A DNA stretch of 47,671 nucleotides from Nitrospirales bacterium (lineage in GTDB: Bacteria > Nitrospirota > Nitrospiria > Nitrospirales > UBA8639): NCBI GenBank assembly GCA_029261295.1, contig JAJDBP010000037.1:1-47671 (forward strand). Reading direction: 5' to 3'. The notes below the pieces were generated by a model that had not been told where the DNA came from, searched no databases, and worked only from the letters and a program-made list of their open reading frames with translations. A program made the position numbers and the translations under genes. Positions 1 to 47,671 of the stretch are shown one piece after another (the stretch's first letter is position 1; each line of letters opens with the position of its first letter).

Positions 1-779
1 AGCACCATGTTTGGGCTTCGGTCTTCATCGGCACGCCGGGCTTTATGCAGGCGGAGGATGATCGTACCGTCACCTTCGACCTCACCAGCATGATGCCTAA
101 TCCCAACGATCCCTTCTGGGAGAATATCCAAACGAATTCCCGAGTCGGCATGCTGGCGATTGAACTAGCCTCGCGTCGACGTTTGCGGATCAACGGTACG
201 ATCACGCGAATGTCAGATACTGTGTTGCAACTTCATGTGGAAGAGTCCTATCCCAATTGCCCGAAGTACATTCAGAGACGACACCTGACCACGCCCCAAA
301 CCGGATTCGACCTAGCCCCATTCTCTTCAGAGCAGGGGGAGGAGCTTAGTCTTAACCAACACACCATCATCACCAATGCTGACACGTTCTTTGTTGCGAG
401 CGTCCATTCCGAACGTGGGGTGGATGCTTCGCACCGTGGGGGCAACCCCGGGTTCGTGAAGATTATCGATGACCGGACCCTGCGCATCCCCGATTACATC
501 GGCAACTCCCTGTTCAACACCCTCGGCAACTTTACCGCGAATCCCCAAGCCGGATTGATTTTTCTCGATTTTGAGTTCGGTCGCACACTTCAGGTCATTG
601 GGCGACCGGAAATTCTTTATGACGTGGAGGATTTGCTTGATGAGACCGGAGGGACCAAACGGTATTGGCTCCTCCACATTGATCGCTGGCTGAAAATTTC
701 GCATGCGCCACAATTGAGCTGGGAGTTTTTGGATGCGTCACCCTATAACCCGTCAATCAACACAAGCACGGACCACTAA
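1..779 (+). CDS. Pyridoxamine 5'-phosphate oxidase family protein, 5' end cut by window edge
   Basis: The first internal ATG is at 45, but the same frame is open back to position 3 and reads HHVWASVFIGTPGF before it. That is typical of the start of the FMN-binding split-barrel core of the PNPOx-like family (A-S-V-x-G-x-P-G-F then A-x-D-D-R-T-V). The gene therefore begins before the window, and 258 residues are visible. Further family-like pieces are N-S-R-V-G-x-L-A-I-E and L-R-I-N-G-T, with a later segment N-P-Q-A-G-L-I-F-L-D-F, so two split-barrel-like units may be present. Such proteins bind FMN, F420 or haem-type cofactors, and the substrate cannot be told. The stop lies 10 nt before the next gene, whose ribosome binding site overlaps this stop, so the two are probably co-transcribed. 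Confidence 0.75.
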   Translation, partial: HHVWASVFIGTPGFMQAEDDRTVTFDLTSMMPNPNDPFWENIQTNSRVGMLAIELASRRRLRINGTITRMSDTVLQLHVEESYPNCPKYIQRRHLTTPQTGFDLAPFSSEQGEELSLNQHTIITNADTFFVASVHSERGVDASHRGGNPGFVKIIDDRTLRIPDYIGNSLFNTLGNFTANPQAGLIFLDFEFGRTLQVIGRPEILYDVEDLLDETGGTKRYWLLHIDRWLKISHAPQLSWEFLDASPYNPSINTSTDH

Positions 780-789
780 GGAGGATGTC

Positions 790-993
790 ATGAATTGTCA
801 CCGTTGTCATGGCCTGATGGTGCGGGACCGCGCCTATGACCTTCTGGATACCCACATTCATTGTGATGTGTGGCGATGCATTTGTTGTGGAAATATGTTT
901 GACACACTGATGCTGTTGAACAAAAGAAGAGGGCAGGCTCACCTTCAGCTGGAGCATGCTGATTTATCAATTGAACAACTGACCGCCGCATGA
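790..993 (+). CDS. Small zinc-ribbon-like protein
   Basis: The 67-residue product has Cys3-x2-Cys6 and Cys30-x2-Cys33-Gly, the spacing of a zinc ribbon, plus Cys25 and Cys32. The ATG at 790 is chosen over an upstream in-frame ATG at 733 because TAAGGAGG lies directly before it (778-785). The longer version would run inside the previous gene. No other domain is visible. It sits between an FMN-type oxidase-like gene and an ECF sigma factor gene 40 nt downstream, which suggests a co-transcribed unit. The function is unknown; a regulatory or redox-sensing role is a guess based only on the metal-binding pattern. Confidence 0.6.
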   Translation: MNCHRCHGLMVRDRAYDLLDTHIHCDVWRCICCGNMFDTLMLLNKRRGQAHLQLEHADLSIEQLTAA

Positions 994-1033
994 CGAATGG
1001 TCCGGAACACGACCCGTCACCAGGAGCAAGACC

Positions 1034-1861
1034 ATGAACAAGCTTGAAATATCGTTTCTCGAATCTGCGAATGACTTCAATCTAAGGCCAGAGGTCTGGG
1101 GATCAATCCAGAAGGCCGAGAGAGAGCCTGAAACCACTCCCACAAGAAATAGATCTGCAGTGACTGATGAAGAACTTGAACTGATTGAGTCCCTCCGCCA
1201 GGGAGAAGATATCGCATTTGCCACATTGGTCGAACGCTATCATGGACGACTGCTCCGATTCGCACAAAGCTTTGTATCCAGCCAGGCTGTCGCGGAAGAA
1301 GTCGTCCAAGAAACCTGGATGGCTATCCTCAAAGGGATTCATCGATTTGAGGGACGCTCGTCTCTGAAAACATGGATTTTCCGAATTCTTCAGAATAGAG
1401 CCAAAACTAAAGGAACGCGAGAACACCGGTATGTGTCATTTTCCGATGTTAGGAGTTCAACTGACCAAGAAGAGAATAGTGGGATAGAACTGGGACGGAT
1501 TGACACTACCAGCCATGAAAGCAGTCACCAATGTATTTCCCCGACCACTCGGGACGAATACACGCCCGAGCGCTTGCTGGTGTCAAAACAAAGTCTGGCC
1601 CAGATTGAGCAAGCCATCCAATCACTTCCACCTACCCAGCGGCAGGTCATCGTGCTTCGCGATATCGAAGGCATCGATTCGGAAGAAATTTGTCAAATTT
1701 TGAATATTACGGCAACCAACCAACGGGTGCTCTTGCACCGAGGTCGGTCGAAAGTTCGACAGTCACTTCACCCATATCTTCAAGGACATTCGTCCAAGAG
1801 CGCCGCTCATTCGGTTGCGCCGTCTTTCGTCTCAAACGAAAAGCTAGCTCATAGAATATGA
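1034..1861 (+). CDS. ECF-type RNA polymerase sigma factor
   Basis: A 275-residue sigma-70 family protein of the extracytoplasmic-function type, with only regions 2 and 4. Region 2 (about residues 49-134) contains F-x-x-L-V-E-R-Y-H-G-R-L-L-R-F-A, A-E-E-V-V-Q-E-T-W and F-E-G-R-S-S-L-K-T-W-I-F-R-I. Region 4 (about 185-245) contains L-P-P-T-Q-R-Q-V-I-V-L-R-D-I-E-G and an HTH ending in L-H-R-G-R-S-K-V-R. The linker between them is about 50 polar residues, longer than in minimal ECF factors, and about 48 residues precede region 2. AGGAG precedes the ATG. No anti-sigma gene is adjacent. The next transcription unit, beginning at 2010, is a natural candidate target, but I could not match an ECF-type promoter there. 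Confidence 0.9.
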   Translation: MNKLEISFLESANDFNLRPEVWGSIQKAEREPETTPTRNRSAVTDEELELIESLRQGEDIAFATLVERYHGRLLRFAQSFVSSQAVAEEVVQETWMAILKGIHRFEGRSSLKTWIFRILQNRAKTKGTREHRYVSFSDVRSSTDQEENSGIELGRIDTTSHESSHQCISPTTRDEYTPERLLVSKQSLAQIEQAIQSLPPTQRQVIVLRDIEGIDSEEICQILNITATNQRVLLHRGRSKVRQSLHPYLQGHSSKSAAHSVAPSFVSNEKLAHRI

Positions 1862-1932
1862 AGAATTTTGCTTTTAATTTTCCATAAAAACTTATTTCAA
1901 AAATAAATAACAATCTGTAACAAAATTCTTCT

Positions 1933-1971
1933 TTGACATACTAACAAGCATAGTATACAGATCGGTATACT
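1933..1971 (+). promoter_or_regulatory. Promoter -35 with overlapping perfect dyad operator upstream of the YHS gene
   Basis: TTGACA (1933-1938) is a perfect -35. The best-spaced -10 is TACAGA (1956-1961, 17 nt spacer); TATACA (1954-1959) has 15 nt. An exact inverted repeat, AGTATAC (1952-1958) and GTATACT (1965-1971) separated by AGATCG, covers the -10 region. This is the geometry of a repressor operator. The surrounding 150 bp is AT-rich and gene-free. Which regulator binds is not known. Confidence 0.55.
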
Positions 1972-2009
1972 AAAACGAAAAACTTCACCATTAACTCAGG
2001 AGGTTCATC

Positions 2010-2468
2010 ATGAAAGTTTTACACACATTTTTACCAGCAGTTGCCCTTTTGGTGTCCGTCGTGGCCACACCCGTCTTTGCACAGGATGTGACCCACAACA
2101 CACCAGGAATTAGCGGGTATGACCCCGTAGCGTACTTCACCAAAGGCACCCCTCAACGCGGGAGTGGGTATCACGTGGCCGACTACAAGGGCGTGACCTA
2201 TGCCTTTGCCAGTGAGGAACACAAAGACCTGTTCCAAGACAACCCGAGCAAATATGTCCCAGCCTATGGCGGATGGTGCGCTTATGGTGTGGCGGTCGGA
2301 AAGAAGTTTGTGGCTGACCCCACAGTTTGGAAGATCGTGAATGGCACCCTCTATCTAAACTTAGACCGAGGCATTCAGAGCAAATGGAACAAGGATATCC
2401 CCGGCTACATCAAAACAGGCGATGTCAATTGGAAAGACATCAAAGATAAAGCGCCGGCTGATTTGTGA
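2010..2468 (+). CDS. Secreted YHS-domain protein
   Basis: The 152-residue product begins with a signal peptide (hydrophobic stretch in residues 8-24, cleavage probably after Val-Phe-Ala-24). The mature part is one YHS-type domain: G-Y-D-P-V-A-Y-F, then Y-x-G-V-T-Y-A-F-A-S-E-E-H-K-D-L-F and N-P-S-K-Y-V-P-A-Y-G-G-W-C-A-Y-G. YHS domains are linked to metal binding, and this secreted G-Y-D-P-V form is common in bacteria with no firm function. AGGAGG precedes the ATG by 7 nt. It is the first gene of a co-directional run extending to 5751 and is preceded by a strong promoter with an operator-like dyad. Confidence 0.8.
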   Translation: MKVLHTFLPAVALLVSVVATPVFAQDVTHNTPGISGYDPVAYFTKGTPQRGSGYHVADYKGVTYAFASEEHKDLFQDNPSKYVPAYGGWCAYGVAVGKKFVADPTVWKIVNGTLYLNLDRGIQSKWNKDIPGYIKTGDVNWKDIKDKAPADL

Positions 2469-2482
2469 GGAAGAAAAGAAGA

Positions 2483-2507
2483 GCCCGTGGGTATACAACC
2501 CACGGGC
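2483..2507 (+). terminator. Perfect 10-bp hairpin after the YHS gene, without T-tract
   Basis: GCCCGTGGGT (2483-2492) and ACCCACGGGC (2498-2507) form a perfect stem with a 5-nt ATACA loop, 15 nt after the YHS stop codon. No T run follows, so it is not a classical intrinsic terminator. It may be a partial attenuator or a 3' mRNA-protecting hairpin that raises expression of the first gene over the rest. Confidence 0.5.
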
Positions 2508-2550
2508 ATCCCAGGAAAATTTGAGCATACTCATTAAGGAGAAATGAATC

Positions 2551-2979
2551 ATGTTTAGTAGCAAAAATATCACCATCGCATTTGGTTCTGTATTTGTGTT
2601 CGTCGGCGTGCTGGGGTTCATCCCTAACTCGCTCGTCTCATCCGAGGGTATATTCGAGGTGAACGCCATGCACAACCTTGTACATTTACTCACCGGTACT
2701 GCATTCCTCTTTGGAGGGTTGGTCCTGGAAGGAAAAGAAGCGTTGACACTGAAAGTTGTCACGAGCGCCTACTTCGGCGTGGCAATCTTAGGTTTTTTAA
2801 GCAGTGGAAATACCCTGTTGGGCCTGGTTCACATTAATGAAGCGGACCGGTGGCTACATCTGGGACTGGCCATGGCTATGTTGGGAGCTGCCCTTGTTGC
2901 CACACAACCCACGTCTGAGCTTTCGCGGAAAAAAATCGGAGTCATTCGACAAAATAATCGACTTAGGGCTTCATCGTAA
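2551..2979 (+). CDS. DUF4383-like four-helix membrane protein
   Basis: A 142-residue protein with four hydrophobic segments (about residues 8-28, 44-60, 72-88, 102-118). The pattern matches DUF4383: G-V-L-G-F-I-P-N, then N-A-M-H-N-L-V-H-L-L-T-G and a later H-I-N-E-A-D-R-W-L-H-L. These proteins are small inner-membrane proteins without assigned activity; the conserved His and Asn residues lie at helix ends. AAGGAG precedes the ATG. It follows the YHS gene after an 82-nt gap containing a hairpin and precedes a thioredoxin gene by 46 nt. Confidence 0.75.
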   Translation: MFSSKNITIAFGSVFVFVGVLGFIPNSLVSSEGIFEVNAMHNLVHLLTGTAFLFGGLVLEGKEALTLKVVTSAYFGVAILGFLSSGNTLLGLVHINEADRWLHLGLAMAMLGAALVATQPTSELSRKKIGVIRQNNRLRASS

Positions 2980-3025
2980 TATCTTGTTGCGAATCAGCCG
3001 TAAGCAAAAAGAAAGGAAAGAAACC

Positions 3026-3370
3026 ATGATTCAGGAACAACAGTCATATGTGACAGTGAACGATAACAACTTCAGCAGTGAAGTGCTCGAAAATCAAAAG
3101 CCAGTCCTGGTTGATTTCTGGGCACCATGGTGTGGCCCCTGCCAGGCTATGGGGCCGACCATCAGAGAACTGGCTGATGAGTTCCAACCACGGGCTGTCG
3201 TGGCCAAGGTCAATGTGGATGACAACCCGGATCTTGCCGCCCGTTATAGCATTCGGTCCATTCCCACGTTGATGATTTTTCAGAATGGCGAGGTCGTCGA
3301 TCAATTGGTCGGAACGATGCCAAAAAGTACGCTGGCACAAAAGTTAGAAGCCCAGATACAACCAGCATAA
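3026..3370 (+). CDS. Thioredoxin
   Basis: A 114-residue single-domain thioredoxin. The active site is W-A-P-W-C36-G-P-C39, the cis-proline loop is S-I-P80-T, and the usual D-F-W motif and F-Q-N-G strand are present. It has no signal peptide, so it should act as a cytoplasmic dithiol-disulfide reductant. The frame is open upstream to 2804 inside the DUF4383 gene, but the ATG at 3026 is chosen because GAAAGGAAAG lies before it and it gives the normal family length. The neighbours (secreted YHS, DUF5069, NTF2-like) suggest a stress or redox-repair role for the cluster, which is inference. No thioredoxin reductase gene is nearby. Confidence 0.93.
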   Translation: MIQEQQSYVTVNDNNFSSEVLENQKPVLVDFWAPWCGPCQAMGPTIRELADEFQPRAVVAKVNVDDNPDLAARYSIRSIPTLMIFQNGEVVDQLVGTMPKSTLAQKLEAQIQPA

Positions 3371-3393
3371 GACAACGAAAGGAGCTATTCATC

Positions 3394-3993
3394 ATGACAA
3401 CAAAAACCGTCACTCCATTGAATCGTAAGAAAGACGGTACGACTGCGGCCGTTGATTTCGCACCCTGGCCAGAATGGGGCACCCGGCTAGAAAGAATCTT
3501 TGGCCAAGCCATGGAGAAATACCAGGCTGGAAGCCGTGGCGCGGATGTCCTATTTACGACTGAACATGTGACGTTTCTCGCTTCGCTCGGCAGTACACCG
3601 CAAGAGCTTTATGACTTTGTGGAAGACTGGTGTGAGTTGGGAGAGCCCTCGTTTGAAGTTGCGCTCCGCATCACAGAAGTGCGAGCCGAATATTTTTTCT
3701 TCGAGCAGTACTTGGAACGATCCCCAGACGTCAGCACGCCTGCTTCTATTCCCTCTGGTGGCGCAACATTAGGTGGGTTCGTTTGGCTACCTCGAATCAT
3801 CGAAAAAGCCAGAGCGAAGTTACGAGGAGAGATACCAGCAGACATGATGTTCGGATGCAAAAATGATCGTGCCTTTTTAAAGAAAGTCGGAATTGCTCCG
3901 GCGCAGTTTCTTCGAGTCGTATGGAACGCCGGCAAGAATGATGAAGAAATCTTGGAGTATGTGAAAATTTCCGCTGAATATAAGGAGGACTAA
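3394..3993 (+). CDS. DUF5069-type protein
   Basis: A 199-residue soluble protein that I match to DUF5069 by its second half: L-P-R-I-I-E-K-A-R-A-K-L-R-G-E-I, then M-F-G-C-K-N-D-R-A-F-L-K-K-V-G-I and a final acidic D-E-E-I-L-E-Y-V-K. The first half (W-P-E-W-G-T-R-L-E-R-I and a long helix) is part of the same kind of small helical protein. No catalytic motif is evident. GAAAGGAG precedes the ATG. It starts 23 nt after the thioredoxin stop and ends 2 nt before the next ATG, so it is tightly co-transcribed. Confidence 0.65.
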   Translation: MTTKTVTPLNRKKDGTTAAVDFAPWPEWGTRLERIFGQAMEKYQAGSRGADVLFTTEHVTFLASLGSTPQELYDFVEDWCELGEPSFEVALRITEVRAEYFFFEQYLERSPDVSTPASIPSGGATLGGFVWLPRIIEKARAKLRGEIPADMMFGCKNDRAFLKKVGIAPAQFLRVVWNAGKNDEEILEYVKISAEYKED

Positions 3994-3995
3994 TC

Positions 3996-4397
3996 ATGAG
4001 AACCACAACAACAAAGGTCAATGAGTATAACGCGATTGCCAGAGCGGTCCAGCACTACATCAATGGCGCCAAGTCCGGCAAAGGCGATGATATGAAAACG
4101 GCCTTCCACGAAGATGCGACGATCTTCGGATATGTCGGAAACAATTTATTCGCCGGGCCCATTCAACAACTCTTTGCCTGGAATGACCAGAACGGGCCGG
4201 CCATAGGCCTTCAAGCACGTATTGCCAGCATCGACCTCATTGACACGGTGGCCACCGTACGGTTGGAACTCGAAAACTGGACTGGACATCGTTTTACGGA
4301 TTTATTCACCCTGCTCAAAGTCAACAATGAATGGAAAATCATGAACAAGGTCTTCCATCTACATGCCTCGAACGTCGCGAGTGAAGCAGCAGCATAA
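3996..4397 (+). CDS. NTF2-like (putative lumazine-binding) protein
   Basis: A 133-residue alpha+beta protein of the NTF2/SnoaL-like fold: an N-terminal helix with A-V-Q-H-Y-I-N-G, then M-K-T-A-F-H-E-D-A-T-I-F-G-Y, and C-terminal strands with T-D-L-F-T-L-L-K-V-N-N-E-W-K-I-M-N-K. This corresponds to the Lumazine_bd_2 branch, small cytoplasmic proteins thought to bind ligands; the actual ligand is unknown. The ribosome binding site (AAGGAGG) sits inside the end of the preceding gene, whose stop is only 2 nt upstream, so translation is probably coupled. Confidence 0.7.
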   Translation: MRTTTTKVNEYNAIARAVQHYINGAKSGKGDDMKTAFHEDATIFGYVGNNLFAGPIQQLFAWNDQNGPAIGLQARIASIDLIDTVATVRLELENWTGHRFTDLFTLLKVNNEWKIMNKVFHLHASNVASEAAA

Positions 4398-4490
4398 GTC
4401 TGGCAGGAAGAATTCAATAGTGAGGCTCCTGACCTATAGAGCGAATTAGAGTTGACCTTCGTTTAATTGAAAATTGAAAGGACCGTACCA

Positions 4491-5315
4491 GTGGAATTCG
4501 ATACAACCGTACGACTGACCGCCTTTTTGGGTGTCATAGGCCTCATGGCCTCGTGGGAGGCATTGTATCCTCGGCGCAAACTGGAGATCCCAAGATCCAC
4601 ACGCTGGCTCGCAAACCTCTCGATGGCCGCTCTAAATACCTTGATGGTACGAACGCTGTTTTCCTCAGGGGCAGTCGGTCTGGCGTTAGTAGCGGCCAAC
4701 CAAGGATGGGGATTGCTGAACAACCTCCAGTGGCCGTTCTGGGTGGAAGGACTGCTCTCGTTGGCAGCGCTCGATTTGGCGATCTACCTCCAGCACATTC
4801 TATTTCATAAGATGCCGGGCCTATGGCGATTTCACATGGTCCATCATGCGGACACGGATTACGATGTGACCACGGGCATACGGTTCCATCCAGTAGAAAT
4901 GATGTTGTCGATGCTCATCAAGTCGGCAACAGCCATGGTGGTGGGAGCCTCACCAGTTTCGGTTTTGATCTTCGAGATCGTCCTCAATGCCTCGTCCATG
5001 TTTAATCATGGCAATGTGCGCATTCCCCCATCGGTGGACAAGATGCTCAGATGGTTCGTGGTCACACCGGACATGCACAGAATTCATCATTCGATCCTGC
5101 AGCAGGAGGCTAATCAAAACTTTGGCTTCAATCTGCCCTGGTGGGACTATCTGTTTGGCACATACCTGGCTGCTCCCTCATACGGACAACAACACATGAT
5201 TTTCGGGTTGAACCAATTTAGAAGTCCTGCCTGCCTGAAATTGGGGAATATGTTGAAACTCCCATTTCGACAACCAGCAGGAAAGGCGACCATAAGTCAC
5301 CAAGAATGTGTGTAA
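4491..5315 (+). CDS. Sterol desaturase / fatty acid hydroxylase superfamily membrane protein
   Basis: A 274-residue membrane enzyme with the histidine clusters of the di-iron hydroxylase superfamily: H102-x3-H106, then W-R-F-H115-x2-H118-H119, F-x-H-P, F-N-H-G-N and M-H-R-I-H-H. These bind a non-haem di-iron centre that hydroxylates or desaturates a membrane lipid. Several hydrophobic helices lie before residue 110 and around 135-165. GTG at 4491 is preferred because AAGGA (4478-4482) lies 8 nt upstream; a TTG at 4467 would add eight residues but has no ribosome binding site. The lipid substrate cannot be deduced. It is in the same direction as the genes from 2010, 93 nt after the NTF2-like gene. 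Confidence 0.8.
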   Translation: MEFDTTVRLTAFLGVIGLMASWEALYPRRKLEIPRSTRWLANLSMAALNTLMVRTLFSSGAVGLALVAANQGWGLLNNLQWPFWVEGLLSLAALDLAIYLQHILFHKMPGLWRFHMVHHADTDYDVTTGIRFHPVEMMLSMLIKSATAMVVGASPVSVLIFEIVLNASSMFNHGNVRIPPSVDKMLRWFVVTPDMHRIHHSILQQEANQNFGFNLPWWDYLFGTYLAAPSYGQQHMIFGLNQFRSPACLKLGNMLKLPFRQPAGKATISHQECV

Positions 5316-5346
5316 CGCGGCGCTCTTTTAAAAGGAGGCAAGACCA

Positions 5347-5751
5347 ATGAAATCCATGATAAATTTCACGAAGACGATGCTGATCATGCCAATCCACTGG
5401 CAGGCCTGGTTAGGCCTACTCGTGTCGGCCAACATCGTCACCCCGCTCTTCTTTATCCACACGTTGGAAGCACAGGTCGTCTTGGTGATGGGAATTGGCG
5501 GCTTGCTGATCATATCGGTCATTTTCAGTATGAAGGGCTTCGTCCGTTTGATGGGGATCGGCCATATTGGCTGGCTGCCAATGGTGTTTTGGCTGGGAAC
5601 AAAATTGGAACACGCTCCGATTGATAGCCCTTTTGGATATTGGATGCTGGCCGTCATTATCTTGGACAGTCTCTCATTGTTCATCGACATCGCCGATGTC
5701 CTTCGATATGTCAAAGGCGAGCGCGAACCATTTCTCGCACCCCCTGCCTAA
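5347..5751 (+). CDS. Small multi-pass membrane protein of unknown function
   Basis: A 134-residue protein with four predicted membrane segments (about residues 18-35, 42-62, 72-88, 98-116). Motifs that stand out are H-W-Q-A-W-L-G-L-L, G-H-I-G-W-L-P-M-V-F-W-L-G and a charged tail. I do not recognise a named family. AAAAGGAGG precedes the ATG. It ends the co-directional run that begins with YHS, and a 122-bp hairpin repeat starts at the very next base after its stop codon, perhaps ending the transcript. Confidence 0.6.
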   Translation: MKSMINFTKTMLIMPIHWQAWLGLLVSANIVTPLFFIHTLEAQVVLVMGIGGLLIISVIFSMKGFVRLMGIGHIGWLPMVFWLGTKLEHAPIDSPFGYWMLAVIILDSLSLFIDIADVLRYVKGEREPFLAPPA

Positions 5752-5873
5752 CAGGATGTTGAAAAATTCTACCAGCGGCGTTCTCGACCCTTTGCCGTGC
5801 TCACGTACTTCGCGTACGCTCCGCTCGCCAAAGGGCCTGGGGCCTTGCTGGACAAGTCTTTTTGAACATCCTG
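5752..5873 (+). repeat. Dispersed long-hairpin repeat, copy 1
   Basis: A 122-bp imperfect palindrome beginning at the base after the stop codon of the gene at 5347. The outer arms AGGATGTTGAAAAA and TTTTTGAACATCCT pair except for one G-G mismatch. Inner pairs include CCAGC with GCTGG, CCCTTTG with CAAAGGG, and a central CGTAC/GTACG with a 5-nt loop. The reverse complement of 37004-37122 is the same element. It may serve as a 3'-end processing or termination structure, or be a MITE/REP-like repeat. Confidence 0.85.
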
Positions 5874-5996
5874 CATTGCAACAATTGGGAACAAAAGAAT
5901 CGGAGGGATAGAAACAAAGGTAAAAATTTTTATTAACTAATTAGAACCTTTCCTTCCCTTCGACAAGAAAGTTGAGGAAGCAAGACCTGTCCACAC

Positions 5997-6290
5997 TCAG
6001 GTAATCTTGTCTAACACGCCCTCAATCTCATCTTCTGTAAAGGCTCGTAGCGTTTCGGTGCGCACATTCCCCTTGGAACATCCCCCCATCATGACGGCAG
6101 CGGCTGTGGCCTCATCGGGAGCGTCGAACACAATGACCCCGTCATACCGACCCATCGTCCAGTAAATATTTTTGACGGCCCCTCCCGCCGCCTGGATTCT
6201 ATTTCTAAAGTCCGTCGCACGTTTCCCGGTGTTGATCACATCATGTACACCTTGTTCCGTCCACGTGAACAGCGTAATAAAGGTTGGCAT
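5997..6290 (-). CDS. GYD domain protein
   Basis: A 97-residue protein matching the GYD family: it starts with M-P-T-F-I-T-L-F-T-W-T-E-Q-G and carries the signature G-R-Y-D-G-V-I-V-F-D-A-P-D-E (family consensus G-x-Y-D). It has a compact ferredoxin-like alpha/beta fold with no known catalytic residues; members are of uncertain function. GGAGGTAGATC precedes the ATG on the minus strand. It is divergent from the VOC gene at 6517 across a 226-nt region that should hold promoters for both. It stands alone on this strand here. Confidence 0.85.
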   Translation of the reverse strand: MPTFITLFTWTEQGVHDVINTGKRATDFRNRIQAAGGAVKNIYWTMGRYDGVIVFDAPDEATAAAVMMGGCSKGNVRTETLRAFTEDEIEGVLDKIT

Positions 6291-6379
6291 GATCTACCTC
6301 CTTGTTTAAAAAATGGGGGCTGACAGACAAAGTTTCTCCACAATTGTTTTCCAGGAATTATAATATGCTCATACATTCA

Positions 6380-6393
6380 AAGGAACAATGGGG
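6380..6393 (+). repeat. 14-bp direct repeat, left copy
   Basis: AAGGAACAATGGGG occurs here and again at 6952-6965, directly abutting the -35 of the marR promoter. The two copies flank the VOC gene, 572 bp apart. It may be a shared regulatory site or the trace of an insertion or duplication. Confidence 0.5.
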
Positions 6394-6516
6394 GGAGGTA
6401 TCTGCCATCAAGCAAGACGATGCAACCAGGACTGATTGTTGGTAGGTTTTTCTCGCATTCTGGTATAACCCTATCAGGAGGTCCACCGTTACCCAGGTGA
6501 AGGAAAGGAGACAATC

Positions 6517-6927
6517 ATGATTAGGATAAAGACATTGGACCATGTGGTCTTGCGCGCCCAAGACCCGGAGAGGATTGTTGAATTTTACTGTCTCGTTTTA
6601 GGCTGCACGGTTGAACGGAGATCTGCTCCTGATATTGGGATTGTTCAACTGCGTGCCGGTGATGCCTTGATTGATGTGCTGGCTGTCGACAGCGAGATTG
6701 GACGAATGGGTGGTGCTGCACCTGGGAAAGATGGAAGAAACATGGACCATTTCTGTGTTCGTCTGGAAATCTTCAACGAAGACAAGATTCGCGAACATCT
6801 CGAGAAACATAGTGTGGAAGGCAGCAAACTTGAGACGCGTTACGGGGCTGAGGGCATTGGCCCATCCATTTACATTCAAGACCCGGAGGGGAACACCGTT
6901 GAGCTCAAGGGCCCAGCCATTCACTAA
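6517..6927 (+). CDS. VOC family (glyoxalase-like) protein
   Basis: A 136-residue vicinal-oxygen-chelate protein made of two beta-alpha-beta-beta-beta units. Likely metal ligands are H9 (L-D-H-V-V-L), H78 (M-D-H-F-C-V) and E129 (N-T-V-E-L-K). The phrase I-Q-D-P-E-G-N-T-V-E-L is the usual C-terminal signature. Members include glyoxalase I, dioxygenases and thiol-transferase resistance proteins; the reaction here cannot be told. AAAGGAG lies 8 nt before the ATG. It is followed after 91 nt by a MarR regulator gene with its own promoter, and the two may belong to one response. Confidence 0.88.
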   Translation: MIRIKTLDHVVLRAQDPERIVEFYCLVLGCTVERRSAPDIGIVQLRAGDALIDVLAVDSEIGRMGGAAPGKDGRNMDHFCVRLEIFNEDKIREHLEKHSVEGSKLETRYGAEGIGPSIYIQDPEGNTVELKGPAIH

Positions 6928-6951
6928 GAACACCTCACTCGTTAATCGTCC

Positions 6952-6965
6952 AAGGAACAATGGGG
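6952..6965 (+). repeat. 14-bp direct repeat, right copy
   Basis: Second exact copy of AAGGAACAATGGGG (first at 6380-6393). It ends at the base before the TTGACA -35 of the marR promoter. Confidence 0.5.
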
Positions 6966-6994
6966 TTGACATATTTTTTATTTGCATATACAAT
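6966..6994 (+). promoter_or_regulatory. Strong promoter of the marR gene with overlapping operator
   Basis: TTGACA (6966-6971) and TACAAT (6989-6994) are separated by exactly 17 nt, a near-consensus sigma-70 promoter. The dyad TTGCATATACAA (6982-6993) covers the -10 and differs at one base from the perfect palindrome at 7492-7503. This fits autorepression by the MarR protein encoded 25 nt downstream. Confidence 0.75.
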
Positions 6995-7018
6995 TTGTTT
7001 ATATATTAAGGAATCTAT

Positions 7019-7471
7019 ATGAGTACCCAAACCAACACACAACCACAAGACATCATTTTTGAGCAATGCTTGGCAGGAAGGCTACGGCTGCTCAATCGGG
7101 TCGTCACCAATATGTATGATGAAGCTTTGCGGCCCCTCGGTATGAAGACGAGCCAACTCAATATATTGGTGGCCGCCGCCAAGCAAGGCTTGGCCAGACC
7201 GGCGGATATTTGTGAGCGTTTGCACTTGGATACCTCAACACTGAGTCGGAACGTCGAACGAATGAAGACAAAAGGTTGGCTCGAAGTCGTTGGTGACGTG
7301 GACGGGCGAGCACAGCCCTTCCGCTTGACCACCAAAGGCCGCAAATTACTGGAGCGGGCAAAACCAGGCTGGGATGAAGCTCAGAAAAAGGTCAAGAAAC
7401 TTTTGGGGAACGATACGGTCAAGACTATTGTCAAAGCGGTTGTGGGGCTACAAACCTCTAAGGTCAAGTAG
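7019..7471 (+). CDS. MarR family transcriptional regulator
   Basis: A 150-residue winged-helix regulator. The helices Q-C-L-A-G-R-L-R-L-L-N-R-V-V are followed by the recognition region A-D-I-C-E-R-L-H-L-D-T-S-T-L-S-R-N-V-E and the wing R-A-Q-P-F-R-L-T-T-K-G-R-K-L-L. It should act as a dimer on a palindromic site. TTAAGGAA precedes the ATG. Matching dyads lie over its own promoter and just upstream of the next gene at 7521, so it probably controls itself and that membrane protein. No cysteine suited to obvious redox sensing stands out beyond one near the N-terminus and one in the HTH; the inducer is unknown. Confidence 0.92.
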   Translation: MSTQTNTQPQDIIFEQCLAGRLRLLNRVVTNMYDEALRPLGMKTSQLNILVAAAKQGLARPADICERLHLDTSTLSRNVERMKTKGWLEVVGDVDGRAQPFRLTTKGRKLLERAKPGWDEAQKKVKKLLGNDTVKTIVKAVVGLQTSKVK

Positions 7472-7491
7472 TCTTTTTTTTGGCCTTTTAA

Positions 7492-7503
7492 TTGTATATA
7501 CAA
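7492..7503 (+). promoter_or_regulatory. Perfect palindromic MarR-type operator
   Basis: TTGTATATACAA is its own reverse complement and matches the operator over the marR promoter at 11 of 12 positions. It lies between marR and the membrane protein gene, 17 nt before that gene's ATG, where a bound repressor could block transcription or elongation. Confidence 0.6.
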
Positions 7504-7520
7504 CTTATTAAGGAGGCGTT

Positions 7521-8309
7521 ATGAAATTCTCAATGTTACCTATTTTGTTATTGATTCAATTATTGGTGATCTATCGGGCGACCAAGAGCACGAAAACCTC
7601 TGGGGAAATCGACTCGCGACAGAGAAACCTGGTCAATACCATCTTAGTTGGGCTCGGTATCTGGGCAGTCATCAGTTCCTATTTCAGTCTAAATGACCTG
7701 TATCAGACAGAGGCGTTTCTGACTTCCTTACCTGGGTTTTGGATTACCCAAATTCCCATTCTGATTGTGATGGTTCCTTGGATACTGTCTAAGTCACTGC
7801 GACAGGGCACGGATAGCATTATCGATCACACTCCCCTCTCTCTTATTATGGCCTTTGAAGGATTACGGGTGTTCGCCCTGGGTGGAATCATCAAAGGCTA
7901 TAAGGGAGAATTTTCACCACTCTTTGCCAAGGCCATTGGCATACCCGATTTCTTCATTGGGGTTCTAGCGCTGACCGGTGCCTATCTCATTTACAAAGGG
8001 GTATGGGGAAACCGTGCCGCTATTACTATCAACCTACTGGGATTTATTGTCATCATTCCTTTTGGCATGGGGTTGATCAACTTGGGTCTTCAAGGACCCC
8101 TGTATTACATCCATGAAACGCCAAGTACTGCCACAATTTTTGATTTCCCCATGGCCCTGGCACCAACGGTCGTGGTACCCATTTTCGTCATGGTGAATCT
8201 GTTTGTCGCAATACGATTGATTCAACAAGAAAAGTCACGTGAGATCAGGATTATGGAAACAAGCCCTGCGGTTTCAGCCCGGAAGCATTTAGCAGAGTTC
8301 AGGCCTTAA
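7521..8309 (+). CDS. Multi-pass membrane protein controlled by the adjacent MarR regulator
   Basis: A 262-residue protein with about seven hydrophobic segments spread over residues 4-235 and a charged C-terminal tail. Noticeable pieces are S-Y-F-S-L-N-D-L-Y, F-E-G-L-R-V-F-A-L-G-G and G-I-P-D-F-F-I-G-V-L-A. I do not recognise the family. TTAAGGAGG precedes the ATG. A perfect palindromic operator lies between it and marR, so it is probably the target of that regulator. Detoxification or export is possible by analogy with other marR-linked membrane proteins, but nothing in the sequence shows transport. Confidence 0.7.
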   Translation: MKFSMLPILLLIQLLVIYRATKSTKTSGEIDSRQRNLVNTILVGLGIWAVISSYFSLNDLYQTEAFLTSLPGFWITQIPILIVMVPWILSKSLRQGTDSIIDHTPLSLIMAFEGLRVFALGGIIKGYKGEFSPLFAKAIGIPDFFIGVLALTGAYLIYKGVWGNRAAITINLLGFIVIIPFGMGLINLGLQGPLYYIHETPSTATIFDFPMALAPTVVVPIFVMVNLFVAIRLIQQEKSREIRIMETSPAVSARKHLAEFRP

Positions 8310-8493
8310 GCCATTCTTTGATTCTGTGAGCCTTTTCGACATCGTCTCTTTACTTGCTAAATCATCATCCTTCAGTTCTGAGCTAGCAGAATGCTGGGAA
8401 ACTCTCTAAAATGCAGCCTTCAAAACCCATTGATGATTACGCCACATATGGCAACTTAAACCTAAGCTTAAAGAAAAAACAAGGAGGGTCCAC

Positions 8494-8784
8494 GTGGCAT
8501 TAATCAAACTTTCCCCGGAGGAAATTAGCTCCCGACTCACTCAACTTCCTGGGTGGGAACTTCAGGATGGTAAACTGCACCAGGAGTTTAAATTTACCGA
8601 TTTTATTGAAGCCTTCGGATTTATGTCACGTGTGGCGCTATTGGCAGAGACTGCTGGACATCATCCTGAATGGTTCAATGTGTACAACACTGTCAAGATT
8701 GATCTCGCCACTCACGATGTCAATGGAATCAGCCAATGTGATTTTGATCTTGCCACCAAGATCAATAGACTCTGTGGTCATTGA
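8494..8784 (+). CDS. phhB: 4a-hydroxytetrahydrobiopterin dehydratase (pterin carbinolamine dehydratase)
   Basis: A 96-residue protein of the PCD/DCoH family, which dehydrates the carbinolamine form of the pterin cofactor after aromatic amino acid hydroxylation. The active-site motif is G-H56-H57-P58-E-W-F-N-V-Y-N, followed by V-K-I-D-L-A-T-H74-D75 and D-F-D-L-A-T-K-I. The length is normal for the family. The start is GTG at 8494, preceded by AAGGAGGG. No phenylalanine hydroxylase gene is in the window, so it may serve a hydroxylase encoded elsewhere or a molybdopterin-related role suggested for orphan copies. Confidence 0.93.
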
Positions 8785-8992
8785 GCCTCCACAAACTTTC
8801 ATTCGACCGAACAGGTATTGAGATCGATCAAGTGAGAAAGATCGGAACGCCTTCGGAGACCCGTTCATCAACTCTTTGAACAAAGTTGGTCAGACCTTCT
8901 GGCTCATGATAGTGTGGTAGAATCTACAAATTCTGTACCATTCTCCCAAGGGGAGCTTCCCTTTAACGGGGTCGATCTACTAGGAGGTTCCC

Positions 8993-9925
8993 ATCAAGAA
9001 ACCCAGTCATGCTGGCGGCTTTGCAGTTGCGGTTCTGACTCTGACCTTTTCCCCATTCGGGTGCACGTTCGCTGTCGCCCAATCAGTTGATGACCCAGAC
9101 CGTCATCTCCCGAATCAGATTCAGAAACAAATCGACTCACCCTCAGATGCACTGAGTGAATTCGAATCATCACCTACTCCTCCTGCGACTCCCCGTTCAC
9201 TTGGCAGTGTCGTGCTTGATGACGCCAAGTATTTACTGACTTCTCCCCTACGGATCGAGGCCAGAGACACATTAATCCTAGGTGGCATTGCTGCGGGGAT
9301 TGGTGGATTGATGGTAGCAGATAAGGATATCCGCGATGTCTTTCAAAGAAATCGTAGTGAAACCAAGGACGATATCGCAGATGGACTAGAGGTAGTTGGT
9401 TCTTCCTATGTATTTTTAGCCGGTCATCTTGGACTGATCGCGAGTGGATTCTGGTTCAGAGAGAATGAGGCCGGCCATAAGCTTTTTCGCGTAGCCTCTA
9501 TCAGCTTGGAGGCTCAGTTGTTTACCGAGGCCACCACCGGCTTTATTAAAGTAGCGGCCGGTCGGAGTCGACCGAATAAGGACCGTGGTTCGCATTCTTA
9601 CACACCATTTCAGGATTTAAGTTTCGACCGTTCCTTCCCTTCGGGCCATGCCGCCCGAGCTTTTACGGTCGCCGCTGTCTTCGCGGATCATTACCCGCAG
9701 CCCGTTCCTTTTATTGCCTATTCGACAGCAAGTCTTATTGGATTATCCAGAATCCTGCTGGACGAACACTTTTCCTCTGATGTTTTTGCTGGTGCGGCGT
9801 TAGGATTTGTCATAGGAAAAGCGTTAAGTTGGCACCACCGGGCTCAAAAAAAACAATGGTTGGTCCTCCCCATGCTTCCTGATGCAGGCAAAGGAGCGGG
9901 ACTTTCTGTCCATTACAGATTCTGA
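8993..9925 (+). CDS. Secreted or envelope PAP2-family phosphatase with apparent ATC start codon
   Basis: All three PAP2 phosphatase motifs are present: K186-x6-R-P, P216-S-G-H219, and S252-R253-x5-H259-x3-D263. Such enzymes remove phosphate from lipid or undecaprenyl substrates at the outer face of the membrane. The first conventional start in frame, GTG at 9212, would omit 73 open codons encoding a typical signal peptide (K-K-P-S-H-A-G-G-F-A-V-A-V-L-T-L-T-F then A-V-A-Q). A perfect AGGAGG (8982-8987) sits 5 nt before an ATC codon at 8993, and TAG at 8981 closes the frame above. I therefore place the start at ATC, giving 310 residues. A base error turning ATG into ATC is the main alternative. 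Confidence 0.8.
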   Translation: MKKPSHAGGFAVAVLTLTFSPFGCTFAVAQSVDDPDRHLPNQIQKQIDSPSDALSEFESSPTPPATPRSLGSVVLDDAKYLLTSPLRIEARDTLILGGIAAGIGGLMVADKDIRDVFQRNRSETKDDIADGLEVVGSSYVFLAGHLGLIASGFWFRENEAGHKLFRVASISLEAQLFTEATTGFIKVAAGRSRPNKDRGSHSYTPFQDLSFDRSFPSGHAARAFTVAAVFADHYPQPVPFIAYSTASLIGLSRILLDEHFSSDVFAGAALGFVIGKALSWHHRAQKKQWLVLPMLPDAGKGAGLSVHYRF

Positions 9926-10036
9926 GGATAGGTAGGGACCTCATACTATTGCTTAGAATTTCGGTATTCTTTACCATGGGGGTCTTTAAAGATGACTCTT
10001 ATGCGTAGAATGTTTTAGCTCCCCCTGGACCAGCTG

Positions 10037-11377
10037 ATGAACACACGAATCTTCCTAGTCCTCATAGTCCTCCTGTTAACCAGTGGCTGCGCCAACGCAA
10101 GACCCGAGTTAGCACAAAACCTACCTACAGATTCCACAGAAGAGAATATCCCAGCAAACCCTAACGAAGTGAAGTCTGAGGACACACGGCCTACGGACGA
10201 AGAGGACGGCTTTTTTTATCGACTCCTCGCAGTACCTGAGTACCTCTGGAAAGGGATTTCCTACCCTATTAAGAAAATGAGTATTTTTTATGAACAGGTC
10301 GATCTACTCGAACGCGCCCTTGACGTATTCCTCAATGAAGAGCGTACCGGTGGAATATTCCCAAGGTTTGAATTTGGCGGGGCGATCGGTGGCGGAATTG
10401 GCCTTACCGCGTTCCATAATAATTTATTCAACAAAAAAAAACAGATTCGTGCCTCTTATCTGTTTGGCCTTCCAGACAATCACGCCGGAGAATTCTCATT
10501 TAAGGACCCTGCCGTCTTCGGGTCACTGTTTAAACTCGAGGCCAATCTTCTTGGGCTCGACGTTGATCGAGGCCGATTCTTCCCTGGCGGAAATCAAGCA
10601 CCCAAAAACCGTCAAAATGGAAGAACCTTTTTTGAACTTGATGAGGTATCTGGTGATATAAAAGTTGGACGGTCGGTGGTCGGGGCTTTCAGCACATTTT
10701 TTCAAACACGTGTCTTCACCGCAGAAGCAAAGGAAGGGAGAGGGCGCTCTGATATTCCTTCTACGATTCCAGGAGTAAACTCCTCCCTCACGGCTATAGA
10801 ATTGACGCCCCAGGCAATTTATGATTCTCGAGATAATCCGTTCCGTCCTTCAACAGGTTGGTTTATTGACGCAACCTTCTCCTATACCAACCAAGTCAAT
10901 GGGGATGAGTTTCAATATATCGGCTATACGGCTGAGGTGCAGCGGTTTATATCCATATTTCGTGGGAATCGAGTGTTGTTGCTCCGGGCCTACTTAGCAA
11001 AACTTGATTCCCTCAATGACCACTCGATCCCCTTCTACGAGCTTAATCAACTGGATCTGAATCATGGGTTGCGTGGCTATGAACGTGGTCGCTGGTCTGA
11101 TGAAGGAGCTCTCTTATTCAATGCTGAATGGCGCTATCCAGTTTGGGCGCAAACTGAGGGGTCTCTGTTTGTCGATGCAGGCCAAGTATTCAATGATTAC
11201 CAAGACCTCAACACCAGGACCTTTCGTGTGTCCATCGGAGCCGGACTCCGCTTTGTCACAAAAGAGAATTTCGCCTTTAGGGTTCAGGTTGCTGGAAGTG
11301 AGGACGGACTGCAGCTGTTGTTAAAAGGTGATGTAGAATTTCAGAGAAAACGGGGAACCTTCCTCGGGGGGCTGTGA
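10037..11377 (+). CDS. Outer-membrane beta-barrel of the D15/BamA surface-antigen type
   Basis: A 446-residue protein with a lipoprotein signal (hydrophobic residues 5-15, L-T-S-G-C18). The C-terminal two-thirds is a D15-like barrel: Y-D-S-R-D-N-P-F-R-P-S-T-G-W near residue 257 and the family signature L-R-G-Y-E-R-G-R-W, followed by N-A-E-W-R-Y-P-V and F-V-D-A-G-Q-V-F. No POTRA domains are apparent; residues 20-100 are acidic and low in structure. It therefore looks like a short barrel related to patatin-linked or TamA-like pores rather than BamA itself. The stop overlaps the start of the next gene (TGATG), so translation is coupled. Confidence 0.8.
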   Translation: MNTRIFLVLIVLLLTSGCANARPELAQNLPTDSTEENIPANPNEVKSEDTRPTDEEDGFFYRLLAVPEYLWKGISYPIKKMSIFYEQVDLLERALDVFLNEERTGGIFPRFEFGGAIGGGIGLTAFHNNLFNKKKQIRASYLFGLPDNHAGEFSFKDPAVFGSLFKLEANLLGLDVDRGRFFPGGNQAPKNRQNGRTFFELDEVSGDIKVGRSVVGAFSTFFQTRVFTAEAKEGRGRSDIPSTIPGVNSSLTAIELTPQAIYDSRDNPFRPSTGWFIDATFSYTNQVNGDEFQYIGYTAEVQRFISIFRGNRVLLLRAYLAKLDSLNDHSIPFYELNQLDLNHGLRGYERGRWSDEGALLFNAEWRYPVWAQTEGSLFVDAGQVFNDYQDLNTRTFRVSIGAGLRFVTKENFAFRVQVAGSEDGLQLLLKGDVEFQRKRGTFLGGL

Positions 11378-13176
11378 TGGTCGTATATATTAGGAATTTC
11401 ATTTCTATGGATGGTGAGACTTCTTGGCATCTGATTCTCACGATGACATCCTGTCTCTTGATGCTCGTGATTTTGGGAGGCTGCTATAACCAGATTGATC
11501 TTTCTCGCCCCATCACGTTGGAAGCAGATGATCGACGCCCGATCCCTGAACCTGAGGAAGAGACGGAAGGCCAATGGTTTACCTGGGATGGAGCGCACAA
11601 GATGATCTTCTACAGAGTCGGTCAGCTCCTTAATTTTGGTCGATCCTTTCGGACACTCGGGACTTGGATTGGTCTTGCAGATCCAATAGAGGCAGGAAAT
11701 GTGAATGCCTTAGATGAAGTTCCAAACTCCACATGGTTTACCAACCGGCACTTTGTGTCGCCACTTTCACCAGAAGAATTAGGTCGTGGTTCCACTACTG
11801 GCCGAAGGCCTGATCCAGACGGCACATGGTCAGTCATCAGTGCGAAAGAGAGCTTAGGATCTACGCCCGGATTTGTGATTCGCGATCAGAAACATGATGT
11901 CTATGTGATGAAATTTGATTCACTACGGAATCCAGAAATGACGACTGCGTCGGAAATGATTACACCACGGTTCCTCCATGCAGCAGGATATAACGTGCCG
12001 GAACATTACCTTGTGACGTTGGATCCGGACAGGTTGGCCGTTGATCCAGGTGCGAAGATCCGCGGGAAATATCGCCGCCGTCTGCCTATGACGGAAGAAG
12101 ACGTCAAAGCTACCTTAGATCGCGTTCCTCGGCACCCCGATGGAACCATCCGCGCTGTGGCGAGCAAGTTTCTTCCGGGAATACCCAAAGGCCCATTTCT
12201 CTATGATGAAAAACGACCCGATGATTCTAATGATCGCATACGCCATGAAAACCGGCGCGAACTCCGAGGCTTGGCAGTCGTCGCCGCATTCTTGAATCAT
12301 ACTGATACTAAGGCTGCCAATGCCTTAGACATGTATGATCCAGAGAAACAATACCTCATTCATTATCTTATTGATTTTTCTTCCACATTAGGCGCTGATA
12401 ATGCAGACCCTCAGTTGCCTCGTTATGGTAATGAGTATTTTCTTGATTTTGGAACAGTTGCCCGGTCAAGTGTTTCCCTGGGAGCCTACGTCAAACCTTG
12501 GGAAGTCCCGCTTCACATGGACTATCCGTCTGTGGGTTACTTCAATGCTGAGTATTTCGACCCAGCTCGTTGGCGCCCAACCTTTCCCAATCCTGCTTTT
12601 CTCCAAATGACACTACGTGACGCCTATTGGGGAACGAAAATTGTCACATCATTTACGGACGGAGAGATTGAAGACATTGTCCGCACAGGGGAATTTACGG
12701 ATCCGAGAGCTCACCAGTATGTGGCCAATGTCCTCAAGAAACGCCGCGACATACTTGGGACATACTACTTTAACCTGGTGAACCCTCTAGACAGGTTTAC
12801 CCTAAAAACCGCAGAAGAAGGCACCCAGACACTGATTTTTGAGAATCTGGCACTCACGCGGGGCTACGCTCCCGCTACTGAAGCCATGTATCGATACAAT
12901 ATCAGACGGCATGTGCCATGGGGGCATGATTCTCTGTTGCTGACGGACCAAGATATCCAGGATCAACAGATTGTCCTTGATAGAGCATTCCTTCCAGTCT
13001 GGAAAGAACGAACGCCGACTGCCCAAATGACAGAACCAGAACCGTCCACCGTCTATATCACCATTCATACCAGTTACGATCGAGGGGAAAATTGGAGTAA
13101 GAGTGTGGAGGTCTATCTTCAGTTCAATTCCAAAAACCAGAAGTTCGAAATTATCGGAATTCAACGAGAGACCTGA
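11377..13176 (+). CDS. Lipoprotein of unknown family with kinase-like motif order
   Basis: A 599-residue protein starting at the ATG in TGATG, overlapping the barrel gene's stop; GTG at 11374 and ATG at 11407 are alternatives. A hydrophobic stretch ends in I-L-G-G-C36, a plausible lipidation site. The middle has the order of a protein-kinase fold: G-S-T-P-G-F-V-I, K179 in Y-V-M-K-F-D, E193 in T-A-S-E-M-I, a catalytic-loop-like H308-x-D310-x-K312-x2-N315, and D333 in Y-L-I-D-F-S-S-T-L-G. The match is to spacing and key residues only; I do not know the family, and the activity is inference. It lies between an outer-membrane barrel gene and another secreted protein gene, pointing to the envelope. 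Confidence 0.7.
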   Translation: MVVYIRNFISMDGETSWHLILTMTSCLLMLVILGGCYNQIDLSRPITLEADDRRPIPEPEEETEGQWFTWDGAHKMIFYRVGQLLNFGRSFRTLGTWIGLADPIEAGNVNALDEVPNSTWFTNRHFVSPLSPEELGRGSTTGRRPDPDGTWSVISAKESLGSTPGFVIRDQKHDVYVMKFDSLRNPEMTTASEMITPRFLHAAGYNVPEHYLVTLDPDRLAVDPGAKIRGKYRRRLPMTEEDVKATLDRVPRHPDGTIRAVASKFLPGIPKGPFLYDEKRPDDSNDRIRHENRRELRGLAVVAAFLNHTDTKAANALDMYDPEKQYLIHYLIDFSSTLGADNADPQLPRYGNEYFLDFGTVARSSVSLGAYVKPWEVPLHMDYPSVGYFNAEYFDPARWRPTFPNPAFLQMTLRDAYWGTKIVTSFTDGEIEDIVRTGEFTDPRAHQYVANVLKKRRDILGTYYFNLVNPLDRFTLKTAEEGTQTLIFENLALTRGYAPATEAMYRYNIRRHVPWGHDSLLLTDQDIQDQQIVLDRAFLPVWKERTPTAQMTEPEPSTVYITIHTSYDRGENWSKSVEVYLQFNSKNQKFEIIGIQRET

Positions 13177-13217
13177 GTTAGCACTCAACAATCCAAATAT
13201 TGGGGAGAACAGATTAT

Positions 13218-14072
13218 ATGAGAACACGCCCTCAATTTCTTTTGCATTTATGTCTCCTCTGTATCGTGAGTATGGAGTTGGGGTGTGCAGTTCGCCTAAA
13301 ACCAGTTATTCATTCTGTCCCATATCAATCCGAGGTAGTCTGTGCAGCAACTAACAGTGACTGTCCTTGGGTTGCCCTGGAGGAGCAAGCAAAGTTCTCA
13401 GCTCTCATCAATTGCCTGTTATCTGGGGCAACTGCTCTTGAAACCGAAACATCGAAAAAGGAACCATTAATTCTTGTCCCCACTCCCCCAAAATTTGGCT
13501 ATGAATTTGTAATCAATTCCGGGAACGGAAGACTTTGCAGCATGAATGAATCAGCATGCGTAGTGACGAGTCGAACCGATAACCAACTGACATGGGCTGG
13601 ATGTGGGTCCGCACCTTTGGCAAATGAAGCCCTACGAGGTGGAATGGATATTGAACATGCAGATCCGCTCAAAGAGAGTTCGGTCATTTCGGGTAGCCTG
13701 GCAGCGTCGACCAATAGCTTCCTATCTCAGAAAGGACTAGATGGTCCTGATCAATTTTATACCTTCACGCTTACAGAAAAGACCTACGTTGAAACGGCTA
13801 TTGCCGCAAACTCCTCCCAATGGTCACCGACAAAAGGCCACCGAGCTCCTTGGCAGCCCGGACTCTTTCTTCTTGCCCCCGATGGACAAACGATCAATGA
13901 TGGACAGGTGTGGAAGGCGGGTGTCACCTACTTGCTTCCGCAACAATTAGATCCAGGCACCTACTACCTTGTTGTAGATAGCTCACAACGGGAATTCATT
14001 CGCGGGGATGGCCGTTATCGTCTATACCTTGGATTGAATAAAACCCATATGGGGGGCATCCGCTCCCCGTAG
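13218..14072 (+). CDS. Secreted or lipoprotein, C-terminal PPC-like beta domain
   Basis: A 284-residue protein with an N-terminal hydrophobic signal ending in L-G-C23, a weak lipobox. Eight or more cysteines lie in residues 10-135, suggesting disulfides in the periplasm. The C-terminal part (about 155-275) resembles a pre-peptidase C-terminal beta-sandwich: G-P-D-Q-F-Y-T-F-T-L-T-E, then L-F-L-L-A-P-D-G-Q-T and L-D-P-G-T-Y-Y-L-V-V-D. The ATG at 13218 is preferred to a TTG at 13200 because GGGGAG lies 10 nt before it. It follows the kinase-like lipoprotein gene by 41 nt and probably shares its transcript. Function unknown. Confidence 0.6.
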   Translation: MRTRPQFLLHLCLLCIVSMELGCAVRLKPVIHSVPYQSEVVCAATNSDCPWVALEEQAKFSALINCLLSGATALETETSKKEPLILVPTPPKFGYEFVINSGNGRLCSMNESACVVTSRTDNQLTWAGCGSAPLANEALRGGMDIEHADPLKESSVISGSLAASTNSFLSQKGLDGPDQFYTFTLTEKTYVETAIAANSSQWSPTKGHRAPWQPGLFLLAPDGQTINDGQVWKAGVTYLLPQQLDPGTYYLVVDSSQREFIRGDGRYRLYLGLNKTHMGGIRSP

Positions 14073-14171
14073 GTTTTCTGATCCCTTTGAAAGCTTTCTG
14101 CGAAGGCATGAGATTCCCTTCCCCAATTACTGTGGCCATTTCTAGGAAGATGAGATGAATAAAACACGTTT

Positions 14172-14642
14172 ATGTTAACGGTTATCGAAAAGGTCATTTT
14201 CCTTCAACAGGTAGATGTGTTTTCAGAAATTTCCACGGAGCAGATGGCCTATCTTGCTGCGATCGTGGAAGAAGTCGCATTCATGAAAAATATAAATATT
14301 TATCATGAACAGGATTCACCAGATGCGATTTACCTGGTTTTAGAGGGCCAAGTTCGACTTCACCGTCATGCCCTTGATATCGCGACCATGGGGCCGCAGG
14401 AAGCATTTGGAACCTGGGCCTTGTTTGATGAAGAACCTCGCGTGGCCACTGCGACCACATTGGAAGATACACGTCTTCTTCGAGTGGGTCGGGATGATTT
14501 TATTGATCTTCTCTCGGACCATGTGGAGATTACTCAAGGGGTTCTACGGGCCCTCACCAAGCGCTTACGTGGTCTAATGGGAGAACCGGGAACGAGAACC
14601 ATTTCACAAGGAAATCAGTCTTCTTATGGGAATGATGCCTAA
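14172..14642 (+). CDS. Cyclic-nucleotide-binding-domain protein without DNA-binding domain
   Basis: A 156-residue protein holding one CNB (CRP-like) beta-roll: F-S-E-I-S-T-E-Q-M-A-Y-L-A, then Y-L-V-L-E-G-Q-V-R-L, the phosphate-binding-cassette region F-G-T-W-A-L-F-D-E-E-P-R-V-A-T-A, and a C-terminal helix. No HTH follows, so it is not a CRP-type regulator. It is likely a sensor module that feeds the histidine kinase encoded next, whose start overlaps its end by 17 nt. The cassette has E-E-P-R where CRP has R-S-A, which may alter or remove cAMP binding. Confidence 0.8.
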   Translation: MLTVIEKVIFLQQVDVFSEISTEQMAYLAAIVEEVAFMKNINIYHEQDSPDAIYLVLEGQVRLHRHALDIATMGPQEAFGTWALFDEEPRVATATTLEDTRLLRVGRDDFIDLLSDHVEITQGVLRALTKRLRGLMGEPGTRTISQGNQSSYGNDA

Positions 14643-17157
14643 CGACACAAATACGTCAAACGATGCTGCAGCATTGTTTCACGCTGCTCTGGATACGGTT
14701 GGAGAAGGCATCATTACGATTGATTCTACCAGTACCATTGTCGTGGTAAACCAAGAAGTTCAAAATATTTGGGGCTACACTCGAGATGAACTCATTGGTC
14801 AGAGCATCCAACTCCTTATGCCAGAAAAATTCCGAGAGCGTCATGCCGCTGGGTTCAAACGATATACAGAAACTGGAGTACCGCATGTCATGGGGACTCG
14901 AATTGAGCTGGAAGGCCTCAGGAAAAATGGGGCCGTGTTTCCCCTAGAGATTCGAATGGCAGAAACGACAGTCGGCGACCGCCTGCTGTTTACCGCAGCG
15001 GTTCGTGACGTGACAGATCGCAAGCTAGTCGAAGCGGCACTTGAAAGACGCCATTATATTGAAGATCAGATTGCATCAATATCAACAAAGTTTATTAACC
15101 TCCCGTCCAATGAGATTGATACAGGCATCATCGATGCACTTTGCACGATTGGCCAATTGACCAACGTTGATCGATCTTGGGTTGCCCTACTGACAGAGGA
15201 CAAGCAGTACCTAAATTTCACCCATGAGTGGTGTGCTGAAGGGATTGCCCTCACGCATAGTAATCTTCAGCCAATAGCCGTAGATACGACTCCTTGGGCA
15301 ATGGAACAATTCAGACGGAATGAAACGGTATACATCCCCCGCGTGGCTGACCTGCCGCCCGAAGCCAAGATCGAAAAAGAAAATTTCCAGACCTATGAAG
15401 TCCAATCGGCCATCATGGTTCCCATCGTGTATCGGAGATCACTGATGGGCATCGTCTCTTTTGACTCCGTTCGTTTGGAAAAAATATGGACGACCGATGA
15501 CATGGCTCTTCTTCGCATAACTGGGGAGATCTTTGCCAACGCTCTTGAACGCAAGGAGACCGAAGAGGCAATAGAATGCCTCATGCACCGCAATGAATTA
15601 ATCTTACGGTCGGCAGGAGAGGGAATTTATGGAGTAGACTTGCAAGGGAATATGACTTTTGCCAATCCAGAAGCAGCACGTCTCATTGGATGTTCCGTGG
15701 AGGAGTTAATTGGCAAACCCCAGCACGCTATTCTGCATCACACCAGATCCGATGGAACACCCTATCCACCAGAAGACTGCCCTATTTATAAGGCCTTTCG
15801 AGATGGTGCCGTCCATCGCATCGAAGATGAAGTCTTTTGGCGCAAAGACGAGACCAGCTTTCCCGTGGCGTATACCAGTACGCCTATTCGACAAGACGGA
15901 GAGATTGTCGGAGCCGTGGTGACCTTTAAGGATATTACCGAGCGCAAGCGAGAGCAGGAGATTCTGGAGAATTCTATTTCCTTATTGAGTGCAACTTTGG
16001 ATTCAACCAACGATGGAATACTCGTCGCTAACAGAGAAGGGCGTGTCGTCAACTTCAACCAGGTCTTTTTGGATATGTGGGGAATCTCGACAACCGTTGA
16101 GGCTTCCCAGGATCATACGCAATTGATGACACAGGTTCTTGACCAGTTACTAGACCCTGAACACTTCTCTCGGAGGTTGAAGGAAATCTATTCCAACCCA
16201 GATACGGAAAGTTGTGATGTCATCGAATTTAAGGATGGTCGAGTATTCGAACGATATTCACGGTCACAACGGATTGGAGGAAAAAGCGTTGGGAGAGTCT
16301 GGAGTCTGCGTGATGTTACAGCCCGCAAACATGCAGAGGAATTCGCACAACAGTCATATAACGAATTAGAACAAAAGGTGGAAGAACGGACGAGGGAACT
16401 TCGACAGAAACAAGCCCAACTGGTTCAGGCGGAAAAAATGGCCTCGTTGGGGCAACTCGTCGCAGGTGTCGCCCATGAAATCAATACCCCTCTTGGGGCG
16501 TTAAAAAGCAACATTGATATCTTTATACGCTCCGTGCATAAAATCAAAGATCTGATGTTTGATCCGAAGGTGCCTCAGGAACTTCGTGAGTCTCCTGAGG
16601 TCACCAAACGTTTCGCAAGTATTGAAACGCTCAATGCCCACAATCAAACGGCCATAGATCGCATCGTGAAGATCGTCAATAGCTTGCGAAAGTTCGCACG
16701 CCTTGACGAGGCAGAACTGGACGAAGTCGATATCCACGAAGGGTTAGAAAATACCCTCATCTTGGTGCAGCACGAACTCAAGAACCGAGTCGATGTGGTG
16801 AAAGACTATGGGAAGCTCCCCTTTATCAAATGCTATCCAAATCAACTCAACCAGGTCTTCATGAATGTACTCGTGAATGCCAGCCATGCCATCGAACACG
16901 AAGGGAAAATTTTCATTCGTACTCATCACAACCAAGAATGTGCGATGGTCGAAATTCGTGACACTGGAAAGGGGATTTCCCAGAAAGACCTACAACGAAT
17001 CTTCGATCCAGGATACACGACGAAGGGCTTTGGAGTGGGCACCGGACTCGGCCTCTCGATCGTCTATCAAATTATGAAGGACCACAAAGGGAAAATTGAG
17101 GTGGAAAGTGAATTAGGCCAGGGCACGACATTCAGAATAATTCTGCCAATTTCATAA
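14626..17157 (+). CDS. PAS-GAF-PAS-PAS hybrid-sensor histidine kinase (soluble)
   Basis: An 843-residue kinase with no membrane segments. Domains in order: PAS (about 15-130, G-E-G-I-I-T-I-D and D-V-T-D-R-K), GAF (about 150-300, with W-V-A-L-L-T and V-P-I-V-Y-R-R-S-L-M-G), PAS (about 320-440), PAS (about 450-575), coiled coil, then the kinase core. His617 in G-V-A-H-E-I-N-T-P is the phosphorylated residue. The ATPase has N-A-S-H-A-I, D-T-G-K-G-I and G-T-G-L-G-L-S-I. ATGs at 14626, 14632 and 14635 are all possible. It overlaps the CNB gene and is followed 72 nt later by a receiver, its probable partner. The signal sensed is unknown. Confidence 0.92.
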   Translation: MGMMPNDTNTSNDAAALFHAALDTVGEGIITIDSTSTIVVVNQEVQNIWGYTRDELIGQSIQLLMPEKFRERHAAGFKRYTETGVPHVMGTRIELEGLRKNGAVFPLEIRMAETTVGDRLLFTAAVRDVTDRKLVEAALERRHYIEDQIASISTKFINLPSNEIDTGIIDALCTIGQLTNVDRSWVALLTEDKQYLNFTHEWCAEGIALTHSNLQPIAVDTTPWAMEQFRRNETVYIPRVADLPPEAKIEKENFQTYEVQSAIMVPIVYRRSLMGIVSFDSVRLEKIWTTDDMALLRITGEIFANALERKETEEAIECLMHRNELILRSAGEGIYGVDLQGNMTFANPEAARLIGCSVEELIGKPQHAILHHTRSDGTPYPPEDCPIYKAFRDGAVHRIEDEVFWRKDETSFPVAYTSTPIRQDGEIVGAVVTFKDITERKREQEILENSISLLSATLDSTNDGILVANREGRVVNFNQVFLDMWGISTTVEASQDHTQLMTQVLDQLLDPEHFSRRLKEIYSNPDTESCDVIEFKDGRVFERYSRSQRIGGKSVGRVWSLRDVTARKHAEEFAQQSYNELEQKVEERTRELRQKQAQLVQAEKMASLGQLVAGVAHEINTPLGALKSNIDIFIRSVHKIKDLMFDPKVPQELRESPEVTKRFASIETLNAHNQTAIDRIVKIVNSLRKFARLDEAELDEVDIHEGLENTLILVQHELKNRVDVVKDYGKLPFIKCYPNQLNQVFMNVLVNASHAIEHEGKIFIRTHHNQECAMVEIRDTGKGISQKDLQRIFDPGYTTKGFGVGTGLGLSIVYQIMKDHKGKIEVESELGQGTTFRIILPIS

Positions 17158-17229
17158 ATATCCTATTCCAGCATCAAAAAACCTATCCGATTGGATCTCC
17201 CTCGATCCCGTCACAAGGAGAGAAAACAT

Positions 17230-17712
17230 ATGACCGATGCAGTAGACACACCGACCGTTGTCATCCTTGACGATGAAGAACTCGTGGTGACGAGCCTTCA
17301 GACATTTTTGGATTTAGAAACCCCCTATCACACAGTGACATTTACCTCTGCCAAGTTGGCTCTCCAGCATATTCGAGATCATGACATTGATCTTGTCATT
17401 TCCGACTACCTCATGCCTGAGATGGATGGAATTACGTTCCTCAGTCAGGTCAGAGAACTCAAACCAGATGTGCCTAGAATCATCTTGACCGGGTACGCAG
17501 ATAAGGAAAATGCGATCAAAGCCATCAACCAGGTTGGACTGTTTCAATACATTGAGAAACCTTGGGAGAATGAAGATCTTCGAGTGATTGTTCGGAATGG
17601 GTTGGAAAAAATGCAGTTATTAAAGAAATTACAAGTAAAAATCAACGAGATCACGCTAGCACATGCAGAACTGCAAACGCTCAATCAGGAAATCGTAAGG
17701 GCGTTTGCCTAA
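17230..17712 (+). CDS. Response regulator receiver protein with C-terminal coiled coil
   Basis: A 160-residue protein: a receiver domain (about 8-125) with acidic pair D14-D15, phospho-acceptor D59 (V-I-S-D-Y-L-M-P-E-M-D-G), Thr in L-T-G-Y-A-D and K110 in I-E-K-P-W. About 35 residues of helix follow, with no DNA-binding or enzymatic output domain. ATG at 17230 is chosen because AAGGAG lies 9 nt upstream; the frame is open upstream to 17191 without support. Encoded just after the PAS/GAF kinase, it is the likely phosphate receiver and may act by protein-protein contact. Confidence 0.92.
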   Translation: MTDAVDTPTVVILDDEELVVTSLQTFLDLETPYHTVTFTSAKLALQHIRDHDIDLVISDYLMPEMDGITFLSQVRELKPDVPRIILTGYADKENAIKAINQVGLFQYIEKPWENEDLRVIVRNGLEKMQLLKKLQVKINEITLAHAELQTLNQEIVRAFA

Positions 17713-17777
17713 TATCTGGTCTATTGATCGCTCTATTCCCCGAAAAGCCTAGCGACTCCGCCATAGTCTCACATTCC

Positions 17778-20537
17778 TTAGGTCGTCTTGCGCAAGACGA
17801 GCTCGGCCGTTTCGCGGACCACAGGATCAGCATCCCTACTCGCTTGTCGAGCGGCATTCATCAGGTCATCCGTGTGAAATTCAGATAAAGTAAACATGGC
17901 GCAGGCTTTGAGCCAAGAATCGCGGCCTTGGAGCAAAACCGCTAAGGCCTCACTCCTGGCTTCAATCCGTACCCCAAAGATGTCCTGTCCTTTTTGAATT
18001 GTTTGTTCTTGGGAAACCCCATCCACGATAGGGAGGAGATAACGCTTCAAATCTTTTTTTAGGACACTGTCCAGAAATTCAACGGCACTTGCTCGCATCC
18101 GCTTCTCGCGACCCACAAAAGCATCATAGGCGCTATACATATCTTTAGGGGCATACAACAATCCCAACAATCTAAAGATCACTTCTATCGTTCGATTCAT
18201 CTTTTCTTTCAAGGCTTTCTTAAAAAGATCTGTTGCCGGACCCTCGTGAACTTCCCGATACAGGTGAAGAATTTGAAGGTATTCGTAATAGGACTGTGTT
18301 TCTTCGATCAACCACGAATGGACTTGTGTTGGATCAAATCGCAATTCAGGATATTGCTCACGGAGTTTATTCAAGGCCTTCATCACGTGATATCTCAATA
18401 GAGGACGGAGAGTTTCTCGACTTCTCATCAACATATTCACCGACTCTTGGGATGGAATAGAAGAAAACACCCTGGGGATATTCATGCGAACAGAGAGATC
18501 CACCGTCTCGTCTGTCAGATTATCGTGGAGTGTACCTAGAATGTTTGGATTAAAGGATGTCAACGCATCACGAGCCTCAGCACGGTATTTCGTGGTGGCA
18601 AGCTTTCCTACTAACCACGTGATGAACTGGCGATCCCGAATACGGCCTGCACTGCGGATCACCTCTTTCACCACAAGAGGTGAAGCATCTTCTCTGTGTT
18701 CAAGCAAAAAGTGGCAAAAGGATGGTTCATGAAGGCTTCCCAATGCATTCAAGACCTGTGCTCGAATCACCTCCGCGTCCTTTCCGTTCCAACCGAGTAG
18801 TCTCTCAATGACCTCACTTCTGATTAATCCTTGTTCCTCGCGTGAACCAGATTCCGCAATAGATTGAACCGCTGCTGCTTGCACCCTCAAATCTGGGTGA
18901 TTGAGATATTCGTGAATTCGTACAGGATTGAGCCCTTTCTCCCTTTCCAACAGAAGGGAAACGGCTTCGCGTCTCACCTCCGAGTCACTATCACCAATGA
19001 GCCGTTCAATCTCTGAGGTTAAAGATTTGGGGTCTTGGGTTTTGAGCAATCGCACAGCTTTTTGACGAACTTCGCTGGATGAATGTCGCAATAAAGGTTG
19101 AACCGCTTCAACAAGGTCGGCATGCTCCACTGAAACAAGTAAATCCAGTGCATGAACTAAGAGTCGTTCATTGGGACTGCGGAGGGCGACCACGAGGGCC
19201 TGAACGGTAGTCGCCTCTGAAATGTCCATAATCAATTCATTGGGATCAATATCTCTTCGTTCCAGAGCTTTTCTGAATGCACCCACATATTCCTTACGAA
19301 CCGAAATGGCCAAGAACACCCACATGAGAAGTAAGGGTAGCGTCACGAAACTGATTTGCCTGACAGAGAGTTCGAGTACCATTGTAAAAAGCAATAACAG
19401 TCCCCCACCCAGCCCCCGAAATAATCTATCTAAAAACATATCGATAAAGACTTTGATTCGCTTTTTGACGTCTATAGGAAGTGGCAAATAGAGGAGCTCC
19501 CCAGCAGTTTTATCGATTGAATATCGAAAACTTCCCTCAGCCCCACGTAGGAGCACACCCATCCACAGGCCAGGCATAATCACCATACCGATTGATCCAA
19601 GAAGTAAGCCGGCCGGAAGAAAACCGATCGCACCACCAACGCCGAACATCCGCAAAATTCGATAGGTGAAAAATGATTGAATGACAAGGGAAACCACGCT
19701 CAGACGGCTATAGAATGTCCCCAGGAAGGCAGTGAGATCTTCTTTTTCTGGAAAGGCTTCAACTGAGACCGTTTTAAATTGAAAATCAACGAAGGTGGCT
19801 AAAACCATCCCTATAGAGAGAATTCCGACCATATACGTCAATTGCTTCGACTCGCGAATCGTGCCAATCATATTTCCAAACGTCTCTGAGGTCGGATTTT
19901 CTTGAGGGATACGAGGCTTGGGAACGCCCTCCTCTTTCTTCTTGAGCATGGCGATCGCATTGAGAAACAAGAGGCAACAGCCTAGCAAACCCATACAGAC
20001 GTACAGCAGATTCTCCGTTTGAACTCCAAGGTGCCGAATGATAAGACTGGTCACCTCCCCTCCTGTCATGGCCCCAAGAATTCCCCCTAGATTGAGAAAC
20101 CAAAAGACTCGCTTGGCTTGAGCAGGGTCGAATAGAGTATTGGCCAATAGCCAAAACTGCGTCGTGCCTAAAACCGCGTAAATGCTGACCCAAATATAGA
20201 GAACAAAAAATACCCATGCCTGATCTAATTGAATCAGCCATCGAAGAAGGAGGAGATTGGCAATTAGCACAGCGATGGTAACGTTCATGACCTGGGTCAA
20301 TGAAAACGAACGAGCAGACCGTGAATAGAAGGTCGTGATGGGTGCGACGACGAGGGCAATCAGAATAAATACTAAAGGGAGTTGCTCTGGCCCAAGGCTG
20401 ACCAGAAAGAGACTGTCTCTTACAGGTTTAAGGAAATAATAGGTGATAAGAATCAGGTAATAGTAGGCAAACATAAAGGTGACAAGGAGGCCCTCACCTT
20501 TTCGAATATCTACTACGGATGAAAGAAGACGTGGCAT
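17778..20537 (-). CDS. ATP/ADP-translocase-like membrane transporter fused to HEAT repeats
   Basis: A 919-residue fusion. Residues about 1-420 form 10-12 hydrophobic helices resembling the nucleotide translocase (Tlc/Npt) and MFS superfamily: Y-Y-L-I-L-I-T-Y-Y-F-L-K-P-V-R-D-S-L-F-L is close to the start of that family, with later D-K-T-A-G-E-L-L-Y-L-P-L-P. Residues about 430-919 are soluble HEAT-like helical repeats (R-Q-K-A-V-R-L-L, V-R-R-E-A-V-S-L-L-L, V-R-A-Q-V-L-N-A-L-type units, ending V-V-R-E-T-A-E-L-V-L). True Tlc proteins exchange ATP for ADP; whether this one moves nucleotides is unproven. It stands alone on the minus strand, convergent with the receiver gene. Confidence 0.8.
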   Translation of the reverse strand: MPRLLSSVVDIRKGEGLLVTFMFAYYYLILITYYFLKPVRDSLFLVSLGPEQLPLVFILIALVVAPITTFYSRSARSFSLTQVMNVTIAVLIANLLLLRWLIQLDQAWVFFVLYIWVSIYAVLGTTQFWLLANTLFDPAQAKRVFWFLNLGGILGAMTGGEVTSLIIRHLGVQTENLLYVCMGLLGCCLLFLNAIAMLKKKEEGVPKPRIPQENPTSETFGNMIGTIRESKQLTYMVGILSIGMVLATFVDFQFKTVSVEAFPEKEDLTAFLGTFYSRLSVVSLVIQSFFTYRILRMFGVGGAIGFLPAGLLLGSIGMVIMPGLWMGVLLRGAEGSFRYSIDKTAGELLYLPLPIDVKKRIKVFIDMFLDRLFRGLGGGLLLLFTMVLELSVRQISFVTLPLLLMWVFLAISVRKEYVGAFRKALERRDIDPNELIMDISEATTVQALVVALRSPNERLLVHALDLLVSVEHADLVEAVQPLLRHSSSEVRQKAVRLLKTQDPKSLTSEIERLIGDSDSEVRREAVSLLLEREKGLNPVRIHEYLNHPDLRVQAAAVQSIAESGSREEQGLIRSEVIERLLGWNGKDAEVIRAQVLNALGSLHEPSFCHFLLEHREDASPLVVKEVIRSAGRIRDRQFITWLVGKLATTKYRAEARDALTSFNPNILGTLHDNLTDETVDLSVRMNIPRVFSSIPSQESVNMLMRSRETLRPLLRYHVMKALNKLREQYPELRFDPTQVHSWLIEETQSYYEYLQILHLYREVHEGPATDLFKKALKEKMNRTIEVIFRLLGLLYAPKDMYSAYDAFVGREKRMRASAVEFLDSVLKKDLKRYLLPIVDGVSQEQTIQKGQDIFGVRIEARSEALAVLLQGRDSWLKACAMFTLSEFHTDDLMNAARQASRDADPVVRETAELVLRKTT

Positions 20538-21680
20538 GTAATGGCAGTTTATCGGAACTTTTTGTGGCGTTCAGCTCGGCTTTTTAGTGGATATTGTTCT
20601 TATCCAGACGGAGAATTTTGTCGGTTTGAGATTAGACAAGTCTATGTAGGATGCGCGTGTCTAGGTGAAGTATGTTTGGGAAATGCGGAGTCTTAATCCA
20701 GTCTTTCGGAAAGGCTCAGGAAAGGAATGATACAGACTCTAGAAAACCTCAGCAAGGTCCTCGCAGCTCCATCCAGATACGCTGTTGACTAGAGAATGAA
20801 CCACTTGGCCATGTTGCTACTCGACTCGGTGTAACTGAATGGGGCTGAGGGAGAAGCTCGTTGAACCGCGTTGGAAATATCTTTCAACGCATGCAGGAAG
20901 GTTAGATACAGGTATGGTTCTTGGAGAAACGAATCATGAGCAGGCTTGGTAGTACTTTCAGGAGAATAATTAGCCGAAATAGCTCTAAAAAATATTGGTG
21001 GAGGGCAGGACTACCAAATAGTCTGTGTAAATGCATGATATTAAATGTGATTTTGATTTCCCCGTTTAACAGTTGCCCCAAAGTTGCCCAATACTTAATA
21101 CCCAACTTCACTATATTGCGATCTTCTTTCTGACCGCAAAAGGTGCTGAAGTCTAAGGGAGGAAAATTAGAACTCTCACAGTCAAAATCAGAATCCTATC
21201 CAACCTCTTTGTGATACAGAATGATTAAGATAGATCTGGCACTGAGACCAAACCTAGGAGTGGATTATTCTTTCTTAAAAGTAGGTAGGCCTCATGAATT
21301 ATTCCTCACGCGAAGCAGACTTAGGTTTTTGTCCGTGGTAGTAGAAACTTTCAAGTTTTTCCAGGCGGATGAATTAATTGAAGAGACAGGTGCTAGCTGG
21401 TAATGAGGAACTCAACGGCTATGATGATTTTGAGGCCTTCCCACCACCGTTGAAATGTGGCCTCAATATGGCAGGACACGGGAAAACCAGGCGCCAGAAA
21501 TCCAAGAGGCGGTCTATCAATCTGTTGATTACCGTAAACATCAGGTAGAAACATATCATCAGGTTGGGAGGGAAATCCTAAATTGACATAAAAGGAGTTG
21601 AGCATATCCTGAAGTGTTTTTATTCGTTCTCATAAGTGTCATTGGGTCGTATTTTTCGTCAAGAAAAAAAGGAGCGGATT
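20538..21680. other. Gene-poor 1.1-kb interval
   Basis: No coding frame here has a supported start, a family match or a length above about 70 codons. A possible promoter for the PEP-CTERM gene lies at its right end (TTGACA 21583-21588, TATCCT 21605-21610, 16-nt spacer). A 70-codon minus-strand frame at 21393-21605 reads like protein but has a weak ribosome site. I see no repeat or clear RNA structure. Confidence 0.5.
21583..21610 (+). promoter_or_regulatory. Possible promoter of the PEP-CTERM gene
   Basis: TTGACA (21583-21588) and TATCCT (21605-21610) with a 16-nt spacer lie about 70 nt before the ATG at 21681. The -35 is perfect and the -10 matches 4 of 6. Confidence 0.35.
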
Positions 21681-22451
21681 ATGAAAACGAAGAACATGTT
21701 CTCTCTCTGTCGGTATCGAATCCTGTCTGCCACTCTACTTTTGGTTGGATTTTTGGGAAGTGTGCCGTTAAGCCTGGCCGATTCACTCACATTGTCATTT
21801 GAAGGCAATGTTAATGAAACCCAAGTATTCCCAGGCTTTCCCAACGCAAGTAAAAAGGCAGCCTTTGATAAATTTCTGGGAAGCTCTTTTAGGTTAAGCG
21901 TTACTTTTGAAAATAATCCACTCTTAAACCCTGACCGTAATCCTCTCGATCCCAATGTAGGGGAATATAACCTTACGACTCTTTCGGGTTCGGTGATGGG
22001 ACAGACGGTTACTGCAAACTCAGGGACTCTTTATGTTGGAAACAACGACAACCTTGCAAACACAGGTCCGATAGATTATTTTTCTGGGCACAGCCGGGTG
22101 CCTGGGGATGTCCTTTTCGGTCCTACGGTGGGAGGCTTTCCTCCCCTGATCATTTCCTTTGGTTTCTTTGATCCCTCCGGCATGGCATTTGACAATGATG
22201 GGTTACCTCAAGGCTTGGTGAAACCGAGCCGCTTCCTCCAAGGGTCAGCATATTTAGATCTCACCTTTGGCCGTCCAACACAACCGTTTATCACAGATTT
22301 TGGAGAGATTATTGCTTCGTACCATTCTTTCGTTCATCCCAATAACCTCATTAGGGTAGCTCCAGTGCCTGAAGCATCAACAGTCACCCTACTAGGCAGC
22401 GGATTGGTTGGTCTTTTCGGTTGGCAATATCGAAAAAATCTAAAAAATTAG
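21681..22451 (+). CDS. Secreted protein with PEP-CTERM sorting signal
   Basis: A 256-residue protein with an N-terminal signal peptide (hydrophobic residues 16-31, cleavage near S-L-A-D). The C-terminus has the PEP-CTERM architecture: V-P-E-A-S-T, a hydrophobic helix T-L-L-G-S-G-L-V-G-L-F-G-W, and a basic end Y-R-K-N-L-K-N. The core motif is PEA rather than PEP. Such proteins are cut and sorted by an exosortase and often belong to the extracellular matrix; no exosortase is in the window. The central 200 residues are beta-rich and unassigned. ATG at 21681 is chosen because AAGGAG lies just before it; an upstream ATG-like frame from 21636 has no site. Confidence 0.8.
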   Translation: MKTKNMFSLCRYRILSATLLLVGFLGSVPLSLADSLTLSFEGNVNETQVFPGFPNASKKAAFDKFLGSSFRLSVTFENNPLLNPDRNPLDPNVGEYNLTTLSGSVMGQTVTANSGTLYVGNNDNLANTGPIDYFSGHSRVPGDVLFGPTVGGFPPLIISFGFFDPSGMAFDNDGLPQGLVKPSRFLQGSAYLDLTFGRPTQPFITDFGEIIASYHSFVHPNNLIRVAPVPEASTVTLLGSGLVGLFGWQYRKNLKN

Positions 22452-22729
22452 GCGGAAATTATTGGGCAATTGGTGCATGCAGAGTGCCTGATTCTTCCCT
22501 TGGCTGGCCCTAGGATCGACTGAAAGATTCCCCGATCCTGTGAGGTCTTGTCCTTCCGGTCCTTTCCAATATACTACCAGAATGGCCAATGTGTACGCGT
22601 CAATCGGGGAGACAGACGCTATAGAGGGAAAGGGCACGATGAGAAAAGTCATTAACGGCAAAACCTATCGCCGCCACACAGCACATTTGCTTGTGATGCA
22701 ACATTGCCCCTTACTAGACAATAATACAA
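22452..22729. other. Non-coding stretch after the PEP-CTERM gene
   Basis: Open frames here (for example 22540-22776) run into the tRNA terminator and show no family features. A small dyad GGATCG/CGATCC lies near 22513-22540. Otherwise I see nothing. Confidence 0.4.
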
Positions 22730-22755
22730 AAAAGCCAGCATTTACGCTGGCTTTT
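22730..22755 (-). terminator. Intrinsic terminator after tRNA-Ala
   Basis: On the minus strand AAAAGCCAGC pairs with GCTGGCTTTT around a 6-nt GTAAAT loop and is followed by further Ts, a classical intrinsic terminator 31 nt after the tRNA 3' end. The flanking A and T runs make it able to work on the plus strand as well. Confidence 0.85.
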
Positions 22756-22786
22756 GGAAGTTATTCGATTGTATAGGATGATGAAA

Positions 22787-22862
22787 TGGTGGAGGGCACG
22801 GGAATCGAACCCGCGACCTCAACGTTGCGAACGTTGCGCTCTCCCAACTGAGCTAGCCCCCC
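22787..22862 (-). tRNA. tRNA-Ala (anticodon CGC)
   Basis: A full cloverleaf of 76 nt with encoded CCA. Acceptor arms are GGGGGGC and GCCCTCC and include the G3-U70 pair that defines alanine tRNA. The anticodon stem is CAACG/CGTTG with loop TTCGCAA, so the anticodon is CGC, reading GCG. The T arm has TTCGATT. It is followed by a good terminator. Confidence 0.97.
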
Positions 22863-23027
22863 ACACATTTTGAAGGTTGGGATAGAAAGACTGATACGAA
22901 GAAGTTATTTCCTCAAGGAAGATGAATTATAGCGGAGCCTGAAGTACGTGGCTATCTCTTTGGCAAATACTTTTTGCTTTTCAGTGACTCTACCTTCCCT
23001 AGCCCCTCCTTACAAATGAGGGGAATT

Positions 23028-23651
23028 TTAAGATTGAAGTATTCGGACCGTTCTGCCTTCAACCTTTAGTCGTCCTTGAGCCATGAATTGTAGGGCTTGG
23101 GGATAGAGTTGATGCTCTTGTTCTAAGATTCGAGCAGACAATGACTCGACCGTATCCCCTTCCTGTATCACTACCGCCTTTTGACAAATAATTTGTCCTT
23201 CATCGACACCTTCAGTCACAAAATGCACTGAACAGCCGCTAACTTTGGTACCATGCTCAAGGGCCTGTCGTTGGGCATCCAATCCTGGAAAAGCAGGAAG
23301 TAAAGATGGATGAATGTTCACCATCTTTGATAGGAATAGTCTAATTAAGGCTGGAGTCACAATCCGCATATAGCCAGCCAACGCCACACATTCTACCCCA
23401 TGTTCTTGAAGCAACTTGCCAACCGCTAAATCATAAGCTTCTCGTTGATTGATTTCCTTGGCAAACGCCTTTGGATCGAGAAAGACTGTCTGGATACCTC
23501 GCTGTTTGGCTAATTCTAGGCCTCCGGCAGTAGCCTTATTACTAACGACGACCTTGACTGCGGCATTAAGGGTTCCTTGTTGAATCGCATCAAGGATCGC
23601 TACCAAATTTGATCCGCGCCCTGAAATTAAGACGCCTAAGGCTAGTGTCAT
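23028..23651 (-). CDS. purN: Phosphoribosylglycinamide formyltransferase
   Basis: A 207-residue GAR transformylase, which transfers a formyl group from 10-formyltetrahydrofolate in step 3 of purine synthesis. It shows L-I-S-G-R-G-S-N-L at the start (phosphate binding), A-G-Y-M-R-I, the catalytic N112-x-H114-P-S-L-L-P-A-F-P-G and D150 (G-V-D-E-G-Q-I-I). The length is normal. It follows purM by 12 nt and is the last gene of the ntrY-ntrX-rlmD-purM-purN run, with the tRNA-Ala further downstream. Confidence 0.97.
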   Translation of the reverse strand: MTLALGVLISGRGSNLVAILDAIQQGTLNAAVKVVVSNKATAGGLELAKQRGIQTVFLDPKAFAKEINQREAYDLAVGKLLQEHGVECVALAGYMRIVTPALIRLFLSKMVNIHPSLLPAFPGLDAQRQALEHGTKVSGCSVHFVTEGVDEGQIICQKAVVIQEGDTVESLSARILEQEHQLYPQALQFMAQGRLKVEGRTVRILQS

Positions 23652-23663
23652 CGGTTTAAAATT

Positions 23664-24701
23664 TTAGGTTGAGTAGGTTAGTTTGGTATCGGAAGAGGAA
23701 CAAGGCTCAACTTCTCCCATCACCCATCCAGCCATCCCCTGCCCTTGAATGATTTCTATAATTTTAGCGGCTTCATCAGAAGGGGCCACAATGACTAAGC
23801 CTATACCCATATTAAAGACCTTAAACATTTCTTCTTGATCTATTTTACCTGCTTGCTGAATAACGGCAAAAACGGGTGAAGGATCCCAACTGTTGCGAGC
23901 AATGACGACACCGCAATCTTCTGGAAGGATACGCGGCAGGTTTCCGGTAATGCCTCCACCAGTGATATGAGCGAGTCCATGCAACCGACTCTGGCCCAAT
24001 AAGGCCTTCACCAGTTTGACATAAATTGTGGTTGGCCGAAGCAAGGCTTCTCCGAGTAATTCTGATAACTCCGGCACCTGGGCTTCAGGAGTCCAGCCTT
24101 GCTCTTCAAACAACACACGCCGCGCCAGCGAATAGCCATTACTATGCAGGCCGCTTGAGGCCACGCCAATCACCACATCTCTTGGCTGAATTTTTTCTTT
24201 TCCTAACATTTCTGATCGTTCGACCACTCCAACGGCAAAACCAGCCAGATCATATTCTGCCTCAGGGTAACAAGACGGCATTTCCGCGGTTTCACCACCA
24301 ATGAGTGCACATTCCGCCTGCCGGCAACCTTCGGCTATCCCTTGAACAATGGCTTCGGCTACATCGATTTCCAAATGCCCGGTTGCTAAATAATCTAAGA
24401 AAAATAGTGGTTCTGCCCCACTCACCAGAATGTCGTTGACACACATGGCGACCAAATCAATTCCAATCGTGTCGTGGCGATTCATCATCCTGGCCAGCTT
24501 CACTTTGGTCCCTACCCCATCGGTTCCAGAAACAAGAATGGGCTCACGATATTTTTCAGAAGGAAATCGAAACAGGCCGCCAAAGCCTCCTAAATCGCCC
24601 ATGACTTCAGGTCGAAACGTGGAACGCACTAACGGACCAATTCGTTTCACAAATTCGTCGCCTCGTTGAATATCGACACCGGCTTCGCGATAGGTCGTCA
24701 T
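23664..24701 (-). CDS. purM: Phosphoribosylformylglycinamidine cyclo-ligase (AIR synthetase)
   Basis: A 345-residue enzyme that closes the imidazole ring using ATP, forming AIR in purine synthesis. Signatures are T-Y-R-E-A-G-V-D-I at the N-terminus, L-V-S-G-T-D-G-V-G-T-K-V-K-L-A, D-L-V-A-M-C-V-N-D-I-L-V-S-G-A-E-P-L-F-F-L-D-Y and G-L-H-S-N-G-Y-S-L-A-R. The length is typical. AAGGA precedes the ATG. It sits 13 nt after rlmD and 12 nt before purN, so all three are co-transcribed. Confidence 0.97.
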   Translation of the reverse strand: MTTYREAGVDIQRGDEFVKRIGPLVRSTFRPEVMGDLGGFGGLFRFPSEKYREPILVSGTDGVGTKVKLARMMNRHDTIGIDLVAMCVNDILVSGAEPLFFLDYLATGHLEIDVAEAIVQGIAEGCRQAECALIGGETAEMPSCYPEAEYDLAGFAVGVVERSEMLGKEKIQPRDVVIGVASSGLHSNGYSLARRVLFEEQGWTPEAQVPELSELLGEALLRPTTIYVKLVKALLGQSRLHGLAHITGGGITGNLPRILPEDCGVVIARNSWDPSPVFAVIQQAGKIDQEEMFKVFNMGIGLVIVAPSDEAAKIIEIIQGQGMAGWVMGEVEPCSSSDTKLTYST

Positions 24702-24714
24702 GTTCTTTTCCTTG

Positions 24715-26124
24715 TCATGAATCGATCGTTTTCACAGTTGGAGCCAGACCCAGTTCTACTAATGTTTCAAGATGGGCGGTCTGAGGAAACATATCAAAGG
24801 GTTGTATGCTCCGAATCTCATAGCCTTTTTCACATAACGATTTCATATCTCTCGCCAAGGATGGCGCATCGCAAGAAAGATAGAGCACATGCGGTACGCG
24901 CAACACACCCAATTGGTCGATAATTTTTGGGTTGAGCCCCGCACGCGGAGGATCCAGAAGGATAACATCGTATGCTCCGGATTGCACCGTCATGAGATAG
25001 GATTCGACGGAACTGATTTTCACCCGACACCCGGCAATGTTGTTGACTTGGATCGATTCGCGAGCATCATGAATGGCAAATGGATTCCCTTCGACACACG
25101 TCACTTGCGCACCCTGATTCGCGAGGGTGAGACCTAATGGGCCCGTTCCAGCATACAACTCTAGCACTCGTTTGCCCTTCAGAACTCCAAGCCGTTCCAC
25201 CACGGTCTTTCCTAATAATTGAAACACGTCCCAGTTCGCCTGCATGAATGATCGATAGCTCACCTTGAGACGCAATCCTCCAAAGGCTTCCCATAGATGA
25301 TCCACCCCTCGCACAATGGGCTCTTGCCGGACCCGCCGCCTCGAATCATGTTCTGATGGATCCACACGTTCATAGATCCACCCCTTGATGTTCGATATCT
25401 CCGCACACGCATTCATCAGACGCGCGACATGCTCTTTGGTTTGAGCTCGGCCACGGAAGACCAACAAACCTCCCTTATCCAACTGAGACCATCGGATTTC
25501 TACACTTTCTAAATTCATCCCATCCATACCCAAGGCGCCAAGCCCAGTCCGGACACCATCAATCACCGCTCGAAATCCTTCGTCCACCAGGAAACACGTA
25601 TCAACCGGCAACAGTTGTTGAGTCCCAGATTCAAAAAATCCCAGAAATACTCCGTCACGTCCTTCACCGATTCCCATACGTAGGACCTGCCGATAGCCAT
25701 ATGGCCCAGGAGAAGGGATCACGGGAGAAATCGGAATATCGGACATTTTCCCAATTCGACAGAGGGTATCTCCTAGAATCAACCGTTTTTGAGAACATTG
25801 TTCTTCGTACTGCACATGTTGCAGCTGGCATCCTCCGCATCGCCCAACGACAGGACAGATCGGGACCACCCGGCTGTCAGCAGGCTCTTGAACCTTGAGC
25901 ACTTTTCCTTGGGTCACGCCTTTTCGTCGACGGAGGATCTCGGCTTCAATGGTTTCCCCAGGAATGGCCCCCTCACATAACACCACTTGGCCATTCAAGC
26001 GACCGAGGCCAAACCCGCCAGCCACTAATTTTTCAATGTGGAGGAGATGCGACGATCCTGGAGGCAATGATTCAGGGGGAAATGTAGGTTTGCTTGTTTT
26101 AATGTTCAGGTCGAAGTTCGACAT
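24715..26124 (-). CDS. rlmD: 23S rRNA (uracil) methyltransferase of the RlmD/TrmA family
   Basis: A 469-residue protein: an N-terminal TRAM domain (about 22-80), then an iron-sulfur cysteine set C90-x5-C96-x2-C99 with another Cys further on, and a C-terminal SAM-dependent methyltransferase fold (L-E-L-Y-A-G-T-G-P-L-G-L-T-L-A, L-L-D-P-P-R-A-G-L). L-Y-L-S-C-D-A-P-S-L-A-R-D holds the catalytic cysteine. It methylates a uridine to m5U; whether in 23S rRNA (RlmD/RlmCD) or tRNA is not certain from sequence. I choose the ATG at 26124, which overlaps ntrX by 26 nt; a TTG at 26163 would add 13 residues. Confidence 0.88.
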   Translation of the reverse strand: MSNFDLNIKTSKPTFPPESLPPGSSHLLHIEKLVAGGFGLGRLNGQVVLCEGAIPGETIEAEILRRRKGVTQGKVLKVQEPADSRVVPICPVVGRCGGCQLQHVQYEEQCSQKRLILGDTLCRIGKMSDIPISPVIPSPGPYGYRQVLRMGIGEGRDGVFLGFFESGTQQLLPVDTCFLVDEGFRAVIDGVRTGLGALGMDGMNLESVEIRWSQLDKGGLLVFRGRAQTKEHVARLMNACAEISNIKGWIYERVDPSEHDSRRRVRQEPIVRGVDHLWEAFGGLRLKVSYRSFMQANWDVFQLLGKTVVERLGVLKGKRVLELYAGTGPLGLTLANQGAQVTCVEGNPFAIHDARESIQVNNIAGCRVKISSVESYLMTVQSGAYDVILLDPPRAGLNPKIIDQLGVLRVPHVLYLSCDAPSLARDMKSLCEKGYEIRSIQPFDMFPQTAHLETLVELGLAPTVKTIDS

Positions 26125-27472
26125 TAAGAAGTTTAATCTTTCGGTGTAAATGACTCCGCTCAATTTTTAATTCATCCGCGGTTTTTGACACATTCCAATT
26201 ATTCTCTCTGAGCTTTTGGGAAATCACTTCTCGCTCGAACACATTTCTCGCTTCGCGAAGTGAATCGTAGTTCGTGCCGACAGAAAGTGCTGGAACGCCA
26301 GTTGGGGCTCGAACTTGTAGAAACATTTCGACATCCGGCCCATCAATCATAGATTTCGGCACCATGATTAATAATCGCTCGATCAGGTTTCGAAGTTCTC
26401 GAATATTTCCTGGCCAATCATGACGTTGTAACGCTTCAAGACCTTGGGAATTAAACTCTTTGGGCTTCATCCCCTGTTCTTCAGAATGCATTTTTAGAAA
26501 ATGTAGAGCCAACTCCGGCACATCGTCCCGTCGTTCTTTTAAAGTTGGCACAAGAATAGGTAAAACATTGAGGCGATAATAGAGATCTTCTCTGAAGGTT
26601 CCCTTGACGATTTCATCAGCCAAATCTTTATTCGAGGCGGCAATGACACGGACTTGAACATTCAAGAGCTTCGTCCCACCCACTCGTGTAAATTGCTGCT
26701 CTTGTAGCACACGCAAGACTTTGGCTTGGGTAGCCAGACTCATGTCACCAATTTCATCCAAAAATAAGGTCCCACCATCTGCCAATTCAAATTTCCCTCG
26801 TTTCATTGAAATGGCCCCGCTAAACGCTCCCTTTTCATGACCGAATAATTCACTTTCAATCAAGGTTTCAGGAATAGCGGCGCAATTAATCTCCACAAAC
26901 GGCCGATTGTGCCGAGGGCTTTGTAAGTGAATCGCGCGAGCCACCAATTCTTTCCCTGTCCCATTGGCCCCGGAAATTAAGACCCGACTATTGGCGGGAG
27001 CGGCCATCGAGATCATCTCTCGAAGTCGATTCATAGTCGGAGAGGATCCCACTAACTCAAATCGTCGTTCAACCTGGATGCGAAGATTGAGATTCTCTTC
27101 TTCCAATTTCCTTTGGTGCAAAGCATTCCGCACCAATATGGTCACTTTTTCTAGATCTAATGGTTTTTCTAAATAATCATACGCCCCTAATTTTGTGGAT
27201 TTCACAGCGGTTTCAATGGAACCATGCCCAGACATCATGACCACAAGAATGCCCGGGAACTGGGACCGCAACCGTTTTAAGGTCTCCAGGCCGTCCATTT
27301 CAGGCATCCAAATATCTAAGATCACCAAATCGGGCGATTCAGCTCGAACGACCTTCAATCCTTCGATACCACTTGTGGCGACACTCACCTGGTACCCTTC
27401 ATCTTCAAGGATACTACTCAGCGAATTTAAAATGGCTGGTTCATCATCAACGATACAGATTGTTTCTGCCAC
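26099..27472 (-). CDS. ntrX: NtrX-like sigma-54-dependent response regulator
   Basis: A 457-residue activator. The receiver (1-120) has D53 as phospho-acceptor and K103. The AAA+ domain (about 140-370) has Walker A G168-A-N-G-T-G-K-E, the sigma-54 contact loop G215-A-F-S-G-A, and Walker B G-G-T-L-F-L-D-E. A Fis-type HTH closes the protein (N-N-W-N-V-S-K-T-A-D-E-L-K-I). The contact loop has Ser where most enhancer-binding proteins have Thr. The start is GTG with GGAGGAGG upstream. It follows ntrY by 86 nt; the pair fits the NtrY/NtrX system for nitrogen or redox control. The target genes are not visible here. Confidence 0.9.
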   Translation of the reverse strand: MAETICIVDDEPAILNSLSSILEDEGYQVSVATSGIEGLKVVRAESPDLVILDIWMPEMDGLETLKRLRSQFPGILVVMMSGHGSIETAVKSTKLGAYDYLEKPLDLEKVTILVRNALHQRKLEEENLNLRIQVERRFELVGSSPTMNRLREMISMAAPANSRVLISGANGTGKELVARAIHLQSPRHNRPFVEINCAAIPETLIESELFGHEKGAFSGAISMKRGKFELADGGTLFLDEIGDMSLATQAKVLRVLQEQQFTRVGGTKLLNVQVRVIAASNKDLADEIVKGTFREDLYYRLNVLPILVPTLKERRDDVPELALHFLKMHSEEQGMKPKEFNSQGLEALQRHDWPGNIRELRNLIERLLIMVPKSMIDGPDVEMFLQVRAPTGVPALSVGTNYDSLREARNVFEREVISQKLRENNWNVSKTADELKIERSHLHRKIKLLNVELRPEH

Positions 27473-27558
27473 TAAGCCTCCTCCACCAGGGATGTCACTG
27501 TTATCCGCCTATAAAACCACATACTGGTTCTACGATTGCCAGAAAAATTCTGTCTTTC

Positions 27559-29889
27559 TCACAATGGTAAATCGAACCGAAATACCGCACCTTGTGGATG
27601 ATTATTTTCTGCATGGATCGTCCCATTGTGGTCGGAAACAATTCGATGCACAATAGCCAATCCTAACCCAGTTCCCGTGCGCTTCTTGGAAAAATAGGGA
27701 ACAAATAATTTCTCTTGGTCCTCTGAGGGAATTCCAATACCATCATCAGCAACACGGACAATAGCCCGATGCCGCCGCCAATCAGCCTCCGTGGTCACCC
27801 ACACATGGCCCTGATCATTACTCGCTTGAATCGCATTATCAAATAAATTCACAAACACTCGGCGCATCTGTTCAGGATCACAATTCAGATCTGGCAATCC
27901 CTCATCCAGTGTAAGAACAAATTTCACATCCCGATGTGCTCCCGTATACAGAGAAACGACTTTTTGGATAATGTCATGCAACGATAGTCGTGACATCTGA
28001 GGCAACGGCATTCGTGCATATTTTGAAAACTCATCCACCATACCCTTTAAACTTGTGACTTCGTTAATGATGACACCGGTCGCTTGCTCAAAGATTTCTT
28101 CAAAGTCTGGAGATTTTTCATTAAACTTCTTCCGCAATCTCTGGGCAGATAATTGTATCGGAGTCAACGGATTTTTAATTTCGTGAGCAATACGTTGCGC
28201 CACTTCCTGCCAAGCCGCTGTTTTTTGCGCCTTAATAAATTCCGTTCGATCTTCAAAGACAAACACAAATCCGAGATCATGGCCAGCTTCGTTTTGCATT
28301 CTGGAAATACTGAGGCCTAACGTCAAGGGTCGTCCATTGGGTGTTTCCATCTGTCCTTCCAGAGACAAACTATCTGTTTGCTCCACTAACATTTGGTCAT
28401 AGGCCTTCTGAAACAAACCCATACTAAATTGTTTAAAGGCATCATAGACAGGTCGACCGCGCAATTCTTCCCCTTGAACCCCGAGAATACGCTCCCCAGA
28501 TGGATTAAACCTCGTCACCAATCCGGCCATATCAACAGATAACACGCCAGCAGCAATTGTTTCGACCACCGCTTCTGTATAGGCTCGCCGTTGATCTATT
28601 TCAACATTTGACTGAAGCAACGACAAATTCATTTCTTCTAACCGAGATTTATTGGTACGTAAGTCCGTGGTCATTCGATTAAAAGATTGCACCAAGATTC
28701 CAATTTCATCTGTCGCCTTCACATCAATCTTAATATCCAAATTACCTTTAGCGATGGCCTCAGTTCCTTCGGCCAATCGTTGAATGGGCACAGTGATCCC
28801 TCGAGCCACATAAAACCCAAACCAGGTCGCTCCAAATAAAATGAGCAAGGTGACGACCGCCACGAACAAATACGCCCCTCCCTTAATGGGATTTTTCATG
28901 GATTTAATCTGAGTATATTCTTCAAATTGTTTGGTAATCGCATCCATCTTTCGCAATAACGTTTCAGGCACATATGAGGACACGACCACGACGCCTCGCA
29001 CCTGATCGGTACTACCATTGCCCATAATGGGGGCAGCCGCACGGATCAACCTTCCCACTGGCGCTTCTTGCGCCGAGGCTTGGGGCAACCCTCGATCTAA
29101 CACCTGCAACACCAACTGCCCCACAGGAAGACTCAACACGGCATCAGAGAGCTGGGGATCCATCCTCCGTGCTAACGTTTCCATTTTCGGTGAAAACACC
29201 TCGACCCCCGCCAAGTGATATTCGTGCTGCATGCGAGCGAGCATAGACTTGAGTAATTCTCGATGTTCGGGTTTTAAGATATCCTCTCGAAAAATTTCTT
29301 TACTAATGACTCGAGCCGTATCTGAAGCCAACACTTCCCGGTCTTCCTGATACAAATGAGCGACATCCTCTGAATCTCTCAAGACATGCATCACCTGATC
29401 ACTAAACCACACGTCGATGACTTCACTAATCACCCCACTGGCGACCAATGCCAACAGAACGGTAGGAATGAGGGCAAACCCAATAAAGGCTGCGACTAAT
29501 TTTGAGCGAAACCCTGATCCTAATAAACGATTGCGTCTTTCAAAAAATGCTCTGATTAAATTTCGAGAAAGCAAGAGCGTTAGAGCCACCAAGCCGACGC
29601 TATCCAAGTACACCAGAAAAAGCACTAACGCGTAGCTGGGGCTGGGGAGAATGGAATCAGGCAGGAGCGGGCCGGAAAGCCCATACCGGGCATAATAGAA
29701 CGTTAAGGCCAAACATGGCAGGAGCAAGACTAAGACGATCCAAACCGGGGTGTAATGCCGCCGTCTCCGCTTAATGGCTGCTTCATTTAATTGAGGGCCA
29801 GAAACGGGTGGCTCCTCCGGGGAAGGGGACCGAGGAAATTTCCGAGATTCGGGGAGGTGTTCAGAAATGAGGTTCACTGGACGAGTCAT
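27559..29889 (-). CDS. ntrY: NtrY-like membrane histidine kinase
   Basis: A 776-residue sensor. Hydrophobic segments lie near 46-68, 85-112, 130-158 and about 330-355, enclosing an extracytoplasmic part of about 170 residues. A HAMP domain follows (R-G-I-T-V-P-I-Q-R-L-A-E-G), then PAS (about 440-540), HisKA with H569 in I-A-H-E-I-K-N-P-L-T-P-I-Q-L-S, and the ATPase (D-N-A-I-Q-A-S, D-D-G-I-G-I, G-T-G-L-G-L-A-I). This order is that of NtrY. It is first of a minus-strand run with ntrX, rlmD, purM and purN. The signal is not evident. Confidence 0.9.
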   Translation of the reverse strand: MTRPVNLISEHLPESRKFPRSPSPEEPPVSGPQLNEAAIKRRRRHYTPVWIVLVLLLPCLALTFYYARYGLSGPLLPDSILPSPSYALVLFLVYLDSVGLVALTLLLSRNLIRAFFERRNRLLGSGFRSKLVAAFIGFALIPTVLLALVASGVISEVIDVWFSDQVMHVLRDSEDVAHLYQEDREVLASDTARVISKEIFREDILKPEHRELLKSMLARMQHEYHLAGVEVFSPKMETLARRMDPQLSDAVLSLPVGQLVLQVLDRGLPQASAQEAPVGRLIRAAAPIMGNGSTDQVRGVVVVSSYVPETLLRKMDAITKQFEEYTQIKSMKNPIKGGAYLFVAVVTLLILFGATWFGFYVARGITVPIQRLAEGTEAIAKGNLDIKIDVKATDEIGILVQSFNRMTTDLRTNKSRLEEMNLSLLQSNVEIDQRRAYTEAVVETIAAGVLSVDMAGLVTRFNPSGERILGVQGEELRGRPVYDAFKQFSMGLFQKAYDQMLVEQTDSLSLEGQMETPNGRPLTLGLSISRMQNEAGHDLGFVFVFEDRTEFIKAQKTAAWQEVAQRIAHEIKNPLTPIQLSAQRLRKKFNEKSPDFEEIFEQATGVIINEVTSLKGMVDEFSKYARMPLPQMSRLSLHDIIQKVVSLYTGAHRDVKFVLTLDEGLPDLNCDPEQMRRVFVNLFDNAIQASNDQGHVWVTTEADWRRHRAIVRVADDGIGIPSEDQEKLFVPYFSKKRTGTGLGLAIVHRIVSDHNGTIHAENNHPQGAVFRFDLPL

Positions 29890-30051
29890 AGGTCAAGATT
29901 CGTGAAAAAACTACCTAGATGAATCATTATTATCGAAGACCAGAGACTTCGCAAGCACAGGACCATTATCCTAACGGTCCCTCTCGCCAATAGCACGGTA
30001 AACCTATACGTTTAGGAGACAATGAAGAAATGGAATGATGGCGTTTACGAA

Positions 30052-30450
30052 CTAAGAAGACACACCCGAAGTGGCACTGACATATTTCATCCGCAGGGTA
30101 TACAACATATCTCCAATGACGGATGCTTCTTCCGTCGACAAATTTCCCTTAGTTTTTTCCTCAAGCATCGACAAGATATCGATTATTTCTTTGGCTTGGG
30201 GTAAATTCACTGGGGGAGAAGCTTGCTGAGGGTCCAGGGACTCCCCCATGAGCATAAGAGAGGATGTTCCAAGTGAAAAAACAAAAGAGGCAAATGTAAG
30301 CGGGGGCATTGGAATGGCGGGATCAGATGATGCAGGCGCATCTTGAGGTTCAGGGGCTTCTGAGATTTCAGGTTTTGGAACAGTCGGTTCTTCTTCCGAT
30401 GAACGCCCTCGTTTATCTCGAACGACAAACCCTTGTTCTTCTTCACTCAT
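30052..30450 (-). CDS. DUF1844 protein
   Basis: A 132-residue protein. The first 45 residues are acidic and proline-rich (linker-like); the rest fits DUF1844: F-A-S-F-V-F-S-L-G-T-S-S-L-M-L-M-G, then L-P-Q-A-K-E-I-I-D-I-L-S-M-L-E-E-K-T-K-G-N-L-S and E-E-A-S-V-I-G-D-M-L-Y-T-L-R-M-K-Y. The family is small, alpha-helical and of unknown role. AGGAGG lies 7 nt before the ATG. It is divergent from mazG. It lies upstream of ntrY in the same direction but 162 nt away. Confidence 0.8.
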   Translation of the reverse strand: MSEEEQGFVVRDKRGRSSEEEPTVPKPEISEAPEPQDAPASSDPAIPMPPLTFASFVFSLGTSSLMLMGESLDPQQASPPVNLPQAKEIIDILSMLEEKTKGNLSTEEASVIGDMLYTLRMKYVSATSGVSS

Positions 30451-30584
30451 ACCCCAACCTCCTGGTAAAGAAAAACAGTATCATTTTCAGAGGGGTGCTA
30501 TCAAGAAATGGCAGATTACAAGAGAGGAAGAAACCAGTATAATACCGTGCCAATAGGCAAACATAACCTCACCCCATTTTTTCT

Positions 30585-31505
30585 ATGCCAACACCATCAT
30601 CCAAAACTCCTTCATCTTTCCCTCAAGTTGAAAGCTCTGTCTCGAATGTGGTCGACATAATGGCCACCTTACGAGGACCAGAGGGTTGCCCATGGGACCG
30701 TGAGCAAACCACTGAATCATTGAAACCCTATCTACTGGAAGAGGTGTATGAGGTTCTTGAAGCCATTGATGCTAACGACCCAAACAGTTTAAAAGAAGAA
30801 CTGGGTGACCTTTTGCTCCAAATCCTCTTCCATAGTCAAATCGCTTCGGAAAATGGTGCATTTTCTTATCAAGACGTCAAGAAGACATTGGGAGAAAAAT
30901 TAATCCGGCGCCATCCACACGTGTTTCAAAAAGACAAGGGTCAGAATGCCACAACTTCGCAAGAAGTCTTGCAACAATGGGAAGAATTAAAACAACAAGA
31001 AAAGGCACAACAGCAAGAAACTCCATCAGTATTAGGGACGATCCCAAAAACATCTCCAGCTCTCCAACGAGCCCTTCAGGTACAAAAACGGACTTCACGA
31101 GTGGGGTTTGATTGGAAGACGATCGAACCCGTCATTGAAAAATTCAAGGAAGAACTTGATGAACTGTATGTGGCTACAACCAGCGCATCAGATGGTTCAA
31201 ATATGAACCAAAATTCATTAACGCCAAGCTCCAATGCTTCGGCTATTGAAGCCGAATTGGGGGATGTTTTATTTTCATTAGTGAATGTTTCCCGATTTCT
31301 TAAAATTAATCCTGAAGAGGCTCTTAGGAAATCAACGAACAAATTTATTGCCCGTTTTCAATATGTCGAATCTCAAGCCACGGAGCAAGGAAAACACGTG
31401 AAAGATTTCCCCCCAGAAAAGCTTGATGAATGGTGGGAAGCCGCCAAGCGTCAGGAAGTTCCCCTACTGCCGGGGGAGACATCCACGCATAAACCAAACT
31501 CATGA
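30585..31505 (+). CDS. mazG: MazG nucleoside triphosphate pyrophosphohydrolase
   Basis: A 306-residue enzyme that converts NTPs to NMP and pyrophosphate, cleaning the pool of abnormal nucleotides. The metal-binding motif E-E-V-Y-E-V-L-E-A-I-D with E-E-L-G-D-L-L-L-Q is intact in the first domain, and the second domain has E-A-E-L-G-D-V-L-F-S-L-V-N. G-C-P-W-D-R-E-Q-T marks the N-terminus. A charged insert of about 60 residues separates the two halves. No clear ribosome site precedes the ATG at 30585. Its end overlaps the next start as ATGA. Confidence 0.95.
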   Translation: MPTPSSKTPSSFPQVESSVSNVVDIMATLRGPEGCPWDREQTTESLKPYLLEEVYEVLEAIDANDPNSLKEELGDLLLQILFHSQIASENGAFSYQDVKKTLGEKLIRRHPHVFQKDKGQNATTSQEVLQQWEELKQQEKAQQQETPSVLGTIPKTSPALQRALQVQKRTSRVGFDWKTIEPVIEKFKEELDELYVATTSASDGSNMNQNSLTPSSNASAIEAELGDVLFSLVNVSRFLKINPEEALRKSTNKFIARFQYVESQATEQGKHVKDFPPEKLDEWWEAAKRQEVPLLPGETSTHKPNS

Positions 31506-32128
31506 ATGATGAAGAACCAACAGAAGGCCGCCGAGTTGGCGTTCATCCGCTCATCGTCGTCTTTGGAGTCATCTTTGGCTTGTGGCTCTTTATCACCTTA
31601 ATTATTCCCAAATCTAAAAATACGCCAAACCATGGACCGGGAGCTCAACCCAATTCGGAGGCGTCCTTACCTGGGCTGGTATCCAGTGATCTTATCCCCA
31701 GCTTCAAGGTGACTGAAACGGTCATCGGAATGAACGCGATCATCGTATTAGTCCCTTCCGCTACAACAGACAGCCAGGTGATCGCTCTTCTTCAGTCCTT
31801 CCAAAAATCCCGTATTAATGAGTCTCTCGAAGGAATACTCCCTGCCACAACCCCTGAAGACAAACTGGGAACCTTTGCTATTGCAGATATCTATATTTTT
31901 GCAGAAGAAGAATATGCCAATCAGGAATCTGCTAAATCCTTAGGCCGAGGCGCTCATGCCCCTGGTGAGTTCTATCCGAGTTCCATTCCCTATGAGGTGG
32001 CGATGGAAAAGGTTCGTGGCCACTATGCCATTGATTTATACAATAAAACTCAACCCGAACACGCCTCTATTGGGTTTGGAGAGGATGCGACTGGGGTGTA
32101 CTCGAAACGTTACCGAAGAGTCTTTTGA
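31502..32128 (+). CDS. Single-TM protein of unknown function downstream of mazG
   Basis: A 208-residue protein with one hydrophobic segment near residues 17-35 and a soluble C-terminal part. I-A-D-I-Y-I-F-A-E-E-E-Y-A-N and a C-terminal G-H-Y-A-I-D-L-Y-N region are visible. I do not recognise the family. The start overlaps the mazG stop by 4 nt (ATGA), so it is translationally coupled. The N-terminal cytoplasmic part is short and charged, suggesting most of the protein lies outside the cytoplasm. Confidence 0.65.
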   Translation: MNDEEPTEGRRVGVHPLIVVFGVIFGLWLFITLIIPKSKNTPNHGPGAQPNSEASLPGLVSSDLIPSFKVTETVIGMNAIIVLVPSATTDSQVIALLQSFQKSRINESLEGILPATTPEDKLGTFAIADIYIFAEEEYANQESAKSLGRGAHAPGEFYPSSIPYEVAMEKVRGHYAIDLYNKTQPEHASIGFGEDATGVYSKRYRRVF

Positions 32129-32200
32129 ACATTTCAAATAGCGTGACTAGAACCGTGGTTCTTGAGGAAAGAAAAGGTGAGAAATAGAATACTCGGTCGC

Positions 32201-32611
32201 TTATATGCCAAGTTTATCTTTGAGCATTTGCCGCAAGCTCGTCTTTTCGGCCTGCATCCACTGATCTAGCAAAACAAAAAGCCGCCCCGCCATATCCCCA
32301 ACAAAGGGGCCAACCATGATATCTAGTCGCTCGCTTAACTGGCCGTCAGCATCCACAATTTCTAACTTTTGATCGGCAATCGCCTTCACCAGCAATTGAT
32401 TACACCGCATTTGCTGTCCAACTGATCCGCCTGAAAATTCGAGAACGGTGTTTTTCAAATAGTCCAGCTCATGTTCAATGGAAACTTTAATTCTCACGCC
32501 TTGTGGCGTTGCCCAATCCTTACGTTGCACCGAATAATCATAGGACATTGCCGGCTCTTGCGGCTCTCGATACGGCCCCATAACATTTAAAACTTCTAAA
32601 TCAGACGGCAT
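32201..32611 (-). CDS. Conserved-looking soluble protein of unknown function
   Basis: A 136-residue acidic, mostly helical protein with no signal peptide. Recognisable pieces are S-Y-D-Y-S-V-Q-R-K-D-W and F-V-L-L-D-Q-W-M-Q. I cannot assign a family. AGGAGAAGATAAAAAGCT lies before the ATG. It is 19 nt after the rhodanese gene in the same direction, so the two are likely co-transcribed. Confidence 0.55.
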   Translation of the reverse strand: MPSDLEVLNVMGPYREPQEPAMSYDYSVQRKDWATPQGVRIKVSIEHELDYLKNTVLEFSGGSVGQQMRCNQLLVKAIADQKLEIVDADGQLSERLDIMVGPFVGDMAGRLFVLLDQWMQAEKTSLRQMLKDKLGI

Positions 32612-32630
32612 AGCTTTTTATCTTCTCCTA

Positions 32631-33281
32631 TCATGATGAAGAAATAGATGTCGACATCGTCACATCTCTCTTATGAGCAATTTTAGATTTGGAGGAAATG
32701 GTAATTAATCCCACAGCCTGGGTCCCTTCCAATGGGCCTGTCCAACCTTGCAACCCGTCCTTGATGTAATACACATTACTGAAACCATGTCGACTCAGAA
32801 AATCACATGCTAATTGGCTTCGATCCCCTCCGGAACAATACACCATCACTTTTGGAATATCGTTGGATATTACTTCTAGATAACGCTTTTCTAAATCTTC
32901 TACAGGAATAAGTATAGCACCAGGGATATGCTGCTTAGAAAATTCGGGGTTCGTGCTGACATCCAACCATAAGACCTGATCGATTGCTGGACCGTCACTT
33001 AAAATTCCTTCCGCCTCTTTGGCCATAATTTCATGATACAACCTACCTTTTCGAATCAATTCCTCTGATACGGGCTTTCCGAGAGCCAACTGGGCCATTT
33101 GAACCCGTAATGGTTCCACGGTTGATTCAATTTGACCGGAAAGAGCTTTCAGTTTTTGATCCAAAAAATATTTCTCTCGTTTGAGGTCGGAGAGGTCCTC
33201 TCGTAATCGCCAAACCCATCTCACAGCCACAAGTGCCAAGAGCAGACTTACGATACTAACGATGAGTCCCAATCCACTCAT
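32631..33281 (-). CDS. Membrane-anchored rhodanese-domain protein
   Basis: A 216-residue protein. An N-terminal hydrophobic segment (3-24) and a coiled coil (26-60) precede a rhodanese domain: L-W-L-D-V-S-T-N-P-E-F-S-K-Q-H-I-P-G-A, and active-site C149 in V-Y-C-S-G-G-D-R-S-Q-L-A. Rhodaneses move sulfur through a persulfide on this Cys. The domain begins with a helix and the length is normal. Whether the domain faces the cytoplasm or periplasm cannot be told. Confidence 0.85.
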   Translation of the reverse strand: MSGLGLIVSIVSLLLALVAVRWVWRLREDLSDLKREKYFLDQKLKALSGQIESTVEPLRVQMAQLALGKPVSEELIRKGRLYHEIMAKEAEGILSDGPAIDQVLWLDVSTNPEFSKQHIPGAILIPVEDLEKRYLEVISNDIPKVMVYCSGGDRSQLACDFLSRHGFSNVYYIKDGLQGWTGPLEGTQAVGLITISSKSKIAHKRDVTMSTSISSS

Positions 33282-33349
33282 TTCAACTATATATTATAGA
33301 GAGAAATTAAAAACCACCGAGAAGAGTAAAATTACAGCGGGAAGTTGAA

Positions 33350-33427
<78 letters not shown>

Positions 33428-33447
33428 ATCATCCTTGGCTCAATGTA

Positions 33448-34554
33448 TCAGGGGTCTAGAGAATGTACTCCCAACCCATGAACCTCACTAACGGCCTGAC
33501 AGATCAATTGTCCCTTAAATACACTGACGCCTTTTCGCAAACCTGGATTGGTTGTCATAGCTTGCTCCAGCCCCTGTTCAACCAGCTGGACTATAAAAGG
33601 TAATGTAGCGTTGGTCAAGGCATTCGTCGCTGTATAGGGGACAATACCAGGAATATTCGACACACCATAATGAAGCACCCCATTGACCGTATGAATCGGC
33701 TCAGTATGGGTTGTTGGTCGGGTGGTCTCAGCGCATCCACCTTGATCAACAGACACATCAACGATGACTGACCCAGGTTTCATCTCAGCAACCATTTCTC
33801 GCGTAATAATCCGGGGTGTTCTGGCCGCAGGAAGATACACAGCTCCGATAACCAAATCTGCGCGTTTCAAGAGATCCTGAATCATGCCCTTGGTTGAAAC
33901 CAGGGTCATAATGCGATTTTGATACACGGCATCCAATGATTGCATTTGTTGGAGATCGAGGCTTAAGACCGTAACCTTTGCCCCCATGCCAACCGCTATT
34001 TTGATAGCGGAGGACCCCACGACACCGGAGCCGAGGACAACGACTTCACCTGGAGAAACACCCGGAACACCTCCCAGCAACGTTCCAGACCCCCCTTGTA
34101 ATTTTTCTAAAAAATGCGCACCAATTTGTACCGACATACGCCCAGCAATTTCACTCATTGGCCGCAAAAGAGGGAACTGTCCATGGCGATCCTCTGTCGT
34201 TTCGTAGGCAATGGCGGTGCACCCACTCTTCAAAAGACCTTCCGTCAACGATTTGGACGCAGCTAAATGAAGATACGCAAACAACACATGATGACCCGTC
34301 AGTAATTCCCATTCTTCCAGTTGTGGTTCTTTCACTTTCAAGATCACTTGTCCTTCGGCAAACACCTCCTTGGCAGTAGAGAGCAGCACCGCACCAGCCT
34401 GCTGATAAGCCTGATCAGGAAATCCCGTTCCCTCACCAGCTCCTTTTTGAATAATCACACGGTGGCCACGCTCACATAATTCCTTGGCCCCACTAGGGGT
34501 TAGGGCAACGCGAAATTCATGATCTTTAATTTCTTTAGGAACACCAATGATCAT
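33448..34554 (-). CDS. ald: Alanine dehydrogenase
   Basis: A 368-residue NAD-dependent enzyme that interconverts alanine with pyruvate and ammonia. [10 protein letters not shown] starts the protein. K75 and H96 match the known catalytic residues, G-S-G-V-V-G-S is the NAD-binding loop, and [16 protein letters not shown] is the family signature. An upstream in-frame ATG at 34596 would add 14 residues, but AAGGAG lies 7 nt before 34554, which also gives the family length. It stands between tRNA-Pro and a divergent iron-sulfur gene cluster. Confidence 0.97.
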
Positions 34555-34746
34555 GGGCACTCTCCTTAAAGGGCTTTGATCGAAAATTACTTCCATCTAA
34601 CCTTGCTGAGAATTTCGCCAAAAACCACTGCCCAAATTGCACCATTTTGCCTGGACCTCCCTGGACAGTCTCAAGAAACCTCAGGTAAGATTGCCAAGTT
34701 CTTTATCGGAAATTTTCCCTGAATTATCAATCTATTTTATCTAGTT

Positions 34747-35091
34747 ATGAGTAAATTTACCCATCATATTTTTGTGTGTATTAATGAACGTCCCAAGGGA
34801 GATCCACGGGGATGTTGTGCCGCACTTGGCTCGGTGGGGTTACATGCCTTTTTCAAAAAAGAAGTGGAACGTCTCGGTTTAAAAGGAATTGTTCGGGCCA
34901 ATAAAGCAGGCTGCTTAGACCAGTGTGAATATGGACCAAGTGTGGTCATTTACCCTGAAGGCGTCTGGTATTGGGTTGGTAAAGAGGCGGATGTCACGGA
35001 AATCATGGAACGCCATATCGGTAAAGGGGAAATTGTCGAACGACTCCTGATGCCAGGGAAAAATGGTTCACTTCCTATGGTCAACACCTAA
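34747..35091 (+). CDS. Thioredoxin-like (2Fe-2S) ferredoxin
   Basis: A 114-residue protein of the thioredoxin-like [2Fe-2S] type. Likely ligands are C11, C23 or C24, C56 and C60, in the order F-V-C-I-N-E, R-G-C-C and A-G-C-L-D-Q-C. G-P-S-V-V-I-Y-P-E-G-V-W-Y follows, typical of this group. It may be an electron carrier. It is the first of three linked genes (8 nt to the next); the third is another iron-sulfur protein, suggesting an electron-transfer unit. Confidence 0.88.
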   Translation: MSKFTHHIFVCINERPKGDPRGCCAALGSVGLHAFFKKEVERLGLKGIVRANKAGCLDQCEYGPSVVIYPEGVWYWVGKEADVTEIMERHIGKGEIVERLLMPGKNGSLPMVNT

Positions 35092-35099
35092 ACGTATTT

Positions 35100-35600
35100 T
35101 TGACCCTTTTAAGCAACTCTTCCACCTATACGTTAGAATCTAAAGATAGAACGACATTCACTCTCATGGGTAATGAAGAAAAATGGAAAGCCAACTTAGA
35201 TAAAGTCGCTTATTTAAAAACCTTTCCTGGTTGGCTCGCTAACTGGAAACAAGCTGTCGGCTCCACCATTGAAGAGATCATTCCCATTCCCAATCAAGAT
35301 GCTCATACCGTTCTTCTTCTTTCTCAAGGAAAATTTATTGTGACACCTCAGGCTCATCATGAACCTCAAATGGTCACTGCTGGTCTTTTAGCTGCCCGCC
35401 CCCAACTTGAACCAATCCATGCTGAGGCGTTTCAAGAATATGATCGCCTCACACACGTTGACCAGGAAGCTGGAAGAGAGGCCCGATTAGAAAATATTCT
35501 CAATGCCATTGACAATAATCTAGAACGAATACCCGAACTCAAATCCCACATTCGAAAATTAGTCAGTCAGTGGGATAACGAAAGTCCTCGCTCATCATGA
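35100..35600 (+). CDS. Unknown soluble protein between two iron-sulfur genes
   Basis: A 166-residue protein of unknown family: W-K-A-N-L-D-K-V-A-Y-L-K-T-F-P-G-W-L-A-N-W-K near the start and a helical C-terminus (A-I-D-N-N-L-E-R-I-P-E-L). No cofactor motif is visible. The start given is TTG at 35100, 8 nt after the previous stop; ATG at 35166, which would shorten the N-terminus by 22 residues, is equally possible because neither has a good ribosome site. The stop overlaps the next ATG as ATGA. Confidence 0.6.
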   Translation: MTLLSNSSTYTLESKDRTTFTLMGNEEKWKANLDKVAYLKTFPGWLANWKQAVGSTIEEIIPIPNQDAHTVLLLSQGKFIVTPQAHHEPQMVTAGLLAARPQLEPIHAEAFQEYDRLTHVDQEAGREARLENILNAIDNNLERIPELKSHIRKLVSQWDNESPRSS

Positions 35601-35875
35601 ATATGTTTGAAATGTTTTCTGGTGCCCTATTTGAAGGAGTCAGCCCTATGATGGTTAGAAGAGATCATTTACTCAGAAACCCAGACCGATGTACCCATAA
35701 TGCAATTTGCGTCCCGGTGTGCCCAACCGGCTCCTGGCTTTCAACCCCTCCCTATAAATTCGATTCTTCACGGTGCTTGGAATCCTGTCGACTGTGCCTC
35801 GATGCCTGCCCGACTCAAGCCATTTATGGGGTCTTCCGCAAAGGGGAAAAACTCCTTGGACCCAAAACGGAATAA
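35597..35875 (+). CDS. Small 4Fe-4S protein
   Basis: A 92-residue ferredoxin-like protein. The second Cys group C60-x3-C64-x2-C67-x3-C71-P can hold one [4Fe-4S] cluster. The first group has only three cysteines (C32, C38, C42-P) with unusual spacing, so a second cluster is doubtful. It has no signal peptide. Its ATG overlaps the previous stop. It is convergent with the squalene-synthase-like gene, whose end lies 10 nt after its stop. Confidence 0.85.
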   Translation: MNMFEMFSGALFEGVSPMMVRRDHLLRNPDRCTHNAICVPVCPTGSWLSTPPYKFDSSRCLESCRLCLDACPTQAIYGVFRKGEKLLGPKTE

Positions 35876-35885
35876 ACCACATCCC

Positions 35886-36926
35886 TTACACGATACGTTT
35901 ACGCCAATAGCCCCAATAGGCCGTCCCTACCAAGCTTGAACCAGCGGTCAAACCCGTTGTCCCGATAATGCCATACACATCTCGCCGTGCCACCTTTACA
36001 GATTCATCGGCCTGCAAAATATCGCGAGAAACCGACAAGGCTTGTAGCGTTCGGATCCCAATTAAAAGAGGCCACATACAGGCCAATCGTAACCGAACCT
36101 GTCGCCGAGGAAGGGCCATAGTATACCCCCAACCTTGATCCAGGTGGTCTCGTGCTTCGTGAATGAGTTGCCGAAACACCGGTCGAAATTTCTCACTTGA
36201 AGAAGGATCTAGCAGTTGTTCAGGACTAAGATCGGCCTGGTTAAGTAACGTCTTGGGGATATAACATCGACCGTTTGATAAGTCTTGTGGTAAATCCCTT
36301 AAAATATTCACCATCTGAAGTCCTTTTCCAAAACGAATCCCCATGGGGATCATGGTGGATCGGTCCCATTGCCGCATTCCTGGCAAATGAGCGCACATCA
36401 TTTTAGTCCAGAACTCACCCACGCAACCAGCTACGGCATACGTGTAAAATTCAAAATCAGAGGCATCTTGTAAGGCAGACACAGCATTTCCGCTTTTCTG
36501 AGGAAATTGCTGAAGGTCAAATTCCATTCCCCCAATAAGGATAGAAATCACCTGAGCAATGTGAGCACGATCAACATGGGGGAATCCGAGATAAATTCGA
36601 AAACATTGTTCCAGCTTTTCCAATAATCTTCGTTCATCTGGATTGGGTTGCTTTGTAATGACTTGCGCCTGAATTTTTTGAATTTGGGACCATTCAGGAT
36701 TATCCTTCGCGAGTTGCCGTTTTAACTCTTGTAAAGACTGCAGTCGGATAGCATCATCCAATTCTCCAGTATCCGCAATGGTATCCGCCGCACGCGCAAA
36801 CAAATACGCAAGACCTATTTGAGATCGAACGGCTTGAGGCAAAATAGCGAGGGTGAGATAAAACGATCGGGAAACGCCTTTGAGCACATCTCCCAACAAC
36901 ACTCGATCCGATGAAGATAGAGACAT
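35886..36926 (-). CDS. Squalene/phytoene synthase family protein
   Basis: A 346-residue head-to-head prenyl synthase. The first Asp-rich motif is A-R-A-A-D-T-I-A-D-T and the second is N-I-L-R-D-L-P-Q-D-L-S-N-G-R-C-Y-I-P, both intact. S-R-S-F-Y-L-T-L-A-I-L-P marks the N-terminus, more like squalene synthase than bacterial phytoene synthase. A C-terminal hydrophobic stretch could anchor it. It probably makes squalene or a related C30 product, perhaps for hopanoids; no partner genes are in the window. It has an ATG start without a strong site. Confidence 0.88.
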   Translation of the reverse strand: MSLSSSDRVLLGDVLKGVSRSFYLTLAILPQAVRSQIGLAYLFARAADTIADTGELDDAIRLQSLQELKRQLAKDNPEWSQIQKIQAQVITKQPNPDERRLLEKLEQCFRIYLGFPHVDRAHIAQVISILIGGMEFDLQQFPQKSGNAVSALQDASDFEFYTYAVAGCVGEFWTKMMCAHLPGMRQWDRSTMIPMGIRFGKGLQMVNILRDLPQDLSNGRCYIPKTLLNQADLSPEQLLDPSSSEKFRPVFRQLIHEARDHLDQGWGYTMALPRRQVRLRLACMWPLLIGIRTLQALSVSRDILQADESVKVARRDVYGIIGTTGLTAGSSLVGTAYWGYWRKRIV

Positions 36927-37003
36927 ACGTTATGGATTGAAATATTCAAACACTAGGGTAAAAAGCAATATTATGGATATGACGACAGACACTAAGAACA
37001 GAA

Positions 37004-37122
37004 GAAATGCTCAAAAATGCTGTCCAGCAAGGCCGCAGGCCCTTTGACGAGCGGAGCGTACGTTAAGTACGTGAGTACGGCAAAGGGGCGAGAACGCCAC
37101 TGGCAGCCTTTTTCAGCATTTC
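37004..37122 (-). repeat. Dispersed long-hairpin repeat, copy 2
   Basis: Read on the minus strand it is the same 119-bp element as at 5752-5873, including GGCGTTCTCG, CCCTTTGCCGT and GTACGCTCCGCTCG. It begins 1 nt after the stop of the cupredoxin gene. Its outer arms (GAAATGCTGAAAAA / TTTTTGAGCATTTC) differ from copy 1 at four pairs, all compensatory, and keep the same G-G mismatch. Confidence 0.85.
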
Positions 37123-37123
37123 C

Positions 37124-37543
37124 TTACTGAACGATGAGACGACCTTCCATACCTTCCTCACGATGGGTGGGGAAAAAGAGTAATTGCTTATCACAATAAA
37201 AGGGATAGTTCCCTGGCTCTTTCAAAGTCAGCGTATGAGTCTGGCTGTCTCCACTCGAAATATCGACATCTAACACTCGCGTCCCGTTCGGATCATCCAA
37301 TAAAAAATTATGAGGAACGAGGAAAGACTGGTTATGTAATATCAGTGTAAACGTTTCACCCACATTGACCGTAATTTCAGAAGGAGAAAACACATAACTT
37401 TCCATATCAACAACAATTTCCCTGGAATTAGCTACGTCTGTCCGAGTTGAAGATTCTTGGGAAACCGCTATGCTGGGGAGGCCAAAAATAATAAAGGAGA
37501 AAGCCAACTTCAATAAGAATGGTGTATAATACGAAAAGGACAT
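37124..37543 (-). CDS. Secreted cupredoxin-domain protein
   Basis: A 139-residue blue-copper-like protein. A signal peptide covers residues 1-28 (cleavage near A-V-S-Q). The mature domain has the type-1 copper ligands H78 (P-H-N-F), C117 (F-Y-C-D-K), H127 (P-T-H-R) and M132 (G-M-E-G). It is likely a periplasmic electron carrier or copper-binding protein. The ATG at 37543 is chosen because GGAGGG lies 8 nt upstream; an ATG at 37561 would add six residues before the signal. The hairpin repeat follows its stop directly. Confidence 0.88.
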   Translation of the reverse strand: MSFSYYTPFLLKLAFSFIIFGLPSIAVSQESSTRTDVANSREIVVDMESYVFSPSEITVNVGETFTLILHNQSFLVPHNFLLDDPNGTRVLDVDISSGDSQTHTLTLKEPGNYPFYCDKQLLFFPTHREEGMEGRLIVQ

Positions 37544-37608
37544 GTCATCCCTCCAAGTCAAAATTATTTTCTATGATAGCGATTTCCAAAGGAATGGTCA
37601 CCTGATTC

Positions 37609-37666
37609 TTGACTCTCAATTTCTCGGTGTTATCTTTAAGATAGCATATAGATGATCACCATCTAT
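37609..37666 (+). promoter_or_regulatory. Possible htpX promoter with two dyads
   Basis: TTGACT (37609-37614) and TATCTT (37631-37636) are spaced 16 nt apart. The -10 is half of a palindrome TATCTT-T-AAGATA (37631-37643). A second dyad, ATAGATG and CATCTAT (37648-37654, 37660-37666), follows. They lie about 100-130 nt before htpX and could be operators. Confidence 0.35.
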
Positions 37667-37762
37667 GGCGACTGGTATTGAGATTCATCAATTAACCCAA
37701 TATTTCTGCATGACAAGAGAATTCTTTCATTACAGTAAAGCGGAGACAAAAGGAGATGTTAC

Positions 37763-38647
37763 ATGAAAAAATTTAAAGGCATTGGGTTATTACTACTTGG
37801 CAATATCCTCATCTTTATCACGCTTTCTATTTCTTTCACCGTATTATCGGAATATGTGCTTCCCGCCTTCGGCATCGACTTACGGGGCTCCATTGCTCAA
37901 CAGGACTTATTATGGTCCTTTGTCATCGGTTTTGGCGGAGCGTTTATTAGCTTAGCCTTTTCTAAACAGATGGCTAGGATGTTTATTGACTGCACACAAA
38001 TTACTGAACCACGCACCCAAGCTGAGGTGATGCTGTATGAAACTGTTCAAAAAATTTCCTCAAAACTAGACATCACCATGCCAGAAGTCTGGATTTATGA
38101 ATCTCCAGACCCAAACGCGTTTGCCACCGGACCATCAAAAAATAATTCAATGGTCGCGGTTTCGACCGGGCTCTTGAGTCATCTAAATGAAGGAGAGGTC
38201 AGAGCAGTTATCGCCCACGAAATGGGCCATGTCTATAACGGAGATATGTTTACCACAACAGTATTGGCTGGGCTCATGAATACATTTGTCTACTTTATCA
38301 GCCGGGTGGCGGCTCGAAATATTGGTGACCGCAACCCGATGTTATATTTTGCGACATATATCTTTCTCCAAATCATCCTATCAGTCTTAGCGATGATCCC
38401 CATTGGCTGGTGGTCTCGTCGCCGCGAATTTGCCGCCGATCGTTTTGCCGCGAATACGGTCGGAAGTCAATATATGATTGCTGCGCTAGAAGGCATTGAC
38501 CGATGGGTGCAACGGACGCAATTTCAATACGAATCTCAGGATGCCTTAGCTACCATGAAAATTTCTGGGCAATCGAGAAGTTTCATGCAGCTCTTTTCAA
38601 CACATCCTCCTATTGAAGACCGCATTGAAGCTCTGCGACGGCTCTAA
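37763..38647 (+). CDS. htpX: HtpX-like membrane zinc protease
   Basis: A 294-residue M48 metallopeptidase of the inner membrane. Zinc ligands are H152 and H156 in H152-E153-M-G-H156, with a Glu in R-R-E-F-A-A-D-R-F. Two N-terminal membrane helices (10-30, 50-66) and two central ones (about 170-225) are visible. E-S-P-D-P-N-A-F-A-T-G-P is the family signature. It degrades misfolded membrane proteins during heat or membrane stress. AAGGAG lies before the ATG, and a strong terminator follows. Confidence 0.95.
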   Translation: MKKFKGIGLLLLGNILIFITLSISFTVLSEYVLPAFGIDLRGSIAQQDLLWSFVIGFGGAFISLAFSKQMARMFIDCTQITEPRTQAEVMLYETVQKISSKLDITMPEVWIYESPDPNAFATGPSKNNSMVAVSTGLLSHLNEGEVRAVIAHEMGHVYNGDMFTTTVLAGLMNTFVYFISRVAARNIGDRNPMLYFATYIFLQIILSVLAMIPIGWWSRRREFAADRFAANTVGSQYMIAALEGIDRWVQRTQFQYESQDALATMKISGQSRSFMQLFSTHPPIEDRIEALRRL

Positions 38648-38670
38648 CCTTTTCTTACGACAACAGGTTT

Positions 38671-38705
38671 AAAAAGGGACTTGGTGAAACCAAGTCCCTT
38701 TTTTT
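38671..38705 (+). terminator. Strong intrinsic terminator after htpX
   Basis: GGGACTTGG (38676-38684) pairs with CCAAGTCCC (38690-38698) around a TGAAA loop. A run of five As precedes the stem and seven Ts follow it, so it could work on both strands and serve the STAS gene's side too. Confidence 0.93.
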
Positions 38706-38770
38706 GTGTTCAACAATTTCTCATGAAAAACTCAGGTATTGTGCAAGAACTGTGGGTCAAACCAAAAGGA

Positions 38771-39130
38771 TTAGTTAAGACTATGAACGGATTGAGGTTC
38801 TAGAAATACTGGTGGGATTTCAGACAGACCATGTTCCTGTAACACAGGAAGAAGAGAGGCTGGAGGCTTCACAAGAGCGACGGGAATACTTAATTCCTGA
38901 AAATGATGTAATCCAAATCCACAAAGGACCAACCCTACGGCATCAATGGCCTCCACATCGGAAAAATCAATCACAACCTGTCGTTTATGAAGCTTAACGG
39001 CCCGTTCAGTAGCTTGCTCAAACATTTCACCCAGACCCTGGTCGACCGTTCCAAACATACGAACAATAATCGCATGTGGAATCACTTGAAAACCCCAACG
39101 CATTTTATGTGCTTCATCATTCCCCATCAT
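38771..39130 (-). CDS. STAS-domain protein lacking the phospho-acceptor serine
   Basis: A 119-residue single STAS domain: I-I-V-R-M-F-G-T-V-D, then V-V-I-D-F-S-D-V-E-A-I-D-A-V-G-L and a C-terminal helix L-L-P-V-L-Q-E-H-G-L. Anti-sigma-factor antagonists normally have D-S-x-G at the phosphorylation site; here it reads D-A-V-G, so the usual Ser is Ala and classic kinase control is unlikely. AGAGGTGA precedes the double ATG (39130, 39127). No anti-sigma kinase is adjacent. Confidence 0.8.
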   Translation of the reverse strand: MMGNDEAHKMRWGFQVIPHAIIVRMFGTVDQGLGEMFEQATERAVKLHKRQVVIDFSDVEAIDAVGLVLCGFGLHHFQELSIPVALVKPPASLLPVLQEHGLSEIPPVFLEPQSVHSLN

Positions 39131-39673
39131 GTTTCACCTCTAGAAGAAAAAAAGGAGCCACCTGAATAGCGCTATCCAAGCAGCCCCCATCTATATAGGG
39201 TATAAAAGGAATATATGCTCAGAGCATATTGCCCGCTCCTCCTCTTTCCAACCCATCGTTGTGACTAGTGAATTTCCTGTAGGCGGCTTACTCCTTTCCA
39301 TTGGATAAACCATTATTTCTAGAAATTTCCACTAACTGATACGTCTGTACCTTAACTGAAAATTCTCGTTTCAATTTGGCAAATACATTTTTTTCTATAG
39401 AGGAATAGCCCCAAAATTATGATAACTCCATCAGGCTCAATAAGAAGGAACTAGACAACTGCAAGGGGAAAGAAGAAAAAAACCAATGAGAAGGAGAATA
39501 AATAAAAATGGCCAAGGGCTGGTTGACCGAAATCAACCTTCCCTCAGCCACACACAGGAGGATGTGCGTTCGTATGGAAAAGTAGCGAATAACTTTTGGT
39601 TTAGCCACCCACCAAAAGTCCTAGTTGTTAATTTTATGGCTAGAAAGGATGAGGAAAAACTAGAAGGATAAAT
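39131..39673. other. Gene-free 0.54-kb interval with a 17-bp palindrome
   Basis: No supported coding frame; short frames (for example 39486-39671) have no family match. ATATGCTC-A-GAGCATAT (39213-39229) is a perfect palindrome with a 1-nt centre, next to TATAAA (39201-39206), and may be an operator. Otherwise I see nothing. Confidence 0.45.
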
Positions 39674-39748
39674 TGGAGCGGGCGAGGGGATTTGAACCCC
39701 CGACAGCTTGCTTGGGAAGCAAGAACTCTACCACTGAGCTACGCCCGC
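39674..39748 (-). tRNA. tRNA-Gly (anticodon CCC)
   Basis: A 75-nt cloverleaf with encoded CCA. Acceptor arms GCGGGCG and CGCCCGC pair fully with discriminator T. The anticodon stem is CTTGC/GCAAG with loop TTCCCAA, giving anticodon CCC for codon GGG. The T arm is GGGGG/CCCCT with TTCAAAT. Confidence 0.96.
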
Positions 39749-39816
39749 TCAATAGATTAGGTTTGTCATTCTAGGTACGATCTCGAGTTTAGTCAAGGAT
39801 CGTTCAAGGCTGCGCG

Positions 39817-41043
39817 TTACTCACCTGTCAGTTCGACAATCGCAAATTTACGTTTCCCGATTTTCATAGAATACTTTTGTTCTGCTTGAAAATGGAGCAC
39901 CCCATTGATGTCATCCATTTTCTCGCCATTCACCTGGATGGCTTTCTGAGAAATCAAACGGCGCGCTTCGCCTTTGCTGGGCACGAGCCCTGTCTTCATT
40001 AAGATATCGACGAGTAACAACGAACAGTCCTTTGGATCCACAAAGTCTTGTACCTTAAGCACAATATGCGCATCAGGTTCATCAGGAAAATCTCGTTTTT
40101 GAAAACGCTGCTGAAAATCAGCCTTGGCTTCCTCTGCACCAGCGTCTCCATGATATTGTCGCACGACCAGTTCGGCCAACGCTTTCTTCGCTTCCATAGG
40201 ATGCTGTTGTTTGACTTCATCTAAATTCAACACAGTGAGCAATTCATAATATCGCATCATCAGATCATCACTGATGGACATGAGTTTTCCAAACATGTCC
40301 GCTGGGCGATCTTCTAAGGCAATTACATTCCCAAAACTCTTGCTCATCTTTCGCACGCCGTCGGTTCCCTCTAATAAAGGCATCGTCAGAACGACTTGCG
40401 GTTTTTGGCCATAATCACGCTGCAAATCCCGACCAACCAACAAATTAAATTTTTGATCTGTCCCACCTAACTCCACGTCCGCTTCCAGAGCAACCGAGTC
40501 GTAACCTTGGACAAGTGGATAGAGAAACTCATGAATACTGATAGGTTTTTGATCTCGATAGCGCTTAGAAAAATCATCACGTTCCAACATGCGGGCGACA
40601 CTATAATGCGAACAGATTTCCACCATCGTTTCCGTCGGCATGGCACTCATCCAACTGCTATTAAATTCAATTCGGGTTTTCTCAGGATCTAACGTTTTAA
40701 AAATTTGTTGCTCGTAGGTCTTGGCGTTCGCTAACACTTGCTCTTTGGTCAGAGCTTTCCGCGTTTCGGAAACGCCGCTCGGGTCTCCGATCATGCCGGT
40801 AAAGTCTCCGATGAGGAAAATGACATGATGCCCCAAGTCTTGGAAATGCTTCAACTTTTGAATGAGAACGGTATGCCCCAAGTGAAGGTCAGGAGCAGTC
40901 GGATCAAAGCCGGCTTTGATTTTGAGTGGTCGTCCTTCTTTCAAAGATTCCGTTAATTTGGCTTTTAGCTCATCAAGCTGAATCACCTCAACGGTCCCGC
41001 GAAGAATAAGTTCTAATTGTTGCTCAAGTTCTGACGTGGCCAT
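39817..41043 (-). CDS. tyrS: Tyrosyl-tRNA synthetase
   Basis: A 408-residue class I synthetase that charges tRNA-Tyr. The ATP-binding motif is H54-L-G-H57 (P-D-L-H-L-G-H-T) and the second signature is K-M-S-K-S in [19 protein letters not shown] is the tyrosine-binding region. The C-terminal S4 RNA-binding domain is present ([14 protein letters not shown]). The length and the H-L-G-H form fit the TyrZ (TyrRS-2) branch. No T-box leader is visible upstream. Confidence 0.96.
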
Positions 41044-41100
41044 AATGACTTTCGTAATAATTTATTTTTTAAATGAATTCGCTGGCTCTCTAACTGTCCT

Positions 41101-41601
41101 CTAGATTTCCACAAAAGGCTCTAGCCGCTTCAGTCGCTTCTCTCCGATTCCAGCAACTTTTAACAGATCATGAACCTGCTGGAAGCCCCCATGAATGGAT
41201 CGATATGCGACAATACGATTCGCCAACTTCTTTCCAATTCCAGGTAGAGCTTCTAACTCTATGCTGGAACTAAGATTCAGATTAATCAAAATGATTGCAT
41301 CAGAATCCTGCAGACTTTTCTTCCCATCTTCCTCTGTTTGTTGCAAGCTATTAACCGTGGAGACACCTAATGATTGAGTCGAGGAATCAGAAGATGATTG
41401 AATTAATGTCGACTGAAGGCTCGAAAAAGGTAACAGAGAACGATCCTCAGAGCTCGGGGCGGGTTGAGGCCAACCGGCCCACATGACAGAAGCGATACCC
41501 ATTCCTAAAATTCCGCTTTTCAAGAGAAGAGACTTCCCCCACGACCACATATTCAAATGGGCATTTTCAACTGAGATACTCAACTTACGGTACGACTCCA
41601 A
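41101..41601 (-). CDS. ComEA-like helix-hairpin-helix protein
   Basis: A 166-residue protein: a hydrophobic N-terminal anchor (about 25-42), a Ser/Gln-rich linker, and a C-terminal pair of helix-hairpin-helix motifs (I-E-L-E-A-L-P-G-I-G-K-K-L-A-N-R-I-V and L-L-K-V-A-G-I-G-E-K-R-L-K-R-L-E). In ComEA such domains bind incoming DNA at the membrane during natural transformation. Here no other competence gene is adjacent, so it may also be a general DNA-binding protein. The start shown is TTG at 41601; ATG at 41550 is possible, and neither has a clear ribosome site. Confidence 0.8.
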   Translation of the reverse strand: MESYRKLSISVENAHLNMWSWGKSLLLKSGILGMGIASVMWAGWPQPAPSSEDRSLLPFSSLQSTLIQSSSDSSTQSLGVSTVNSLQQTEEDGKKSLQDSDAIILINLNLSSSIELEALPGIGKKLANRIVAYRSIHGGFQQVHDLLKVAGIGEKRLKRLEPFVEI

Positions 41602-41608
41602 TAGAAGA

Positions 41609-43018
41609 TTAGATTCGCTTTGGGGCTTGGTGAATGGCCAAACCCGAAATATCTTCGGCCGCTTCCATCAAGCCTTCAGATAAGGTTGGATGAGCGTGAA
41701 TCATATCGGCAACATCTTCAACAGTTAAACCCGCCTGGATGGCCAAGGCCCCTTCATGAATAAGGTCGGCAGCATGTGCCCCAATAATATGCACTCCAAG
41801 AATCTTTTTCGAGTGTTCATCGGCAATAATTTTAAATTGCCCCGTTGGTTCGCCGACGGCTTGTGCCTTCCCAAGCCCACCATAGCGAAACCGTCCAATC
41901 GTCGTGGTTATTCCCTGCTCACGCGTTTGTTGTTCTGTTAACCCGACTCGCCCAATCTCTGGCAGAGTAAAAATGCCAGCAGGAATCACGTGATAATTGA
42001 TTGACTCAGCCTTCCCTACTGCATTTGCTGCAGCCACTTTCCCTTGCGCAGAGGCCACATGGGCCAACATTGATTTCCCGGTCACATCCCCAATGGCATA
42101 TACACCTGGAACTGATGTCTCCATATGCTCATCAACCAGGATTTCTTCGCGACTTCCAGTTTTGACACCAACGGTCTCTAACCCCAAACCACAAGAATTC
42201 ATTCGGCGTCCTACGGAAATGAGCATCTTCTCTGCAACCACCGACTGTCCTGAACTTAACGTGGCGTGTATTCCGTCCGCGGCCGTTTCCCATTCTTGAA
42301 TGGTCGTCTTTAGGCATAATTTCACTTTTCGCTTTTTCAACTCACGAGTCAGAATCGCCACCGTGTCCTCATCTTCGGTGGACAACAGAGTCGGCATCAT
42401 TTCAATCAAGGTAACCTGACTCCCCAACCCACTGAATAAACACGCAAACTCACAGCCCTCAACGCCTCCCCCAACGATCACAACACTTTGAGGAATGACT
42501 GAAAGATCCAGCGCTTCTTTACTGGAAATGACCCGGTGGCCATCAATGGGAAACTGCGGCAACCGTGGCCAAGAAGAACCAGTCGCAAGCACAACGGCGT
42601 CGGCTTCTAACACACTGGTGGCTCCATCAGCACCGGTAACCCGAACCTGTCGATCCGTCACCAATTCCCCTCGTCCAGCCAGATGCTGGATCTTCCATTG
42701 CTTCAGTAAAGTCGAAATGCCTTTCACCAAAGACTGCACCACATCATTTTTTCTCGCAATCATTCGCCTAAGATCAAACCCAATCGGTCCTTCAAAGGAT
42801 AGACCCCAGGCTTCGGCATGTTTGGCTCGTTCTCCGAGATCCACCAGATTCAATAAGGTTTTACTGGGGATACATCCCCAATTCAAACAGACGCCTCCAA
42901 CCGCTTGTTCTTCCACTAACGTCACCTGAGCCCCCAACTGTGCAGCACGGATAGCCGCAACATACCCTCCAGGGCCAGCGCCAATGATAACGAGACGTGT
43001 TGGAGATGAAGAAGCCAT
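41609..43018 (-). CDS. lpdA: Dihydrolipoyl dehydrogenase
   Basis: A 469-residue flavoprotein that reoxidises protein-bound dihydrolipoamide with NAD. The FAD-binding G-A-G-P-G-G-Y starts it, the redox-active disulfide is C44-x4-C49 (G-G-V-C-L-N-W-G-C-I-P-S-K), and the C-terminal H-A-H-P-T-L-S-E contains the catalytic His-Glu. The start ATG overlaps the gcvH stop (TAATG), so it is coupled to GcvH, pointing to the glycine cleavage complex or a related lipoyl system. Confidence 0.97.
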   Translation of the reverse strand: MASSSPTRLVIIGAGPGGYVAAIRAAQLGAQVTLVEEQAVGGVCLNWGCIPSKTLLNLVDLGERAKHAEAWGLSFEGPIGFDLRRMIARKNDVVQSLVKGISTLLKQWKIQHLAGRGELVTDRQVRVTGADGATSVLEADAVVLATGSSWPRLPQFPIDGHRVISSKEALDLSVIPQSVVIVGGGVEGCEFACLFSGLGSQVTLIEMMPTLLSTEDEDTVAILTRELKKRKVKLCLKTTIQEWETAADGIHATLSSGQSVVAEKMLISVGRRMNSCGLGLETVGVKTGSREEILVDEHMETSVPGVYAIGDVTGKSMLAHVASAQGKVAAANAVGKAESINYHVIPAGIFTLPEIGRVGLTEQQTREQGITTTIGRFRYGGLGKAQAVGEPTGQFKIIADEHSKKILGVHIIGAHAADLIHEGALAIQAGLTVEDVADMIHAHPTLSEGLMEAAEDISGLAIHQAPKRI

Positions 43019-43401
43019 TACTCTTCAGCGGTCAAAAAGGCATCATATTGTTCAGCCGTCATCAGGGCATCAACTTCAGAAGGATTTGATAATTCTATGA
43101 CAGCAATCCACCCTTTCCCATACGGATCTTGATTGAGAAATTCCGGGTGTTCCTCGAGTTCTTGATTGACTTGGACAACAGCACCAGTGACCGGTGAATA
43201 AATCGTTGAGGTCGCCTTGGTTGATTCAACTTCGCCCAGTTCGGCCTCTGCCTCAAGATTGGCACCCACCTCAGGCAAGTCAATAAAGACCACATCACCT
43301 AACGCATCTTGCGCAAAGTTACTGATCCCCAACGTCGCCTTATTGCCGTCCAATCGGATCCATTCATGCTCTTTGTGATAACGCAAATCCTGCGGTTCCA
43401 T
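43018..43401 (-). CDS. gcvH: Glycine cleavage system H protein
   Basis: A 127-residue lipoyl carrier. The lipoylated lysine is K62 in G-E-V-E-S-T-K-A-T-S, with the typical S-P-V-T-G-A-V turn and Y-H-K-E-H-E-W at the start. It carries the aminomethyl group between the P and T proteins; no P or T gene is in the window, so they lie elsewhere, or the H-Lpd pair serves another lipoyl route. GGGGGTAGAG precedes the ATG. I looked for a glycine riboswitch upstream and saw none. Confidence 0.96.
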   Translation of the reverse strand: MEPQDLRYHKEHEWIRLDGNKATLGISNFAQDALGDVVFIDLPEVGANLEAEAELGEVESTKATSTIYSPVTGAVVQVNQELEEHPEFLNQDPYGKGWIAVIELSNPSEVDALMTAEQYDAFLTAEE

Positions 43402-43546
43402 CTCTACCCCCTTTTTCTCAAAATCGTGCGGTGACTGCTCAGTATTTTTTCACTAGATGTTTTGGTGAGTTGTCTGTATTGAAACCTACGCGATGAAATA
43501 CCAAACCCCTTCGTAACAGCCCTTTCGATCATATTTCGGTGAATGG

Positions 43547-45109
43547 TTATGAAAACGCTCGAAGATCGTGAACCACGCCAATGCCGGAAGGAAAATCTTG
43601 AAGAGGAGATGCCTCAACCGATGCCTTTTTGGGCCGAAGACGTTGCCCACTCTTGGCCGGCATACTCACCCACACGCGTCGCGGATCATCCACAACTGGA
43701 AGCAATCGATCCAATACGGCTTTTGTCGAAATACGTCGTAACTTGGCCACCACCGACTGCTCGGTAAAGGTGGAACGACGATCAATCTCGGGGCGGACAA
43801 AGAAAAAAGAAAACGAGCGCCCTGCGGCATCCATCGAATCCTCGGCATAGGTCACCAAGGCGCCAACAGGATCCGTCAACCCATGCGGATGTAATTCTAA
43901 CCCCAATTGAATAGACGGAAACTGCAAACGAAGACGATCAACTAAGGCTTCAAGAATGCTCAAACGTTCACGAGCCTTCCAACCAGCCCATCGCCAAAAT
44001 AAAGAATTCTTCGACTTGGTTGTCGGCGAAATTTCTTGGGTTGCATTTGAATTTCCTAACGGATCAAAGCCCTGATAGAAAACACGAGATGGGGCAAAAG
44101 CCTGGCTGAATTGCTTCTCAAAACGCTTCACCCCTACACGAGTCACGCCATCGAAGAGGCCGAGTGGATGATCATTTAACAAGATCACGCCATCAATCTC
44201 TACTTTACAAAGTCGGCTAAGCATCCTCGCTAAGAATTCTTGATACGCAGGATGAAAAAGATCAAACTGTTGCCCAGCTTTCAAAAGACCCGAGTTAACC
44301 TGATACGTCCGATCTCTCCAGGCCTCATGCTCTGAAGGAGCCCAATTGCCCAGACAACGGAGATTGACGCCTATGTATAGTAACAACCCAGCCTGATGAC
44401 TCCGCATGGCATAATCACGCAACAAGGCTTGGAGTTGTCGAATACCTGGAGGAGATTGAGCGTTGGACGCAGACACATGATTCAAATCGATTCGCTCACA
44501 ACCAAGATCAATCAACAGCGTGGTCGCCCCATCTTGCCTCATTTTTTTTATGCCCTGATCAAATCCCTCTGCGGCCGGCAATTGATGTAGGGCAAATCGA
44601 ATGGCCTGCGTCGTCAAAGGGGGCGATTCCATTTGTTCAAGTATCGCTTGAATTTCTTTAAGCCGCTGAGATGAATCAGATTGATAGGGTTTCCCAGAAG
44701 GTGAAGAGGCTAAGACTTGATACTCCTTTTTGGCACCATCCCAATCCTTCACCTGTTCATACGATTGCCCGAGCAACCAATGCCCCTCTCTTTTGAGTTT
44801 CGCCTGGGGATTTAACCCCAACAATCTCGTCAAGCCTCTAATCGCCTGAGGAAAATCGTTTTCCTGAAAAGACTGGCGGGCTTCCAAGAACAATCGATCA
44901 TGTATGCGACGGATACTCTGCAGTTGTACAGACTGGGGCAAAAGTTCACCTTGCCCCGGCCTCACCTCCACCGTTGGAGGAAGGCCTTCTGGCACACGAG
45001 GCGCTTGAGTAGGACGCGTCCGCCCACAGCCTGCAAGGATAGCCATCCCGAGCAAACACAAAACTGCAAGGCGGAAGACATTAGGAAAGCTTAAAGGCAC
45101 CATCAACAT
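43547..45109 (-). CDS. Lipoprotein with TPR-like region and glycosidase-like barrel
   Basis: A 520-residue protein. The signal ends in L-A-G-C (lipobox), so it is a lipoprotein. Residues about 45-150 look like TPR repeats (A-R-Q-S-F-Q-E-N-D-F-P-Q-A-I-R-G-L). The rest (about 165-510) resembles a TIM barrel of the GHL10/PgaB kind: L-L-I-D-L-G-C, L-Y-I-G-V-N-L-R, D-G-V-I-L-L-N-D and L-G-L-E-L-H-P-H. The similarity is my reading of motifs, not a database hit. ATG at 45109 is chosen because GAGGAG lies 10 nt upstream and it clears the ndk stop; a start at 45175 would overlap ndk. Confidence 0.65.
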   Translation of the reverse strand: MLMVPLSFPNVFRLAVLCLLGMAILAGCGRTRPTQAPRVPEGLPPTVEVRPGQGELLPQSVQLQSIRRIHDRLFLEARQSFQENDFPQAIRGLTRLLGLNPQAKLKREGHWLLGQSYEQVKDWDGAKKEYQVLASSPSGKPYQSDSSQRLKEIQAILEQMESPPLTTQAIRFALHQLPAAEGFDQGIKKMRQDGATTLLIDLGCERIDLNHVSASNAQSPPGIRQLQALLRDYAMRSHQAGLLLYIGVNLRCLGNWAPSEHEAWRDRTYQVNSGLLKAGQQFDLFHPAYQEFLARMLSRLCKVEIDGVILLNDHPLGLFDGVTRVGVKRFEKQFSQAFAPSRVFYQGFDPLGNSNATQEISPTTKSKNSLFWRWAGWKARERLSILEALVDRLRLQFPSIQLGLELHPHGLTDPVGALVTYAEDSMDAAGRSFSFFFVRPEIDRRSTFTEQSVVAKLRRISTKAVLDRLLPVVDDPRRVWVSMPAKSGQRLRPKKASVEASPLQDFPSGIGVVHDLRAFS

Positions 45110-45125
45110 TCGAGAGGAACTCCTC

Positions 45126-45542
45126 TTACGGCAATTCAGATTCGGCAAAGAAATAACGAATTTCGATTTGCGCATTTTCTACTGAATCAGATCCATGCAC
45201 CGCATTGGCTTCAATCGAGGCCCCATGGTCAGCACGAATCGTTCCAGCATCGGCTTTTTTGGGGTCGGTCGCACCCATCAAATCTCGATTTTTTTTCACG
45301 GCATCGGAACCTTCTAACGTCAAAACCACAACAGGGCCTGAGCTCATATAGGTGGTCAAATCATTAAAAAATGGACGTTCCCGATGCACTGCATAAAAGC
45401 CTTCCGCACAAGCTTTGGAAAGCTGCATCATCCGCATGCCGACAGGATACAATCCCGCCGCTTCATATCGCCGGGTAATATCGCCAATTGCATGCTTGGC
45501 CACTGCATCAGGTTTAATGATTGCTAAGGTTCGCTCTGCCAT
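45126..45542 (-). CDS. ndk: Nucleoside diphosphate kinase
   Basis: A 138-residue enzyme that passes phosphate from ATP to other NDPs through a phosphohistidine. The catalytic His is H116 in N-A-V-H-G-S-D-S, the family signature. [12 protein letters not shown] opens the protein and the length is normal. The stop is 16 nt before the lipoprotein gene, so the two may share a transcript. Confidence 0.97.
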
Positions 45543-45787
45543 ACAAGTTCATCCTTTCCGAGAATAGGTAAAAGTAAGTGAGAAGCGGTCATTTTACGGC
45601 GCATTCCGCAAACTTGCAATCAGAAAGCCAGACAAAAAGACCTGAAAAAACAGAAGGTTAGTTCAAAAGAAACATCAAGATTGTGGGAAAGACGCAACAA
45701 CGACTGCGCGTCTGTACGGCTGGATGGGAAAAGAAGCCAAGACTAAAGAGGTGAGAGCGATGAAAATACGGGAACATTCTGCTGAAA

Positions 45788-47146
45788 CTATCGTTCCTCC
45801 TCACAAGCCTCTGGCGGCCGGCTATCCTGAGCCAACCCCTTTGAAAAGACAATTCGGCCAACCTGCTTTACGTTCGCACACAGATCACCCAACCCTGGGG
45901 TGACCAACCGAAACGGCCCGCCTCGCTCTGCAGGAAAAATCCCGCCATCCTGTTCATAGAGGAGAATACCAAATTCTCTCGCCTGCTCTAGGGTGACACA
46001 AGCAGAATACTTTCCATCTTGTGAAAAAAATGTCACATGATCGGTCCCTAGATGAAGTGTCACAACATCAAGTATCGCTTTAAATTTAACTCCAGTCCCA
46101 TGCATATTCGACATCACCCGTCCAACATCGGATATCTGATGTTCTAGGGCTAATTGACTCAGGTGCGTTCGAGAAAATTTCAAAGGTTGCTGAACAGCGC
46201 CTTCCACAACAACAACGGGCTCATTCGGTGATTCATGAGGCATCATCCCTTTTATTAATGCCGTGAGCATTTCATTCATCGGCGTTGGCACGCCGAATTC
46301 TTGGCCACGTTTGACGATATACCCGTTCAACTCATCAATTTCCGTTGGTCTGCCAGCCTTCCAATCATCATACATGGAGGTGTGAATATCCCGCAGTTCC
46401 TGCGACCACTTCACAACCTTCTCCGGCATATCTCCTTCTAACGGCACCCGATGTGCGGCCATGGCTACCGCGGCTACTTCACGCACAATAGTGGCCATCA
46501 CCGGCTGCAATTCAGGAGCATCCAAGGCTTTGGCCACCGAATCATTCAGGACCACAGTCAGAGGATTAAACACACAATTCCAACACATCTTCTCCCACTT
46601 TGCCTTACGAATATCGTCAGTGAGAAAACAGGGAATTCCCGCCTCCTTAAAGAGGGCTTGAACTTCCAAGAGACGCGGCGTCTCAAACCCCATCAACTCC
46701 CCGATCGTAACCATCCCCTTTTTATAATGGTCGATAACTCCCGGCTCGGAAATTTTTGAATAAATAAAAGCCACGCCGCCCACAATACGTTCCCGCCCCA
46801 ATCGCATCTTCAAGGTATCTTCAATCGTCACCCCATTTTGTAAGCTCAGAATCGTCGTATCCGGCATCAGAATGGGCTCGATTTGATCCATCACTTCTGG
46901 CAAGTCATACGCCTTCACCCCCAAAATAATCAGATCGGGTTGCGGCAAGTCTTGGGGGTTGGATGCCGATGGTGGCCGCACCGTAAAGCTTTCGCCAATG
47001 GCACTACGAATCGTCAGTCCATTGTTTGCAACGGCAGCGTGAGTCTTCGGCCTGAGCAGGAAAGAGACATGAGAATTAGTGCGTGCTAAATGCGCCCCAA
47101 AATATCCCCCAACTGACCCCGCCCCAATCATCATGATCTCTTGCAT
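45788..47146 (-). CDS. 2-dehydropantoate 2-reductase fused to a C-terminal molybdopterin-fold-like piece
   Basis: A 452-residue protein. Residues 1 to about 310 are a ketopantoate reductase: G-A-G-S-V-G-G-Y-F-G for NADPH, L-Q-N-G-V, K-W-E-K-M-C-W-N and E-I-D-E-L-N-G-Y. This reduces ketopantoate to pantoate for CoA. Residues about 370-440 do not belong to that family and resemble the end of the sulfite-oxidase-like molybdopterin fold: L-Y-E-Q-D-G-G-I-F-P, then R-G-G-P-F-R-L-V-T-P-G and N-V-K-Q-V-G-R-I-V. The upstream half of that fold is missing. The symbol panE is withheld because family members of several functions share the first domain. Confidence 0.8.
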   Translation of the reverse strand: MQEIMMIGAGSVGGYFGAHLARTNSHVSFLLRPKTHAAVANNGLTIRSAIGESFTVRPPSASNPQDLPQPDLIILGVKAYDLPEVMDQIEPILMPDTTILSLQNGVTIEDTLKMRLGRERIVGGVAFIYSKISEPGVIDHYKKGMVTIGELMGFETPRLLEVQALFKEAGIPCFLTDDIRKAKWEKMCWNCVFNPLTVVLNDSVAKALDAPELQPVMATIVREVAAVAMAAHRVPLEGDMPEKVVKWSQELRDIHTSMYDDWKAGRPTEIDELNGYIVKRGQEFGVPTPMNEMLTALIKGMMPHESPNEPVVVVEGAVQQPLKFSRTHLSQLALEHQISDVGRVMSNMHGTGVKFKAILDVVTLHLGTDHVTFFSQDGKYSACVTLEQAREFGILLYEQDGGIFPAERGGPFRLVTPGLGDLCANVKQVGRIVFSKGLAQDSRPPEACEEER

Positions 47147-47298
47147 TGTGACCCCTTTTCAGAATATTTCAGTAACCCTCGACAAGTGCCCGCCAGTATA
47201 CCGAATCTGCGTAAGATGAAGAAAATGGGAATACATTCTCGGTGCAAGGTTGATGGACTTAGTGTTGGGTCATACGTCTTATGGTTTCATTGATATTT
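47147..47298. other. Upstream region of the reductase gene, nothing recognised
   Basis: No coding frame or clear signal beyond possible promoter sequence for the minus-strand gene. Confidence 0.3.
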
Positions 47299-47482
47299 GC
47301 CGGGTTTCGGCCCGGCAGCCGAGGTCCTTTTCTTTCGGGAAAAGGACCCAAAACCATTGACGCCCAGTTCGGTAGATCATGATGGGACAGACGCCAGAGG
47401 GAGAGCGGACCAACTCGCTACGCTCAGACAAGGCCCGCAGGAGCATAAGAGCGTCCGTCCCCCAGACCGAACAGCAGGCGTC
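47299..47482. repeat. Large nested-hairpin element at the window end
   Basis: Three structures lie in a row. GCCGGG/CCCGGC (47299-47304, 47311-47316) and the perfect GGTCCTTTTC/GAAAAGGACC (47323-47332, 47339-47348) share the same loop TTTCGG. Then ACGCC...TTCGGT (about 47359-47373) pairs with ACCGAA...GGCGT (about 47465-47482), enclosing GGGACAGACGC/GCGTCCGTCCC (47384-47394, 47451-47461; 10 of 11). Similar structured DNA is, from memory, found dispersed in many bacteria; I cannot confirm it. The segment from 47483 to 47671 has no recognised gene. Confidence 0.6.
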
Positions 47483-47671
47483 GGGAAAGCGGGAATGAAA
47501 TGCTGGTTTTTCACAGGCCACTTTCAAAAGCAGCACGAACGGTTTCTATGATGTCGAGGTTTTTCTTAGATGATCAACTACCCATTGGGTTTCTCTGGCC
47601 TGGTGGCCTGGCCGAGCCGTGCCGTCGACTTCGGAGGAAGGCGCGCACTGTGTGAGCGCAGCGAGTTTGCG

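Follow-up and report, generated by a model that had tools for sequence, protein, structure and literature searches.

The two long hairpins in the window, which is the whole 47,671-nucleotide stretch of DNA that we analysed, are copies of a small, non-coding, MITE-like element of Nitrospirales, as demonstrated by its target duplications, by an empty site and by its wide spread. We think it probable that the element is a MITE whose hairpin became an RNA element acting at the 3′ ends of genes.

The hairpins and the element to which they belong

Hairpins were confirmed at both positions named in the original prediction, and each begins right after the TAA stop of a same-strand gene. The folding z-scores are −5.9 for copy 1 and −5.6 for copy 2; none of 200 shuffles was as stable, and each hairpin is approximately 20 kcal/mol more stable than its shuffled versions. 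The features of the two sites are as follows.

5347..5751, + strand: gene upstream of copy 1, encoding 134 aa without a Pfam match; the TAA stop at 5749-5751 lies directly before the hairpin
5752..5873, + strand: copy 1 hairpin, apparently of the CAGG end type (CAGGATG...CATCCTG); hairpin only, with no recognisable tail
5997..6290, − strand: gene for a GYD-domain protein, downstream of copy 1 and convergent
35886..36926, − strand: squalene/phytoene synthase gene, downstream of copy 2
36928..36932, − strand: right copy of the 5-bp target duplication TAACG at copy 2, placed by alignment with the insertions in G005 and G006
36933..37001, − strand: copy 2 tail, ending in the degenerate right terminal repeat TTCAATCCA, located by aligning it to the insertions at the same locus in G005 and G006
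37002..37124, − strand: copy 2 hairpin, GGG end type (GGAAATGCTG...GAGCATTTC); the model match takes in one flanking base at each end
37122-37126: left duplication at copy 2, eroded to TAAGG and intact in G005
37124..37561, − strand: cupredoxin-like gene upstream of copy 2, with its stop directly before copy 2

Copy 2 is a full-length, old MITE inserted between two genes. Its hairpin and tail together span 191 bp (36933-37123), the commonest length in the family. Other genomes of the genus supplied 16 orthologous loci; in 14 of these, no element is present and only 2-5 nt separate the stop of the cupredoxin-like gene from the start of the squalene/phytoene synthase gene. An element of approximately 190 bp lies between the two genes in the window's own genome, in G005 and in G006, and TAACG is found to the right of all three insertions. 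Copy 1 looks like a hairpin-only derivative of the sister (CAGG) end type, an assignment made by arm sequence only. The orthologue of its upstream gene in G009 is without the hairpin, and, as judged by this empty site, native sequence resumes approximately 10 nt past the copy 1 hairpin.

In the relatives, the hairpin constitutes the left two-thirds of an element of approximately 191 bp that is bounded by terminal inverted repeats. The left flanks of 130 copies were unrelated apart from an AT-rich bias; the right flanks of these copies contained a conserved tail of approximately 68 nt whose final sequence, TTATTATTCAACACTCCC, is the left end GGGNNTGTTGAA in inverted form. The terminal inverted repeats of the GGG type are GGGNNTGTTGAA on the left and GGGAGTGTTGAA on the right (reverse complement), and those of the CAGG sister type are CAGGATGCTGAAAAA and CAGGCTGCGGAAAAA. 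Perfect 5-bp target duplications flanked 60 of the 110 copies with a recognisable right end, as compared with 0.8% of random pairings, and 128 of 249 such elements in a larger set. Most elements are 188-215 bp long, with a mode of 191 bp. A parallel element of approximately 199 bp, found in another family of the order, carries 4-bp duplications of the YTAG type that are perfect in 12 of 20 cases (16% by chance). The target preference is roughly palindromic, and the element is short, is present in many copies and has no open reading frame of its own. It has three of the features of a MITE, namely, terminal inverted repeats, a target-site duplication and a short, non-coding, multicopy sequence. 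The original prediction had viewed the hairpin as a selected fold rather than a decayed insertion sequence. This opposition was not supported: what forms the outer arm is the terminal inverted repeat of a mobile element, MITE-like and flanked by target duplications. Its ends were not matched to those of any known insertion sequence.

When the target duplication matched at 4 or 5 of its 5 positions, the two ends of the element were of opposite type at positions 4-5: TC or GC on the left occurred mostly with AG on the right, AA or AG on the left mostly with NC on the right, and identical types were never seen. The transposase may require the ends to differ. One locus, L187 (G010:C1, about 16134-16220), is missing the whole hairpin and has both ends together with a perfect ACAAG duplication.

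The window's genome holds approximately 21 copies of what is one orientation-specific family. The family was found in 41 of 41 genomes of a sample of nearest relatives, with 1 to at least 86 copies in each (81 in G010). Of 148 genomes drawn evenly across the phylum, 49 matched; these comprised nearly the whole order, two further members of the class and, elsewhere, weak hits. The named contigs carrying the core were overwhelmingly from Nitrospirales or Nitrospirota, which points to that order as the source of the window. No Rfam family matched the hairpin at gathering score, only tRNAs being matched in the window, and plasmid and phage collections yielded no match to the element. A full-text literature search, with most subscription journals outside its coverage, retrieved no paper describing it. 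Four copies of the window's genome (L012, L016, L017 and L021) have in common a palindromic insert of approximately 34 nt, CCTGCCTTCGCCGGAGCGGCTTCGCGCAGGCAGG, in the 5′ arm, which is shortened in L021; copies therefore multiply as units. Another insert of 20-30 nt, CCCTTCGGCATGACTCAGGGCAGGAC, occurs in the 3′ arm of L134-L146 (G010, G014 and G019), where small palindrome-like pieces seem to be nested in the hairpin.

Pairing between the hairpin arms

Alignment of the arms of the two window copies (CAGGATGTTGAAAAA...TTTTTGAACATCCTG versus GGAAATGCTGAAAAA...TTTTTGAGCATTTC) bore out the four two-sided changes with pairing kept on which the original prediction was built, namely, A-T to G-C, G-C to A-T twice and T-A to C-G, as well as the central G-G mismatch in both copies. 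A fifth difference was found at the outermost pair, where C-G is replaced by G-T (wobble). The compensatory differences are thus real, but for the most part they distinguish two end-type subfamilies and are not changes in place; the arms of copy 1 and copy 2 differ because the two copies look like two end types.

The covariation extends to the family. Among 67 copies, 19 pairs showed two-sided changes (shuffled mean 10.4), and the total of such changes was 141, as compared with 37.1 in shuffled alignments and at most 40 with slid partners. The covariation score was 0.178, against 0.071 for shuffled alignments and no more than 0.047 with slid partners, and standard pairs occupied 93.0% of the paired cells versus 86.3% after shuffling. 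The same pairing result was obtained with 15 copies of the window's own genome. In each of the end types GGG-TC, GGG-GC, GGG-AA and CAGG-AT, the inner arm changes along with the end and pairing is kept. At the variable dinucleotide, the inner arm matches the left arm in 133 of 145 elements, and the left and right ends have it in common in 0 of 172 (shuffled mean 12.1, minimum 3 in 5000). Because the ends are never alike at this dinucleotide and the arms nearly always are, the covariation is between the hairpin arms and is not a by-product of similar ends.

One could envision that the match between the arms is kept by neutral template switching (quasipalindrome correction), which would require no selection for folding, and the excess of two-sided changes over wobble intermediates at the variable pairs is in keeping with such a process. 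However, the inner arm is unlike the true end at position 10, which generates the G-G mismatch seen in all but a few of 118 copies, and this mismatch is also kept in the CAGG type; a mismatch conserved in this way argues against simple copying between arms. A T-C mismatch likewise persists in about half of the copies. Mismatches would be erased by correction; in addition, unpaired sites evolve faster than paired ones, and few double changes are seen at orthologous sites (see below). We therefore consider template switching to be quite improbable.

Placement behind stop codons and constraint after insertion

Where the gene upstream of the hairpin end is on the same strand, the distance between that end and the stop is −1 to +2 nt in 44 of 124 cases, and the opposite element end is so placed at opposite-strand genes in 6 of 137 (p = 9e-11 for the difference), counts that are somewhat inflated because some orthologous sites were counted repeatedly and that depend on gene ends taken from a simple open-frame call. 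The corresponding count for elements of the CAGG type was 11 of 20 (−1 to 2 nt). The stop codons used were TAA (34), TAG (16) and TGA (8). Because the target preference is roughly palindromic, one-sided placement requires either selection or an oriented insertion bias. The stop-adjacent share was 13 of 60 among copies that keep their duplication versus 27 of 53 among duplication-less copies, and this rise with age points to selection.

A run of five or more T residues follows the hairpin in 252 of 306 cases and an A-run precedes it. The GC-rich stem followed by a T-run has the form of an intrinsic terminator, although a simple terminator scan, which does not cover stems this long, lists none here. 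About half of the stop-adjacent copies reside between co-directional genes, many of them in former tight junctions, of which copy 2 is an example, with the next gene approximately 72-99 nt beyond. This argues against a strong terminator, which would be harmful at such positions.

At 21 independent orthologous insertions, identity was 91.3% in the hairpin, 83.1% in the tail and 88.4% in the left flank, and the hairpin exceeded the tail at 19 of the 21 sites (p = 1.6e-4), in a set that was gathered by the hairpin model and hence favours conserved hairpins. The copy 2 site, gathered by its gene, shows the same pattern, with identities of 0.84-0.85 in the hairpin and 0.66-0.72 in the tail when compared with G006 and a near-identical named contig. 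The pairs L108/L150, L108/L019 and L008/L276 were excluded, as their left flanks match poorly and they may represent separate insertions. Paired sites changed at a rate of 0.072 as compared with 0.119 for unpaired sites. Most arm changes at orthologous sites, however, break a pair (77 one-sided breaks), which indicates that selection on pairing in place is weak. Only 10 double changes were observed, with pairing kept in 6 (4.8 expected); the strong covariation therefore lies mainly between element types, and the constraint in place is moderate. Preservation of the folded form, as originally predicted, is nonetheless supported by covariation far above the controls and by a hairpin that changes more slowly than the tail.

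Mobilization and possible roles of the fold

A search of three whole genomes and of 1.5 Mb of fetched loci for an autonomous transposon with ends of the GGG type detected none, and this is why we use the label MITE-like. Among the 100 of 118 G010 end sites that were listed, none was associated with a transposase having these ends. The only autonomous candidate, L215 (G010), proved to be an IS110-family element inserted inside a copy, where it splits the right arm of the hairpin, and L337 is an 855-bp span without an evident transposase gene. At L024 (G000:C19), a Y1 (RAYT-like) transposase gene lies between different inverted repeats (GGTGTCAGGAACC / GGTACCTGACACC), and a partial Y1 gene in L025 has a similar repeat nearby.

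The hypothesis that we favour is that a transposase, presumably a DDE enzyme acting by cut-and-paste, moves a non-autonomous element of approximately 191-199 bp. The long hairpin consists of the left terminal repeat paired with an inverted copy of it that lies inside the element, and the fixed G-G mismatch sets this internal arm apart from the true end. As part of the transcript at a gene's 3′ end, the hairpin might be useful, or at least tolerated; with its GC-rich stem, the A-run before it and the T-run after it, it could act as a two-way intrinsic terminator or as a 3′-end stabiliser of mRNA. Copies inserted hairpin-side-first behind a stop codon would then persist longest, the tail and right end decaying and the hairpin staying.

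An alternative scenario, which we regard as possible but rather unlikely, is that the hairpin serves transposition. In single-stranded or cruciform DNA, the left end would fold onto the inner arm and thereby be marked or shielded, the mismatch would bar the inner arm from use as an end, and the placement at stop codons would reflect tolerated insertions only. Several observations are in line with this idea: the inner arm tracks the left terminal repeat through changes in end type and duplication length and always differs at position 10, the variable dinucleotide is never the same at the left and right ends, few G-U intermediates occur at variable pairs, and the covariation lies between element types, which is the level where transposition selects. 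A role in transposition, however, does not account for the longer survival of the hairpin than of the tail in old copies, or for the fact that only the hairpin side adjoins stop codons, and the hairpin-deleted copy with a perfect ACAAG duplication in G010 also speaks against it, although the deletion may be later. Movement of a REP-like element by a Y1 (RAYT) transposase seems to us scarcely credible. Y1 transposase genes are present in the genome and both the hairpin and the intergenic habit resemble those of REPs, but target duplications of 4 and 5 bp do not fit single-strand transposition by Y1 enzymes, no such hairpin occurs at the Y1 gene loci, and an unrelated repeat, GGTGTCAGG, brackets one of the Y1 genes.

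The transposition role of the fold and its role as a 3′-end RNA element are compatible. Tentatively, the left transposon end might always be paired with an internal, mismatched copy of itself, so that the fold is kept while end sequence and duplication length are exchanged (5 bp for GGG, 4 bp for CAGG); the fold would serve transposition and, after insertion, would function as a 3′-end RNA element behind stop codons across the order.

ERIC (IRU) elements resemble the element described here in being imperfect palindromes of approximately 125 bp in transcribed intergenic regions, and they are not known to resemble it in sequence. A further difference is that here a longer element, flanked by target duplications of 4-5 bp, contains the hairpin, which has no match in Rfam. 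Bacterial MITEs have been reviewed (PMC10969869) and, like this element, are short and non-coding, with terminal inverted repeats, target duplications, many copies and a stable foldback. Here, however, the foldback is a left-end hairpin with an internal third copy of the end, rather than a pairing of left with right end, and the hairpin arms covary while the two ends stay unlike. SPRITE of Streptococcus pneumoniae (PMC10969869) is likewise dispersed and similar to a Rho-independent terminator, but it belongs to another phylum, and the hairpin here is terminal in a longer element and adjoins stop codons. REP elements with RAYT transposases (PMC3733652, PMC12306157) are also extragenic palindromes behind genes with possible roles at mRNA 3′ ends; in contrast, this element exceeds the 20-40 bp of REPs several-fold in length, has target duplications and shows no link to the Y1 genes of the genome.

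If the hypothesis that we favour is correct, the family would be a clean natural case, in nitrite-oxidising bacteria, of a transposable element that ships a ready-made 3′-end RNA structure to genes. The family also makes it possible to test how the fold of a DNA or RNA, as opposed to its sequence, can survive a switch of transposon end type, and with many orthologous and empty sites available, the domestication of single copies is measurable.
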